Positions 1 through 64,000 of a DNA stretch of 64,000 bases are shown here, piece after piece. The notes under the pieces were generated by a model. That model was not told the DNA's origin and ran no database searches. It saw only the letters and a list, made by a program, of their open reading frames with translations. The position numbers were made by a program, and so were the translations under genes. The stretch is from Pelagibacteraceae bacterium (GTDB lineage Bacteria; Pseudomonadota; Alphaproteobacteria; HIMB59; GCA-002718135). The stretch is from positions 62,001 through 126,000 of the forward strand of contig PBDW01000007.1 in the NCBI GenBank assembly GCA_002717485.1, written 5' to 3'. Every line of letters starts with the position of its first letter. The stretch's first letter is position 1.

Positions 1-220
1 TACAAAATTAAGTATAGTTGAAAAATCAAAAATTTACTGCTCTGGCATTCAAATATTAAATCCGTCTATGATAAATAAATATACGAAAAAAGTTGATGAT
101 TTTAATAAAATTTGGAATCAACTGATATTGCTAAAACAACTTAAGATCTCCAGTTTATTACCAGATTACTGGTATGCTATTGATAACCTTGAACAATTAA
201 AATTTGTAAATGAAAGTTAA
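1..220 (+). CDS. C-terminal part of a sugar-phosphate nucleotidyltransferase (NTP_transferase-like), truncated by the window start
   Basis: Open frame from base 2: TKLSIVEKSKIYCSGIQILNPSMI...LLPDYWYAIDNLEQLKFVNES*. The 'sGiqilnPsmi' and 'wyaIdnleqL' segments resemble nucleotidyltransferase C-termini. Confidence 0.55.
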   Translation, partial: TKLSIVEKSKIYCSGIQILNPSMINKYTKKVDDFNKIWNQLILLKQLKISSLLPDYWYAIDNLEQLKFVNES

Positions 221-1202
221 TGAAGTCATTAATAACAATAATTTAAAAATTTCTGTAATAATTCCAACTTTTAATGAAGAGAAGCATATTGGTAAATTAA
301 TAGAATCCTTGTTAAATCAAACATATTTACCAGATGAAATTATTATTTCAGATGCGGGATCTTCTGATCAAACTTTAAATATTATTTCGAATTATTCTAA
401 AAAAAATAAATTTATTAAAATAATTAAAAGAAAAGGAATCTGCAGAGGCTCGGGTAGAAATGAGGGGATATTTAATGCAAAAAATGACTTATTGGCATTA
501 ATAGATTCCGGTATGATTCCAGACAAGGATTGGTTACATAGTTTTTCAATTCATTTAAAAACAAAAAAATCATATGATGTTATATTTGGATCGGTTTCTT
601 TTTTTGTTAACAAAGGTATTGAAAAATCATATGCCTCTACATTTATGGATAAAAGAAAAAAACTAAATTATATAGATACTTCAGTTGCATCTATGCTTAT
701 AAGAAAAGAAATTTGGCGCAAAGTTGGAAGATTTCCTGAAAGTCAGGATGGTTCATATATTGTTGAAGATTTGGATTTTATAAAAAAAATCAATGATTCA
801 AAATCTTACAAAATTCATGAATCTAAAGCAAGAGTTTATTGGATTATGGATTTTAATATATTAAAAATTATTAAAAGATATTATGAATATAGTATTGGCT
901 CATTAAAAGCCGGCTATTTTGGAAAATGGCACAAAGGTCTAATTAGAAATATTATCGCATTAATTTTTTTATTTATAGCCTCTGTCAAGTTTTCTTCTTA
1001 TTTTTTATTTATAATTTTAATATTATTTTTAATGAAATCTTATTCATATTTGAAATTATCCAAATGGTTCGTAGAAGAAGGTGTGTTTAGTAAGATTATT
1101 TATCTTTTTCAAACATCATTTATTTTTTTGATAATTGATATTTCTTCGTTTGTTGGTATCATTAGATGGTTATTCTTAGGTTCTCCAAAAGTAAAAAATT
1201 AA
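210..1202 (+). CDS. Glycosyltransferase family 2 with C-terminal membrane segments
   Basis: KISVIIPTFNEEKHIGKLIESLLNQTYLPDEIIISDAGSSDQT is a GT2 N-terminus; hydrophobic C-terminal helices. Confidence 0.85.
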   Translation: MKVNEVINNNNLKISVIIPTFNEEKHIGKLIESLLNQTYLPDEIIISDAGSSDQTLNIISNYSKKNKFIKIIKRKGICRGSGRNEGIFNAKNDLLALIDSGMIPDKDWLHSFSIHLKTKKSYDVIFGSVSFFVNKGIEKSYASTFMDKRKKLNYIDTSVASMLIRKEIWRKVGRFPESQDGSYIVEDLDFIKKINDSKSYKIHESKARVYWIMDFNILKIIKRYYEYSIGSLKAGYFGKWHKGLIRNIIALIFLFIASVKFSSYFLFIILILFLMKSYSYLKLSKWFVEEGVFSKIIYLFQTSFIFLIIDISSFVGIIRWLFLGSPKVKN

Positions 1203-1244
1203 TCAATAATACTTATACTTTATAGTTTAAATAGATAAAATATT

Positions 1245-3248
1245 ATGTGTGGAATAGTTGGTTGTTATCATAAAAAAAGTTATAATCTAAATAAAGAAAA
1301 TTTTCTTACAATAACTGAAAAATTAAAGAATAGAGGGCCAGATAATTTAGGTTATTGTGAATTTAATTTTGAAAGTTCTAAACTTAGATTTGGACATAGA
1401 AGATTGTCAATTCTTGATTTAAGTCAAGCTGGCAATCAACCTATGGTCTCTTCTACAGGTAGATATACCATTGTTTATAATGGAGAAATTTATAATCATA
1501 ATGAATTAAGAAGTAAAATTGATACGGAGAGTAAAATAAATTGGAGAGGGACTTCAGATACAGAAACATTGTTGTATTTAATTGAAAAAATGGGCATTGA
1601 AATTGCTTTAAAAAATATTGAAGGTATGTTTTCTTTTTGCATATATGACAAGAAAAGTAATGAATTAATTTTTGCTAGAGATAAATCTGGAGAAAAACCA
1701 CTTTATATTATTACAAATAAAGAATTTTTTGCTTTTTCTTCTGATTTAAGCATATTAAAAAAATTACCTAATTTCACTTCTACTTTATGCAAGGAATCTA
1801 TCAAAAAGTATTTACATTTAAATTATATTCCTACTCCTTTAACAATTTTTAATGGATGTTATAAATTACCATCCTCATCATATCTAACAATTAATCTTAA
1901 TAAATTTGAGATTCAACAATTTAATAATTTTGATGATCTTTTATCATTCAAAGGTGTAAAGCTTAATTATTGTTGGTCTTTAGACAATCTTAAAAATAGA
2001 AAAATTGAAAAATCAAGAATTTTATCTAAAAAAAATATTTTGAATGATGTGGAATCTATAATTGAGAAATCTATTTCCAGACAACTTATTTCTGATGTTC
2101 CTATCGGTGCCTTTTTATCTGGAGGCATAGACTCAAGCACTATAGTTTTGCTAATGAAAAAATTAAAATCTGATGTAAGAACATTTACTGTGGGTTTTGA
2201 CTTTTTAGAATATGATGAATCAAAATTTGCTGAAAAAATAGCAAAAAAAATTGGAACTAAACATACTACTTTTAATTGTTCTAAAAATGAAGTTTTGGAT
2301 ATCTTGCCCAAACTTTCAGATGCATTCGCGGAACCTTTTGCAGATTCTTCTCAAATTCCAACAATGTTAGTTTCAAAAATGGCTAGACAAAATGTAACAG
2401 TAGCACTGAGCGGTGATGGTGGGGATGAAATTTTTGGAGGATACAATAGATATATTATTGCTAATAAATACTGGAAGTATATCAACTCCATTCCTAATTT
2501 CGTAAAATTGAGGCTAAATAGTTTGGCGGGTATTTTACCTAAGCAGTTATTGCAATTTTTATTATTAAAAACATCTTTAATCAGAGAAGATTCTGCTTCA
2601 ATTAATAACAAGATAGATAAAATATTATTAAAAATAGGAAAGATGAAAGATAAATATTCATTTTATAAATCTCTAACAAACGAATGGGACGAAGATTCAG
2701 AGATTATAGAATCTTTTAATAACGTAGAATCAACAAAATATAAAAATTTAATCAATAAAAGTTCTTTACTAAGTTTTGAAGAATCAATGATGCACGTAGA
2801 TTTTGAAACATATTTACAAGATGATATCTTATGCAAAGTTGACAGATCTTCTATGTATTCAAGTATGGAGGTTAGAGCACCATTTTTAGCAAAAGAATTG
2901 ATAGAATATGTATATTTATTACCTTCAAAATATAAAATAAGTAATGGAAAATCTAAAATAATATTAAGAGGGATATTAAATAAATACTTACCTGAAAATT
3001 ATTTTGAAAGACCTAAACAAGGTTTTGCAATTCCTGTAGCTCATTGGATGAGAACTGATCTTAGAGATTGGGTCGATAACTTACTTTCGAAAGAATTATT
3101 AGATTCTCACGGATTATTTAATAATAAAATTGTTGAAAGGATAAAAAATGAACATATGCTTGCACACCACAATCATGAACATAAACTTTGGTCAATGATA
3201 CAATTTAATCAATGGTATACTGAAAATAAAGAAATCATAAATGATTAA
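1245..3248 (+). CDS. asnB: Asparagine synthase (glutamine-hydrolysing)-type amidotransferase
   Basis: MCGIVGCYHKK (Cys2 nucleophile), RGPDNLG, GHRRLSILDLS, YNGEIYNH, and the SGGIDSS PP-loop. Confidence 0.9.
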   Translation: MCGIVGCYHKKSYNLNKENFLTITEKLKNRGPDNLGYCEFNFESSKLRFGHRRLSILDLSQAGNQPMVSSTGRYTIVYNGEIYNHNELRSKIDTESKINWRGTSDTETLLYLIEKMGIEIALKNIEGMFSFCIYDKKSNELIFARDKSGEKPLYIITNKEFFAFSSDLSILKKLPNFTSTLCKESIKKYLHLNYIPTPLTIFNGCYKLPSSSYLTINLNKFEIQQFNNFDDLLSFKGVKLNYCWSLDNLKNRKIEKSRILSKKNILNDVESIIEKSISRQLISDVPIGAFLSGGIDSSTIVLLMKKLKSDVRTFTVGFDFLEYDESKFAEKIAKKIGTKHTTFNCSKNEVLDILPKLSDAFAEPFADSSQIPTMLVSKMARQNVTVALSGDGGDEIFGGYNRYIIANKYWKYINSIPNFVKLRLNSLAGILPKQLLQFLLLKTSLIREDSASINNKIDKILLKIGKMKDKYSFYKSLTNEWDEDSEIIESFNNVESTKYKNLINKSSLLSFEESMMHVDFETYLQDDILCKVDRSSMYSSMEVRAPFLAKELIEYVYLLPSKYKISNGKSKIILRGILNKYLPENYFERPKQGFAIPVAHWMRTDLRDWVDNLLSKELLDSHGLFNNKIVERIKNEHMLAHHNHEHKLWSMIQFNQWYTENKEIIND

Positions 3249-3262
3249 TATAAATAAATATT

Positions 3263-4480
3263 ATGTCAGCATTTATTAAGAAAACAAAAATTCTTTATAT
3301 TACTTACGATGGAATGATGGAATCTATTGGTAGCTCTCAGATTTTACCAATAATAAAAAAACTATCAAAAAATAATCATATGCACATTCTAAGTTTTGAA
3401 AAAAAGGAAGATATCAAAAGTAAAGAATATATGAGTGAATTAAAAAAATTAAATAAAAATAACGTAATTTGGATCGCATTGCGATATTGGTCATATCCTA
3501 AAACTATAGCAACTATGGCAAATATTATTAAAGGTGCGATAATATGTTGTTATTTGATTATTATCAAAAAAGTTAGAATTATTCATATAAGAAGCTCTAT
3601 GCCAGGACTTTTGGTTGCTCCCTTTATAAGAATTTTCAGGTTAAAAATTTTATATGACATGAGAGGTTTCTGGGCTGATGAAAAAGTTGATAGATACGGA
3701 TGGAACAATAAAGGATTATATTATAAATTCTTTAAAAAATTAGAAGAAAATTTAATCTTAAAATCCGAAAGAATTATTTGTTTAACTAATCATTCAATAA
3801 AGATATTAAATAAAAAATTTCCACAAGTAAATAGAAATAAATTTATTTGCATACCAACTTGCTCTGATGAAAGCAATTTTAAGCTTAGAAAAAAATATAT
3901 ACGAACTAGAAAGAAAAATATAATTTTTGGATATTTAGGAACAGTAAAGTTGGCATATAATTTTGAAAAAGTAATATTTTTATTTTCAAAACTTTTAAAT
4001 TTAGATAAAAATATTAAGATAAGAATTTTTAATAAAGGATCACATAATCATATAAGAAGAATAATGAAAAAATATAAAATACCTAAGAATTCATTCCAAA
4101 TAAAGTTTGTGGAAAGAAAAAGAATTCATAGAGAAATAAGCACTATAGATTTAGGAATTTTCTATTTGAACACAAACTACTCGATAAATGCATCTTTTCC
4201 AACAAAAATAGCTGAATTCTTTCTGAGTGGAAAACCAATTATCTGCAATCCTTTTAATAATGATATAATTAATTTATTTAAGAAAAATCAAGTAGGAATT
4301 TCATATGATTTTAAAGAAACTAATTATCGAAATTTTTTAAAAAAAATAAGAAAAATGATATCAAATAAAAAAACTATATTAACTTGTAGAGAGATAGGTG
4401 AAAAAAAATACTCCTTATCATTTGCAGCCAAGAATTATAATTTAATATACCAGGGTATAAATTTAAGAAATGAAAATTAA
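3263..4480 (+). CDS. Glycosyltransferase, GT4-like
   Basis: ILYITYDGMMESIGSSQILP, IHIRSSMPGLLVAPF, C-terminal FPTKIAEFFLSGKPIICNP donor-binding region. Confidence 0.8.
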   Translation: MSAFIKKTKILYITYDGMMESIGSSQILPIIKKLSKNNHMHILSFEKKEDIKSKEYMSELKKLNKNNVIWIALRYWSYPKTIATMANIIKGAIICCYLIIIKKVRIIHIRSSMPGLLVAPFIRIFRLKILYDMRGFWADEKVDRYGWNNKGLYYKFFKKLEENLILKSERIICLTNHSIKILNKKFPQVNRNKFICIPTCSDESNFKLRKKYIRTRKKNIIFGYLGTVKLAYNFEKVIFLFSKLLNLDKNIKIRIFNKGSHNHIRRIMKKYKIPKNSFQIKFVERKRIHREISTIDLGIFYLNTNYSINASFPTKIAEFFLSGKPIICNPFNNDIINLFKKNQVGISYDFKETNYRNFLKKIRKMISNKKTILTCREIGEKKYSLSFAAKNYNLIYQGINLRNEN

Positions 4481-6752
4481 GGATTTTCAAACTAGCATAA
4501 TTATTCCAACGTTTAATTGCAAAGATTCTTTAATAAAGGTACTTGAATCTATTAAAAAGCAAACTGTTTTGCCCATTGAAATTATTATTGTTGATAACAG
4601 CAACAATAATAAAATTAAAAATTTATTAAAAAATTTTAAGTTTCCCATCAATTTGATTTATAAAAAATTAAATTATAAATCATATCCTGGTAAGAATAGA
4701 AATATTGGTGCAAAATTAGCTAAAGGCAATTGGTTGGCTTTTATAGATGCAAAAACATTACCAAAAAGTGATTGGTTGGAAAGCTATCAAAAAATTATAA
4801 TTAAAGAAAAAGTCGATGTTGTATTTGGATATACTAAATATTCTACAAATTCTAGATTTCAAGAAATATTAAGAGCATCAACATTTGGTGCAGTGGGTTA
4901 TGTTACGACACCTGGGAGTCTCATTAGTAAAGAAAACTTTATGAAGTCATTTGGATTTATAGAGAATGTTAGAGCTGGAGAAGATATAGAATGGCGACAA
5001 AGAATTCTTAATAGCGGTAATTTATGTTACACTCCCAATAAGTATTTTTTAATATATGCAGAATTACCAAACAAATTAATTGATATTATTAAAAAATATT
5101 TTATTTACTCAATACATAACGCAAGAGTCAATATCCAAAATGATATTAAAAATAGTTACTTAGGTGTATTTTTTTTATTTTTACTTATCTTTATAACAAA
5201 AATAAAAATTCTATTACAAATTAATTATTCGTACACACCCAACTTAGAAAATATTAATAATATAATTATTACTTTATTATTTTCTTACACTCTTTATCTT
5301 ATAATTGATGACGTAATTTTAAAGAAAATTAAAAATTATTATGTTAATTATTTAAAATATTCATTTTTAATATTTCTTTACTTTATATTTTTTAAAATCA
5401 GTTCAAAAATATCAATATTCTTTGAATCTCTTCTGATCAAAATACCCAATATTATGACTATATTAGTTTTATCACTATGTATGATTTCCGTTTTTTATCG
5501 AGGTTTTATTAAGCCAATAAATAGAAATATTTCTTCTTCATACATATTTCCATACAATTGGCTTTTAATTGGTTTAGTAGGATTAAGTCTGGATCTGGTT
5601 AAATCTCCCGGATACACATTAGGTGCGATTATGCCTTCATGGTTTCATAAAAAATCACAATATGATTCAATTAAAAAAAATATTGTTTTTTATACAAAAT
5701 ACTCTTCTGAATCTGCAAGTATTAGATATAGATTTCATGCTTATGAAAACATTTTAAATAAAAGTTATTATGAAGTTGATAATCAACCTTTGTTTAATAA
5801 TAAATTTTTTTATAATAAAATATTTTTAGATAAGATTAATTATTTTACTGTTTTATTATCTTATATGATTAGATTTTTTGATATTCTTACTAGGAAAAAA
5901 CCATTTATTGCAATTATTCATATTGAACTTTTTCCGTTTTTACCTACGATTGGAGAAAGAATTCTTAAATTTAGAAAAATTCCATTCATTATAGATATTG
6001 ATGATGCAGTTTATCATAGATATGAAAAGAAGGAAAAATCTATTTTAAATGTCCAATTATTAAATAAATTTAAAAATTTAGTATCTCTCTCCACAGCATT
6101 ATTTGCTGGAAATAACTATCATATCGACTTCTTTAAAAGAAAAAATAAGAACTTACACTATTTTCCAACTGTCATTGATACAAATTATTATAATAAAAAT
6201 AAAACTAATGAAAAATATAAAGATTTCACTATTGTTTGGGTAGGTAGCCCTTCAACTGCATTCTATCTTCTAGAGATATTACCCGCTCTTAGAAGATTAA
6301 AAAAAGAAAATGGTGTTAATATTTTACTAATAGGAACAGGTGAGCTCAATTTATCTAATCTGGATTATAAAAAAGTAGAATGGTCGGAAAATACAGAAAT
6401 TAATTATATTTCAAAATCACATGTTGGAATAATGCCATTAAATAACACTAAATGGTCTCTTGGAAAATGCGGATTTAAGATATTGCAATATATGGGATGT
6501 GGGATTCCTGTTGTTGCTTCTCCTGTAGGAGTTAATAGTGAAATTATTCAAGATAAAAAAAATGGTTTAATAGCTCGCAATCAAGAAGATTGGTACAATA
6601 AAATAGTTTACCTAAAAAATAATCCAAGAGTTGCAAAAAATATTGGTTTTAAGGGATTTAAATCTGTATCAAAAGATTTTGACATTGGCATTTGGGAGGG
6701 AAATTATATAAATAAGGTGGATAATATCTACAATAAATATTACTCACAATAG
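4470..6752 (+). CDS. Bifunctional protein: N-terminal GT2, central transmembrane helices, C-terminal GT4-like glycosyltransferase
   Basis: N-term SIIIPTFNCKDSLIKVLESIKKQTVLPIEIIIVDNS; middle hydrophobic stretch (about aa 230-380); C-term NIVFYTKYSSESASIRYRFHAYENIL...IVWVGSPSTAFYL...GLNDTKW-like region KWSLGKCGFKILQYMGCGIPVVASPVGVNSEII. Confidence 0.8.
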   Translation: MKIKDFQTSIIIPTFNCKDSLIKVLESIKKQTVLPIEIIIVDNSNNNKIKNLLKNFKFPINLIYKKLNYKSYPGKNRNIGAKLAKGNWLAFIDAKTLPKSDWLESYQKIIIKEKVDVVFGYTKYSTNSRFQEILRASTFGAVGYVTTPGSLISKENFMKSFGFIENVRAGEDIEWRQRILNSGNLCYTPNKYFLIYAELPNKLIDIIKKYFIYSIHNARVNIQNDIKNSYLGVFFLFLLIFITKIKILLQINYSYTPNLENINNIIITLLFSYTLYLIIDDVILKKIKNYYVNYLKYSFLIFLYFIFFKISSKISIFFESLLIKIPNIMTILVLSLCMISVFYRGFIKPINRNISSSYIFPYNWLLIGLVGLSLDLVKSPGYTLGAIMPSWFHKKSQYDSIKKNIVFYTKYSSESASIRYRFHAYENILNKSYYEVDNQPLFNNKFFYNKIFLDKINYFTVLLSYMIRFFDILTRKKPFIAIIHIELFPFLPTIGERILKFRKIPFIIDIDDAVYHRYEKKEKSILNVQLLNKFKNLVSLSTALFAGNNYHIDFFKRKNKNLHYFPTVIDTNYYNKNKTNEKYKDFTIVWVGSPSTAFYLLEILPALRRLKKENGVNILLIGTGELNLSNLDYKKVEWSENTEINYISKSHVGIMPLNNTKWSLGKCGFKILQYMGCGIPVVASPVGVNSEIIQDKKNGLIARNQEDWYNKIVYLKNNPRVAKNIGFKGFKSVSKDFDIGIWEGNYINKVDNIYNKYYSQ

Positions 6753-6775
6753 TCTGTAATTTTTAAATATTAGTT

Positions 6776-7678
6776 ATGACTAAGAAAAAAATATATATAT
6801 CAGGATGCGGTGGAATGCTTGGAGATGCATTTTATAATACTTTTAAAAATGAATTTGAACTAAAATGCACAGACATCAATGATGAAGAAGATTGGATAAG
6901 TTTTTTAGATATTAATAAATTTGAAGATTATAAAAAAGACGTATTTAGTTTTTATCCAAACTATCTTTTCCATTTAGGAGCATATACTGACTTAGAATTT
7001 TGTGAATTAAATCCTGAAAAAACTTATATTACTAATACCAAGTCAGTTGAAAAGGCTACTCAAATTGCTAATCAACTTAACATACCAATATTATATATTA
7101 GTACAGCAGGAATATTTGACGGAAAAAAACAAATTTATGATGAATCTGATACTCCAAATCCACTTGGACATTATGCTAAAAGCAAATATTTTGGAGAATT
7201 ATATGTTCAAAAAAATGCAAATAAATTTATTATATGTAGAGCAGGATGGATGATGGGAGGAGGACCAAAAAAAGATAAAAAATTTGTAAATAAAATTTTA
7301 AAACAAATTAAATCTGGGTTAAATTCTTTAAATGTTGTAAATGATAAAATTGGTACGCCAACTTATACTATTGATTTTGCAAAAAATGTTAAGAAAATAT
7401 TAGAATTAGAGTATTGGGGTTTATATAATCTTGTGTGTGAAGGTTTTACTAGCAGAATAGAAGTTTGTAGGTATATTTTGGATCATTTAAAACTATCGTC
7501 AAAAATTAATATTAATGAAGTTAATACTTCTTTTTTTAAAGATGAATATTTTGCAATTAGGCCAGATTCAGAACAATTAATAAATAAAAAGTTAAATCAA
7601 AAATCTATTAATTTTATGCGTGATTGGAAATTATGCCTAAGTGAATATTTAGATAAGGATTTTAAGGATTATATATGA
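6776..7678 (+). CDS. NAD(P)-dependent sugar-nucleotide reductase/epimerase, RmlD-like SDR
   Basis: KIYISGCGGMLGDAF, HLGAYTDLEFCELNPE, YISTAGIFDGKK...YDESDTPNPLGHYAKSKYFGE (YxxxK). Confidence 0.8.
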   Translation: MTKKKIYISGCGGMLGDAFYNTFKNEFELKCTDINDEEDWISFLDINKFEDYKKDVFSFYPNYLFHLGAYTDLEFCELNPEKTYITNTKSVEKATQIANQLNIPILYISTAGIFDGKKQIYDESDTPNPLGHYAKSKYFGELYVQKNANKFIICRAGWMMGGGPKKDKKFVNKILKQIKSGLNSLNVVNDKIGTPTYTIDFAKNVKKILELEYWGLYNLVCEGFTSRIEVCRYILDHLKLSSKININEVNTSFFKDEYFAIRPDSEQLINKKLNQKSINFMRDWKLCLSEYLDKDFKDYI

Positions 7679-8238
7679 ATAATTTGTCTGTAATTAAATA
7701 TTTTTTTGAGAAAAAAGTTATACATTATCAAGTAAAAAGATTTGAAGATAACAGAGGATTTTTTTCAGAAACTTTTAATAAAAAAACCTTTAAAGAACTT
7801 GGTATTAAAGAAGATTTTGTACAGGATAACTTTTCATTCTCTTTGAAAAAAAATACAATCAGAGGTCTTCATTTTCAAAAACCCCCTATGGAACAATCCA
7901 AAATTGTTTTTGTAGTTAAAGGCAGCATTTTGGACGTAATTGTTGATTTAAGAAAAAATTCAAAAACATATGGTAAGTACATACATATAGTTTTATCTGA
8001 CAAGAATTTTCAGCAAGTCTATATACCATCAGGATTTGCCCATGGTTTTTGCACCATTGAAGATGACACTTCAGTAATTTACAAAACGTCAAATTTTTAT
8101 TCTCCAGAAAATGAAGAGACAATACTTTGGAGCGATAAGGATTTATCAATTGATTGGAAAATTGAAGGAAAAGAAGCTATTTTGTCAAACAAAGACAGGT
8201 CCGCAAACACTTTTAACAATTTTTCCTCTCCTTTTTAA
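7675..8238 (+). CDS. rfbC: dTDP-4-dehydrorhamnose 3,5-epimerase
   Basis: DNRGFFSETFNKKTFKELGI, FVQDNFSFSLKKNTIRGLHFQKPPMEQSKIV, PSGFAHGFCTIEDDT. Confidence 0.93.
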   Translation: MNNLSVIKYFFEKKVIHYQVKRFEDNRGFFSETFNKKTFKELGIKEDFVQDNFSFSLKKNTIRGLHFQKPPMEQSKIVFVVKGSILDVIVDLRKNSKTYGKYIHIVLSDKNFQQVYIPSGFAHGFCTIEDDTSVIYKTSNFYSPENEETILWSDKDLSIDWKIEGKEAILSNKDRSANTFNNFSSPF

Positions 8239-8239
8239 T

Positions 8240-9253
8240 ATGAAGATTTTAGTTACAGGTGGATTTGGATTTATAGGATCAGCTCTAATTAGGAAGATAA
8301 TTAGAGAAACGAAATATGAGGTATTGAATATTGATTCGATAACAAACGTTGCCTCTCCTGAAGCGATTGAAGATTGTGCAAAATCCGGTAGATATAATTT
8401 TGCTCGCATTGATATATGTGACAAAGATAAACTTCTAAAGGCATTTAAAAAATTTAAACCTGATGCTGTAATGCATCTTGCTGCGGAAAGTCACGTTGAT
8501 AGATCTATAAAAAATCCATATCGATTTATATTTACTAATATAATTGGAACTTTCAATATGCTAGAAGTTTCAACTAAATATATTAATATAGAAAAAAATA
8601 TTAAAAAATTTAAGTTTTTACATGTATCAACGGATGAAGTTTTTGGTTCTTTAAAAAAGAATGAAAAAATCTTTACTGAAAAAAATAAGTATTTTCCAAA
8701 TTCTCCATATTCTGCGTCAAAAGCATCTTCTGATCATTTGGTTAGAGCGTGGAATAAAACTTATGGACTTCCAACTGTTACCACTTATTGTTCAAACAAT
8801 TATGGTCCTTGGCAAAACCCTGAAAAATTAATACCTACAATAATTTCTAACGCACTTAAAAAAAATACTATACCAATTTATGGAAAGGGAAATAATGTAA
8901 GAGATTGGATATATGTTGACGATCATATTAGTGGATTGTTATTAGCGTTAAATGAAGGAAAAGTTGGGCAAAATTACAATATTGGCTCTAATAGTCAGAT
9001 TAGTAATATTGAATTAGCTAATAAGATTTGTAAGATTCTAGATAAACGCCTAAATAATAAATCACCTCATAATAAATTAATAAAATTTGTAAAAGATAGA
9101 CCAGGACACGATTTTAGATATGCTATTTCTGCTAAAAAAATTAAAAAAAATTTAAATTTTTCTCCTAAGTTTAATTTTAATAAAGGATTAAACTCTACTG
9201 TTGATTGGTATATAGAAAACTCAAAATGGCTACTATCAAAACATAAATTGTAG
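8240..9253 (+). CDS. rfbB: dTDP-glucose 4,6-dehydratase
   Basis: MKILVTGGFGFIGSALIRKI, HLAAESHVDRSI, STDEVFGSL, YSASKASSDHLVRAW. ATG at 8240 preferred over the ORF-track start at 8111, which lies inside rfbC. Confidence 0.93.
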   Translation: MKILVTGGFGFIGSALIRKIIRETKYEVLNIDSITNVASPEAIEDCAKSGRYNFARIDICDKDKLLKAFKKFKPDAVMHLAAESHVDRSIKNPYRFIFTNIIGTFNMLEVSTKYINIEKNIKKFKFLHVSTDEVFGSLKKNEKIFTEKNKYFPNSPYSASKASSDHLVRAWNKTYGLPTVTTYCSNNYGPWQNPEKLIPTIISNALKKNTIPIYGKGNNVRDWIYVDDHISGLLLALNEGKVGQNYNIGSNSQISNIELANKICKILDKRLNNKSPHNKLIKFVKDRPGHDFRYAISAKKIKKNLNFSPKFNFNKGLNSTVDWYIENSKWLLSKHKL

Positions 9254-9283
9254 GAAATAATTACCTTTGTATAAAATTTTAAT

Positions 9284-10159
9284 ATGAAAATTCTAGTTTG
9301 TGGAGCAAATGGTCAACTTGGGTCAGTTTTAAAAAATACATGTCCATCAGATTTTATTGCCATCTATAGTTCTAAAAATGAAATTGATTTAACTCAAAAA
9401 GATTTTGTAATAAAAAAAATAAAGTTACTAAAACCAGATATAATAATTAATACTGCTGCATACACTTCTGTTGATAAAGCTGAGAGTGAAAGAGATTTAG
9501 CAAAAGAAATAAATATGATTGGATGTAAAAATCTTGCTATTGCAGCAAACAATATTAATGCATCTTTAATACACATTTCAACAGACTATGTTTTTGATGG
9601 AAAAAAAAATAACCCCTACGATGAAACAGATAAAACCAATCCTTTGTCAGTATATGGAAGAACTAAGTTATGGGGTGAAAATGAAATAATTGAAAACTTG
9701 GATAAGTATATAATTATTAGAACTTCCTGGTTATATGCATCCAAGGGCAACAATTTTTTAAATAAATTAGTGCAATTAAGTAAAGAAAGGGAAATTTTAA
9801 ATATTATATCCGATCAATATGGAAGACCAACGTTTTGTGATGATTTGGCAAAAACTATATGGAACATTTCTAAAGAGATATTTTATGAAAAATATATTTC
9901 CCAAATATATCACTGTTCAGGTAGTGGCGAGGTAGTTTCTTGGTACGAGTTTGCTTTAGAAATTTCAAGATTATTTAATAAATCTAACATTCATTTTCCT
10001 ACAATCAAACCAATACTAACAAAAGATTTTAATCAACAGGCAATTAGGCCAAAATATAGCGCTTTAAATGTAGAAAAAATATTAAGAGATTTCAATTTAA
10101 CTGAAGTTGATTGGAGACTTTCTTTATCTAACTCAATAAATGGTATAATAGGTAAATAA
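9284..10159 (+). CDS. rfbD: dTDP-4-dehydrorhamnose reductase
   Basis: MKILVCGANGQLGSVL, NTAAYTSVDKAESE, STDYVFDGKKNNPYDETD, YGRTKLWGE. Confidence 0.92.
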   Translation: MKILVCGANGQLGSVLKNTCPSDFIAIYSSKNEIDLTQKDFVIKKIKLLKPDIIINTAAYTSVDKAESERDLAKEINMIGCKNLAIAANNINASLIHISTDYVFDGKKNNPYDETDKTNPLSVYGRTKLWGENEIIENLDKYIIIRTSWLYASKGNNFLNKLVQLSKEREILNIISDQYGRPTFCDDLAKTIWNISKEIFYEKYISQIYHCSGSGEVVSWYEFALEISRLFNKSNIHFPTIKPILTKDFNQQAIRPKYSALNVEKILRDFNLTEVDWRLSLSNSINGIIGK

Positions 10160-11043
10160 TGAGTAGAAATATGAAAGGTATTATTTTATCCGGAGGTGCT
10201 GGAACAAGGCTCCATCCATCTACAATTTCTATTTCAAAACAGTTACTGCCAGTTTTCGATAAACCCTTAATATACTACCCACTTTGCACGTTAATGTCGG
10301 CAAATATTAGAGAAATTCTATGTATTACAACTCCAGAGAGTCAAGATAATTTTAAAAAACTTCTTGGTGATGGAAGTAAATGGGGAATAGATATTACATT
10401 TGAAATCCAAAAAAATCCTAATGGAATAGCTGAAGCATTTAAAATTGGTAAAAATTTTGTTGGAAATTCGCCAGTTGGATTAATATTAGGAGATAATATC
10501 TTTTATGGATCAAACCTTGAAGAATATCTTACAATTGATCCAATAAACTTCAAAGGAGCTGAAATTTTTGCATATCAAGTGCCGGATCCGCAAAGATATG
10601 GAGTCGTTGAAATATTAGATAATAAAGCAGTTTCTATTGAAGAAAAACCCTCAAAACCGAAATCATCTTATGTTATTACAGGTTTGTATTTTTACGATAA
10701 TCAAGTTTTAGATATTGTTAACCAGATAAAACCATCAGCTAGAAATGAACTTGAGATATCAGATGTTAATAGAGTCTATTTAGAAAAGAATATGTTGAAT
10801 GTTAAAAAGTTATCACAAGGAACCGTATGGTTAGATGCAGGTACAACTACCTCATTACTTCAGGCTTCTCAATTCGTTCAAACAATCCAAGAAAGACAGC
10901 AAATACAAATCGGTTGTCCAGAAGAATTGAGTTGGAATAAAGGATGGATTTCAGATAATGCATTTTATAAATTTATAGAATATGCCCCAAAGAATAACTA
11001 CGGCGACTATCTGAAAAAAATTTGGAAAGAAAAACTAATATAA
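10159..11043 (+). CDS. rfbA: Glucose-1-phosphate thymidylyltransferase
   Basis: MKGIILSGGAGTRLHPSTISISKQLLPVFDKPLIYYPL, GDNIFYG, VVEILDNKAVSIEEKP. Confidence 0.95.
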   Translation: MSRNMKGIILSGGAGTRLHPSTISISKQLLPVFDKPLIYYPLCTLMSANIREILCITTPESQDNFKKLLGDGSKWGIDITFEIQKNPNGIAEAFKIGKNFVGNSPVGLILGDNIFYGSNLEEYLTIDPINFKGAEIFAYQVPDPQRYGVVEILDNKAVSIEEKPSKPKSSYVITGLYFYDNQVLDIVNQIKPSARNELEISDVNRVYLEKNMLNVKKLSQGTVWLDAGTTTSLLQASQFVQTIQERQQIQIGCPEELSWNKGWISDNAFYKFIEYAPKNNYGDYLKKIWKEKLI

Positions 11044-11050
11044 TAAATTA

Positions 11051-12094
11051 ATGATTCCATATTGGATTATATTCACAATACCTGTTCTGGCATTTATTTT
11101 TCCTTTTAAATTTTCAAATTCTGTTAATAATCTGTTTTGGATATTTAATATGCTAATTCTCATATTATTTATTGGTACAAGACATGAGGTTGGGGGCGAT
11201 TGGTCATTGTACCTTCAGCAATTTAATGAATTTAAAAGCACGGATAATTTTTTTAAAGAATTTAATACCACAGATTATGGTTATGAAATATTATCTGGAA
11301 CTATTTCAATACTAGGATTTGAAATATATACCTTAAATCTTATCTGTGGATTATTCTTTATTGTATGTTTAAGTAGTTATGCAAGAAGACAAAATTATCC
11401 TCTCCTAGTCATTATAATTGCAGTTCCGTATGTAATAAATGTTTTAGGTATGGGTTATGTCAGACAAGGTATAGCGTTTGCATTTGCTTTATTGGCTATT
11501 AATGCATTAATAAAAGAGAAAAAAATTATTTTTTTTATGTGGTTATTTTTTGGGGTTTTATTTCACAAATCAGTTATTTTAATGGGAGCACTTATAATTG
11601 TAAGTATGCCCAAGATATCAATCAGATATTATATTCTTTCTGCAATAGTATTTTATTTAATGTTTATTTTAGTTCAAAAAGACTTGATTAGATTGTTTAC
11701 ATATTATGTTGGTGAGGAGAGGCACTTATATTCATCCGGAACTCTTTTTAGAGTTATTTTAAATATAATCCCAGCAATAATATTCATTATCTATGGAAAA
11801 AGAATGACAAATAATATTATAGAAAGAAAAATTTATTTATTTATGTCTTTAGTAAGTATTGCCAGTTTATTTTTCGTTAATTATGCATCAACTGGAGTAG
11901 ATAGAATTATGCTTTATTTTATTCCATTACAATTATTTGTTTTTTCAAATCTTTCATTAATTTCTAAAAATAACAGCCTTATTTTTCCCATTAATTTAAT
12001 CGTAATATCTTTCTACACCTTGGTCCTCTATGTATGGTTGAATTATGCACTATTTTCTAATAAATGGGTTCCCTATCAAACTTACCTTTTTTAA
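11051..12094 (+). CDS. EpsG/Wzy-like polysaccharide polymerase (membrane protein)
   Basis: Polytopic protein with FIGTRHEVGGDWSLYLQQF, typical of the EpsG family; located in a polysaccharide cluster. Confidence 0.7.
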   Translation: MIPYWIIFTIPVLAFIFPFKFSNSVNNLFWIFNMLILILFIGTRHEVGGDWSLYLQQFNEFKSTDNFFKEFNTTDYGYEILSGTISILGFEIYTLNLICGLFFIVCLSSYARRQNYPLLVIIIAVPYVINVLGMGYVRQGIAFAFALLAINALIKEKKIIFFMWLFFGVLFHKSVILMGALIIVSMPKISIRYYILSAIVFYLMFILVQKDLIRLFTYYVGEERHLYSSGTLFRVILNIIPAIIFIIYGKRMTNNIIERKIYLFMSLVSIASLFFVNYASTGVDRIMLYFIPLQLFVFSNLSLISKNNSLIFPINLIVISFYTLVLYVWLNYALFSNKWVPYQTYLF

Positions 12095-12123
12095 CCATAT
12101 GTTGTTTAAAAAATTATATATCT

Positions 12124-13236
12124 ATGAAAATAATAATTTCAGCTAATTCTTCTTGGAATATATATAATTTTCGTTTTGGCTTAGTTAGTTCATTAATTAA
12201 AAATAATCATGAAGTTATAGTTTTATCTACAATAGATGATTATTCAAAAAAACTTGAGGAGATTGGATGTAAAATAATTAAGATTTCATTAAATCCAAAC
12301 AAGAAGTCACCATTTGATGATAGCTTATTATTGATTAATTATATCTATTTATTTTATAAGCTGAAACCAGACATATTTCTTGGATTTACAATTAAGCCAA
12401 ATATATACGGATCAATAGCTGCCAATATTACAAACATAAAAGTAATTAATAATATATCTGGACTCGGAACAGCATTTATAGAAAATAATTTTTTACAAAC
12501 TTTTATAAAATTTCTTTATAAATTATCGTTACGCAAATCATTTAGAGTTTTTTTTCAAAATTCAGATGATCTTAAATTGTTTAAGAGAAATAATTTAATC
12601 TATTCCGACAAAAGCTATGTGATACCTGGATCAGGCATCAATTTAAATATTTATAAATATTCGCCAATAAAAGAGCATAAAACTAATACAAATTTTCTAT
12701 TTTTAGGCCGTTTTTTATGGGACAAAGGCATTTATGAATTAATAAAAGCAATTAGAATTGTCAAAAAAAATAATAATAATGTTAAATTTAATTTTCTTGG
12801 TTTTATTGAGAAAGATAATCCAAGAGGGATACCTGAAAATCAAATAAATGAATGGATTAATGAAGGCTTAATTAACTATTTGGGAAAAACAGATGATGTT
12901 AGGCAACACATCATAGATTCAGATTGTGTTTTATTACCTTCTTACAGAGAAGGTATGCCCAGATCATTAATTGAGGCTGCAGCGATAGGAAGGCCATTAA
13001 TTGCATCAAATGTAGCAGGCTGTAAAGATTTAATCAAAGAGGATCTTAATGGATATTTATGTAAAGTTAAAAATTATCAAGATTTATGTAATAAGTTAAA
13101 TAATTTTATATCTCTGCCATTTAAAGAAAGGTTATTTATGGGAAAAGAAAGCAGAAAAATTATAGAAAATAAATTTAACGAAGAATTAATAATAGATATT
13201 TATAATAAAGCAATAAAATCAGCTTTTGAGAGGTAA
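12124..13236 (+). CDS. Glycosyltransferase family 4
   Basis: KIIISANSSWNIYNFRFGLVSSLIKNNHEVIVLS, FLGRFLWDKGIYELIKAI, LPSYREGMPRSLIEAAAIGRPLIASNVAGCKDLI. Internal ATG at 12124 preferred over 12064. Confidence 0.88.
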   Translation: MKIIISANSSWNIYNFRFGLVSSLIKNNHEVIVLSTIDDYSKKLEEIGCKIIKISLNPNKKSPFDDSLLLINYIYLFYKLKPDIFLGFTIKPNIYGSIAANITNIKVINNISGLGTAFIENNFLQTFIKFLYKLSLRKSFRVFFQNSDDLKLFKRNNLIYSDKSYVIPGSGINLNIYKYSPIKEHKTNTNFLFLGRFLWDKGIYELIKAIRIVKKNNNNVKFNFLGFIEKDNPRGIPENQINEWINEGLINYLGKTDDVRQHIIDSDCVLLPSYREGMPRSLIEAAAIGRPLIASNVAGCKDLIKEDLNGYLCKVKNYQDLCNKLNNFISLPFKERLFMGKESRKIIENKFNEELIIDIYNKAIKSAFER

Positions 13237-13240
13237 TTAG

Positions 13241-14794
13241 TTGTATAAAAATTATAACAAATCAAAGATTAGTATATTATTAATTCTTTTTGGAATATTG
13301 CCGTATTTATTTTTGGGAACCGGTATTCATGGTGATGATATAAGCCAAATTAAGATTACTCAAAATATTGATTTTGAATATTTTTTGAATCCAGATCCAA
13401 AGATCAGAGGCATTTCTAGTTTTTTCTTGCCAGGATATTATTTTTTTTGGTGGGCTTACCCTGTTTTTGGATACGAACATCAATGGCCATATGATTTAAT
13501 TAAATATATTGTACACTTAATAAGTTTATTTTTAATATTTAGATTTTTAAGCGATTATATACCTAGAAACAGAGCTTTTTTCGGATCACTTATTTTTTTA
13601 TTTTATCCTGCCCATGAATCAACCGCATACTGGTATATGATAATACCATATGTATTATCACCAGCATTAATTATGTACTCTCACCATTTAATGAGACTGA
13701 ATCAAAAATATAAAAGTTTGATGATTGGAACCATTGCATCGTTTATTACTTATTCTTCGGTGCCTTATATATTTGGATTGTCTATAATTTTTATATATGA
13801 AAGATATTATAAAAAATTTATATTCTTTATATTACCTGGAATATTATATCTCACCTATTATTTTATAATTGGTTATTTATTTCCAGTACAAGAACAAAGA
13901 ATAAATGATAACTTAACAATAGTAGGGTTTATTAAAAATATAATTATTCAAATCATTAGTTCGTTTGATTCGCTATTTGGTCCTTCATTTTTTATTAAAA
14001 TTTATTTATCAATAACTTCAATAAGTGTAATTTCTCTTATAATCTCATTTTTAATAATTTTTATTTTCCGAAACATTGTTAATTCTAAAATAAAATTTAT
14101 ACCGTGGTCTTTAATTTTTGGCGTTCTATCAGTTTTGTTATTTTCTTATTGCATGTTTGCTTTAACAGGTCTTTATACTCAATCTTCTTTTAATTTAGGT
14201 AATAGAGTAACAATATATGGTTCGTTAATTATGGCAGTACTGATATCATTATTGCCCTTTAATAATAAATTTCTTCTTTTCGTATCTTTAATTTTTATAT
14301 TTCCTGTATTGGGTATTTCAGATCATTGGAAAACATGGAATGAAAAACAGAAAATATTAATAAATAATATTGAGAATAATAAAGATTTAGCTTTAATTGA
14401 GGATGATAACATATTGTTAATTAAAGGTAATTTCTATAGCAAATTAGGTCCCATTTCTCATATAGAATTTCTAAGTATGCCCTGGGTTGCTAAATCAATA
14501 TTTGAAAAAAGTGTAAAAACTGAGAAAATTATGCCATTAACTTCTTACGTAATTACTAAAGATGGAAATTTAATTGACAATAAATTTAAAGAACAATTTT
14601 TAATAACTTATCCAATTTACCTATATGATACAAATACAAACATTTTAAAAAAATTAAATAAGATAGAATTAGAGAATATTATGACAAATAGGGATAGGGA
14701 AATTAGACATTGGGTGCAAATAATTGATAATAAAAATATTATTTCGTTTATTACTTATTTAAATCCACGGTTGGAATATTTATTTAAAAAATAA
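13241..14794 (+). CDS. Polytopic membrane protein, possible GT-C-type glycosyltransferase
   Basis: Many hydrophobic helices; acidic pair in the first external loop (GIHGDDISQIK) as in GT-C enzymes; cluster context; TTG start. Confidence 0.5.
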   Translation: MYKNYNKSKISILLILFGILPYLFLGTGIHGDDISQIKITQNIDFEYFLNPDPKIRGISSFFLPGYYFFWWAYPVFGYEHQWPYDLIKYIVHLISLFLIFRFLSDYIPRNRAFFGSLIFLFYPAHESTAYWYMIIPYVLSPALIMYSHHLMRLNQKYKSLMIGTIASFITYSSVPYIFGLSIIFIYERYYKKFIFFILPGILYLTYYFIIGYLFPVQEQRINDNLTIVGFIKNIIIQIISSFDSLFGPSFFIKIYLSITSISVISLIISFLIIFIFRNIVNSKIKFIPWSLIFGVLSVLLFSYCMFALTGLYTQSSFNLGNRVTIYGSLIMAVLISLLPFNNKFLLFVSLIFIFPVLGISDHWKTWNEKQKILINNIENNKDLALIEDDNILLIKGNFYSKLGPISHIEFLSMPWVAKSIFEKSVKTEKIMPLTSYVITKDGNLIDNKFKEQFLITYPIYLYDTNTNILKKLNKIELENIMTNRDREIRHWVQIIDNKNIISFITYLNPRLEYLFKK

Positions 14795-14795
14795 A

Positions 14796-16076
14796 ATGCA
14801 AAAAGTTTCAAAAAAGACAAAAATTGGCATTATTGGACTTGGCTATGTTGGATTAAACCTTGCAATTGAATTTAGTAAAAAATTTAATGTTGTAGGGTTT
14901 GAAGCAAGTAAGAATAGAATATCTGAACTTAAAAATGGCGTTGATAAAACAAAAGAAGTTTCAAAGAGTTCATTACTTGCATCAAAAAACTTGTTTTTAA
15001 CTAACAGCTCTGAAAACCTAAGAATATGCAATGTTTATATTATTACAGTTCCAACACCTATTAATTCTAATAAAAAACCTGATTTAAAAATGTTATTAAC
15101 TGCAACTAAAACAATCGGTGGCTTATTAAAAAAAGGCAATGTTGTTATATATGAATCTACAGTTTATCCGGGCGCCACTGAAGAAGAATGCATACCGGTA
15201 CTTGAAAAAATATCTAATCTAAAAATAAATAAAGACTTTTATTGCGGATATTCTCCTGAAAGAATAAATCCTGGAGATAAAAAACATAAATTAATTGATG
15301 TCGTTAAATTAACGTCAGGTTCAAATAAAAAAACAGCTAATTTTGTAGATTTATTATACTCTAAGATTATTCGTGCTGGCACCTATATGACTTCAAGTAT
15401 TCGTGTAGCTGAAGCTGCAAAAGTTATTGAGAACACCCAAAGGGACTTGAACATTGCTCTTGTTAATGAATTTTCAATCATTTTTAACTCACTAGATTTA
15501 GATACAGGTGAGATTTTAAATGCTGCAAAAACTAAATGGAATTTCTTAAACTTTTATCCAGGTCTTGTAGGAGGTCATTGTATCAGTGTTGACCCTTATT
15601 ATCTAACTTTTAAATCTCAGCAAGTTGGCTATAATCCTAAAGTGATACTTTCAGGCCGTTATGTAAATGATCAAATGGGCGTATATGTTGCAAAAAAACT
15701 AATAAAACAAATGAAAAAAAGAAAATTATTAAGAAATAATAATAAGATATTATTAATGGGCATAGCATTTAAAGAAAATTGTCCTGATATTAGAAATAGT
15801 CGTGTATTTGATATTATAAAGGTATTAACTAAAGAAAATTTAAAAATAGAAGTTTATGATCCAGTTGCGGACACTTCTAGGATAAAAAAGAAATCATATT
15901 TTCAATTTATTGATTCTATTAAAAAAAATCATTATGATTCTATTATTATTGCTGTTGCACATGATATTTTTAAAAAAATGGGGATAAGAAAAATACGAAG
16001 TTTTGGTAAGAAAAATTCGTTAATTTATGATCTAAAAAGTATTTTTAACAACAATGATGTTGATTTTTCTCTCTAG
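14796..16076 (+). CDS. UDP-N-acetyl-hexosamine / nucleotide-sugar 6-dehydrogenase (TviB/WbpA-like)
   Basis: KIGIIGLGYVGLNLAIEFSKKFNVVGFE, VPTPINSNKKPDL, YESTVYPGATEE, YSPERINPGD, GLVGGHCISVDPYYL, GIAFKENCPDIRNSRV. Confidence 0.9.
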   Translation: MQKVSKKTKIGIIGLGYVGLNLAIEFSKKFNVVGFEASKNRISELKNGVDKTKEVSKSSLLASKNLFLTNSSENLRICNVYIITVPTPINSNKKPDLKMLLTATKTIGGLLKKGNVVIYESTVYPGATEEECIPVLEKISNLKINKDFYCGYSPERINPGDKKHKLIDVVKLTSGSNKKTANFVDLLYSKIIRAGTYMTSSIRVAEAAKVIENTQRDLNIALVNEFSIIFNSLDLDTGEILNAAKTKWNFLNFYPGLVGGHCISVDPYYLTFKSQQVGYNPKVILSGRYVNDQMGVYVAKKLIKQMKKRKLLRNNNKILLMGIAFKENCPDIRNSRVFDIIKVLTKENLKIEVYDPVADTSRIKKKSYFQFIDSIKKNHYDSIIIAVAHDIFKKMGIRKIRSFGKKNSLIYDLKSIFNNNDVDFSL

Positions 16077-16105
16077 TCTAAATTTACTTTTATTAAAATA
16101 ATAAT

Positions 16106-17143
16106 GTGTTATTCTTAAAATTTATGAGTATTATAGTTATATTAGATATTGTTTTATTAATTTTCCTTATTATTTTTTTATCATATTTTTCTAGTAATCT
16201 CAGATTAATTGATTATCCAAATGACAGAAAAATACACAAAGGTAAAATTCCTTTAGTAGGCGGTATTGCGATATATATTTCAATAATATTTGCAATATTG
16301 TTCTTAGAAGTTCACAATTGGTTAATTATTCTTGTTTTTTCATCTAGTGTTATAGTTTTATTTGGCGCTTTGGATGATGCTCTTCAACTTGGAGTATCTG
16401 TTAGACTCATTTCACAATTCATTGCCGCTTTAGTAATCGTAGGAAGTGGATTAAGTATAGTTGATATTGGCGATTACGCTTTAATAAATCCAATAGAGTT
16501 AGGAATGTTTGCAATTTTATTAACTTTTTTAAGCGTAATTGGTCTTACAAATGCAATAAATTTTATGGATGGGATTGACGGTTTGGCATCATCTTTGGTT
16601 TTTATATCTATATTATCAATTTATATATTTTCAATTTTTGACGGTGGACTTACTGATGGTGATTTTTTAATATTATTACTATTTAATATATTAGTCTTCT
16701 TTCTAATAAATATTGGATGGACTCCAATAAGAAAAATTTTTCTAGGTGATTCAGGAAGTACAATGTTGGGATTTATTGTAGCTTGGTTATTAATATATTA
16801 TGCCCATCCCAATATAAGAAGTTTACACCCAGTATTAACCATTTGGTGTGTTACTATACCGGTTTTTGATATGATTACTGTAACAATTAGAAGGCTGTCA
16901 AACAAGAGCAATCCTTTTAAACCAGATAGAAATCACATACATCACATTCTATTGGATAAAGGTTTTTCTTCAAAAAATGTTCTTTTTATTATTGTGATAT
17001 TTGCATGTTCATTAAATATTATAGGAGGATTTATTTATTTTTGGCAAGGACCTTTTCCCGCTTTAATTACTTACTTTTTGTGCTTTTTTTTGTACTTTGC
17101 AACTAACACATTGATGCAAAAAAAATTTATTAGTAATAATTAG
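16106..17143 (+). CDS. WecA/MraY-like polyprenyl-phosphate glycosyl-1-phosphate transferase
   Basis: YPNDRKIHKGKIPLVGGIAIYISI, LTNAINFMDGIDGLASSL, KIFLGDSGSTMLGF, RNHIHHILLDKGF. Confidence 0.88.
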   Translation: MLFLKFMSIIVILDIVLLIFLIIFLSYFSSNLRLIDYPNDRKIHKGKIPLVGGIAIYISIIFAILFLEVHNWLIILVFSSSVIVLFGALDDALQLGVSVRLISQFIAALVIVGSGLSIVDIGDYALINPIELGMFAILLTFLSVIGLTNAINFMDGIDGLASSLVFISILSIYIFSIFDGGLTDGDFLILLLFNILVFFLINIGWTPIRKIFLGDSGSTMLGFIVAWLLIYYAHPNIRSLHPVLTIWCVTIPVFDMITVTIRRLSNKSNPFKPDRNHIHHILLDKGFSSKNVLFIIVIFACSLNIIGGFIYFWQGPFPALITYFLCFFLYFATNTLMQKKFISNN

Positions 17144-17156
17144 TTAGAATTAACAT

Positions 17157-18140
17157 CTATATTATTGATTTATTATTAATCTCATAAAAGAAATTTTCTA
17201 ACTCGTCTATGCTATTTGATTTAATTTTTTTATGAATTTGAATTTTAATATTTCTACTATTTGGTATTCCAAAAAATATTGAAATAAATGGACTTAATAA
17301 TCTATAAATTGAATCACAGCCTATGTTTTCTTTTATATAGCTGAAATAATTTTTAGTTATTTGCATAAAATTTGTATCTCTATATTTTTCACCATAAAAA
17401 AGTGAATCCACCTGATTTAAAATAAAAGGATTGGATTTAACCAATCTTCCAACCATAACACCGTCAATGTTTGATAGCATTAAATTTTTTGCTTGAGATA
17501 GGTTGTTGATACCTCCATTAAGAATAAATCTTGTATCTGGAAAATCCTCTTTAATCCTATTTACATATTCATATTTTAAAGGGGGAATATTTCTGTTACC
17601 TTTTGGATTTAAGCCTTTTAAAATCGCTTTTCTTGCATGAATATAAATTGTATCAATTCCTGAGTCTAGTATATGTTCGATAAATTCTTTAAAAAATTCA
17701 TAACTATCAAATTCATCCACACCAAGTCGACATTTCATCGTTACTTTAATTGATGAGTTAGTATTTAAACTAATTAAACATTTTTTTACTAGATTTTTTT
17801 CTTTCATTAAACATGCGCCAAATCTGCCTTTTTGGACCGCTTTACTAGGGCAGCCAACATTAAGATTTATTTCAGAAAATCCATTTTTTTGTATTATTTC
17901 AGCCGTCCTTGCAAGATCTTCAGGATCTGAACCGCCTATTTGAAATGCAACAGGATTTTTTATATTAATATTTTTTAATAAAATAGATTTATTTTTGCTG
18001 TATATTATTGATTTGGCCGCTATCATTTCTGTAAAAAGGTAACTTCTTGTTGAAAGCAGACTATATAGATATCTAGCGTGAGGGGTTGTATATCCCATCA
18101 TTGGCGCTACACAAAAAGTTCTTGAAAATACATTATTCAT
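17157..18140 (-). CDS. dusA: tRNA-dihydrouridine(20/20a) synthase DusA
   Basis: FCVAPMMGYTTPHARYLYSLLS, NLNVGCPSKAVQKGRFGACLM, VTMKCRLGVDEFDSYEFF, ARKAILKGLNPKGNRNIPPL. Confidence 0.92.
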   Translation of the reverse strand: MNNVFSRTFCVAPMMGYTTPHARYLYSLLSTRSYLFTEMIAAKSIIYSKNKSILLKNINIKNPVAFQIGGSDPEDLARTAEIIQKNGFSEINLNVGCPSKAVQKGRFGACLMKEKNLVKKCLISLNTNSSIKVTMKCRLGVDEFDSYEFFKEFIEHILDSGIDTIYIHARKAILKGLNPKGNRNIPPLKYEYVNRIKEDFPDTRFILNGGINNLSQAKNLMLSNIDGVMVGRLVKSNPFILNQVDSLFYGEKYRDTNFMQITKNYFSYIKENIGCDSIYRLLSPFISIFFGIPNSRNIKIQIHKKIKSNSIDELENFFYEINNKSII

Positions 18141-18205
18141 AATTTAGATGATTATTATTAGATTTTTTCTTCTTAGTATATATAATTTTATATTAATTAT
18201 TTATT

Positions 18206-19390
18206 ATGAATTTATTTTTTAAAGAACTTTCTTCCACAAACTGGAGTTTTCCAACAACAATATGGTTTGGAAAAAATAGATCAAATGAACTGCACAATGC
18301 ATGTGCTCAATTAAAAATAACAAAACCTTTATTAGTGACAGATCCTGGTCTAGCCAAATCTTCAATGTTAGATACATTATTAAAAGAACTTAAAAATAAT
18401 AATATTGATGTTAAACTTTTTTATGATTTAAGACCAAACCCTATTGGAGCAAATGTAAAAAATGGAGTTGATTATTTTAATAACAATAATTGTGACGGTG
18501 TAATTGCATTTGGGGGAGGTAGTGGATTAGATACTGGGAAGGCAATAGCATTTATGGCAAATCAGAAGAGACCATTATGGGATTTTGAAGATATTGGTGA
18601 TAACTGGAAAAGAGCTAGTAATGAAAATATTAAACCTATAATAGCTATACCTACCGCAGCAGGTACCGGTTCTGAAACCGGTAGAGCTAGTGTTTTTATT
18701 AATGAAGAAACGCAAGAAAAAAAAATAATATTTCATCCTAAAATGTTACCCTAAATTGTTATACTTGATCCTGCATTAACAGTAGGCTTACCTCAAAATC
18801 TTACTGCTGCGACAGGAATGGATGCTTTGGCGCATAGTTTAGAAGCATATTGTTCGCCATTTTTTCATCCAATGGCAGAAGGTATAGCATTAGAATGCAT
18901 AAGAATAATAAAAGAATGTTTGCCAAGAGTTTATGAAAATGGAAAAGATATAACTGCAAGGGGGTATATGCTTGTCGCATCATCTATGGGATCAACAGCT
19001 TTTCAAAAAGGATTAGGGGCGATACACTCATTAAGTCATCCTGTAAACTCTATATATAATACACACCACGGCTTAACAAATGCTGTTTTTATGCCCTACG
19101 TTCTTATAAAAAACAGAAAAGCTATTGAGGATAAAATTGTTTTATTATCTAAATTTATAGGTCTAAGAGAAAATTCTTTTGATTCATTTATAAAATGGAT
19201 TCTTGATATCAGAAAGCAACTTAATATTCCTAATACAATTAAAGAAATTGGAGTTGATCCACAAGATTTTGATAAATTAAGTAAAATGGCTAAAGTTGAT
19301 CCTTCAACGGCTTCAAACCCAATATCCCTTAGTGAGGATGAATTTATTGAGCTGTATAAAAGCTCTTATTATGGAAAATTAGACAATTAA
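18206..19390 (+). pseudogene. Iron-containing alcohol dehydrogenase interrupted by an in-frame TAA (18752-18754)
   Basis: ORFs 18206..18754 and 18818..19390 share one frame. The linker translates as IVILDPALTVGLPQNLTAATG, rejoining the family (GGGSGLDTGKAIA, PTAAGTGSETGRASVF // ILDPALT, GMDALAHSLEAY, GLGAIHSLSHPV, THHGLTNAV). Confidence 0.8.
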
Positions 19391-20874
19391 TCTGACAAAA
19401 AAATTGTTTTTTTAATAGCATTCACCCAACCAATGTAAAGTTTTTTACGGTCTTCTGTTGTTATATTTGATTTATAGGTTTTATTTTTTTTCCATATTTT
19501 TTGAATTTGCTTTACATCCTTTATATGCCCGCTATGTAGGGCGGCAAGAAATGTTGCACCTAGGGCGGTTGATTCTATATATCTCGAAGTAATAATCTTT
19601 ATTCCCAATATATCACTTAAAAATTTTAGAAAAGAGATGTTATTTACCATGCCTCCATCTACTCTAATTTCATTAATTTTTTGCCCAGTATCTTTTTCCA
19701 TTGATTTGACCAAATCTTTTGTTTGGTAGCATACTGCTTGAATTGCTGCTTTAACTATCTCAGCTATTCCAGTATTTTGTGTTAGACCATAAATAGCTCC
19801 TCTTACATTAGAGTTCCAATATGGAGCGCCTAAGCCATTAAAAGCAGGGACTAAATAAACATTTTGTTCCTTATCTGCTTTTGAATACAATTTTTCACTT
19901 GAACTTGTTGAATTAATTATTTTTAGACTGTCTCTCAGCCATTGTATTGAAGATCCAGCAACAAATATACTACCTTCAAGACAATAATTCTTTTGCCCAT
20001 GTATTTTGTATGCAATAGTTGTTAGCAGTTTGTTTTTAGAAAGCTTTTGTTTTTTTCCTATATTCATTAAAAAAAAACAACCCGTACCATAAGTACTTTT
20101 ACACATTCCTTTATCAAAGCATGCTTGTCCTATAAGTGCGGCTTGCTGATCTCCAGCAACACCCCCGATTGAAATTTTATTTCCTAAAATATTAGTAAAT
20201 CCAAAATTACTTACATTTTCTTTAACTTTTGGAAGTATTGACTTTGGAATTTTAAAGAATTTAAGTAATTTTTCAGACCATTTATTTTTATTTATATCAA
20301 AAAGCATTGTTCTGGATGCATTTGTGATATCAGTTAAATGTGATTGTCCATTAGTTAATTTCCATATTATCCAAGTATCAATTGTTCCAAATAGTAAACG
20401 TTTTTTTTTGTGAAGTGTTTTAGCAACATTTATATTATCAATAATCCATTTTACTTTTGTAGCAGAAAAATACGGATCAATAATTAAACCTGTTATTTTT
20501 TGAATACTTTTATTTAATTTCCCTGTGTTGATTTTATTGCAATATTCTGAAGTTCTTCTGTCCTGCCATACAATAGCATTATATATAGGTTTGCCTGTAT
20601 TTTTATCCCACAAGACAGTAGTTTCTCTTTGATTCGTAATGGCTAAAGAAATTATATCTGAAGAACTTATTTTTGCTTTATTAATGACTTTATTTATTGA
20701 GGTTTTAACGCTTTCCCATATTTCATTTGGATCTTCTTCGACCCAACCGTTATGAGGAAAATACTTTTTAAGTTTAACCTCATACTTCGCAATCTGATTA
20801 AAAGTTCTGCTATATATTATAGCTCTAGTGCTACTTGTCCCTTGATCAATAGTTAAAAAATATTTTTTTTTCAT
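19387..20874 (-). CDS. glpK: Glycerol kinase
   Basis: YFLTIDQGTSSTRAIIYSR, GWVEEDPNEIWESV, TNQRETTVLWDKNTGKPIYNAIVWQDRRT, GVAGDQQAALIGQACFDKGMCKSTYGTGCF. Confidence 0.95.
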   Translation of the reverse strand: MKKKYFLTIDQGTSSTRAIIYSRTFNQIAKYEVKLKKYFPHNGWVEEDPNEIWESVKTSINKVINKAKISSSDIISLAITNQRETTVLWDKNTGKPIYNAIVWQDRRTSEYCNKINTGKLNKSIQKITGLIIDPYFSATKVKWIIDNINVAKTLHKKKRLLFGTIDTWIIWKLTNGQSHLTDITNASRTMLFDINKNKWSEKLLKFFKIPKSILPKVKENVSNFGFTNILGNKISIGGVAGDQQAALIGQACFDKGMCKSTYGTGCFFLMNIGKKQKLSKNKLLTTIAYKIHGQKNYCLEGSIFVAGSSIQWLRDSLKIINSTSSSEKLYSKADKEQNVYLVPAFNGLGAPYWNSNVRGAIYGLTQNTGIAEIVKAAIQAVCYQTKDLVKSMEKDTGQKINEIRVDGGMVNNISFLKFLSDILGIKIITSRYIESTALGATFLAALHSGHIKDVKQIQKIWKKNKTYKSNITTEDRKKLYIGWVNAIKKTIFLSD

Positions 20875-20891
20875 ATTTATTAATTATACTT

Positions 20892-22835
20892 CTAATAATC
20901 AATGTTGTTCACAAAATTAGCTTTATCTTGTATAAATTTAAATCTTAATTCAGGTTTTTTACCCATTAGTGATTGCATTAAAATATCTGTCTTTTTTATA
21001 TTTTTTTTATTATTATCCATAATAATTTTTAAAAGAGTCCTACGGTCTTGACTCATTGTTGTTTCTTTTAGTTGCAATGCAGGCATTTCTCCTAAACCTT
21101 TAAAACGAGTTATTTGAAAATTTTCATTTTTGTTAAATTTTTCATTAATAATTTTTTTCTTATCCTTTTCAGAATAAGCATAAAAAATTTTATCATTTTT
21201 TGAAATTTTATATAAAGGAGGAATAGCTAAAAATAGTTTTCCGTCATAAATAATTTTAGGCATAAATTTATAAAAAAAAGTTATTATAAGTGTTGCAATA
21301 TGAGATCCATCAACATCTGCGTCAGTCATTAGAACTATTTTTTCATATCTTAATTTATTTATATCAAAGTTCTTGCCTATACCGCATCCTAAACTTTGTA
21401 TAAGGTTTTGAATTTCTTGATTTTCAGATATTTTGGTAATAGATACATTGTAAACATTTAATATTTTTCCTCTAAGAGGCAATACAGCCTGCAGTTCCCT
21501 GTTCCTTGCTTGCTTAGCAGATCCACCAGCACTATCTCCCTCAACTATAAACAGTTCTGTTCCTTGAATTTTTCTACTTGAGCAATCAACAAGTTTGCCA
21601 GGTAGTCTATGTTTTTCTATAGTGGTTTTTCTTTCTAAATCTTTTATTTTTGTCAGATTAGATCTTAATAAAGATCTTTCAATCAGTACTTCTATAAGTT
21701 TTTTTGTCTGCCTGTTATTAGTTGATAGCCAATGAGAAAAAGATTCAATAATTATTTTTTCTAAATTAGCATGAATTTTTGGCATAAAAAGTTTTTGTTT
21801 AGTTTGACCTTCAAATATTGGATTGCTAACATATAGTGATAAAATTGTATCTGAGTAATCAAAAATATCAGATAAATTTATGTTTGCGATTTTAGGTATT
21901 TTATTGTGTCTAGAATAAAGTTTTATTGATTTAATTATTGCACTTTTAATAGCACTTTCATGGGTCCCACCTAAATTAGTATTTATTGAGTTACAAAAAG
22001 TGTAAATTTTTCCATTTTCATCTTCATTAAAGGAAATTGCTATTTCCAATCTAATTGATAATTCCTGATTTATTATTTCATCATAAAAGTTTTTATCTAT
22101 TAATTTTTTCTTATTATTTGCTATATCTAATAAATAATCTTTTATACCATTAGGAAAACAAAAACTTTCTTTATTTGGAATTTTTATATCTTTAATTAAT
22201 GACTTGTCACATTCCCATAAAAAATTTGCACCTTTAATTAAATAGGATTTTGTTTTAACAATTGTATATATTTTTTTAGGATCAAAATTTGTAGCATCAA
22301 AAATATCTGGGTCGGGTTGGAAAGATATTTCAGTTCCTTTTGTATTTTTATTGCATTTTATTTTCTTTATTTTTGTTTTAGGTTTACCTTTTTTATATTT
22401 TTGAGAGAATTCATAACCTTTTCTGAATACCTTTACTTCTAGATTTTCACTAAGTGCATTTACAACAGAAAGTCCGACTCCATGCAATCCTCCTGCAGTA
22501 GTGTAGATTTTATCATTAAATTTTCCACCTGCATGTAATGTTGTGAGAACTACTTCTAATGCTGATTTTTTTTTAAATTTTGGATGAGGTTCTGTTGGTA
22601 TTCCTCTTCCATCACCTTTAATAGTAATTAAGTTATTCTTCGATAGTTTAATAGAAATATTTTTTGCACTTTTAGAAAGAATTTCATCTATTGAATTGTC
22701 GATTATCTCGTTAACTAAATGATGAAGCCCATATTCATCTGTAGATCCAATGTACATACCAGGTCTTTTTCTTACTGGCTCTAAGCCTTGAAGAACTTCA
22801 ATATCTTTTGATTGGTATGCTGTATTTTTTTTCAA
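20892..22835 (-). CDS. parE: DNA topoisomerase IV subunit B
   Basis: EPVRKRPGMYIGSTDEYGLHHLVNEIIDNSIDE, TTAGGLHGVGLSVVNALSE, ELFIVEGDSAGGSAKQARNRELQAVLPLRGKILNV, MTDADVDGSHIATLI. Confidence 0.92.
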   Translation of the reverse strand: MKKNTAYQSKDIEVLQGLEPVRKRPGMYIGSTDEYGLHHLVNEIIDNSIDEILSKSAKNISIKLSKNNLITIKGDGRGIPTEPHPKFKKKSALEVVLTTLHAGGKFNDKIYTTAGGLHGVGLSVVNALSENLEVKVFRKGYEFSQKYKKGKPKTKIKKIKCNKNTKGTEISFQPDPDIFDATNFDPKKIYTIVKTKSYLIKGANFLWECDKSLIKDIKIPNKESFCFPNGIKDYLLDIANNKKKLIDKNFYDEIINQELSIRLEIAISFNEDENGKIYTFCNSINTNLGGTHESAIKSAIIKSIKLYSRHNKIPKIANINLSDIFDYSDTILSLYVSNPIFEGQTKQKLFMPKIHANLEKIIIESFSHWLSTNNRQTKKLIEVLIERSLLRSNLTKIKDLERKTTIEKHRLPGKLVDCSSRKIQGTELFIVEGDSAGGSAKQARNRELQAVLPLRGKILNVYNVSITKISENQEIQNLIQSLGCGIGKNFDINKLRYEKIVLMTDADVDGSHIATLIITFFYKFMPKIIYDGKLFLAIPPLYKISKNDKIFYAYSEKDKKKIINEKFNKNENFQITRFKGLGEMPALQLKETTMSQDRRTLLKIIMDNNKKNIKKTDILMQSLMGKKPELRFKFIQDKANFVNNIDY

Positions 22836-22873
22836 GATTTCTTTATTTAACAGAATTTTTGATTAAAAATAAG

Positions 22874-22908
22874 AAAAAAACCATCCAATAAGAATAGGAT
22901 GGTTTTTT
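22874..22908 (-). terminator. Rho-independent terminator of glnA
   Basis: AAAAAAACCATCC-N10-GGATGGTTTTTT: 6-bp GC-containing stem flanked by A and T tracts, just beyond the glnA stop on the minus strand. Confidence 0.85.
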
Positions 22909-22926
22909 AAAGTTACATATTAGTTA

Positions 22927-24357
22927 TTACACATCGTAATAAAGGTGAAATTCGTATGGATGTGGTCTTAAATTCATCTCATCAACATCATTTTCTTTTT
23001 TCAAAGAAATATATTTTTTTATTAGATCTTCAGTAAAAACATTTCCTTTAAGTAGAAATTTATGATCTTTAGCAAGGGAATCAAGGGCCTCCAATAAGGA
23101 ACCAGGGGCAGAAGGAACTTTTTTTAATTCCTTATCCGATAATTCATACAAATTCTTGTCAACTGGACTGCCAGGGTCAATTTTATTTTCAATTCCATCA
23201 AGACCTGCCATCAACATTGCTGAAAAGGCTAAGTATGGGTTTGCTGCTGTGTCAGGGCATCTAAATTCAATCCTTTTTGATTTCTCACTTTTTGATATAA
23301 CAGGAATTCTAACGGCGGCACTTCTATTTCTTTCTGAGTATACCAAATTAACAGGTGCCTCAAATCCAGGTACAAGTCTTTTGTAAGAATTGGTAGTAGG
23401 TGCACAAAATGCTAAAAGGGCAGGAGCGTGCTTTAGTATTCCTCCTAAATAATATAATGCTAACTTACTTAAACCAGCATAATTATTTTTATCATACATC
23501 AGTGTCTTACCTTTTTTCCATAAACTTTGATGAACATGCATTCCTGAACCATTATCTCCAAAAAGAGGTTTTGGCATAAATGTTGCAGTCATTCCGTATT
23601 GTTTCGCAACATTTTTTACCACATATTTATACTTCATAACGTCGTCAGCAATTTTTAAAAGTGGAGAAAATTCTAAGTCAATTTCGCACTGACCTGCAGT
23701 TGAAACTTCATGGTGATGCGCCTCTACATTTAAACCAATTTCCTGCATAGTGATGCACATTTCAGTTCGCAAATCATTTAGGCTGTCAGTGGGCGGAAGA
23801 GGAAAATATCCTTCCTTGTGTCTCGGCTTATGACCTAGATTTGGATTTTCATCCTTTCCTGTATTCCATGTTCCTTCTTTTGAATCAGCTTCATAAAAAG
23901 AGAAATTAGACCCTGAACTATACTTAATATTATTAAATACAAAAAATTCTGGCTCGGGTCCAAAAAATGCACTATCTGCTATACCCGATGATTTTAAATA
24001 TTTTTCAGCTTTTTTAGCAATATGTCTTGGATCTCTAGAATAATTCTCCTTAGAAATTGGATCGATGACATCACAATGAAAAGCTAGAGTTTTTTCTGAA
24101 GCAAAGGGATCTATATAAGCCGTAGTGATATCAGGAATTACAACCATATCGCTATTATGAATATTTTGAAATCCTCTAACAGATGATCCATCAAATCCAA
24201 AACCTTCTGAAAAAGTTTCTTTATTTAAATATTTTATTGGCACAGAAAAATGTTGAGTAGTGCCTGGCATATCAGTAAACCTTAAGTCCATCATTTTGAC
24301 GTCAAGATCTCTTATTGATTTCTTAAGGTCTTCAATTTTTTTATGTGTAAAATACAT
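22927..24357 (-). CDS. glnA: Glutamine synthetase, type I
   Basis: RFTDMPGTTQHFSVP, FGFDGSSVRGFQNIHNSDM, GSGMHVHQSLWKKG, RNRSAAVRIP, KNLYELSDKEL (conserved Tyr adenylylation region). Start set at 24357 because GGAGG lies 5 nt upstream of that ATG; the ORF-track start (24369) is the ATG overlapping that SD. Confidence 0.95.
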   Translation of the reverse strand: MYFTHKKIEDLKKSIRDLDVKMMDLRFTDMPGTTQHFSVPIKYLNKETFSEGFGFDGSSVRGFQNIHNSDMVVIPDITTAYIDPFASEKTLAFHCDVIDPISKENYSRDPRHIAKKAEKYLKSSGIADSAFFGPEPEFFVFNNIKYSSGSNFSFYEADSKEGTWNTGKDENPNLGHKPRHKEGYFPLPPTDSLNDLRTEMCITMQEIGLNVEAHHHEVSTAGQCEIDLEFSPLLKIADDVMKYKYVVKNVAKQYGMTATFMPKPLFGDNGSGMHVHQSLWKKGKTLMYDKNNYAGLSKLALYYLGGILKHAPALLAFCAPTTNSYKRLVPGFEAPVNLVYSERNRSAAVRIPVISKSEKSKRIEFRCPDTAANPYLAFSAMLMAGLDGIENKIDPGSPVDKNLYELSDKELKKVPSAPGSLLEALDSLAKDHKFLLKGNVFTEDLIKKYISLKKENDVDEMNLRPHPYEFHLYYDV

Positions 24358-24380
24358 AATAACCTCCATATATTAAGTTC

Positions 24381-24419
24381 AAAAAAAATAAGCCCAGTGC
24401 AAACATCGCATTGAACACT
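24381..24419 (-). terminator. Possible attenuator hairpin plus U-tract in the glnA 5' UTR
   Basis: Transcript-sense AGTG-TT-CAA-TGCGATGT-TTG-CACT followed by GGGCTTATTTTTTTT, between the proximal aptamer and the glnA SD. Confidence 0.35.
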
Positions 24420-24456
24420 AAATTTCATGCTTAGTTATGGAAATTATATTAATAAG

Positions 24457-24515
24457 ATCCGCGTTCCTTCAGCTTTCGCCTACTTCCGACTTATCCGTTG
24501 ATAAGTTGAACGATT
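24457..24515 (-). promoter_or_regulatory. Glutamine riboswitch (glnA RNA) aptamer, gene-proximal copy
   Basis: Reverse complement ATCGTTCA-ACTTATCAACGGATAAGT-CGGAAGTAG-GCGAAAGC-TGAAGGAACGCGGAT: P1 CGTTC/GAACG, hairpin ACTTATC/GATAAGT, GGAAGTAG core, small GAAA hairpin, GAAGGAACGC 3' strand. Confidence 0.88.
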
Positions 24516-24526
24516 TTATAACTTTT

Positions 24527-24580
24527 GCATGCGTTCCTTCGACTTTCGTCTACTTCCGTCTCTTTCGAGATGAACGATAC
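24527..24580 (-). promoter_or_regulatory. Glutamine riboswitch (glnA RNA) aptamer, distal copy
   Basis: Reverse complement ATCGTTCA-TCTCGAAAGAGA-CGGAAGTAG-ACGAAAGT-CGAAGGAACGCATGC: same three-way-junction layout with different P2/P3 sequences. Confidence 0.88.
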
Positions 24581-24719
24581 GACGCTGTTACAATAAAAAT
24601 AAAAAAAAATAAAGTATTTTGTTAAAAAATCTTCATTTTATTTGTAAATAGAAATATTGAATATTTGAGAATATCCTTTGTATATTACTGATTCATAATG
24701 TGATATTATATGATTTTAT

Positions 24720-24797
24720 GGCGGACGTAGCTCAGGTGGTTAGAGCGCGGGCTTGTGGTGCCCGATGTCGTGGGTTCAAATCCCATCGTTCGCCCCA
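24720..24797 (+). tRNA. tRNA-His (GTG), encoded G-1 and CCA
   Basis: Cloverleaf: G-GCGGACG...acceptor CGTTCGC-C-CCA; anticodon loop in GGGCTTGTGGTGCCC; T-arm GTGGGTTCAAATCCCAT. Confidence 0.95.
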
Positions 24798-24816
24798 TTT
24801 TTTAGCTAATCGCTAA

Positions 24817-24948
24817 CTAAGGATTTTTTAATAGTTTTTTTCTATCATATATTTTCTTATTTTTTATAAGTCTTTGTTTATATTTAGGGCTTCTTAGATC
24901 CTTTGCATATGGATTTCTTTTTTTTCCCCTGTCAGATTTCTCTTTCAT
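24817..24948 (-). CDS. 43-aa basic protein with ArfA-like (ribosome rescue) motif
   Basis: MKEKSDRGKKRNPYAKDLRSPKYKQRLIKNKKIYDRKKLLKNP*. The segment SPKYKQRLIKNKK-IYDRKK aligns by eye with E. coli ArfA [23 protein letters not shown]. Too short for the ORF track. Confidence 0.5.
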   Translation of the reverse strand: MKEKSDRGKKRNPYAKDLRSPKYKQRLIKNKKIYDRKKLLKNP

Positions 24949-25083
24949 TACATATCCATTAATTCATCTAAATTATTAACCATTTCCTATTATTAATGCC
25001 CTATTACAATAATAATTCCCTTTAATCTGTTATTTAATCATTGTTTATATTGAAAAAAGTCTTAAAAGAAAATTCTTTAATGG

Positions 25084-25168
25084 GGGCCGGTGGCGGAATT
25101 GGTATACGCGCTGGATTTAGGTTCCAGTGGGGAAACCCGTGAAGGTTCAAGTCCTTTCCGGCCTACCA
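25084..25168 (+). tRNA. tRNA-Leu (TAG), CCA encoded
   Basis: Class II tRNA: GGGCCGGTGGCGGAATTGGTATACGCGCTGGATTTAGGTTCCAGTGGGGAAACCCGTGAAGGTTCAAGTCCTTTCCGGCCTACCA. Confidence 0.95.
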
Positions 25169-25197
25169 TAGAAATAAACTAATTTTGTGTAAATTAA

Positions 25198-26538
25198 ATG
25201 GAAGTTAAAGAGATTCAGTCAAAAAAATTACTTAAGGAGTATGAGTTAGAAATTCCTAGTAATGAAATTAAAAAACACATTGATGATAAACTTCAAGAAC
25301 TAGCAGTAAAATCAAAACTACCTGGTTTTAGGCCTGGCAAGGCTCCATTAAACTTGATTCGTCAAAAATATGAAAAAGATATTTTGGGTGAAGTGGTTAA
25401 TAAAACGATTCAGGAAAACACAAAAAAACTTATTGAAGATAAAAAGCTAAAGCCATTGCGCGTGCCTAAAGTTGAGATTAAAGATTTTGACAAATCAAAA
25501 TCATTAAAATTTCATATTAAAATTGATCTTCCTCCTGAAATTAATTTAGCAAATTTTAAGGATATCAATATAGAAAGTTATAAGATTTCAATAAAGAAAG
25601 AAGATGTAGATAAGGAGTATAATAATTTTGCCAATAGCCAGGTACATTATCATTCATTAAAAATTAATAGGCAGTTAAAAAAAGATGATCAGGTAATTAT
25701 TTCATTTACCTCTAATGATGAAGGAGTTCCTGACTCTCTTAAAAAAGTTGAAAATTTACCAATTGTTATTGGTTCAAAACTTCAAATACTCCCAAATTTA
25801 GATAAATTACTTTTAGAAAAAAAAGTAAAAAAAGATGATAAAATATTTGTAGATATTAGTTTGCCAAAAACAGATAATAATGAAAAAAAAGAAACCTATA
25901 AATTTAGTGTAACAATTCACGATATTAGAGAACCTCATAAAACTAAGATTAATGATGAATTTTTAAAAAAAATTAATCTTAAATCAACAGATGAACTTAA
26001 AAAAAGAATAGAGTTAAATTTATTACAACAATATGAGACTATCGGAGATGAAATATCAAAAAAACAATTATTAGATATTTTGGAAAAAAAACATAGTTTT
26101 GATTTACCAGAAGGCATACTTGAGGATGAATTTAATTCTATATGGAGTCGCGTCCAAGAAGCCCAGAAAAATAATACTTTAGATCCTGATGATAAATCTC
26201 TAGATCAGAAAAAACTTGAAAATAGATATAAGAAAATAGCAGAAAGAAGAGTTAAATTAGCACTTATTGTATCAAATATTGCTAATGTAAATTCTATTAA
26301 TGTAAACGAACAGGAATTGCAGAATGCATTATTAAATTATGCTAAGAATTATCCAGGTCAGGAAAAACAAATTTTTGAATATTTTCAAAAAAATCCTTCA
26401 GAGGTAGAAACCATTAGAGGTCCATTATTTGAAAAAAAAGTCATAGAATTTGTAAAAAAACAAGCAAAAATAGTGGAAAAAAAAGTTACTCCTAAGGATC
26501 TTTATGCTATTCAGGAAAAAATCTTTAAACAAGAATAG
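25198..26538 (+). CDS. tig: Trigger factor
   Basis: KSKLPGFRPGKAPLNLIRQKYEKDILGEVVNKTIQE; upstream of clpP-clpX-lon. Confidence 0.92.
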   Translation: MEVKEIQSKKLLKEYELEIPSNEIKKHIDDKLQELAVKSKLPGFRPGKAPLNLIRQKYEKDILGEVVNKTIQENTKKLIEDKKLKPLRVPKVEIKDFDKSKSLKFHIKIDLPPEINLANFKDINIESYKISIKKEDVDKEYNNFANSQVHYHSLKINRQLKKDDQVIISFTSNDEGVPDSLKKVENLPIVIGSKLQILPNLDKLLLEKKVKKDDKIFVDISLPKTDNNEKKETYKFSVTIHDIREPHKTKINDEFLKKINLKSTDELKKRIELNLLQQYETIGDEISKKQLLDILEKKHSFDLPEGILEDEFNSIWSRVQEAQKNNTLDPDDKSLDQKKLENRYKKIAERRVKLALIVSNIANVNSINVNEQELQNALLNYAKNYPGQEKQIFEYFQKNPSEVETIRGPLFEKKVIEFVKKQAKIVEKKVTPKDLYAIQEKIFKQE

Positions 26539-26544
26539 TTAATT

Positions 26545-27165
26545 ATGAAAGATCCGTTTGAAATATATCAAAATACATTAGTCCCAATGGTTGTTGAACA
26601 ATCTTCAAGGGGAGAAAGAGCTTATGATATATATTCCAGACTTCTTAAAGAAAGAATTATATTTCTTACAGGACCAATAAATGACAACGTTTCTAGTTTA
26701 ATATGCGCACAATTACTTTTCTTAGAATCTGAAAATCCGAAAAAAGAAATTGCTTTTTATATAAATTCACCAGGAGGCATAGTTTGGTCTGGATTAGCTA
26801 TGTATGATACTATGCAATATGTTTCTTCTGAAATTATGACGATATGTGTAGGGCAAGCTGCATCTGCTGCGTCATTATTACTAACATCTGGAACAAAAGG
26901 TATGAGATATTCTCTGCCTAATTCAAAAATTATGGTTCACCAACCTTCAGGTGGGTTTGAAGGTCAAGTTACTGATATTCAAATACACGCTTCTGAAATT
27001 ATTAAAACAAAAAAGAAGTTAAATGAAATATATGCAAAACATACTGGAAAAAAAGTTGAGACTATTACTGAAATTATGGAAAGAGACCGTTTTTTTGATC
27101 CCATTGAAGCCATTGAGTTTGGGTTAATTGATAAAGTAATAAGTAAAAGATTGGATGAAAAATAA
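26545..27165 (+). CDS. clpP: ATP-dependent Clp protease proteolytic subunit
   Basis: [70 protein letters not shown]. Confidence 0.97.
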
Positions 27166-27170
27166 AAGTA

Positions 27171-28439
27171 ATGAGTAAGTCCAAAGATAGTAACGGATCA
27201 TTATATTGCTCTTTTTGTGGAAAAAGTCAGCATGAGGTAAAAAAATTAATTGCTGGACCAACAGTGTTTGTTTGTGACGAATGTGTAGAATTATGTATGG
27301 ACATAATTAAAGATGAAACAAAAAGGACAATAAAAAAATCAAATGAAAAATTAGCAACTCCAAGTGAAATATATTCAATATTAAATGATTATGTAGTTGG
27401 ACAGGAAAAAGCAAAAAAGATAATGTCTGTAGCTGTTCACAATCATTATAAAAGACTTACTTTAAGCGCACGTAATAATAATGTGGAAATAGCTAAATCA
27501 AATATTTTACTTATAGGTCCGACAGGAACTGGAAAGACACTTTTAGCTCAGACATTAGCGAGAATACTTGACGTTCCATTTACAATGGCAGATGCCACTA
27601 GTCTTACTGAAGCAGGTTATGTGGGCGAAGATGTAGAAAATATAATTCTTAAATTATTGCAAGCATCTGATTACAATGTTGAAAGAGCACAAAAAGGTAT
27701 TGTGTATATTGATGAGGTTGACAAAATAGGAAGAAAAACTGACAACCCTTCTATTACAAGAGATGTTTCTGGCGAAGGTGTTCAACAGGCTCTTCTTAAA
27801 ATTATGGAAGGAACGATTGCAAGTGTGCCGCCGCAGGGAGGAAGAAAGCATCCGCAACAAGAATTTCTGCAAGTTGATACATCAAATATACTTTTTATTT
27901 TTGGCGGTGCTTTTGCAGGGTTGGATGGAATCATATCCTCAAGATTAAAGGGTTCGACTATAGGATTTAATGCAAATATTACAGAACTAAGAAAACTACC
28001 TATTGGTGAAATTTTGGCAAACGTTGAAACAGAAGATTTATTAAAATTTGGCATGATACCAGAGTTTATTGGACGCTTACCTGTCATAGCAACATTAAAT
28101 GATTTGGACGAAGATACGCTTGTTGAAATACTTACTAAACCTAAAAATGCTCTTACAAAACAATATCAGCAATTATTTGGCTTAGAGAAAGTAATTTTAG
28201 ATTTTAAGAACGATTCTTTAATAGCAATTGCTAAAAAGGCTCTTGATAGAAAAACAGGAGCTAGAGGATTACGTGCAATTATTGAAGATAAACTATTAAA
28301 TATCATGTTTCAACTTCCTGATATTAAGTCACTAGATAAGGTTATAATAAATAAAGACGTTATTTTAGGTAAAATTGAACCAATATTAATATATTCTGAT
28401 AAAAAAAATAAAAATATTGGTATTGCTTCAGGATCTTGA
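27171..28439 (+). CDS. clpX: ATP-dependent Clp protease ATP-binding subunit ClpX
   Basis: [20 protein letters not shown] zinc finger, [26 protein letters not shown]. Confidence 0.97.
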
Positions 28440-28469
28440 AATTTATATAATTGTAATTATTTATAAAGA

Positions 28470-30866
28470 ATGCAGAAAATTACCTCAATCCCTGTATTAC
28501 CACTTAGAGACATTGTAGTTTTTCCTAATATGATAGTCCCGCTTTTTGTTGGGCGCGAAGCATCAATAAAGGCTTTAAATGAAGTTATGGGTAATAATAA
28601 AAAAATTCTTCTTTTGGCGCAAAAAAACTCGAATCTAGATTTGCCTAAAAGTGAAGATTTATATCATACAGGAACATTGGCGAATATTTTACAACTACTA
28701 AAATTACCTGATGGAACTTTAAAGGTTTTAGTAGAAGGAAAATCTAGAGCGGAGGTAATTAAATTTAGAACAAATGACGATTATTTTTTAGTAGATTATA
28801 ATGTTGTTAAGAGCAAAGTTAAATCTTCAGAAGAATGTATGGTTTTAAGTAAGTTAATACTTAAATTATTTGAAACCTACACTAACACAAACAACAGTAT
28901 TCCAGAAGAAGTATTTAAAACTGCTAATTCTATAAAAGATATAGATGTTTTAGTTGATACGATTATTCCCCATCTAAATATTAGCATAGAGGAAAAACAA
29001 AAATTATTAGAAAATTTATATACAGATAAAAGAATGGAAAAAGTTTATTCCTTTTTAGAGTCTGAAATTAATTCCCTAAATATTGAAAAGAAAATTAAGG
29101 GTAGAGTTAAAAGACAAATGGAGAAGACTCAAAGAGAATACTACCTTAATGAACAAATGAAAGCTATTCAAAAAGAACTAGGCGACAATGATGATATAAA
29201 TGATATGGCAGAAATTGAAAATAAAATTAATACAATAAAATTATCAAATGAAGCTAAAGAAAAGGCAAAGTCAGAATTAAAAAAACTTAAAAATATGAGT
29301 CCAATGTCTGCCGAGGCCACAGTAGTTAGAAATTATTTAGATTGGATATTAAATATACCCTGGAATGAAAGAGCTAAAATTAAAAAAGATATTAAAAATG
29401 CAAGAAAAATTTTAGACGAAGATCATTATGGCTTGCATAAAGTCAAAGATCGTATCATAGAGTATTTAGCAGTCCAAAAAAGAAAAGAAAAAATTAAAGG
29501 ACCAATTCTTTGTTTGGTAGGCCCTCCTGGAGTTGGCAAAACATCGTTAGGTAAATCAATTGCAAGATGTACAGGTAGAAGTTTTGTTAGAATGTCACTC
29601 GGCGGTGTAAGAGACGAAGCTGAGATAAGAGGTCACAGAAGGACCTATATTGGCTCTATGCCTGGCAAAATTATACAAGGAATAAAAAAAACAAAACATA
29701 GCAACCCCCTATTTCTTTTAGATGAAGTTGATAAATTGGGCTCAGATTGGAGAGGGGATCCATCTTCAGCATTATTAGAAGTTCTTGATCCAGAACAAAA
29801 TTTTAGTTTTAATGATCACTATCTAGAGGTTGATTATGATCTTTCAGATGTTATGTTTATATGCACTGCAAATACATTAAATATTCCCCCGGCTCTTTAT
29901 GACAGAATGGAAGTATTGAGAATAGCTGGATACACAGAAGAAGAAAAAGTGCAAATAGCTAAGAAGTATTTAATACCAAAACAAATTGAACTTAATGGTT
30001 TGTTAAAAAAAGAAATTAAAATAAATGATAAAATTACAAAAACTTTAATTCGTTACTATACCAGAGAAGCAGGTGTAAGAGGTCTTGAAAGAGAAATAGC
30101 AAAAATTTCAAGAAAAGTTGTTAAAGAAATTGAAACAACAAATAAAAAATTAATTACTTTAAACGAAAAAAATGTGGAAAAATTTTCAGGAATTAAAAAA
30201 TACAGAAGCAATGAGATAGAGAAATCAAATTTAGTAGGCATAACAAACGGTTTGGCTTGGACAGAAACTGGTGGCGAGTTGTTATCCATAGAAGTATCAA
30301 CTTCACGTGGAAAGGGTAAGTTAACAATTACTGGAAAACTTGGAGAAGTTATGAAAGAATCAGTACAAGCTGCAACTTCATTTGTTAAGTCACAATCACA
30401 TATTTATGGAATTAAACCATCAACATTTGATAAATTAGATATTCATATTCATGTTCCAGAAGGTGCAACGCCTAAAGATGGCCCCAGTGCTGGTGTAGCA
30501 ATATTTAATTCTATAGTTTCTGCCTTTACTGGTGTTAAATCAAAGAAAGATACTGCAATGACAGGAGAAATAACCTTAAGAGGAAGAATTCTTCCAATTG
30601 GTGGTCTTAAGGAAAAACTTTTGGCTGCTGTAAGAACTGGTATTAAAAATGTTATTATACCTCTAGAGAATAAAAAAGATTTGGCCGAAGTTCCACCTGA
30701 AGTTGCAAAAAAATTAAAGATTATACCTTTAGAGAATGCTAACGAAATTTTGAAATATTCTCTTACTAAAACATTGAATCCTATAAAATTAGACGAATCT
30801 GAAATGTTTACTGATATTTCATCAAACAAAGATATAAAAAATAAGCAAACAACTATAGCTCATTAA
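28470..30866 (+). CDS. lon: ATP-dependent protease La
   Basis: GPPGVGKTSLGKSIARCTGR, LLDEVDKLGSDWRGDPSSALLEVLDPEQN, KDGPSAGVAIF catalytic Ser region. Confidence 0.97.
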   Translation: MQKITSIPVLPLRDIVVFPNMIVPLFVGREASIKALNEVMGNNKKILLLAQKNSNLDLPKSEDLYHTGTLANILQLLKLPDGTLKVLVEGKSRAEVIKFRTNDDYFLVDYNVVKSKVKSSEECMVLSKLILKLFETYTNTNNSIPEEVFKTANSIKDIDVLVDTIIPHLNISIEEKQKLLENLYTDKRMEKVYSFLESEINSLNIEKKIKGRVKRQMEKTQREYYLNEQMKAIQKELGDNDDINDMAEIENKINTIKLSNEAKEKAKSELKKLKNMSPMSAEATVVRNYLDWILNIPWNERAKIKKDIKNARKILDEDHYGLHKVKDRIIEYLAVQKRKEKIKGPILCLVGPPGVGKTSLGKSIARCTGRSFVRMSLGGVRDEAEIRGHRRTYIGSMPGKIIQGIKKTKHSNPLFLLDEVDKLGSDWRGDPSSALLEVLDPEQNFSFNDHYLEVDYDLSDVMFICTANTLNIPPALYDRMEVLRIAGYTEEEKVQIAKKYLIPKQIELNGLLKKEIKINDKITKTLIRYYTREAGVRGLEREIAKISRKVVKEIETTNKKLITLNEKNVEKFSGIKKYRSNEIEKSNLVGITNGLAWTETGGELLSIEVSTSRGKGKLTITGKLGEVMKESVQAATSFVKSQSHIYGIKPSTFDKLDIHIHVPEGATPKDGPSAGVAIFNSIVSAFTGVKSKKDTAMTGEITLRGRILPIGGLKEKLLAAVRTGIKNVIIPLENKKDLAEVPPEVAKKLKIIPLENANEILKYSLTKTLNPIKLDESEMFTDISSNKDIKNKQTTIAH

Positions 30867-30930
30867 TCCTTATTTTTAGCCATTTATTTCATATTATCTC
30901 AAATTTCCGCCATTTTTAAATATTTTCTTA

Positions 30931-30960
30931 TTGACGTCATCACATTTCAGGAATTAGATT
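30931..30960 (+). promoter_or_regulatory. Candidate sigma70-type promoter for hupB
   Basis: TTGACG, 18-nt spacer, TAGATT, upstream of the hupB SD (AAGGAG). Confidence 0.35.
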
Positions 30961-30990
30961 AGCTAATTATATTCAAATAAGGAGTTTATC

Positions 30991-31269
30991 GTGAATAAAA
31001 ATGATTTAATGGCAGCTGTTTCAACAAATGCTGGGTTATCCAAACAAGATTCCTCAAGATGTGTTGAAACAATCCTTGATACAATAACAAATGCTCTTAA
31101 AAGGGGCGAAGAAGTAAGAATAGTTGGTTTTGGAACTTTTAGTGTTTCTCACAGAAAAGCTACTACTGGCAGAAATCCTAGAACTGGGGAGTCAATTCAA
31201 ATTCCAGCTTCAAAACGTCCAAAATTTTCTGTTGGAAAAGCCTTAAAAGACGCTGTTAATAACAGCTAA
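30991..31269 (+). CDS. hupB: DNA-binding protein HU
   Basis: MNKNDLMAAVSTNAGLSKQDSSRCVETILDTIT...GFGTFSVSHRKATTGRNPRTGESIQIPASKRPKFSVGKALKDAVN. Confidence 0.95.
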   Translation: MNKNDLMAAVSTNAGLSKQDSSRCVETILDTITNALKRGEEVRIVGFGTFSVSHRKATTGRNPRTGESIQIPASKRPKFSVGKALKDAVNNS

Positions 31270-31294
31270 TAATTTATTATTTTTATTGTTGCAC

Positions 31295-31320
31295 CGGCTG
31301 TTAAATATATTTAACAGCCG
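31295..31320 (+). terminator. Perfect 26-nt palindrome downstream of hupB; candidate terminator or processing hairpin
   Basis: CGGCTGTTAAATATATTTAACAGCCG is its own reverse complement; only a weak downstream T tract. Confidence 0.45.
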
Positions 31321-31331
31321 TGTACAATTAT

Positions 31332-31407
31332 GGGCGTTTAGCTCAGTTGGTAGAGCATCTCGTTTACACCGAGAGGGTCGGGAGTTCGAGTCTCTCAACG
31401 CCCACCA
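31332..31407 (+). tRNA. tRNA-Val (TAC), CCA encoded
   Basis: GGGCGTTTAGCTCAGTTGGTAGAGCATCTCGTTTACACCGAGAGGGTCGGGAGTTCGAGTCTCTCAACGCCCACCA. Confidence 0.96.
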
Positions 31408-31410
31408 ATT

Positions 31411-31487
31411 GGGGGTGTAGTTCAGCTGGTTAGAACGCTTGCCTGTCACGCAAGAGGCCGCGGGTTCGAGTCCCGTCACTCCCGCCA
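31411..31487 (+). tRNA. tRNA-Asp (GTC), CCA encoded
   Basis: GGGGGTGTAGTTCAGCTGGTTAGAACGCTTGCCTGTCACGCAAGAGGCCGCGGGTTCGAGTCCCGTCACTCCCGCCA. Confidence 0.96.
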
Positions 31488-31560
31488 AATTCTTTAAGTG
31501 TTTTTTTTATGAATTGCTATATGTTATATAAAATCTTTAATTTTATTAACTTTTTATATT

Positions 31561-31926
31561 ATGCAAGAACTATTGAGCGAATATTTACCAATTTTAATTT
31601 TTATAGCTGTTTCCTTATTAATAGCTTTTTCAATGATGTTCATTTCCTTTGTTGTTTCACCAAAAAACCCAGATGCTGAAAAACTCTCACCTTATGAATG
31701 TGGTTTTGAAGCTTTAAACGATGCTAGGGGTAAATTTGATGTCAGATTTTATTTAGTTGCAATACTTTTTATAATATTTGATCTTGAAGTAGCCTTTCTT
31801 TTTCCTTGGGCAGTAAGCTTAAAATCGATTGGATTATTTGGCTTTTGGTCAATGATGATTTTTCTACTTTTTTTAACAATAGGTTTTATTTATGAATGGA
31901 AAAAAGGGGCCCTTGAATGGGAATAG
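31561..31926 (+). CDS. nuoA: NADH-quinone oxidoreductase subunit A
   Basis: [45 protein letters not shown]. Confidence 0.95.
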
Positions 31927-32429
31927 AAAAAATAAATCTCGAATCAACTGCTCCGTTAGAAAATGATTTAAAATCTAAAGGTTTTATTGTTACAACTTTT
32001 AATAATCTTGTAACGTGGGCAAGAAATGGATCGTTATGGCCAATGACCTTTGGTTTAGCATGTTGCGGAGTAGAAATGATGCATTCGTATATGAGTCGTT
32101 ATGATTTAGATAGGTTAGGCGTGGTTCCGAGAGGAAGTCCTAGACAGTCTGATGTAATGATTGTTGCGGGAACACTAACCAATAAGATGGCCCCTGCATT
32201 AAGAAAAGTTTATGATCAGATGCCTGAACCAAGGTGGGTTATATCTATGGGATCTTGTGCTAACGGAGGTGGTTATTACCATTATTCTTATTCAGTAGTC
32301 AGAGGTTGTGATCGTATAGTCCCAGTTGATATATATGTTCCTGGATGTCCTCCTACAGCAGAAGCTTTAGTTTACGGTATTTTACAGCTCCAAAAAAAAA
32401 TAGAACAAAGAAATAAAGAAAATTCTTAG
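31917..32429 (+). CDS. nuoB: NADH-quinone oxidoreductase subunit B
   Basis: [60 protein letters not shown]. Confidence 0.97.
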
Positions 32430-32432
32430 TGT

Positions 32433-33050
32433 ATGTCAGAAATTTTCGATTTGGAAAAATATATAACTGATCAATTAAAAGATTGCTCAATAAATACTTC
32501 TATAAGTAATAATAATTTATTTTTAAAGTGTAATAAGCGTGATTTAATAAATGTTATAAATTTTTTAAAAAATGATAAAAAAACATCTTTTTCACAACTT
32601 ATAGATATTACTGCTGTAGACCATATAAATAATGATAAAAGATTTGAGGTTATATATATCTTATTAAGCATCGAATTTAATTATAGAATTATAATTAAAA
32701 TTTTTATTTCAGAAGATGAGAGTGTTCCATCTATTAGCGATATTTACAAATCATCTAATTGGTACGAAAGGGAATGTTATGATTTATTTGGTATAATTTT
32801 TACTAATCATCCAGATCTAAGAAGAATTATGATGGATTATAATTTTGTTGGACATCCGCTTAGAAAAGATTTTCCACTTACTGGTCATACAGAAGTTCGT
32901 TACGATGATTTGCAAAAAAAAGTCATATATGAAACCGTTAAATTAGACCAAGATTATAGAAACTTCGATTTTACAAGTCCTTGGGAGGGTTTTAAAGATA
33001 ATTTAAATGAAATGAAAAAGATCCAGAAAGCAGATAATGATAAAAAATAA
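32433..33050 (+). CDS. nuoC: NADH-quinone oxidoreductase subunit C
   Basis: [50 protein letters not shown]. Confidence 0.95.
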
Positions 33051-34215
33051 CGAACAGACTACAACTATTAACTTTGGTCCACAACATCCAGCTGCCCACG
33101 GTGTATTAAGGTTAATAGTTGAGTTGAATGGAGAAGTGGTTGAAAGAGCTGATCCACATATAGGTCTTCTTCATCGTGGAACAGAAAAGTTAATAGAATA
33201 TAAAACCTATCTTCAAGCTATACCTTATTTTGATAGGTTAGATTATGTTTCTCCAATGTGTCAAGAACATGCATTTGCTCTTGCGACGGAACAGCTTCTC
33301 AAGATAAAAATTCCAGAAAGAGCAAAATATATTAGAGTAATATTTGCAGAAATTACTAGAATACTTAATCATCTATTAAATATACCCGCATATGCTGCAG
33401 ATATTGGTGCTGTAACACCTTTTCTTTGGTGTTTTGAAGAAAGAGAAAAGCTTTTAGAATTTCATGAGGCAGTTTCTGGTGCGAGATTTCATGCAGCATA
33501 TTTCAGACCTGGCGGAGTGCATCAAGATATGCCAGATGGGTTAGAAGATAAAATACATGATTATATGGAAAAATTTCCAAAGTTTATTGATGATCTTGAA
33601 ACATTATTAACAGAGAATAGAATATTGAGACAAAGATCGGTTGATATAGGAATTCTATCTATTGAAGAAGCTAAACTTTGGGGATGTACAGGTCCAATTC
33701 TAAGAGCTTCTGGCTTAGCTTGGGATCTCAGAAGGTCCCAACCCTATGATGCTTATGATCAAGTAGAGTTTGATGTACCCATAGGTACAAAAGGTGATTG
33801 TTATGATCGTTATCTTATCAGGATTGAGGAAATGAGACAAAGCGCATTAATAGTTAATCAATGCCTTTCAAAAATTAAGAAAGGTGATGTTATGGTAAAT
33901 GACAATAAAATATCACCACCTAAAAGATCACAAATGAAAAAATCAATGGAGGCACTAATCCATCATTTTAAATTATTTACTGAAGGTTACAGAGTTGAAC
34001 CAGGGGAAACATATTGTGCAGTTGAAGCTCCAAAAGGAGAATTTGGTGTTTACTTAGTATCAGATGGTTCAAGCAAGCCTTATAGATGCAAACTTAGAGC
34101 ACCAGGATTTGCGCACTTGCAAGCTTTAGACTTTTTATCTAAAGGCCATCTTATGGCTGATATACCTGCAATACTTGGAAGTCTAGACATTGTTTTCGGA
34201 GAAATTGATCGATGA
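33037..34215 (+). CDS. nuoD: NADH-quinone oxidoreductase subunit D
   Basis: [42 protein letters not shown]-term [12 protein letters not shown]. Confidence 0.97.
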
Positions 34216-34808
34216 GCAGGCATCCTGGATTAATTAATAAAACAGAATTTCCACAACCTGATAATTTTAGCTGGACTGAGGAAAATTTAAGAAAGATTGA
34301 TAAAATTATTGATAAGTATCCTAAGAAAAGAATTCAAAGTGCTGTTATTCCTATACTAGATCTTGCCCAAAAACAAAATGGTGGTTGGCTGTCTCAAAAA
34401 GCAATTGAAAAAGTTGCAAAAACGTTAAGTATGTCAATTATTAGAGTTATGGAAGTTGCAACGTTTTATTCTATGTTCAATCTTGAGCCAGTTGGAAAGA
34501 ATTTTGTTCAAATTTGCAGAACTACACCTTGCTGGCTTCGAGGTAGCGATAAACTTACAAAAATAGCAAAAAAATTTACAAAATGTGAATTAGGCCAGTT
34601 ATCTGAAGATAAATTATTTACAATAGTTGAAGTTGAGTGTCTTGGTGCCTGCTGCAATGCCCCAATGGTACAAATTAACAATGACTATTATGAAGATTTA
34701 AATGAAAATATTTTATTAAAAATATTAGAAGATCTAAAAAACAATAAAGATGTAAAATCAGGTTCACAAATAGGTAGAATTAATTCAAAACCTCTAAAAC
34801 AATGTTAA
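34212..34808 (+). CDS. nuoE: NADH-quinone oxidoreductase subunit E
   Basis: [50 protein letters not shown] ([2Fe-2S] ligands). Confidence 0.95.
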
Positions 34809-36085
34809 AAGCTGAAAATAAAATATTTAGTAATCTTTACGGTGAAAAAGACTGGCGACTTAAAGGAGCGATGGCTAGGGGTACGTGGAACAATACAAAA
34901 GAACTATTATTAAAAGGAAAAGATTTTATTCTTGAAGAAGTAAAAAAAAGTGGTTTAAGAGGGCGTGGCGGAGCAGGCTTTCCCACTGGTCTTAAGTTAT
35001 CTTTTATGCCAAAAAACATTGAACACAAGCCTCATTATTTAGTTGTAAATGCAGACGAATCAGAACCAGGCACTTGCAAAGACAGAGAAATATTAAGAAA
35101 TGACCCACACTTGTTAATTGAGGGCTGCCTTCTTTCAAGTTTTGCGATTAGTGCAAAAGCTTGTTACATATATATTAGAGGTGAATATTACAATGAGTCA
35201 TCTAACTTGCAACAGGCGATTAACGAGGCGTATGAAAATGGGTTAATAGGAAAAAACGCTTGCAAAAGTGGTTGGGATTTTGATCTTTATCTTCACAGAG
35301 GTGCTGGGGCATATATCTGTGGTGAAGAGACAGCTTTACTAGAGAGCTTGGAAGGCAAGAAAGGTCAGCCAAGATTGAAACCACCATTCCCAGCCGCTGT
35401 TGGCTTATATGGTTGTCCGACTACTGTTAACAACGTAGAAACTATAGCAGTGATTCCAACAATTATTAGAAGGGGCTCAAGTTGGTTTGCAGATATAGGT
35501 AGGCCAAAAAATACTGGGACTAAAATTTTTTGTATTTCTGGACATGTAAATTCTCCATGCAATGTTGAAGAAGAAATGGGCATACCTCTTAAAGAACTTA
35601 TTGAAAAGCATGCTGGAGGTGTCAGAGGAGGTTGGGAAAATTTACTAGCAGTTATACCAGGAGGAGCAAGTGTTCCACTAATTCCTAAGTCTATTTGTGA
35701 TAATGTATTAATGGATTTTGATAGTTTACAAGAAGTGCAAAGCGGACTGGGTACTGCTGCTGTAATTGTTATGGATAAATCTACAGATATTATTGAAGCT
35801 ATTTCAAGACTCTCACATTTTTATATGCATGAAAGTTGTGGTCAATGTACACCTTGCAGAGAAGGAACCGGATGGCTTTATAGAATGATGACAAAAATGA
35901 TCAAAGGTGATTTGTTATCTCCAGAAGTTGATAAACTATTATCAGTAACAAAACAGGTTGAAGGTCATACAATTTGTGCTTTAGGTGATGCTGCGGCTTG
36001 GCCAATACAGGGTCTTCTAAGACATTTCCGTGAAGATGTTGAAAAAAGAATTATTGAACATAATAAAATTAAAGAGGTTGCTTGA
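34802..36085 (+). CDS. nuoF: NADH-quinone oxidoreductase subunit F
   Basis: [53 protein letters not shown]. Confidence 0.97.
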
Positions 36086-38148
36086 TGCCTACAATTATTA
36101 TTAATGATGAAAAAATAGAATTCAAAGAAGGAATGAATGTGCTTCAAGCATGTGAACTAGCCGGTATAGAGATACCACGATTTTGTTACCATGATCGTTT
36201 ATCAATAGCTGGTAATTGTAGAATGTGTCTTGTTGAGATGGAAAATTCCCCAAAACCAATTGCTTCATGTGCTATGCCTGCAACAGATGGTATGAAAATT
36301 AAAACTAATTCAAAAATAGTAAAAGATGCACGACACGGTGTTATGGAATTTCTTTTAATAAATCATCCACTAGATTGCCCAATATGTGATCAAGGTGGCG
36401 AATGTGACCTACAAGATCAAGCTATGTACTATGGATTTGATAAGTCAAGCTATAAGGAAAATAAAAGAGCGGTTAATAATAAATATATGGGTCCGCTGAT
36501 AAGCACTATAATGACTCGTTGCATACATTGTACTAGGTGCGTACGTTTCTCAACTGAAATTGCGGGAGTTGATGATTTAGGTCTTTTAGGGAGAGGGGAA
36601 AAAGCTGAAATTACAACCTATTTAGAAAAAGCAATGAACTCTGAATTGTCAGGAAATGTAATAGATTTATGTCCCGTTGGCGCGTTAACTAACAAGCCCT
36701 ATGAATTTCAGGCAAGACCTTGGGAGCTAAAAAAAACTGAAACGATAGATGTATTTGATGCTGTAGGTTCAAATATACGTGTCGATAGTATTGGGAAAAA
36801 AGTATTAAGGGTTCTTCCTAGAATAAATGAAGATATTAACGAAGAATGGATAAATGATAAAACCAGATTTGCAATTGATGGACTTCAAAAGCAACGATTA
36901 GATAAATGTTACATTAAAGAAAATGAACGTTTTCAAGAGACCTCTTGGAAAAAAGCATTAGATAGAATTATTTTGCAAATTAATAAAACTAGTTCAAAAA
37001 ATATTATGACACTTTCAGGCAAGTTATCAGATGTTGAAACAATATTTTCAACGAAAATGCTATTTGATAATATAGGAAGTAACAATTATGAATGTAGAAT
37101 TGATAATGTTAGAATAGAACCTAAAGCAAGGGTAAGTTATACATTCAATACTGGTATTGCTCGAATTGAAGAATCAGACTTAATATTACTTATTGGCACA
37201 AATCCGAGATGGGAAGCCAGCATCTTAAATGCAAGAATAAGAAAATCATATCTAAACAACAATACTAGAGTAGCCTTAATTGGAAACAAGAAAGACTTAA
37301 CTTATGATTATGAATATCTAGGTAATTCTTTAAAAATTTTAGAAGATATATTAAATGAAAAGAACGATTTTTCTTTATTAATGAAAGAATCAAAAAAACC
37401 GATGATTATTCTTGGTGAAGCAGCACTCGCAAGACAGGATGGCAATTGTGTTTTGAATGTTTGCAGAAAAATGTGCGAAAAATTCTCAATAGTTGATAAA
37501 AATTGGAATGGTTTTAATTTCTTAAATTCTTCAATTTCAAAAATTGGCGCACTTGATATTGGTTTTTATAACGAATCTTTCTCTGCTGATGTGCAAAAAA
37601 ATATAGACAAATTTTGTTCTAATAAAGAATCAGTCGTTTTTCTTTTAGGCGTTGATGAAATTGATATGGATATTTTTCAAAATTCCTTCGTAGTTTATAT
37701 TGGTCATCATGGAGATAGAGGCGCACATAGAGCAGATGTAATTTTGCCCGCACCTGCATATACTGAGAAAGATTCATTGTATGTGAATTTAGAAGGAAGA
37801 ATTTTGCAGGCACATCAATGTCATGCCCCATTAGGTGATGCAAAAGAAGAATGGAAAATTATGAAGATGCTTGGAGATATGCTGGGGGCAAATATGAAAT
37901 TTAAAAATCTGCATGAATTAAGAGAATTAATATGCTTATCAAATGAATTATTTAGAGAAATTAACGTTTTGCATAAAAATAAGTTTTCTACCTTTGGTAT
38001 TTCAGGGGAAATTATTGAAAGTCCAATAGTCGACGTTATCAATAATTTTTATATGACCGATCCTATTAGCAGATCCTCCAAAACTATGGCGGAGTGTACT
38101 TCGGACATTTTAAAATTAAACAAGGATGCATTAATTCCAAATGATTAG
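36082..38148 (+). CDS. nuoG: NADH-quinone oxidoreductase subunit G
   Basis: [68 protein letters not shown]. Confidence 0.95.
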
Positions 38149-39157
38149 TTTAATCTTTAACAATTTAATACTACCGTTATTGATTATCCTATCTCAGATT
38201 TTAGCAATAATTTTACCATTATTCTTAGCTGTTGCATTCTTAATTTATGCTGAAAGAAAAATTCTTGGAGCAATACAACTTAGGCGCGGACCTAATGTTG
38301 TAGGTCCTTTTGGTCTATTCCAATCATTTGCAGACGCAATAAAACTTCTTACCAAAGAAAATATAATTCCTAAAAACTCTAACAAGTTTATTTTTATTTT
38401 AGCACCAGTTATTACTTTATCTCTTAGTTTGATAGCCTGGGCAGTAATTCCATTTGCACCTGGTTTAGTCTTATCGGATATAAATGTTGGTATTATGTAT
38501 TTATTTGCTGTTTCCTCTCTTGGTGTCTATGGTGTTATTATGGCTGGTTGGGCCAGTAATTCACAATATCCTTTTTTAGGAGCTTTACGCTCAGCTGCGC
38601 AAATGGTTTCTTACGAAGTGTCAATTGGATTTGTAATAATAACAGTTTTACTCTGTGTTGGTTCTTTAAATTTATCAAAAATCGTAGAAGCTCAATCAAC
38701 TATCTGGTTCGCCATCCCCTTGTTTCCAATGTTTTTTATTTTTTTTATATCTACTTTAGCTGAAACAAACAGATTACCTTTTGATCTTCCAGAAGATGAA
38801 GCTACATTGGTTGCTGGTTTTTTTACTGAATATTCTTCATCAGCATTTATGTTATTTTTTCTTGGCGAGTATGCAAATATGATTTTAATGAGTGCTATGA
38901 CTACAATATTATTTTTAGGAGGCTGGTTGCCACCTTTTGATATTATACCTTTTACCTGGATTCCCGGACCAATATGGTTTTTTTTAAAAATAACTTTTAT
39001 ATTATTTTTATTTCTTTGGGTTCGGGGAACTCTTCCACGCTATCGTTATGATCAACTTATGCGTTTAGGTTGGAAAATATTTTTACCCTTTTCTTTGTTC
39101 TGGGTAGTATTTACCGCAGGAGTATTAATGACCTTTGACATTCTTCCTAACAACTAA
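38141..39157 (+). CDS. nuoH: NADH-quinone oxidoreductase subunit H
   Basis: [65 protein letters not shown]. Confidence 0.96.
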
Positions 39158-39645
39158 TGAATAATATATTTAAAAAAATAAAATCATTTTTTCTTTATGA
39201 AATCTTTATAGGTTTATTTTTGACGTTAAAATATATTTTTAAAGAAAAAGTAACTATTAATTATCCTTATGAAAAAGGGCCTTTAAGTCCAAGATTTAGA
39301 GGAGAGCATGCTTTAAGAAGGTATCCTAATGGCGAAGAAAGATGCATAGCCTGTAAATTATGTGAATCCATTTGTCCAGCACAGGCAATAACAATTGAGG
39401 CAGAGGCAAGAGATGATGGAAGTAGAAGGACAACACGATATGATATTGATATGACAAAATGTATTTATTGCGGATTGTGTGAAGAATCGTGTCCGGTTGA
39501 CGCTATAGTAGAAGGTCCAAATTTTGAATTTGCCACTCAAACCAGAGAAGAATTAATTTATAATAAAGAAAAACTTTTGTCTAATGGAGACAGATGGGAA
39601 CAAGAAATAGCTCTTAATTTAAAAGCTAATGCAAAATATAGGTAA
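39157..39645 (+). CDS. nuoI: NADH-quinone oxidoreductase subunit I
   Basis: [58 protein letters not shown]. Confidence 0.96.
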
Positions 39646-39650
39646 AAAAA

Positions 39651-40265
39651 ATGTTTATTTTTAGTGTTATTTTTTATTTTTTTGCTTTTATTATTGTAGC
39701 TTCATCGATTATGGTTATTAGTTCAAGAGATCCGATTCATTCAGTTTTATATTTAATTTTAAGCTTTGTCACATCTGCAATTTTATTTGTTACTTTAGGT
39801 GCAGAATTTTTAGCTATGATTTTAATAGTTGTTTATGTTGGAGCTGTAGCTGTTCTTTTCCTCTTTGTAGTTATGATGCTAGACATCAATTTTGTTAAAA
39901 TTAAAGAGGGTTTTTTAAGTTATCTTCCTATTGCGTTGTTGATATCCGCTTGTCTTGTAACTGAATTAATAATTATATTTATTTCAAAAAATAAATTACT
40001 TCCAGAGATTGTTAATTATTCTGATTTGCCTGATTTTAGCTCAAAGAGTAATACTAAAGATATAGGAAATGTATTATATACTGATTATTTTTATTTATTT
40101 CAAATTTCAGGATTAATTTTACTTGTTGCTATGATTGGTTCAATTGTTTTAACTTTAAGAACTAGACCTGGAGTTAAAAAACAAAATATCGCTGAACAAG
40201 TATTTGTGTCTACTAAGTCAAGAATTATTAAGAAAAAAGTTCCATTGAGAAAGGGAATTAAATGA
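39651..40265 (+). CDS. nuoJ: NADH-quinone oxidoreductase subunit J
   Basis: [54 protein letters not shown]. Confidence 0.95.
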
Positions 40266-40570
40266 TTATTTCTCTCGAACATTATTTAATACTTGGAGCC
40301 ATTGTATTTACTTTAGGTGTGCTAGGAATTTTTCTAAATAAAAAAAACGTAATAATAATTCTGATGTCTATTGAATTAATCTTATTATCAGTAAATATAA
40401 ACCTTGTAGCATTTTCAAGTTATCTTGGTGAAATTTCAGGACAAATATTTTCAATGTTTGTACTTACTGTTGCTGCTGCAGAAGCGGCTATAGGTTTGGC
40501 AATATTAGTTGTATTTTTCAGACATAACGGAACTATCTCAGTTGAAGATATAAATAAAATGAAAGGATAA
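40262..40570 (+). CDS. nuoK: NADH-quinone oxidoreductase subunit K
   Basis: [43 protein letters not shown]. Confidence 0.95.
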
Positions 40571-40573
40571 TTT

Positions 40574-42481
40574 TTGATTTATTTAATAGTGTTTTTACCG
40601 TTACTAGGTTTTTTGTTTTCATCTATTATTGGGAACAAATTAAATAATAAATTCTCTCAATATATTACCTCAGGTTTTCTTATTTTATCAGCTTTTTTTT
40701 CCTGGATAATTTTTTATAAATTTTTAATAAATAAAGAAAATATAGATCTTATTATGATTAACTGGATTAATTCTGGAGATTTTAAGGTAGATTGGGCTAT
40801 TAGAATAGATGCGCTTTCAATAATTATGCTTATGGTGGTAAGCAATATTTCAGCACTAATTCATATTTATTCTATCGGTTATATGTCTAAAGACCCCTCA
40901 ATACCGAGATTTATGGGATATTTAAGCTTGTTTACATTTTTTATGTTAGCATTAGTTACAAGCAATAATCTTTTACAATTGTTTTTTGGATGGGAAGGTG
41001 TAGGCTTAGCTTCATATCTTCTTATAGGTTTTTGGCATCATAAAGAAACTGCAAACAATGCTGCAATTAAAGCTTTTATAGTAAATCGCATAGGTGACTT
41101 TAGTTTTGTTATTGGGATAGTTGGAATATATTTTATATTTGGAACTTTAGAATTTGATGAAATATTTAATCAAGTAGACCTTTATAAGGAATCACAATTT
41201 AATTTTGTTGGCATAGAAATTTCAACATTAAATTTTTTATGTACATTATTATTTATTGGCGCAATGGGTAAATCTGCCCAAATTGGTCTACATGTTTGGT
41301 TGCCGGATGCTATGGAGGGACCAACACCTGTTTCTGCGTTAATTCATGCAGCTACTATGGTAACGGCAGGGGTTTTTATGGTTGCAAGAATGAGTCCACT
41401 TTTTATAAGTGCAAATACAGCAAGTAACATTATAATATTAATTGGGGCATTGACTGCAATATTTGCAGCATTAATTGCACTTACTCAAAATGATATAAAG
41501 AAAGTTATCGCTTATTCAACTTGCAGTCAATTAGGATATATGTTTGTTGCTGCTGGTGTCGGAGCATATAATGCAGCTATATTTCATTTGACAACTCATG
41601 CTTTTTTTAAAGCTTTACTTTTTCTTAGTGCAGGCTCAGTAATTCACGCATTAGGAAATGAACAAAATATGCAAAAAATGGGTGGTTTAGCAAAAAAAAT
41701 TCCTATTACTGCTTCGATGATGTGGATAGGATCACTCGCAATAATAGGATTTCCCTTTCTTTCCGGATATTATTCTAAAGAAAGTATAATTGAATCTGCA
41801 TATTTTGCTAATACCTCATTTGGAAATCTTGCATATTATGTTGGCATTATCACTTCTGGACTAACTGCATTCTATTCTTGGAGATTAATTTTTTTAACAT
41901 TTTATGGCAAAAACAGATCAGAACAAGATCTATTTAATAAGGCACATGAATCCCCATTAGTAATGATATTTCCTTTAATACTTTTATCTTTTGGTTCAAT
42001 TTTTGTTGGAGTTGTCTGTTATGATTTATTTATTGGAAATAACTCAATAAATTTCTGGGGTAACTCTATTATAGTAATAGAAAAATATAGTAATCATATG
42101 CCATTTACTCAATTATTACTTGGAAAACTTTTTATTTCAATAGGTATAATTTTGGCAACAGTTTTTTATTTTTATAGAAATGACTTGCCAAAAAAATTAT
42201 CAACTAAATATAATTATTTATACAATATTTTAATTAATAAATTTTATTTTGATTTTATATATAATAAAATTTTTGTAATAAGTTCACATAATTTAGGAAA
42301 ATTACTTTGGAAACAGGGCGACGAAAAAACTATTGATGGTTTTGGACCAGATGGTTTATCAAAAGTTATTGATAAACTTTCCTTAATTGCTGGAAGGTTT
42401 CAAACAGGATATTTATATCATTATGCCTTTGTTATGCTAATAGGATTGGTTGGATTTCTAACCTGGTATCTTTATGTTTAA
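40574..42481 (+). CDS. nuoL: NADH-quinone oxidoreductase subunit L
   Basis: FFGWEGVGLASYLLIGFWHHKETANNAAIKAFIVNRIGDF, LPDAMEGPTPVSALIHAATMVTAGVFMVAR. Confidence 0.96.
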   Translation: MIYLIVFLPLLGFLFSSIIGNKLNNKFSQYITSGFLILSAFFSWIIFYKFLINKENIDLIMINWINSGDFKVDWAIRIDALSIIMLMVVSNISALIHIYSIGYMSKDPSIPRFMGYLSLFTFFMLALVTSNNLLQLFFGWEGVGLASYLLIGFWHHKETANNAAIKAFIVNRIGDFSFVIGIVGIYFIFGTLEFDEIFNQVDLYKESQFNFVGIEISTLNFLCTLLFIGAMGKSAQIGLHVWLPDAMEGPTPVSALIHAATMVTAGVFMVARMSPLFISANTASNIIILIGALTAIFAALIALTQNDIKKVIAYSTCSQLGYMFVAAGVGAYNAAIFHLTTHAFFKALLFLSAGSVIHALGNEQNMQKMGGLAKKIPITASMMWIGSLAIIGFPFLSGYYSKESIIESAYFANTSFGNLAYYVGIITSGLTAFYSWRLIFLTFYGKNRSEQDLFNKAHESPLVMIFPLILLSFGSIFVGVVCYDLFIGNNSINFWGNSIIVIEKYSNHMPFTQLLLGKLFISIGIILATVFYFYRNDLPKKLSTKYNYLYNILINKFYFDFIYNKIFVISSHNLGKLLWKQGDEKTIDGFGPDGLSKVIDKLSLIAGRFQTGYLYHYAFVMLIGLVGFLTWYLYV

Positions 42482-43967
42482 TTTTATTTATAATATACCT
42501 ATTTTATCAATTGTTATATTTTTACCTCTAATTGGCGCATTTACTATATTTCTACTACCAAATAAAAATAATTCTAATTTAGTTAAAATAACTGCATTAT
42601 TTTTCTCATTTTTGACATTTATTTTTAGCATTCTAATTTGGATAAATTTTGATAATAATATTAGCGAATACCAATTTGTAGAAAAAATTAAGTGGTTTGG
42701 AAATTTTAATTTTTATTATCATATAGGTATTGATGGCATATCTTTATTTCTTGTTCTTCTTAGTACTTTTTTAACTCCTATATGTGTTCTTGCTAGCTGG
42801 AATAATATTAAGGTTAAAATTAAAGAATATATGATTGCCTTTTTAATTCTTGAAACTCTAATAATTGGAATGTTTTTATGTATTGACTTGCTTCTTTTTT
42901 ATATATTTTTTGAAAGCGTTTTAATACCAATGTTTTTAATTATTGGAATTTGGGGTGGATCTAACAGAGTATACGCTTCTTTTAAATTCTTTTTATATAC
43001 TCTTTTAGGTTCAGTTTTAATGCTTCTTGCTGTTATTTATATATATCAGCAAAGTGGCACTATGGATATAAGGGAACTTCAGAATCATAACTTTACTGAT
43101 AACTCTGAATACTGGCTTTGGTTAGCATTTTTTGCATCTTTTGCAGTAAAAATTCCTATGTGGCCTTTTCATACCTGGTTACCGGATGCACATGTAGAAG
43201 CGCCAACAGCAGGTTCAGTAATATTAGCTGGAATTCTTCTTAAAATGGGAGGTTATGGTTTTATTAGATTTTCACTTGGTATTTTTCCAGTTGCATCTAA
43301 TTTTTTTTCAACATATGTAATTATTTTAAGTATTATAGCAATAATTTATACATCATTCGTTGCACTTGCCCAAAAAGATATAAAAAAGCTTATAGCATAT
43401 TCTTCGGTAGCCCATATGGGTATAGTTACGATTGGAATTTTTATTTTCAATCAACAGGGTATTGAAGGTGCTATGATACAAATGATCAGTCACGGAATAG
43501 TATCTGCCGCACTCTTTTTATCAGTTGGAGTTTTATATGATAGGATGCATACAAGAGAAATATCTTTTTATGGAGGAATAGTTAAAAATATGCCAAAATA
43601 TGCTGTATTCTTTATGATTTTTACCCTATCTTCAATTGGTTTACCAGGTACTAGCGGATTTATAGGTGAGTTTTTAACTATTCTAGGCGCATATAAATTT
43701 AATATTTTAGTTTCTATTTTTGCTGCTACAGGAATTATTCTTGGAGCAATGTATATGCTATATCTTTATAAAAGAATATTTTTTGGAAAAATAACTAATT
43801 CAAAATTAGAAATTATAACTGATTTGAATTTTAGAGAAACAATTATTCTTGCACCAATAATAATTCTAATTTTCTGGATTGGTCTTTACCCAAATAGCTT
43901 TTTGGATCCAATGCATGCACCTCTTGAAAATATTATAACAAATTATGAGAATAAAATTATAAGTTAA
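42474..43967 (+). CDS. nuoM: NADH-quinone oxidoreductase subunit M
   Basis: IGIDGISLFLVLLSTFLTP, MWPFHTWLPDAHVEAPTAGSVILAGILLKMGGYGF. Confidence 0.96.
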   Translation: MFNFIYNIPILSIVIFLPLIGAFTIFLLPNKNNSNLVKITALFFSFLTFIFSILIWINFDNNISEYQFVEKIKWFGNFNFYYHIGIDGISLFLVLLSTFLTPICVLASWNNIKVKIKEYMIAFLILETLIIGMFLCIDLLLFYIFFESVLIPMFLIIGIWGGSNRVYASFKFFLYTLLGSVLMLLAVIYIYQQSGTMDIRELQNHNFTDNSEYWLWLAFFASFAVKIPMWPFHTWLPDAHVEAPTAGSVILAGILLKMGGYGFIRFSLGIFPVASNFFSTYVIILSIIAIIYTSFVALAQKDIKKLIAYSSVAHMGIVTIGIFIFNQQGIEGAMIQMISHGIVSAALFLSVGVLYDRMHTREISFYGGIVKNMPKYAVFFMIFTLSSIGLPGTSGFIGEFLTILGAYKFNILVSIFAATGIILGAMYMLYLYKRIFFGKITNSKLEIITDLNFRETIILAPIIILIFWIGLYPNSFLDPMHAPLENIITNYENKIIS

Positions 43968-43968
43968 T

Positions 43969-45405
43969 ATGCCATATATAAATTCTATAATGTTTCTACC
44001 AGAATTAATTCTTACAATAGGAACTTTATTTATATTAACAGTTTCAACTTTTTTAAAAAATATATCATTTAAATTTTCTTTCAATGCATCAATCTTACTT
44101 TTAGTTTTCTCTTTATATTCAGTTACCTTTGATATTGATACAAATCTTTTTAATTATGATAATTTCTTTGACAACGGCGCATTTATTGATTTTATTAAAA
44201 TTCTAATTCTTTTTGGAACATTGGTATTCTTTCTATTTTCTGAGGAATATTTTTATGATCTGAATCTAGATAAATTTGAAATACCTATATTAATATTATT
44301 TTCTGTTCTCGGTATGATGATAATGATATCTTGCAATAATTTAATTTCCATGTACTTAGGCATAGAGCTTCAAAGTTTATCTTTATATATTCTTGCCAGT
44401 ATAAATAAGAAATCAATTAAATCTACCGAGGCAGGATTAAAATATTTTATTTTAGGAGCACTTTCTTCTGGTATATTACTTTACGGATGCTCACTTATTT
44501 ATGGATTTACAGGTGCACTCAACTTTCAAGAAATAGAATTAAAATTAAGCGTACTCCCACAATTAGATTTAGGATTAATTTTTGGTTTAGTTTTCATTAT
44601 CGTTTCATTGGCGTTTAAAGTTTCTGCAGTACCATTTCATATGTGGACACCGGATGTGTATGAAGGTTCTCCCACACCTATTACTGCTTTTTTTGCAATT
44701 GTAACGAAAATCGTTGCAGTTGGTTTACTAATAAGATTTTTAATATTACCTTTTGGACAATTTGTAGATGATTGGTCACAAATAATTATATTTTTATCAA
44801 TCTCTTCAATGATTCTAGGCGCTCTTGCAGCTATGACACAAAATAATATCAATAGACTTCTAGCTTACAGTTCAATTGGCCATATAGGTTATATGTTAAT
44901 AGGCTTGGCTACAGGTGCTGAAACAGGAATAAGGGGAATAATTATTTATTTGTGCATTTATTTATTTATGAATGCAGCTGTATTTACAATTTTATTATCA
45001 ATTAAAATTAATGGTAAATATATAGAAAATATTAAAAGTTTTGCCGGGTTAAGCAAAAAATATCCAATTATTTCTTTTATAATTTCAATTATGATGTTTT
45101 CAATGGCCGGCATTCCACCATTTGCAGGATTCTTTTCTAAATTTTATATTTTTATTTCAGCACTTGAATCTAAATTAGTATTTTTAGCAATTATTGGTGT
45201 TTTAAGTAGCGTTGTGGCAGCATTTTATTACATAAGAATTGTTAAGATTATTTATTTTGACGATGGATTAGATAATTTTGAAGTTATTTTAAATTTTAGA
45301 AGAAAACTTATTATCTTTATTTCGACAATTTTTATAGCATTTTTTATAATTGCACCATCTTATATAATTGACACAGCTCAAGAATTATCAAAAACAATTT
45401 TTTAA
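43969..45405 (+). CDS. nuoN: NADH-quinone oxidoreductase subunit N
   Basis: YLGIELQSLSLYILASI, VPFHMWTPDVYEGSPTPITAFFAIVTK, NINRLLAYSSIGHIGYMLIG. Confidence 0.96.
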   Translation: MPYINSIMFLPELILTIGTLFILTVSTFLKNISFKFSFNASILLLVFSLYSVTFDIDTNLFNYDNFFDNGAFIDFIKILILFGTLVFFLFSEEYFYDLNLDKFEIPILILFSVLGMMIMISCNNLISMYLGIELQSLSLYILASINKKSIKSTEAGLKYFILGALSSGILLYGCSLIYGFTGALNFQEIELKLSVLPQLDLGLIFGLVFIIVSLAFKVSAVPFHMWTPDVYEGSPTPITAFFAIVTKIVAVGLLIRFLILPFGQFVDDWSQIIIFLSISSMILGALAAMTQNNINRLLAYSSIGHIGYMLIGLATGAETGIRGIIIYLCIYLFMNAAVFTILLSIKINGKYIENIKSFAGLSKKYPIISFIISIMMFSMAGIPPFAGFFSKFYIFISALESKLVFLAIIGVLSSVVAAFYYIRIVKIIYFDDGLDNFEVILNFRRKLIIFISTIFIAFFIIAPSYIIDTAQELSKTIF

Positions 45406-45412
45406 TTTCTAT

Positions 45413-46162
45413 ATGGAATATAAATACTTATTAGATTTATGTAAAAAGAAAAATATTGAGTTTTATTATTTTGAAAAAGTTAACTCAACTATGGATGTTT
45501 CAAAAAAATTATTTTTTGAAAATAAAAGTACATTACTAATTTGCTCAGCACAACAAACTTCAGGAAGAGGTAGGTTGGGTAATAAATGGATAAGTAACAA
45601 GGGAAATATTTTTTTTTCTTTGAGATTTGTTCCAAAAGTTGATTTAAAAAAATTTTATCAAATTGGTATTTTAAGTTGTATATCTATTAAAAAAACCCTA
45701 AAAAAATTTGGAATATCAAATGTTTCAATTAAATGGCCAAATGACATAATTGTTGAAAATATGAAAATCGGCGGTGTTTTAACGGAAACTTTTTTTAAAA
45801 ATAATTATAATTATTGCACAGTTGGTATCGGCATAAATTTTATAAATTCTCCAACTATCAAAAAATATTCAACTACATATATAAAAAAATATAATTCTTC
45901 GATTAATTTTGAAATATTTTTAACCTTTCTTATTAAAATGATTATTAATTCTTATAACAAATGGAATGATTCCAAATACAACAATCTAATTGACGAATAT
46001 AAAAAATCGTTAATTTTTTTTGGGAAAGAAGTTATTATAAATAATAATAATAATTTAATTAAAGGCATACTTATTGATGTTACTAAAGATGGTTATTTAG
46101 TTCTAAATTCAAATAATAAAAAAAGAATTATTCAGTCAGGTTTTATAGAATTTAAATTATGA
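45413..46162 (+). CDS. birA: Biotin--[acetyl-CoA-carboxylase] ligase
   Basis: KVNSTMDVSKKLFFENKSTLLICSAQQTSGRGRLGNKWISNKGNIFFSLRF, KWPNDIIVENMKIGGVLTE. ATG at 45413 preferred over 45368, which is inside nuoN. Confidence 0.92.
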   Translation: MEYKYLLDLCKKKNIEFYYFEKVNSTMDVSKKLFFENKSTLLICSAQQTSGRGRLGNKWISNKGNIFFSLRFVPKVDLKKFYQIGILSCISIKKTLKKFGISNVSIKWPNDIIVENMKIGGVLTETFFKNNYNYCTVGIGINFINSPTIKKYSTTYIKKYNSSINFEIFLTFLIKMIINSYNKWNDSKYNNLIDEYKKSLIFFGKEVIINNNNNLIKGILIDVTKDGYLVLNSNNKKRIIQSGFIEFKL

Positions 46163-46923
46163 TAGTTGTTGATTTAGGAAATACAAATATAGTAATAGGT
46201 TTTTTTGATAAATCTAAGCTTAAAAAGATACTTAGATTTGAGACTAAAAAATTTAAATTTAATAAAATATTAATCTTAAATATTCAAAAAGAATTAAAAA
46301 AATATAAATTTAATAAAAATTATCAATTGATTATTCTTGGATCAGTGGTTCCTAGAAAAAATATAGAAATAAAAAAAATTGCAACTAATATCAATTGGAA
46401 AATTATAGACATTAAGGGTAGTAATATCATCTTACCTTTAAAAATAAAATTTTACCCACACAATCATATTGGTGCAGATAGAATAGCAAATTCAGTAGCT
46501 GCTATTAATTATTATTCTAAAAATTGTATTATAGTTGATTTTGGAACCGCAACTACATTTGATATAATTAAAAATGAAACATATATAGGTGGTGTAATTA
46601 CGCCAGGAATAGAATTATCAAACATTATTTTAGGCCAATATGCTGCCAAATTAAAGAAAATCAAAATAAAAAAAATAAAAAATATAATTGGAAGAAATAC
46701 GCTTGAAGCAATGCAAAGTGGTTTTTATTGGGGATATACTGCACTTATTGAAGGAATTCTAAAAAAAATAATCACTAAAGAAAGAAACTATAAACCAGTA
46801 ATAATTTTTACTGGAGGTTTAGCATCTACATACTCTAATGAGTTAAATTATAAAATTATTGAAGATGATAAATTGACATTAAGAGGCTTGTATCATATTG
46901 GGCTATCAAATGTTAAATCATAA
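46159..46923 (+). CDS. coaX: Type III pantothenate kinase
   Basis: MIVVDLGNTNIVIGFFD, HNHIGADRIANSVAAI, IIVDFGTATTFDII, GGVITPGIELS. Confidence 0.93.
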   Translation: MIVVDLGNTNIVIGFFDKSKLKKILRFETKKFKFNKILILNIQKELKKYKFNKNYQLIILGSVVPRKNIEIKKIATNINWKIIDIKGSNIILPLKIKFYPHNHIGADRIANSVAAINYYSKNCIIVDFGTATTFDIIKNETYIGGVITPGIELSNIILGQYAAKLKKIKIKKIKNIIGRNTLEAMQSGFYWGYTALIEGILKKIITKERNYKPVIIFTGGLASTYSNELNYKIIEDDKLTLRGLYHIGLSNVKS

Positions 46924-48586
46924 TATTCTAATAAATTCTGATACAACAAAGGGATTGTACTTTCTCCCTGTTGGCGGTGTTGGAGAAATAGGGGCTAATT
47001 GTTACTTATATTGTTGTGATGATTCTTGGATAATGATTGACCTTGGAATATCATTTGCTGATGATCAATATCCCGGAATTGATCTTCTTGTTCCGAGATT
47101 AGATATTTTAGATTATTTAAAAAATAAACTTAAAGCTATAATTATTAGTCATGCGCATGAAGATCATGCAGGAGCGCTCTCATACTTCACTGATAAAATT
47201 AAATGTCCAATATATGCAACTAATTTTGCTTGTAATATGATTAAGCAAAAAATGAAAGAAAATAAAAAAATTGATTCAATTAAACTAAAAAAAATAGATA
47301 TAAACAAATCTTTAAAATTTAAAAATTTTGAATTAGATTTTATAAGCACTACTCACTCTATACCAGAACCATATGCAATAAGAATTAAAACATCATACGG
47401 CAATATTTTACATACGGCTGATTGGAAAATTGATGATAAACCTGTAATTGGAAATAAATTTGATTCTACACCATTCACAAAATTAGGTGATGAGGGAGTT
47501 TTAGCATTAATAGGTGATTCTACTAATGCACAAATATCAGGGTATTCTAAATCTGAAAATGAAGTTAATAAACATCTCCCTAAGTTATTTTCTAGATATT
47601 CAGGAAGAATCGTTATAACTTGCTTTTCCTCAAATATTGCTAGAATCAAAAGTATTATTAATGCTGCTAAGGAAAATAACAGAAAAGTTTCAATAGCAGG
47701 TAGAAGTATTGACAGAACAATTGAAGCTGCCAGACAAAGCGGCTATTTTGATGAGATTGAGTCAATAATTCATGAAGATAAATTAAAATATGTTTCTAAA
47801 GAGGAATTAGTTATAATTTGTACTGGCAGCCAAGGTGAAAAAAGATCCGCGTTATATAGAATGGCATATAACTCTCACCAACATATCAAACTTGAAAATG
47901 GTGACGTAGTTATTTTTTCATCAAGGGATATTCCTGGAAATGAGAAAAGTATCAATAATTTAAAAAATCTAATTATTAGACAAAAAGTAGATATAGTGAC
48001 TGGCGATGAAGAAATGGTCCACGTTTCAGGACATGGATATGCAGATGAATTAAAGGATATGTATCAATGGACCAGACCTTATGTAGCTGTGCCTGTTCAT
48101 GGTGAATATTTACATTTAGTAGAACATGCAAAAATTGCCCAATCATGTCAGGTTCCTGTAACAAAAATATTAGATAATGGTTTATTATTAAAAATAGCTC
48201 CTAATAAACCAGAAATAATTGAAAAAATAGATACTGGAAAAATGGTTGTAGAAGGTAAAAATATTTATAATTCAGAATCTGATTTTATAAGAGAGAGGAA
48301 GAAATATTCATATGACGGTATATTTATGGTGACCTTATTACTTCATAAGGACAAATCAATTGATAAAAATATTACAATTACTCAATATGGCCTCGCTATC
48401 GATAATATGAAAAATATAATTGATAACTTTAAATTAGAATTTACAAATCAATATATTAATCTAAAAAAAGAAAAGAAATTTGATGATAGCCATATACAGG
48501 CTCTATCAAAAAAGGTTATTAGATCATATTTTAATAGAGAATACAAAAAAAAACCTGAAGTTCAAACTCATATCATACATATTTAA
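46910..48586 (+). CDS. rnj: Ribonuclease J (metallo-beta-lactamase/beta-CASP)
   Basis: LYFLPVGGVGEIGANCYLYCCDDSWIMIDLGISF, IISHAHEDHAGAL, HGEYLHLVEHAKIA. Start probably ATG 46910; ORF extends to 46898. Confidence 0.9.
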   Translation: MLNHNILINSDTTKGLYFLPVGGVGEIGANCYLYCCDDSWIMIDLGISFADDQYPGIDLLVPRLDILDYLKNKLKAIIISHAHEDHAGALSYFTDKIKCPIYATNFACNMIKQKMKENKKIDSIKLKKIDINKSLKFKNFELDFISTTHSIPEPYAIRIKTSYGNILHTADWKIDDKPVIGNKFDSTPFTKLGDEGVLALIGDSTNAQISGYSKSENEVNKHLPKLFSRYSGRIVITCFSSNIARIKSIINAAKENNRKVSIAGRSIDRTIEAARQSGYFDEIESIIHEDKLKYVSKEELVIICTGSQGEKRSALYRMAYNSHQHIKLENGDVVIFSSRDIPGNEKSINNLKNLIIRQKVDIVTGDEEMVHVSGHGYADELKDMYQWTRPYVAVPVHGEYLHLVEHAKIAQSCQVPVTKILDNGLLLKIAPNKPEIIEKIDTGKMVVEGKNIYNSESDFIRERKKYSYDGIFMVTLLLHKDKSIDKNITITQYGLAIDNMKNIIDNFKLEFTNQYINLKKEKKFDDSHIQALSKKVIRSYFNREYKKKPEVQTHIIHI

Positions 48587-48643
48587 TTTCAATATTTTAT
48601 ATATTGTATTGTTATGATTATTGAATTAGATTAAATTTTTATA

Positions 48644-49951
48644 ATGAAATATTCTCTTTATTTTGCACCAACTTCAAAAGATGTTCCTAGTGAAGCCGAA
48701 ATAATTTCTCATAAATTAATGATAAGATCTGGAATGATTAAACAATCAAGCGCAGGTATATACTCTTGGTTACCTTTAGGATTTAACGTCCTCAAAAAAA
48801 TTGAGCATATAGTAAGAAAAGAGCAAGAAAAGGCTGGAGCAGTTGAACTGCTAATGCCAACAATGCAATCTGCAGATTTATGGATCAAATCTGGAAGATA
48901 TGATGATTATGGTAAAGAAATGTTAAGAATACAGGATAGGTCCAGTAGACAAATGTTATATGGACCTACAAATGAAGAATTGATTACAGAAATTTTCAGA
49001 TCTTATATAAATTCATATAAAGATCTTCCAAAAAACTTATTTCATATACAGTGGAAATTCCGCGATGAATTAAGACCAAGATTTGGAGTTATGAGAGGAA
49101 GAGAGTTTTTAATGAAAGACAATTATTCTTTTGATTTAACTTTCGAAGAAGCTAAAAAATCATATAATAACATGTATAGATGTTATTTAAAAACTTTTCT
49201 AAAATTAGGATTAACACCCATTGTTCTTAGAGCTGAGTCGGGTGCTATAGGTGGTAACTTAAGTCACGAATTCCAGATATTAGCAAAAACAGGAGAAAGT
49301 ACATTATATTATGATAAAGAATTAGAGAATATTGATCCGTCAAAAGCTAATATTGAAAAATTACAAGATTATTATGCCGCTGTTGATGATCAACATAACC
49401 CATCAGAATGTCCTATAAATGAAAAACAATTAAAAATATCCAAAGGTATTGAAGTTGGCCATATTTTTTATTTTGGAACAAAGTATTCTGAGAAATTAAG
49501 TGCATTGGTTCAAACAAGTGATGGAAAAAATGTACCTGTTGAAATGGGATCATATGGAATAGGGGTTTCAAGATTAGTTGGTGCAATAATAGAAGCTTTT
49601 CATGATTCAAAAGGAATTATTTGGCCTGATCAAGTCGCACCATTTTATGTATCAATTCTAAATCTTAATACTAAGGATTTAAAATGTAATCAGGAATCTG
49701 AAAAAATGTATTCTAATCTTTGTAATATCAACATTGAAACACTTTATGATGATAGAGATATTGCAGCAGGCTCCAAATTTTCAGATCATGATTTAATAGG
49801 CATTCCCTATAAAATAATAATTGGTCCAAGGGATATTAAAGAAGGAAGAGTCGAAATTGAAAATAGAAAAACAGGTAAAAAAAATAAATTGTCAATCGAA
49901 GAAGCTCTAAATTATATTATAAAAAAATCAAAGGATTCTCAAAAATTGTGA
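48644..49951 (+). CDS. proS: Prolyl-tRNA synthetase (short form without insertion editing domain)
   Basis: SEAEIISHKLMIRSGMIKQSSAGIYSWLPLGFNVLKKIE, FHIQWKFRDELRPRFGVMRGREFLMKDNYSF. Confidence 0.94.
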   Translation: MKYSLYFAPTSKDVPSEAEIISHKLMIRSGMIKQSSAGIYSWLPLGFNVLKKIEHIVRKEQEKAGAVELLMPTMQSADLWIKSGRYDDYGKEMLRIQDRSSRQMLYGPTNEELITEIFRSYINSYKDLPKNLFHIQWKFRDELRPRFGVMRGREFLMKDNYSFDLTFEEAKKSYNNMYRCYLKTFLKLGLTPIVLRAESGAIGGNLSHEFQILAKTGESTLYYDKELENIDPSKANIEKLQDYYAAVDDQHNPSECPINEKQLKISKGIEVGHIFYFGTKYSEKLSALVQTSDGKNVPVEMGSYGIGVSRLVGAIIEAFHDSKGIIWPDQVAPFYVSILNLNTKDLKCNQESEKMYSNLCNINIETLYDDRDIAAGSKFSDHDLIGIPYKIIIGPRDIKEGRVEIENRKTGKKNKLSIEEALNYIIKKSKDSQKL

Positions 49952-51204
49952 TACAAAATTTTGAGTATATCCTTTTTAAAAGATTCTTTTTTTCAAAAAA
50001 AAATGAAGGATTAGTTTCTATCATTTCTTGGTTTTCTTTTATAGGCATAGCGATAGGTGTGTCAGTCTTGATTATTGTGATGTCTGTTATGAATGGTTTT
50101 AGAGATGAATTGATTAAAAGAATTATTGGAATTAATGGTCATATAAATATTTATTCATCTTCTGGAGTTATTAATTATAATGATTATAAATTGATTAAAT
50201 CTAATCCTTCATTATCCGATCTTCAATTTAATGCTATTGTCGAACTTCAAGGTTTAATAATTGCTGATGAAAAATCTAAAGGTGTATTTATAAGAGGTAT
50301 GAAAAGTACAGATTTAAAGAATAAAAATAATTTTTCATCTAAAATTAAATATGGAAGATTCTATAAAGATGAATTAAATGAAATGATTATAGGTGAAGAA
50401 CTGGCAAGAATCTTAAATATTACAATTTATGATAAAATTAAAATTGCAATTCCAAAAACTGATAAAACTATATTTGGTAATATACCAAGATTTAAAACGA
50501 TGACTGTTTCTGGAATATTTGACGTTGATATGTACGAATATGATTCCTCTTTTGTTTATATCCCTACTGAAATTGCTCAAAATTTACTACTATTAGAGTA
50601 TTCAGAAATTAATAATATAGAAATTTTTACCAAAAATGCTGATTTAGTTGATGATAATTTAAAATTATTAACAAATTCTATTCTAGTTAACAAGTTTAAT
50701 AATCTTTATCCTGTGACCTGGAAGGACCGAAATAAAAATTTCATTGAAGCCCTTAAAACAGAAAGGAATGTAATGTTTTTAATATTATTATTAATAATTT
50801 TAATTGCATCTTTAAATATTATTTCTGGGTTAGTAATTTTTGTAAAAGACAAAAATAAAGAAATAGGAATTTTACGTACTATGGGTATGTCCAGATTTAG
50901 TGTTATGAAAATATTCTTTTTAATTGGTTCGACAATAGGTATAATTGGTACCATCATTGGTGTTTTATTTGGAATATTATTTTGTATTAATATAACAAGA
51001 ATACAAGGTTTTTTAGAAAATCTATTTAATGCAAATTTATTTTCATCTGAAATATATTATCTTTCTTCACTACCTGCAAGAATTGATTATTTTGAAGTAA
51101 TGTTAATTGCTATTTTAGGTTTATTATTAACATTTTTATCAACTATTTATCCGGCTTTAAAATCTTCTAAAATTAATCCAATAGAGGTTATTAGAAATGA
51201 ATAA
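49948..51204 (+). CDS. lolC: Lipoprotein-releasing ABC transporter permease (LolC/LolE family)
   Basis: FKRFFFSKKNEGLVSIISWFSFIGIAIGVSVLIIVMSVMNGFRDELIKRIIGINGHI; C-term FLSTIYPALKSSKINPIEVIRNE. Confidence 0.88.
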   Translation: MIQNFEYILFKRFFFSKKNEGLVSIISWFSFIGIAIGVSVLIIVMSVMNGFRDELIKRIIGINGHINIYSSSGVINYNDYKLIKSNPSLSDLQFNAIVELQGLIIADEKSKGVFIRGMKSTDLKNKNNFSSKIKYGRFYKDELNEMIIGEELARILNITIYDKIKIAIPKTDKTIFGNIPRFKTMTVSGIFDVDMYEYDSSFVYIPTEIAQNLLLLEYSEINNIEIFTKNADLVDDNLKLLTNSILVNKFNNLYPVTWKDRNKNFIEALKTERNVMFLILLLIILIASLNIISGLVIFVKDKNKEIGILRTMGMSRFSVMKIFFLIGSTIGIIGTIIGVLFGILFCINITRIQGFLENLFNANLFSSEIYYLSSLPARIDYFEVMLIAILGLLLTFLSTIYPALKSSKINPIEVIRNE

Positions 51205-51877
51205 CTTAATTTCAATAAAGAAACTAAATAAATCATATAACAACGCAGGTTCTTCAATTAATGTTTTAAAAGATATTGACCTAGAAATTAAGATTGGTGA
51301 TTTTTTATCTATTGTGGGACCTTCTGGTTCAGGAAAAACAACATTATTAAATATTATTGGCACATTAGATAATTTTCAAGAAGGCATTTTCTTTTTTGAT
51401 GGTATTAACATTTTAAAATTAAATGAAAATCAAAAAAATGTTTTAAGAAATACGAATATTGGATTTATTCATCAGTTTCACTATTTGATCCATGAACTTT
51501 CAAGTATTGAAAATGTGATTTTACCTCTTTTAATAGCAAAAAAAAATTATAAAAAATCAATTATTGATTCCACATTAATTTTAGAGGAATTTGGACTAAA
51601 AGATAAAATAAATGTTAAAACTAAGTTTTTATCTGGAGGTGAGCAACAAAGAGTTTCAATTGCAAGAGCTATGGTAAATAAGCCAAAATTAATAATAGCA
51701 GATGAAATGACTGGTAATTTAGATGAAAAAAATTCAGAAAATGTATTTAATTTTTTTATTGAAAAAGCAAAATCAGTAAATCAGGCAGTTATTTTTGTTA
51801 CTCACAATTTAAAATTGGCTTCATTAGCTAAATCTAAATATAAACTTGAAAATGGTTTTTTGAACGAATACAATTAA
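51197..51877 (+). CDS. lolD: Lipoprotein-releasing ABC transporter ATP-binding protein
   Basis: VGPSGSGKTTLLNIIGTLD, FLSGGEQQRVSIARAMVNKPKLIIADEMTGNLD. Confidence 0.92.
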   Translation: MNNLISIKKLNKSYNNAGSSINVLKDIDLEIKIGDFLSIVGPSGSGKTTLLNIIGTLDNFQEGIFFFDGINILKLNENQKNVLRNTNIGFIHQFHYLIHELSSIENVILPLLIAKKNYKKSIIDSTLILEEFGLKDKINVKTKFLSGGEQQRVSIARAMVNKPKLIIADEMTGNLDEKNSENVFNFFIEKAKSVNQAVIFVTHNLKLASLAKSKYKLENGFLNEYN

Positions 51878-51880
51878 TAA

Positions 51881-54800
51881 ATGAATGACAAACCATTTAT
51901 TCACCTAAGAACACAATCATCCTATTCACTTTCAGAAAGCGCAATTAAGATAGATAAACTTGTTGAAATGACAAAAGATTTTAATATGCCAGCTGTTGCA
52001 CTTACAGATAATAATAATATGTTTGGTGCTTTAGAATTTAGTATAAAATCCTCAAATAAAGGTATTCAACCAATAATAGGAACAACAATTAATTTATTTA
52101 TTAATGACTTACATAACATTAATAATAATATAAATATTAATCAAGTAACACTGTTGGCAAAAAATCAAATAGGTTATACTAACCTGTTACATCTTTCATC
52201 TAAAAGCCACATTGAAAATAGTCATAATATGCCAGGCTTATTTTTAAAAGATATAATAAACTATAAGGAAGGTTTGATTATTTATTTAGGAGGATCACAT
52301 AATCCTATAATTCAATATCTTGAAAAAAATAAAATTGAAAGAATGAATGATTTAATTTCAACTTTAAAAAATGAATTTAAAGATAATTTACTTTTTGAAA
52401 TTCAAAGAATTCAAAATAATGATTTTGAAAAATTTGAGGATAATTTAATTAACTTATCAATTGAGAAAAAAATCCCTCTAATTGCAACAAATAATGTACA
52501 GTATCCAGATGAAGAATACTTTGAATCACATGACTCATTAATATGTATTGCCGAAAAAACAAAATTAGTTCATGAAAAACGAAAAAAATCTAATCCAAAC
52601 TTGTACTTCAAATCTTCTGAAGATATGTATGAATTATTTAAAGATATACCTCAAGCTCTTGAAAATACTTTGCTTGTGGCACAAAAATGTAATTATTTTC
52701 CTCTTTCAAAAAAACCAAAACTACCAAAATATGAAACTAATAATCAATTCAACGAAAAAGAAGAACTGATAGATAAATCAACTAAAGGACTTGATAAAAG
52801 AATTAAATATAATTCTAAATTTACTAAGGAAAAAATAGATATTTATAAGAAAAGATTGGAATATGAATTAAGAGTTATTAACGATATGGGATTTGCTGGA
52901 TATTTTCTAATTGTTTCAGATTTTATCAAATGGGCTAAAAACAATAATATACCTGTTGGACCTGGAAGGGGATCTGGAGCCGGATCTCTAGTTGCCTGGT
53001 CCCTTACTATTACTGATTTAGATCCCATAAATTATGGCTTAATTTTTGAAAGATTTTTAAATCCTGAGAGAATTTCATTACCTGATTTTGATATTGATTT
53101 TTGTCAAGATCGAAGAGATGAAGTAATTGACTATGTTGAAAAAAAATACGGAAAGAACTCAGTTGCTAGAATAATTACTTTTGGAACATTATCATCTAGA
53201 GCAGTTATTAGGGATTTGGGTAGAGTTCATGATATTCCATATCTTGAAGTTGATAGGTTTTCAAAAATGATTCCTTATAATCCTGCAAACCCAATAACTT
53301 TATCTAAATCTATAGAGATTGAACCTTCATTAAAAAGAGCAATAAATAATGATGAAAGACTAAAATTAGTAATTGATCAAGGTTTAAAACTTGAAGGTCT
53401 TTACAGGCATGCATCCACTCATGCTGCAGGAGTTGTTATAAGTGATACTAATTTGCAAAAAGAAATACCTCTTTATAAAGATCCAAAAACTCAAAAAATA
53501 AATACTCAATTTTCAATGACATACGTGGAATTATCCGGTCTTATAAAATTTGATTTTTTAGGCTTAACAACTTTAACAATAATTAATCAAGCTACAAAAT
53601 TAATTAACAAATCAAACAAAGAATTTGACATAAATATGATACCACTTGACGATAAAAAAACATTTGAAATGTTAAGCTATGGAAAAACTGCTGGAGTTTT
53701 CCAATTGGAAAGTTCAGGTATGAAAGATGTGTTAAAAAGATTAAAACCAGACCGTTTTGAGGAAATTATAGCTGTAGTTGCACTTTTTAGACCTGGTCCA
53801 ATGGATAATATACCATCATACTGCAATAGAAAACATAAGATAGAATCAATCGATTATCTACATCCTTTATTAGAGCCAGCTTTAAAAGAAACATACGGTA
53901 TTATTGTATATCAAGAGCAAGTTTTACAAATTGCTCAAATACTATCAGGATATTCATTAGGTGAAGCAGATATTTTAAGAAAGGCTATGGGAAAAAAAAT
54001 AACAAAGGAAATGAAGGCTCAGAAAGATAAATTTATTCAAGGTGCTATAAATAAAGGACTTAGCTCTAATCAAGCATCAACAATATTCGAGCTAGTTGAT
54101 AAATTTGCTGGATATGGATTTAATAAATGCCACGCTGCTGGTTATGCTTTAATTGCTTACCAAACTGCTTATCTTAAGAATCATTTTACTGAAGAATTTT
54201 TAGTTTCTTCTATGAATTTATCAATTAATAAAACTGAAAATCTTGTAATGTTTAAAAAAGAAATTGATGAACTTAAAATCAAACTTTTAAAACCTGATAT
54301 AAATAAATCTGAATCAGAGTTTTCAATAGAAATGGATAAAGATAATAGAAAGTGTATAAGATTTGGATTAGCAGGCATAAAGGGTGTTGGTTTTAATGCT
54401 ATGATAAATCTTGTGAATGAAAGAAAACTTAATGGAAGTTTTAAAAATGTCATAGATTTTGTTTCAAGATTAAAAAGTGATGTTATTAATAAAAAACAGT
54501 TAGAAAAATTAATTCAGTCAGGATCATTTGATTCTATAGAATCTAATAGATGCTATTTATTTGAGAATGTAACTAATCTTATAGATATATCCAATTCACT
54601 AACTCAAAATAAAAATCAAACATCTTTATTTAAATATGATTCTAATGATTATATAAAAAATCTTAAAAATTACAATGAATGGAATATGACAACAAAACTT
54701 AAATATGAATTTGAAGTTATAGGTTATTATTTGTCTAGTCATCCACTATCACTCTATTCAAAACAAGTTCTTAATTTACTTGAAATAAAATCATATGAAC

Positions 54801-55315
54801 AAGTATTGAATGAGAATAAATTTATTAGAGGTAAAATTGCTGGTTCAGTTTTAGATATAAAAGAAAGAACTTCAAAAGACGGAAACAAATATGCTTTTGT
54901 TGCGGTTTCTGATAGTACCCAGCATTTTGAATTAACCATATTTGGCGATACTTTAAGAAGTTACAGTAATTTGTTAGAAGCCGGAAATACTTTACTATTC
55001 GATATAGATTTGTCATCCAATAAAGATAGGGGAGAAAGATTAATAATTAGAAAAATTCAATCCTTAAGAGAGTATATACTGGGAAAGAATTTTGAACATT
55101 GTATATATTTAGATTCAATTAAAGATTTAGAATTAATTAAGAATTATATAGTCGAAAAAAAGTCCAATAATGATAAAATTTATATTTCAATAAAAAAAAA
55201 CAATCTAAATGTGAAGCTGTCTTTACCTGATCAATTATCTATTTCTGATTTTAATGAAATGGATGATATTCTTAGCTCTAAGAATATAATAAAAACAACA
55301 AATATTATTAATTAA
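51881..55315 (+). CDS. dnaE: DNA polymerase III subunit alpha
   Basis: FIHLRTQSSYSLSESAIKIDKLVEMTKDFNMPAVALTDNNNMFGALEF, GPGRGSGAGSLVAW, LPDFDIDFCQDRRDEVIDYVEKKYG. Confidence 0.97.
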   Translation: MNDKPFIHLRTQSSYSLSESAIKIDKLVEMTKDFNMPAVALTDNNNMFGALEFSIKSSNKGIQPIIGTTINLFINDLHNINNNININQVTLLAKNQIGYTNLLHLSSKSHIENSHNMPGLFLKDIINYKEGLIIYLGGSHNPIIQYLEKNKIERMNDLISTLKNEFKDNLLFEIQRIQNNDFEKFEDNLINLSIEKKIPLIATNNVQYPDEEYFESHDSLICIAEKTKLVHEKRKKSNPNLYFKSSEDMYELFKDIPQALENTLLVAQKCNYFPLSKKPKLPKYETNNQFNEKEELIDKSTKGLDKRIKYNSKFTKEKIDIYKKRLEYELRVINDMGFAGYFLIVSDFIKWAKNNNIPVGPGRGSGAGSLVAWSLTITDLDPINYGLIFERFLNPERISLPDFDIDFCQDRRDEVIDYVEKKYGKNSVARIITFGTLSSRAVIRDLGRVHDIPYLEVDRFSKMIPYNPANPITLSKSIEIEPSLKRAINNDERLKLVIDQGLKLEGLYRHASTHAAGVVISDTNLQKEIPLYKDPKTQKINTQFSMTYVELSGLIKFDFLGLTTLTIINQATKLINKSNKEFDINMIPLDDKKTFEMLSYGKTAGVFQLESSGMKDVLKRLKPDRFEEIIAVVALFRPGPMDNIPSYCNRKHKIESIDYLHPLLEPALKETYGIIVYQEQVLQIAQILSGYSLGEADILRKAMGKKITKEMKAQKDKFIQGAINKGLSSNQASTIFELVDKFAGYGFNKCHAAGYALIAYQTAYLKNHFTEEFLVSSMNLSINKTENLVMFKKEIDELKIKLLKPDINKSESEFSIEMDKDNRKCIRFGLAGIKGVGFNAMINLVNERKLNGSFKNVIDFVSRLKSDVINKKQLEKLIQSGSFDSIESNRCYLFENVTNLIDISNSLTQNKNQTSLFKYDSNDYIKNLKNYNEWNMTTKLKYEFEVIGYYLSSHPLSLYSKQVLNLLEIKSYEQVLNENKFIRGKIAGSVLDIKERTSKDGNKYAFVAVSDSTQHFELTIFGDTLRSYSNLLEAGNTLLFDIDLSSNKDRGERLIIRKIQSLREYILGKNFEHCIYLDSIKDLELIKNYIVEKKSNNDKIYISIKKNNLNVKLSLPDQLSISDFNEMDDILSSKNIIKTTNIIN

Positions 55316-55365
55316 TACTTGAATTTGACTTTTTTTTTAATATAGATATATCCAATTTAAAATTC

Positions 55366-55423
55366 GCACACAGAAAAATTCCGGTGCTCGTAATTTTCTG
55401 TGGAGGAACAACCGGAGTAAAAT
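55366..55423 (+). promoter_or_regulatory. rpsB leader: H-type pseudoknot-like structure overlapping the SD (putative S2 autoregulatory element)
   Basis: CACAGAAAAATT (55369-55380) pairs with AATTTTCTGTG (55392-55402) with one bulge; loop CCGG (55381-55384) can pair with CCGG (55412-55415), which overlaps the SD GGAG (55414-55417) 6 nt before ATG 55424. Confidence 0.7.
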
Positions 55424-56260
55424 ATGAAATTACCTGAAGTAAATATTCAACAATTACTTGAAGCTGGCGTACATTTTGGACATCATAAAAAAAGATGGAA
55501 TCCAAAGATGGAACAATATATTTTTGGAATTAGAAATAATATTCATATTATTGATTTAAGAATATCACTACCTTTAATTTACAAAGCCTTAGAAGCACTT
55601 TATTCAATATCTAGTAAATCTGGAAAAATACTATTTGTTGGAACGAAAAAACAAACATCAAATTTTATAGAAGAAATTGCAAAAAAAACAAACCAATATT
55701 TTATAACTAAAAGATGGTTTGGAGGCACATTAACAAATTGGAATACAATTTCTAATTCAATTGAAAGACTAAAAAAACTTGAAGAAAAAATTGGAGTTGA
55801 AGAAAATAAATTATCAAAAAAAGAATTATTAAATTTAAGAAGAGAGAGGGATAAATTAAATAATGCGATTGGGGGAATTAAAACTATGGAAACACTTCCA
55901 GACCTGGTTGTAATATTTGATACAGTTAAGGATAAAATTGCAGTTCAAGAAGCTCATAAATTATCAATTCCAGTCTTGGGAATAATTGATACAAATTCTG
56001 ATCCTGAAAATATAAATTATCCTATCCCTGGTAATGATGATGCCATAAGATCTATAAATTTATATGTTAACTTATTTACAGAGACAATATTAAATGCTTC
56101 AAAAAATATTGTTAAAACTGAGGATGTGGGTTCGTCTACTAATCCTCCTGAAGAAGTAATCGAAAATAAAGAAGTCAACAAAATTAGTTTAAAAGAAAAA
56201 AATAAGAAAAAAAATACAGAAAAAAAAATAAAAAAAGCAAAAAAAAACAGTAATGAGTAA
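55424..56260 (+). CDS. rpsB: 30S ribosomal protein S2
   Basis: LPEVNIQQLLEAGVHFGHHKKRWNPKMEQYIFGIRNNIHIIDL; Lys-rich C-terminal tail. Confidence 0.97.
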   Translation: MKLPEVNIQQLLEAGVHFGHHKKRWNPKMEQYIFGIRNNIHIIDLRISLPLIYKALEALYSISSKSGKILFVGTKKQTSNFIEEIAKKTNQYFITKRWFGGTLTNWNTISNSIERLKKLEEKIGVEENKLSKKELLNLRRERDKLNNAIGGIKTMETLPDLVVIFDTVKDKIAVQEAHKLSIPVLGIIDTNSDPENINYPIPGNDDAIRSINLYVNLFTETILNASKNIVKTEDVGSSTNPPEEVIENKEVNKISLKEKNKKKNTEKKIKKAKKNSNE

Positions 56261-57122
56261 AGATTTAAATTTAATTAAAGATCTTAGAGAAACTACTGGA
56301 GCAGGTTTTGTTGATTGCAAGAATGCACTTTCTGAAAGCAACAATGATGTTGATAAGGCTATTGACTATTTAAGAAAAAAAGGATTATCAAAAGCTAATA
56401 AAAAATCATCTAGAGAAGCTAAAGATGGAATTGTGTCAATAAATATTTATAATGAATCTAAAGAGGCAACAATAATAGAGATTAATAGCGAGACTGATTT
56501 TGCAGCAAAAAATATTGAATTTATTAATTTTGTAAAAAAAACAAATGATTTAATAAAAGAATTTAAATCCTTTAATGACTTTTCTGACTTGAATAATACA
56601 GCAACATCTAATTTAAAAGATAATTTAAATAATATTATATCAAAAATAGGTGAGAATATTGTAATTAGAAGATTCTCAAAAATAACTGCTCAAAATAATG
56701 AAAAAATATACGGTTATGTACACAATAAATACGATAATAATATTGGTAAAATTGCATGTTTGTTAAAAGTTAAAGCAAACAAATATGATGATAAAACTAA
56801 CGAATTATTAAGGCAAATTTGCATGCATATTTCTGCATTAAAACCTATTTCTCTTTCTATTGATAGTTTAGATAAAAATATAATTGATAAGGAAAAAGAA
56901 ATTTTAATGGAGGGCATTAAATCTTCAGGAAAACCAGAAAATATAATAAACAATATATTAAAAGGAAAAATTAATAAATTTTATGAAGAAGTTGTTTTAT
57001 TAGAACAAAAATTTATAATTGACAATGAAACAAAAATAAAAAATATTTTAAATGAATATTCAAAAAATAATAATAATTTGATCCAAATAATTGACTATAA
57101 ACTTTTTGTATTAGGAAATTAA
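56253..57122 (+). CDS. tsf: Elongation factor Ts
   Basis: LIKDLRETTGAGFVDCKNALSESNNDVDKAIDYLRKKGLSKANKKSSREAKDG. Confidence 0.97.
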   Translation: MSKDLNLIKDLRETTGAGFVDCKNALSESNNDVDKAIDYLRKKGLSKANKKSSREAKDGIVSINIYNESKEATIIEINSETDFAAKNIEFINFVKKTNDLIKEFKSFNDFSDLNNTATSNLKDNLNNIISKIGENIVIRRFSKITAQNNEKIYGYVHNKYDNNIGKIACLLKVKANKYDDKTNELLRQICMHISALKPISLSIDSLDKNIIDKEKEILMEGIKSSGKPENIINNILKGKINKFYEEVVLLEQKFIIDNETKIKNILNEYSKNNNNLIQIIDYKLFVLGN

Positions 57123-57830
<708 letters not shown>

Positions 57831-57839
57831 TATAAAAAA

Positions 57840-58388
57840 ATGGATAAAAATTTAATTGAAAATAAAATGCTTACAACGCTTTCTCATTTTAAAAAAGAGA
57901 TTAATGGATTAAGGACTGGCAGGGCATCTGTTGCTTTAGTAGATAGTATAAGTGTTGATGCATATGGTTCTAAACTTCCATTAAATCAAGTTGGTAATAT
58001 ATCAGTACCGGAGTCACGATTAATAACAATCCAGGTATGGGATCAAGAACTTGTAAATAATGTAGAAAAAGCAATTATGGATTCTGATTTAGGCATTACT
58101 CCACAAACTGAAGGTGTTTTAATCAGATTACCTTTGCCAGATTTAGATGAGGAAAGAAGAAAAGAGTTATCTAAAATAGCTTCTAAATATGCTGAAGATA
58201 ATAAAGTTTCCTTAAGAAACATAAGAAGAGAATTTATTGACAAATTTAAGAAAGAACAAAAAGATAATCTATTAAGTGAAGATGAATTAAAAAAACATAT
58301 TGATGAAATTCAAAAAATTACAGATAAAAATGTAAATGAAATTGATGAAATTCTTAAATCTAAACAAGAAGAAATAATGAAAGTTTGA
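57840..58388 (+). CDS. frr: Ribosome recycling factor
   Basis: LRTGRASVALVDSISVDAYGSKLPLNQVGNISVPESRLITIQVWD. Confidence 0.97.
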   Translation: MDKNLIENKMLTTLSHFKKEINGLRTGRASVALVDSISVDAYGSKLPLNQVGNISVPESRLITIQVWDQELVNNVEKAIMDSDLGITPQTEGVLIRLPLPDLDEERRKELSKIASKYAEDNKVSLRNIRREFIDKFKKEQKDNLLSEDELKKHIDEIQKITDKNVNEIDEILKSKQEEIMKV

Positions 58389-59080
58389 TTGTGAATAATA
58401 ATATACCCCAGCACATTGCAGTAATTATGGATGGTAATTCTAGATGGGCAAAAAAAAATGGATTACCAAAAAAAAAGGGATATGAAGAAGGAATTAAAAC
58501 ATTAAGAAAATTAATAGATCATTGTATAGAAAATAATATACAGATTCTTACCGTTTATGCATTATCAACTGAAAATAAATATAGAGATGATATTGATATC
58601 TTATATACTTTAGCGAAAGAATTTATAAAGGATAACAATATTATTAATGAATTTAAATATGTTAAATTTAATCTTTTAGGTGAAAGAAATAATATACCAA
58701 AAGAAATTCTATTTTTTTTTGAAAAACTTGAAAAAAACAATAATTATAAAAAAAAAATTAATTTTAATTTAGCTTTTAATTATGGAGCATGGAAAGAAGT
58801 TGAAAACTGTATAAAAAATATAATTAAATTATCTAATCAATTAAAAAAAATTAATATTAATGAAGAATTGATCAATAATAATCTTTATACTAAAAATATT
58901 CCTAATCCTGATATTTTAATTCGTACTGGAGGACAAAAAAGATTAAGTAATTTTCTTTTACTTCAATTAAAATATACCGAATTATTTTTTTTAGATACTT
59001 TATGGCCAGATTTTACACATGATCATCTTAAAGATATATTAGTTGAATTTAATAACAGAAATAGAAATTTTGGATTATGA
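58385..59080 (+). CDS. uppS: Undecaprenyl diphosphate synthase
   Basis: IPQHIAVIMDGNSRWAKKNGLPKKKGYEEGIKTLRKLI, LTVYALSTENKYR, NPDILIRTGGQKRLSNFLLLQLKYTELFF. TTG 58385 or GTG 58391 start. Confidence 0.94.
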   Translation: MIVNNNIPQHIAVIMDGNSRWAKKNGLPKKKGYEEGIKTLRKLIDHCIENNIQILTVYALSTENKYRDDIDILYTLAKEFIKDNNIINEFKYVKFNLLGERNNIPKEILFFFEKLEKNNNYKKKINFNLAFNYGAWKEVENCIKNIIKLSNQLKKININEELINNNLYTKNIPNPDILIRTGGQKRLSNFLLLQLKYTELFFLDTLWPDFTHDHLKDILVEFNNRNRNFGL

Positions 59081-59847
59081 TTAATAATTTATTTAAAAGA
59101 GTATTATTCTCAATACCTTTGCTACTATTGATTTTACCATTACTAATCTTTGGAAAGACTTATTTATTTCTAATCACATCATTATTATTTTTATCACTAT
59201 TTTATGAATGGAATTATATTTTTTTTAAAAAAAATAATCTTAATTTATTGATAATTTTACTTTTATGCATATTAACAATGTTTTTATTTTTTTTTAGTCA
59301 ATTATTGTCAATTATTTTATCATTTATTATAATTATATATATATCAATTATTAATTTTAAATATAAATTCCCATATCTTTATACTTTTATTATATTTTAT
59401 TTCTTCATTTCATTTTATTCAGCATTTTATTTAATAATTAATATTAAAAATATATATATAATTATTTACATAGTATTTATTGTCATTTCTTTTGATACAC
59501 TTTCTTATATCTTTGGTAATTTAATTAAAGGTGTTAAGGCTTTGCCTTCTATTAGTCCTAATAAAACTCTTTCAGGATATATTTTTGGATTCGTCTGTAC
59601 ATTTATTATTAGTTTTTATATAAATTTAAATACAATTAATTTTGAAAATACTTTTTTTTATTTAATAACTTTATTAATTATCTTTTCAGCAATAATAGGA
59701 GATATTCTAGAATCAATTATAAAAAGACAACTATCTCTTAAAGATATTAGTAATTTTTTACCTGGACACGGAGGTTTTTTTGACAGATTTGATAGTTTAT
59801 TATTTGTTTTCATTACTGTAAATACTGCTTTTATATTTTTATATTAA
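59077..59847 (+). CDS. cdsA: Phosphatidate cytidylyltransferase
   Basis: Polytopic; SPNKTLSGYIFGF, IIGDILESIIKRQLSLKDISNFLPGHGGFFDRFDSLLF signature. Confidence 0.92.
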   Translation: MINNLFKRVLFSIPLLLLILPLLIFGKTYLFLITSLLFLSLFYEWNYIFFKKNNLNLLIILLLCILTMFLFFFSQLLSIILSFIIIIYISIINFKYKFPYLYTFIIFYFFISFYSAFYLIINIKNIYIIIYIVFIVISFDTLSYIFGNLIKGVKALPSISPNKTLSGYIFGFVCTFIISFYINLNTINFENTFFYLITLLIIFSAIIGDILESIIKRQLSLKDISNFLPGHGGFFDRFDSLLFVFITVNTAFIFLY

Positions 59848-59856
59848 ATAATTGTT

Positions 59857-61008
59857 ATGAAAAAAATTAATATTCTTGGATCTACGGGCATAATAGGCAA
59901 AAAAAGTCTTAACGTTATAGATAAACATTTTAATAAATTTAAAATTAATTTTATTTTAGCAAATAATAATTATCTTACTTTATCAAAACAAGCTAATTTA
60001 TATAATCCAAATTATGTGGGAATTATAAATACAAATTATTATAAAAAATTGAAAGAATTAGTTAGTAATAAGAATATAAAAATTATTTGTGGAAATGACT
60101 GTTTTAAAATTCTTAATAATAAAGTTGATTCAACCATTATTTCTATTTCTGGAATTTCATCACTAAAATATATTCAACCGGTTATAAAAGGTTCAAAAAA
60201 TATTGGAATTGTAAATAAGGAATCAATAGTGTCTGCCGGTAAATTTATTAATAAATTAATTAAAAAATATAAAGTAAGAATGGTTCCTTTAGATTCAGAA
60301 CATTATTCAATATATACTTTCCTTCAAAATAATTTTGATAAATCTAAAATTAATAAAATTTATTTAACAGCATCAGGAGGACCCTTTTTAAATCATAAAA
60401 ATATATTTAATAAAAAAATTTCTGTTAAGGATGCTCTAAAACATCCAACTTGGAAAATGGGAGTTAAAAATACTATTGATTCTGCTACTATGATAAATAA
60501 ATGTTTAGAGATTATAGAAGCACATTATCTTTTTAATTTAAAATATTCCAAATTAGATATTATTATTCATCCTGAATCTCTTGTTCATTCTGTAATTAAG
60601 ACAACAGAGGGAAGTTTTATGGCTAATATTTCTAATAATGATATGTCAATTCCTATATATGGATTTTTAAATAATGATATCAATCAAATTAATAAATACA
60701 ATAAATTAGAACTTGATAAGATTAAAAGAATTAATTTCTTAAAACCAGATAAAAATAAATTTCCTGCTTTGAAAATATTCGACAACTTGAACAAAGAATC
60801 TCTTTCAGAAATAATTATTTTTAATATATCTAATCAAATTGCTGTTGATTTATTTATTAAAAATAAGATAAAGTTTGCCGATATCGTTCACTTTATTAAG
60901 AAATCATTAAACAAGTTTGAAAATTTTAATTTATGTAATATAAATGATGTTATTATGTATCAAGACTATATTTATTCGGAAATTAACAATAAACTTAACA
61001 AAATATAA
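59857..61008 (+). CDS. dxr: 1-deoxy-D-xylulose-5-phosphate reductoisomerase
   Basis: INILGSTGIIGKKSLNVID, VPLDSEHYSIYTFL, TASGGPFLN, HPTWKMGVKNTIDSATMINKCLEIIEAHYLF. Confidence 0.95.
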   Translation: MKKINILGSTGIIGKKSLNVIDKHFNKFKINFILANNNYLTLSKQANLYNPNYVGIINTNYYKKLKELVSNKNIKIICGNDCFKILNNKVDSTIISISGISSLKYIQPVIKGSKNIGIVNKESIVSAGKFINKLIKKYKVRMVPLDSEHYSIYTFLQNNFDKSKINKIYLTASGGPFLNHKNIFNKKISVKDALKHPTWKMGVKNTIDSATMINKCLEIIEAHYLFNLKYSKLDIIIHPESLVHSVIKTTEGSFMANISNNDMSIPIYGFLNNDINQINKYNKLELDKIKRINFLKPDKNKFPALKIFDNLNKESLSEIIIFNISNQIAVDLFIKNKIKFADIVHFIKKSLNKFENFNLCNINDVIMYQDYIYSEINNKLNKI

Positions 61009-61015
61009 TTTAATA

Positions 61016-63283
61016 ATGCTATTTCTTAAACCTATCATTCTATATAAGAATTATTATTTAATATTCCTATTTACTTTATTTTTTTTTAATTTTGCTCATT
61101 CAAATGAACATAAAAATTTAGAAATTAAAATTATTGGAAACAAAAATTTAGATAAAGAATTTATTCAATCCATAGTTGATACAAACTTAGATATTAATAA
61201 AAAAGAATATACAAACTATGTTATAAAAGAAATTTTTGCTACTGGATATTTTCAAGATGTAACAGCTGAAATTTCTAACAATATTATGACAATAACCCTT
61301 AAAGAGAATCAAATAATTAATTCAATTCAATTTAAAGGTAACAATAGATTTAATAACAGTGATTTAGAAAAAGTAATAGAAGATAATTTAACTGGCATTT
61401 ATGTATATAATAAATCAAATGTTGATAAAATAAATTCATTATTAACACAATATTATAAAGTTTATGGCTATAATCTTGTTAAGATCTCTCAATATACTAA
61501 CGATATCAACTCATCTGAATTAGATTTGATATTTGAAATTAATGAAGGTGAAATAACAAAAATAAAGAAAATAAATATTATTGGAAATGATTCATTTTCT
61601 AATAGAAAAATAAAATCCATTATAAGATCCACAGAATCGAAATTTTATAAAATAATTTCTGGAAGAAGTAAATATAATGATAATTTACTCTTTATTGATG
61701 AAAATCAAATAGAAAACTATTATCAAAATCGAGGTTTTAAAAATGTAGAAGTAACTGGCTCTGTTGGTGAATTTATTAAAGAAACAAATAAAGTCATACT
61801 TAATTATTATATTAAAGAAGGAAAAAAATTTGAAATTGATCAAATTAATATTATTTATGAAGATTCTATTAAAAACCAAGATGAATCAATAAATGATTAC
61901 TTATTTGAATCTATTTTAATCAAAAAAGGATCATTATATAAAAAGGATAAAATTATTAAATCATCTGATATTATATATGACTATCTTCAAAGCCAAGGTC
62001 TTGTCTTTATTCAAGTAAACCCAATTGAAAGCGAAATAGATAATTTAGTTAATTTAGATTTTTATGTAACTCCAATTAAAGAAAACTATGTTTCAGAAAT
62101 TGATATTAAAGGAAATGTAAGAACTAAGGATAGAGTTATAAGGAGAGAGTTAGAATTAAATGAAGGAGATCCATTTATTCCATCTAAAATTAGAAAATCT
62201 AGAAATAATATTCAAAATCTTAATTTTTTTAGTAAAATAAATATGAATACACAAGAAAAAGATGGAAAAGTTAAGGTAGATGTTGATGTTGAAGAAAAAT
62301 CTACTGGAGAATTTAATGTAGGTCTAGTCTATGATTCATATGATGGAACAGCATTTATTTCGGGATTAAAAGAAAGAAATATTTTTGGAGACGGTAGAAA
62401 TGTTGAAATTAGCTTTAATACTAGCGATGATAATGCAGGTATAAATTTTGAAGTTGTGGAACCTTATGTATTTAATAAAAAATTTAATTTACTTTATAAT
62501 GTTAATTTTAAAGAAAATGACTTTACTTCCTCATCTGGTTATAAAGTAGATCAACAGATGGCTGGTTTTGGTACAAGATATAAATTAACTGATGATATTA
62601 CTCATTTTGCAAAATTTGACTATTCTATAAATAATTATAAATCTATTAAAAGCTCTGCCTCAGACGCAATAAAAAAACTTGAAGGTGAAAATGTAGAATT
62701 CACTGTTTCAAATAGATTATCATATAGTACTCTAGATACAAAATTTCGACCAAGTGAGGGTTTTTATATTGATTGGTTTAATAAAGTTGCTATTGATAAT
62801 TTTGTTCTTAATAAATTTTCATATGACAAGTTTATTAATATTGATAAGAGAATATTATCTGTAAGAAGTGAAATAGGAAATATTTTAAGTTTATCAAGCA
62901 GCGATGTTATAGATTCTAATAAATTTTCAATAGGGGGGCGTAATTTAAGAGGATTTAACAAAAGAGGAGCAGGTCCAAGAAATTCAGCAAGTGGATACAT
63001 AGGTGGAAAGAATAAAATTCAAGCTCAATTTGATTACGTTATTCCTATTTCTGAAGCTTCTGATAATATAATTGATTTTGTATCATTTGTTGATGTTGGT
63101 AAAGTTTTCTCTAATGATAGTACTCCTACTCATAGCACTGAATCAATTAGAGCTTCTACGGGAGTAGGTATAAACTTAAATACTGCAATCGGTCCATTTT
63201 CATTTACATATGCTATACCCATACAATCGGAAAGTTATGACAAGGAGAAAAATTTTGTTATATCAATAGGATGGGTCAATTAA
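61016..63283 (+). CDS. bamA: Outer membrane protein assembly factor BamA
   Basis: Signal peptide, POTRA-like repeats, and barrel motif KFSIGGRNLRGFNKRGAGPRN. ATG at 61016 preferred over 60944, which is inside dxr. Confidence 0.93.
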   Translation: MLFLKPIILYKNYYLIFLFTLFFFNFAHSNEHKNLEIKIIGNKNLDKEFIQSIVDTNLDINKKEYTNYVIKEIFATGYFQDVTAEISNNIMTITLKENQIINSIQFKGNNRFNNSDLEKVIEDNLTGIYVYNKSNVDKINSLLTQYYKVYGYNLVKISQYTNDINSSELDLIFEINEGEITKIKKINIIGNDSFSNRKIKSIIRSTESKFYKIISGRSKYNDNLLFIDENQIENYYQNRGFKNVEVTGSVGEFIKETNKVILNYYIKEGKKFEIDQINIIYEDSIKNQDESINDYLFESILIKKGSLYKKDKIIKSSDIIYDYLQSQGLVFIQVNPIESEIDNLVNLDFYVTPIKENYVSEIDIKGNVRTKDRVIRRELELNEGDPFIPSKIRKSRNNIQNLNFFSKINMNTQEKDGKVKVDVDVEEKSTGEFNVGLVYDSYDGTAFISGLKERNIFGDGRNVEISFNTSDDNAGINFEVVEPYVFNKKFNLLYNVNFKENDFTSSSGYKVDQQMAGFGTRYKLTDDITHFAKFDYSINNYKSIKSSASDAIKKLEGENVEFTVSNRLSYSTLDTKFRPSEGFYIDWFNKVAIDNFVLNKFSYDKFINIDKRILSVRSEIGNILSLSSSDVIDSNKFSIGGRNLRGFNKRGAGPRNSASGYIGGKNKIQAQFDYVIPISEASDNIIDFVSFVDVGKVFSNDSTPTHSTESIRASTGVGINLNTAIGPFSFTYAIPIQSESYDKEKNFVISIGWVN

Positions 63284-63290
63284 ATATATT

Positions 63291-63803
63291 ATGAAATATT
63301 TTTTTTTTATATTAATTCTTTTAATATCAAATAATTTATATTCTCAAAATTTTGCAACTTTAAATTACGAAGAAGTTTATTCAGATTCTAGAGCTTTTCA
63401 AAAATATTTAAATGATATTGAAAATTTTAAAACAAAACAAATGAATATAATAAAAAAACTTGAAAAAAATTTGATTAAGGAGAGAAATAACCTAGATGAA
63501 TCAAAATTAATTATTTCTGAAGAGAATTATAATATTAAAATTAATGATTATGAAAATAATTTACAAGATTACTATGAAGAAATTGATAAAATAAATAATG
63601 TTATTTTTAATAAAATTGAAAGAGGAAAATCTGAAATAAGTAAAGAAATAAACTTAATTCTTCAAGAAATTGCAATAGAAGATGACATTTTAATGATTTT
63701 TGATGAAAATAATTTTGTAATAGCTGTAAAAGAAATTGATATAACATCAAAAGTAATTGATAAATTGAATTCACGAATAAAAAAACTTAATATTGAAGAG
63801 TAA
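63291..63803 (+). CDS. skp: OmpH/Skp-family periplasmic chaperone
   Basis: Signal peptide, NFATLNYEEVYSDSRAFQKYLNDIE then a long coiled coil; located between bamA and lpxD. Confidence 0.75.
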   Translation: MKYFFFILILLISNNLYSQNFATLNYEEVYSDSRAFQKYLNDIENFKTKQMNIIKKLEKNLIKERNNLDESKLIISEENYNIKINDYENNLQDYYEEIDKINNVIFNKIERGKSEISKEINLILQEIAIEDDILMIFDENNFVIAVKEIDITSKVIDKLNSRIKKLNIEE

Positions 63804-63807
63804 AAAT

Positions 63808-64000
63808 ATGCCTTTTTCTCTAAAAAATATTGATAATTTATTAAAAAAGAAGGAAGTTAATATCAAATATTCAATTTCCTCCGATTTAACTTTTGATAAT
63901 TTTGCAACCTTATCAAATGCAACAAATAAAGACGTTTCCTTCTTTCATAATCTTAAATACAAGAATGATTTAATTAATACTAAATCTGCTGCTTGTTTTA
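63808..64000 (+). CDS. lpxD: UDP-3-O-acylglucosamine N-acyltransferase, N-terminal part (truncated by the window end)
   Basis: MPFSLKNIDNLLKKKEVNIKYSISSDLTFDNFATLSNATNKDVSFFHNLKYKNDLINTKSAACF; follows bamA-skp. Confidence 0.75.
   Translation, partial: MPFSLKNIDNLLKKKEVNIKYSISSDLTFDNFATLSNATNKDVSFFHNLKYKNDLINTKSAACF

What the first reader, a model, noticed from the sequence alone, without database searches (positions are those of the whole stretch)
24457..24580. Two tandem glutamine-riboswitch aptamers upstream of glnA
On the minus strand the glnA 5' UTR carries two copies of CGTTCA-[hairpin]-CGGAAGTAG-[GAAA hairpin]-GAAGGAACGC. P2 and P3 stems differ in sequence but keep pairing (ACTTATC/GATAAGT vs TCTC/GAGA; GC/GC vs AC/GT plus flanking pair), i.e. 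covariation between the copies. The core matches my recollection of the glutamine riboswitch (glnA RNA motif), best known from cyanobacteria and marine metagenomes. Finding it in tandem on glnA in an apparent alphaproteobacterium is taxonomically notable and may allow cooperative or digital control. The aptamer class itself is not new; the host and arrangement are the interesting part.
Basis: partly seen in the sequence, partly recalled or inferred. Interest (0 to 1): 0.75.

Follow-up and report, generated by a model that had tools for sequence, protein, structure and literature searches.

The report
Tandem glutamine riboswitch on glnA
The RNA leader of the glutamine synthetase gene in this marine bacterium carries two copies of a known glutamine-sensing RNA, which probably share one on/off device that hides or exposes the gene's translation start; the sensor and its doubling were known, but the host lineage, its set of controlled genes and the shared device appear undescribed.

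Summary
Confirmed. Both copies are strong Rfam RF01739 (glutamine-I) hits (66.7 and 63.2 bits, cut-off 35), 100 nt upstream of a true glnA. The aptamer class and its tandem use on nitrogen genes are not new: Weinberg 2010 reported tandems and Sherlock 2022 counted 157 doublets.

108 of 111 genomes of the window's family carry RF01739, usually as tandem pairs (up to four per genome: glnA, two amt genes, and a CP-ATP-grasp/Alpha-E/transglutaminase operon), against 0 of 52 in the sister family. Tandems also occur in SAR86-, SAR92- and SAR116-labelled genomes. (2) The 18-21-nt linker between the aptamers and a strand just after aptamer 2 are more conserved than the aptamers and complementary, forming a helix (P0) around aptamer 2: the consensus fold in all three gene classes (0/100 column shuffles each). 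(3) The downstream strand also matches the gene's own ribosome-binding site or start codon.

The pair thus looks like a two-aptamer, one-platform translational switch, unlike the 'multiple expression platforms' class given to tandem glutamine-I riboswitches. Whether glutamine turns it off (expected) or on cannot be settled from sequence.

The parts
24528..24578 (-). glutamine-I aptamer 1 (RF01739, model 1-53)
   Evidence: cmscan 66.7 bits, E 1.3e-12
24458..24514 (-). glutamine-I aptamer 2 (RF01739, model 1-53)
   Evidence: cmscan 63.2 bits, E 1.2e-11
24512..24532 (-). linker GCATGCAAAAGTTATAAAATC; 5' strand of helix P0 (CATGC and AGTTAT)
   Evidence: 18-21 nt and near-invariant in the family's leaders; 0.93 mean identity among glnA leaders; pairs with 24426-24438
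24426..24447 (-). switch strand ATAATTTCCATAACTAAGCATG: 3' strand of P0 (ATAACT, GCATG), overlapping the anti-RBS stretch ATAATTTCCATA
   Evidence: 0.94 mean identity among glnA leaders; consensus P0 in three gene classes, 0/100 shuffles each; complementary to own RBS
24439..24460 (-). small hairpin P4 (GGA/TCC, TTAT/ATAA) between aptamer 2 and P0, seen in the P0-constrained fold
   Evidence: constrained fold of the window; amt and ATP-grasp consensus folds; weak in glnA-type leaders
24371..24425 (-). poorly conserved hairpin region separating switch strand and RBS; no terminator-like site found in the leader
   Evidence: 0.40 mean identity; terminator scan 0 found
24359..24370 (-). RBS segment TATGGAGGTTAT, complementary over 12 bp to 24436-24447
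   Evidence: duplex -12.2 kcal/mol; 43/2000 column shuffles as good
22927..24357 (-). glnA, glutamine synthetase, 476 aa
   Evidence: PF00120 and PF03951; ORF

Best explanation
It is a translational glutamine riboswitch with two glutamine-I aptamers and one shared expression platform. When glutamine is low, the linker between the aptamers pairs with the strand after aptamer 2 (helix P0), which keeps that strand away from the ribosome-binding site, so glnA is translated. When glutamine binds, the aptamers claim nucleotides at the ends of P0; in particular the C after GGAACG of aptamer 1 is the first P0 base, and that C is the one that pairs with G23 in the liganded crystal form. P0 is then weakened, and the freed strand covers the Shine-Dalgarno sequence (in relatives with glnA-type leaders, the start codon), so synthesis stops. 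Shown by comparison: both aptamers, P0, and the RBS-complementary strand. Inferred: that the two folds exclude each other in the cell, the OFF sign, and cooperation between the aptamers.
For: Aptamers. The linker is constant (18-21 nt) before glnA, amt and ATP-grasp genes in the family's pairs. Linker and switch strand are 93-94% identical among glnA leaders, against 69-79% for the aptamers and 40-60% for flanking parts. P0 is the RNAalifold consensus in each gene class, P 0.95-1.0, against 0/100 column shuffles in each. Switch-RBS complementarity beats column shuffles for glnA (3/400), amt (3/400) and the window (43/2000). The element follows its target: UUUCAUAA faces UUAUGAAA at the glnA start, and AUUUCCAU faces AUGGAGG in amt. 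In the window the P0 fold and the RBS-masked fold are nearly equal in energy, -43.9 and -43.5 kcal/mol. Mimicking bound aptamer 1 lowers mean P0 probability in all three classes. No terminator-like site. The G23-C60 pair forms in the bound state (PMC5393176). Repression of glnA and amt by glutamine is the expected physiology (established knowledge).
Against: Mimicking bound aptamer 2 favours P0 instead, so the model does not give a clean sign. For the window itself, unconstrained folding already masks the RBS, and the apt1-only mimic raised P0 slightly (0.05 to 0.09) although masking also rose. Swapping switch and RBS among leaders of one class does not weaken the pairing, so there is no within-class covariation, and P0 changes are mostly one-sided. 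The window's linker-switch match alone is not significant against its whole shuffled leader (1026/2000). The ATP-grasp class shows no significant switch-start pairing (53/400). The tested cyanobacterial type 1 and type 2 glutamine riboswitches are ON switches (PMC6316151).
Confidence: 0.58

Rival explanations
1. Same parts, opposite sign: glutamine-bound aptamers stack on P0 and stabilise it, exposing the RBS, so glutamine turns glnA on.
For: P0 lies directly between the two P1 helices. Forcing aptamer 2 raises P0 in all classes, and the unconstrained window fold masks the RBS. Tested glutamine riboswitches are ON switches (PMC6316151).
Against: An ON switch on glnA and on ammonium transporters would be positive feedback. 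The liganded form uses the C that P0 needs in aptamer 1 (PMC5393176), and mimicking bound aptamer 1 raises RBS masking.
Confidence: 0.24
2. Two independent riboswitches in series, each with its own platform (pseudo-cooperative), as Sherlock 2022 classes tandem glutamine-I elements.
For: Classification in PMC9481103. In Gammaproteobacteria-labelled loci with a GSII-type glnA each aptamer is followed by its own CCGUUAA hairpin. Some family glnA leaders have a hairpin followed by a T run.
Against: The family's 18-21 nt linker has no structure of its own (mean fold energy about 0) and pairs instead with the single downstream strand in the consensus fold. No terminator-like site in the window leader.
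Confidence: 0.12
3. One aptamer is redundant, or the P0 complementarity is only an inherited by-product of leader duplication.
For: All the leaders are homologous copies, and GCATGC is a palindrome that finds partners easily; the window alone is not significant against its shuffled leader.
Against: Both aptamers score at full strength in nearly all genomes. P0 strands are conserved above the aptamers themselves, and column shuffles do not reproduce P0.
Confidence: 0.06

Closest known systems
Glutamine-I riboswitch (glnA RNA motif, Rfam RF01739)
   Same: Full-length covariance match in both copies, same core, same target gene type (glnA, amt)
   Different: Here in a marine alphaproteobacterial family, paired on glnA in every complete glnA leader examined, with a conserved linker and downstream strand that lie outside the Rfam model
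Tandem glutamine riboswitches (Weinberg 2010 PMC2864571; Sherlock 2022 PMC9481103, 157 doublets and 4 triplets)
   Same: Two adjacent homologous aptamers upstream of nitrogen genes, proposed to sharpen the response
   Different: Classed there as having multiple expression platforms; here comparison points to one shared translational platform
Tandem glycine riboswitch
   Same: Two aptamers, short linker, one expression platform, possible cooperativity
   Different: Different ligand class and fold; here the linker pairs with the strand downstream of aptamer 2, forming the platform itself
gifB and downstream-peptide (glutamine-II) riboswitches of cyanobacteria
   Same: Glutamine-sensing control of glutamine synthetase activity
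   Different: They act on an inhibitor protein and switch on with glutamine; this one lies on glnA itself

Membership tests
Glutamine-I riboswitch (RF01739) | Covariance-model score above the gathering threshold | tested here: met
   66.7 and 63.2 bits against 35
Glutamine-I riboswitch (RF01739) | Binding-site residues: C1-G59 closing pair, G22/G23 and C60 (numbering of the crystal construct) | tested here: met
   CGUUC/GAACG, CGGAAGUAG and the C after GAACG are present in both copies; residues from PMC6698751 and PMC5393176
Glutamine-I riboswitch (RF01739) | Upstream of a nitrogen-metabolism gene on the same strand | tested here: met
   glnA ATG 100 nt downstream
Glutamine-I riboswitch (RF01739) | Selective binding of L-glutamine | not testable with these tools
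   needs in-line probing or ITC
Tandem, pseudo-cooperative riboswitch (separate platforms) | Each aptamer followed by its own expression platform | tested here: not met
   20-nt linker without own structure or terminator, pairing with the strand after aptamer 2; by prediction only
Cooperative dual-aptamer riboswitch (single platform) | Two adjacent homologous aptamers followed by one expression platform | tested here: met
   consensus fold P0 plus RBS complementarity; by prediction only
Cooperative dual-aptamer riboswitch (single platform) | Binding at one aptamer improves binding at the other (Hill coefficient above 1) | not testable with these tools
   needs ligand titration

The most novel reading that the evidence does not exclude
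A two-aptamer, one-platform glutamine riboswitch in which the inter-aptamer linker is itself the anti-sequestering strand, so each ligand-bound aptamer acts on one end of the same helix. In one family of tiny-genome marine Alphaproteobacteria it is copied as a cassette onto glnA, amt and a peptide-ligase operon, with its switch strand tuned to each gene's own ribosome-binding site.
Probability: 0.5. Interest if true: 0.55.

Novelty: new member of a known kind. Interest (0 to 1): 0.38.

Why it matters
A 2018 review called glutamine riboswitches restricted to cyanobacteria and left the glnA/amt-associated ones to unnamed environmental sequence (PMC6316151). The genomes here assign them to a defined family of streamlined marine bacteria and define a small regulon. 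If the shared platform is right, it gives a compact test of how two aptamers share one switch. It also ties the poorly understood CP-ATP-grasp/Alpha-E/transglutaminase operon to glutamine status.

Tried and rejected
Transcription-termination platform: no terminator-like site in the window leader. Some relatives have a hairpin followed by a T run, but it is not general. Single-sequence significance of the leader fold: not significant (z -0.94). Within-class permutation of switch and RBS: no signal. Two RNAalifold set-ups for switch-RBS pairing were faulty (spacer and constraint problems) and were replaced by the column-shuffle duplex test. Some P0-constrained folds failed (energies of 100000) and were ignored. 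Extended P1 of aptamer 1 with C60 bulged appears in the window fold, but the 5' flank is not conserved as AU in amt leaders, so it was not used as a general argument. Ames & Breaker 2011, Klaehn 2018 and Ren 2015 are not held in the library.

Full report
Observation. On the minus strand, RF01739 (glutamine riboswitch aptamer) matches twice over its full length, 24578-24528 (66.7 bits) and 24514-24458 (63.2 bits), against a gathering score of 35. The gene that follows is glutamine synthetase. A search of the whole genome (1.40 Mb, 24 contigs, 85% complete) finds no third copy.

Host and distribution. In the order, 108 of 111 genomes of the window's family (own genome counted) have RF01739 and none of 52 in the sister family does. 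The listed hits are mostly neighbouring pairs, up to eight copies per genome. A sample of 387 Alphaproteobacteria finds it only in this family and in one other (f10), there as single copies. A sample of 399 Pseudomonadota finds only the window's own genome. One family member is contig PTLB01000075.1 of 'Alphaproteobacteria bacterium MarineAlpha5_Bin3' and another is single-cell genome AG-913-B05. From memory, not tested, these belong to the HIMB59 / AEGEAN-169 order.

Targets. Besides glnA, tandem pairs precede two adjacent ammonium-transporter genes and a CP-ATP-grasp / Alpha-E / transglutaminase operon in genus g7. Single aptamers precede a third kind of ammonium-transporter gene in several genomes, and f10 has a single aptamer before the same ATP-grasp operon. 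The window's genome has no detectable ammonium transporter and no CP-ATP-grasp gene, which fits its having only the glnA pair, although the assembly is incomplete.

Anatomy beyond the aptamers. In this family the linker is 18-21 nt whatever the gene, and reads GCATGC-AA(AA)GTTAT-(A)AATC or close to it. Just after aptamer 2 lies a second conserved strand, ATTT(C)CATA[A/G]CTA..GCATG. Among representative glnA leaders the two strands are 93% and 94% identical, more than the aptamers (69%, 79%), while the sequence before the switch strand is 60% and the following hairpin 40% identical. The strands pair (CAUGC/GCAUG, AGUUAU/AUAACU, and in glnA-type leaders AAAUC/GAUUU), enclosing aptamer 2. RNAalifold finds this helix, P0, as the consensus in glnA, amt and ATP-grasp leaders separately (P 0.95-1.0). 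Shuffling the columns downstream of aptamer 2 never reproduces it (0/100 in each class).

Output. The same strand is complementary to the translation start of the gene it precedes. In most glnA leaders UUUCAUAA faces UUAUGAAA at the start codon; in amt leaders UUAAUUUCCAU faces AUGGAGGAUUAA; in the window AUAAUUUCCAUA faces UAUGGAGGUUAU. Against column shuffles this holds for glnA (3/400), amt (3/400) and the window (43/2000), but not for the ATP-grasp leaders (53/400), where the likely first reading frame is a small ORF overlapping or just before the ATP-grasp start. Swapping partners within a gene class does not weaken the match, so the evidence is between classes, not covariation within them. 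The leader has no terminator-like site. In the window the P0 fold and the RBS-masked fold differ by 0.4 kcal/mol, as expected of a switch.

Leader swap. The window's glnA leader resembles amt leaders (mean identity 0.67, maximum 0.70) more than glnA leaders (0.56, maximum 0.62), down to its ribosome-binding site, although glnA-parE-glpK synteny is kept. An exchange of the whole leader cassette with its matched RBS is the simplest reading; an ancestral state is not excluded.

Mechanism and sign. P0 and RBS masking use the same strand, so one platform serves both aptamers. Crystal work shows that the C after GAACG (C60) pairs with G23 in the liganded state, G22 and G23 being disordered in the free state (PMC5393176). 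In aptamer 1 that C is the first base of P0, so binding should loosen P0 and mask the RBS. A folding mimic agrees on average for aptamer 1 but gives the opposite for aptamer 2. OFF by glutamine is preferred on physiology, with ON kept as a serious rival, since tested cyanobacterial elements are ON switches (PMC6316151).

Known or new. The aptamer, its glnA and amt targets in marine metagenomes, and its tandem arrangement are published (PMC2864571; PMC9481103). A search for papers naming both AEGEAN-169 and riboswitch returned one, which does not describe this, and the clade's genome paper does not mention riboswitches. The P0 element and single-platform reading were not found in the held literature, but the primary glutamine riboswitch papers were not available. 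The finding is therefore filed as a new member of a known kind, with a plausible but unproven structural variant.

Noticed in passing
L032:3438-6874 (genus g7); L035-L038 (family f10): Glutamine-I aptamers (paired in g7, single in f10) precede a CP-ATP-grasp / Alpha-E / transglutaminase operon (PF14403, PF04168, PF01841/PF08379). Anbu, often encoded in operons with these proteins, rises under nitrogen limitation in P. putida (PMC5666114), and marine metagenomes link the domains to urea metabolism (PMC3597751). A small ORF with its own start overlaps or directly precedes the ATP-grasp start in g7 leaders.
   Followed up: partly
L091, L111, L139, L158 (SAR86-, SAR92- or Porticoccaceae-labelled contigs): Tandem glutamine aptamers 8 nt apart precede 56-60 aa proteins; L111 matches DUF4278 (E 6.1e-7) and L091 does so weakly (E 1.2e-4). 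DUF4278 is the N-terminal domain of the cyanobacterial glutamine synthetase inactivating factor IF17 (PMC6316151), so these may be inhibitors in Gammaproteobacteria.
   Followed up: partly
L077, L117, L118, L138, L164, L188: Tandem aptamers 11 nt apart precede small basic proteins of 52-54 aa ending in KK-D/E-V/L-FFPYYL, without a Pfam match (two tested); possible glutamine-controlled regulators.
   Followed up: no
L083, L093, L144; L080, L133, L187: SAR86-type loci with three glutamine aptamers before a Gcw_chp protein, and pairs before a long protein that looks like a TonB-dependent receptor (by eye, untested).
   Followed up: no
window 24359-24583 (-): The glnA leader of this genome is of the amt type, including its ribosome-binding site, although amt genes themselves are not found in the genome: apparent cassette exchange between riboswitch-controlled genes.
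   Followed up: partly
window 24820-24948 (-): A short lysine/arginine-rich ORF (MKEKSDRGKKRNPYAKDLRSPKYKQRLIKNKKIYDRKK...) between two opposite-strand tRNA genes; no Pfam match. Its motif recalls ribosome-rescue factor ArfA, from memory only.
   Followed up: partly
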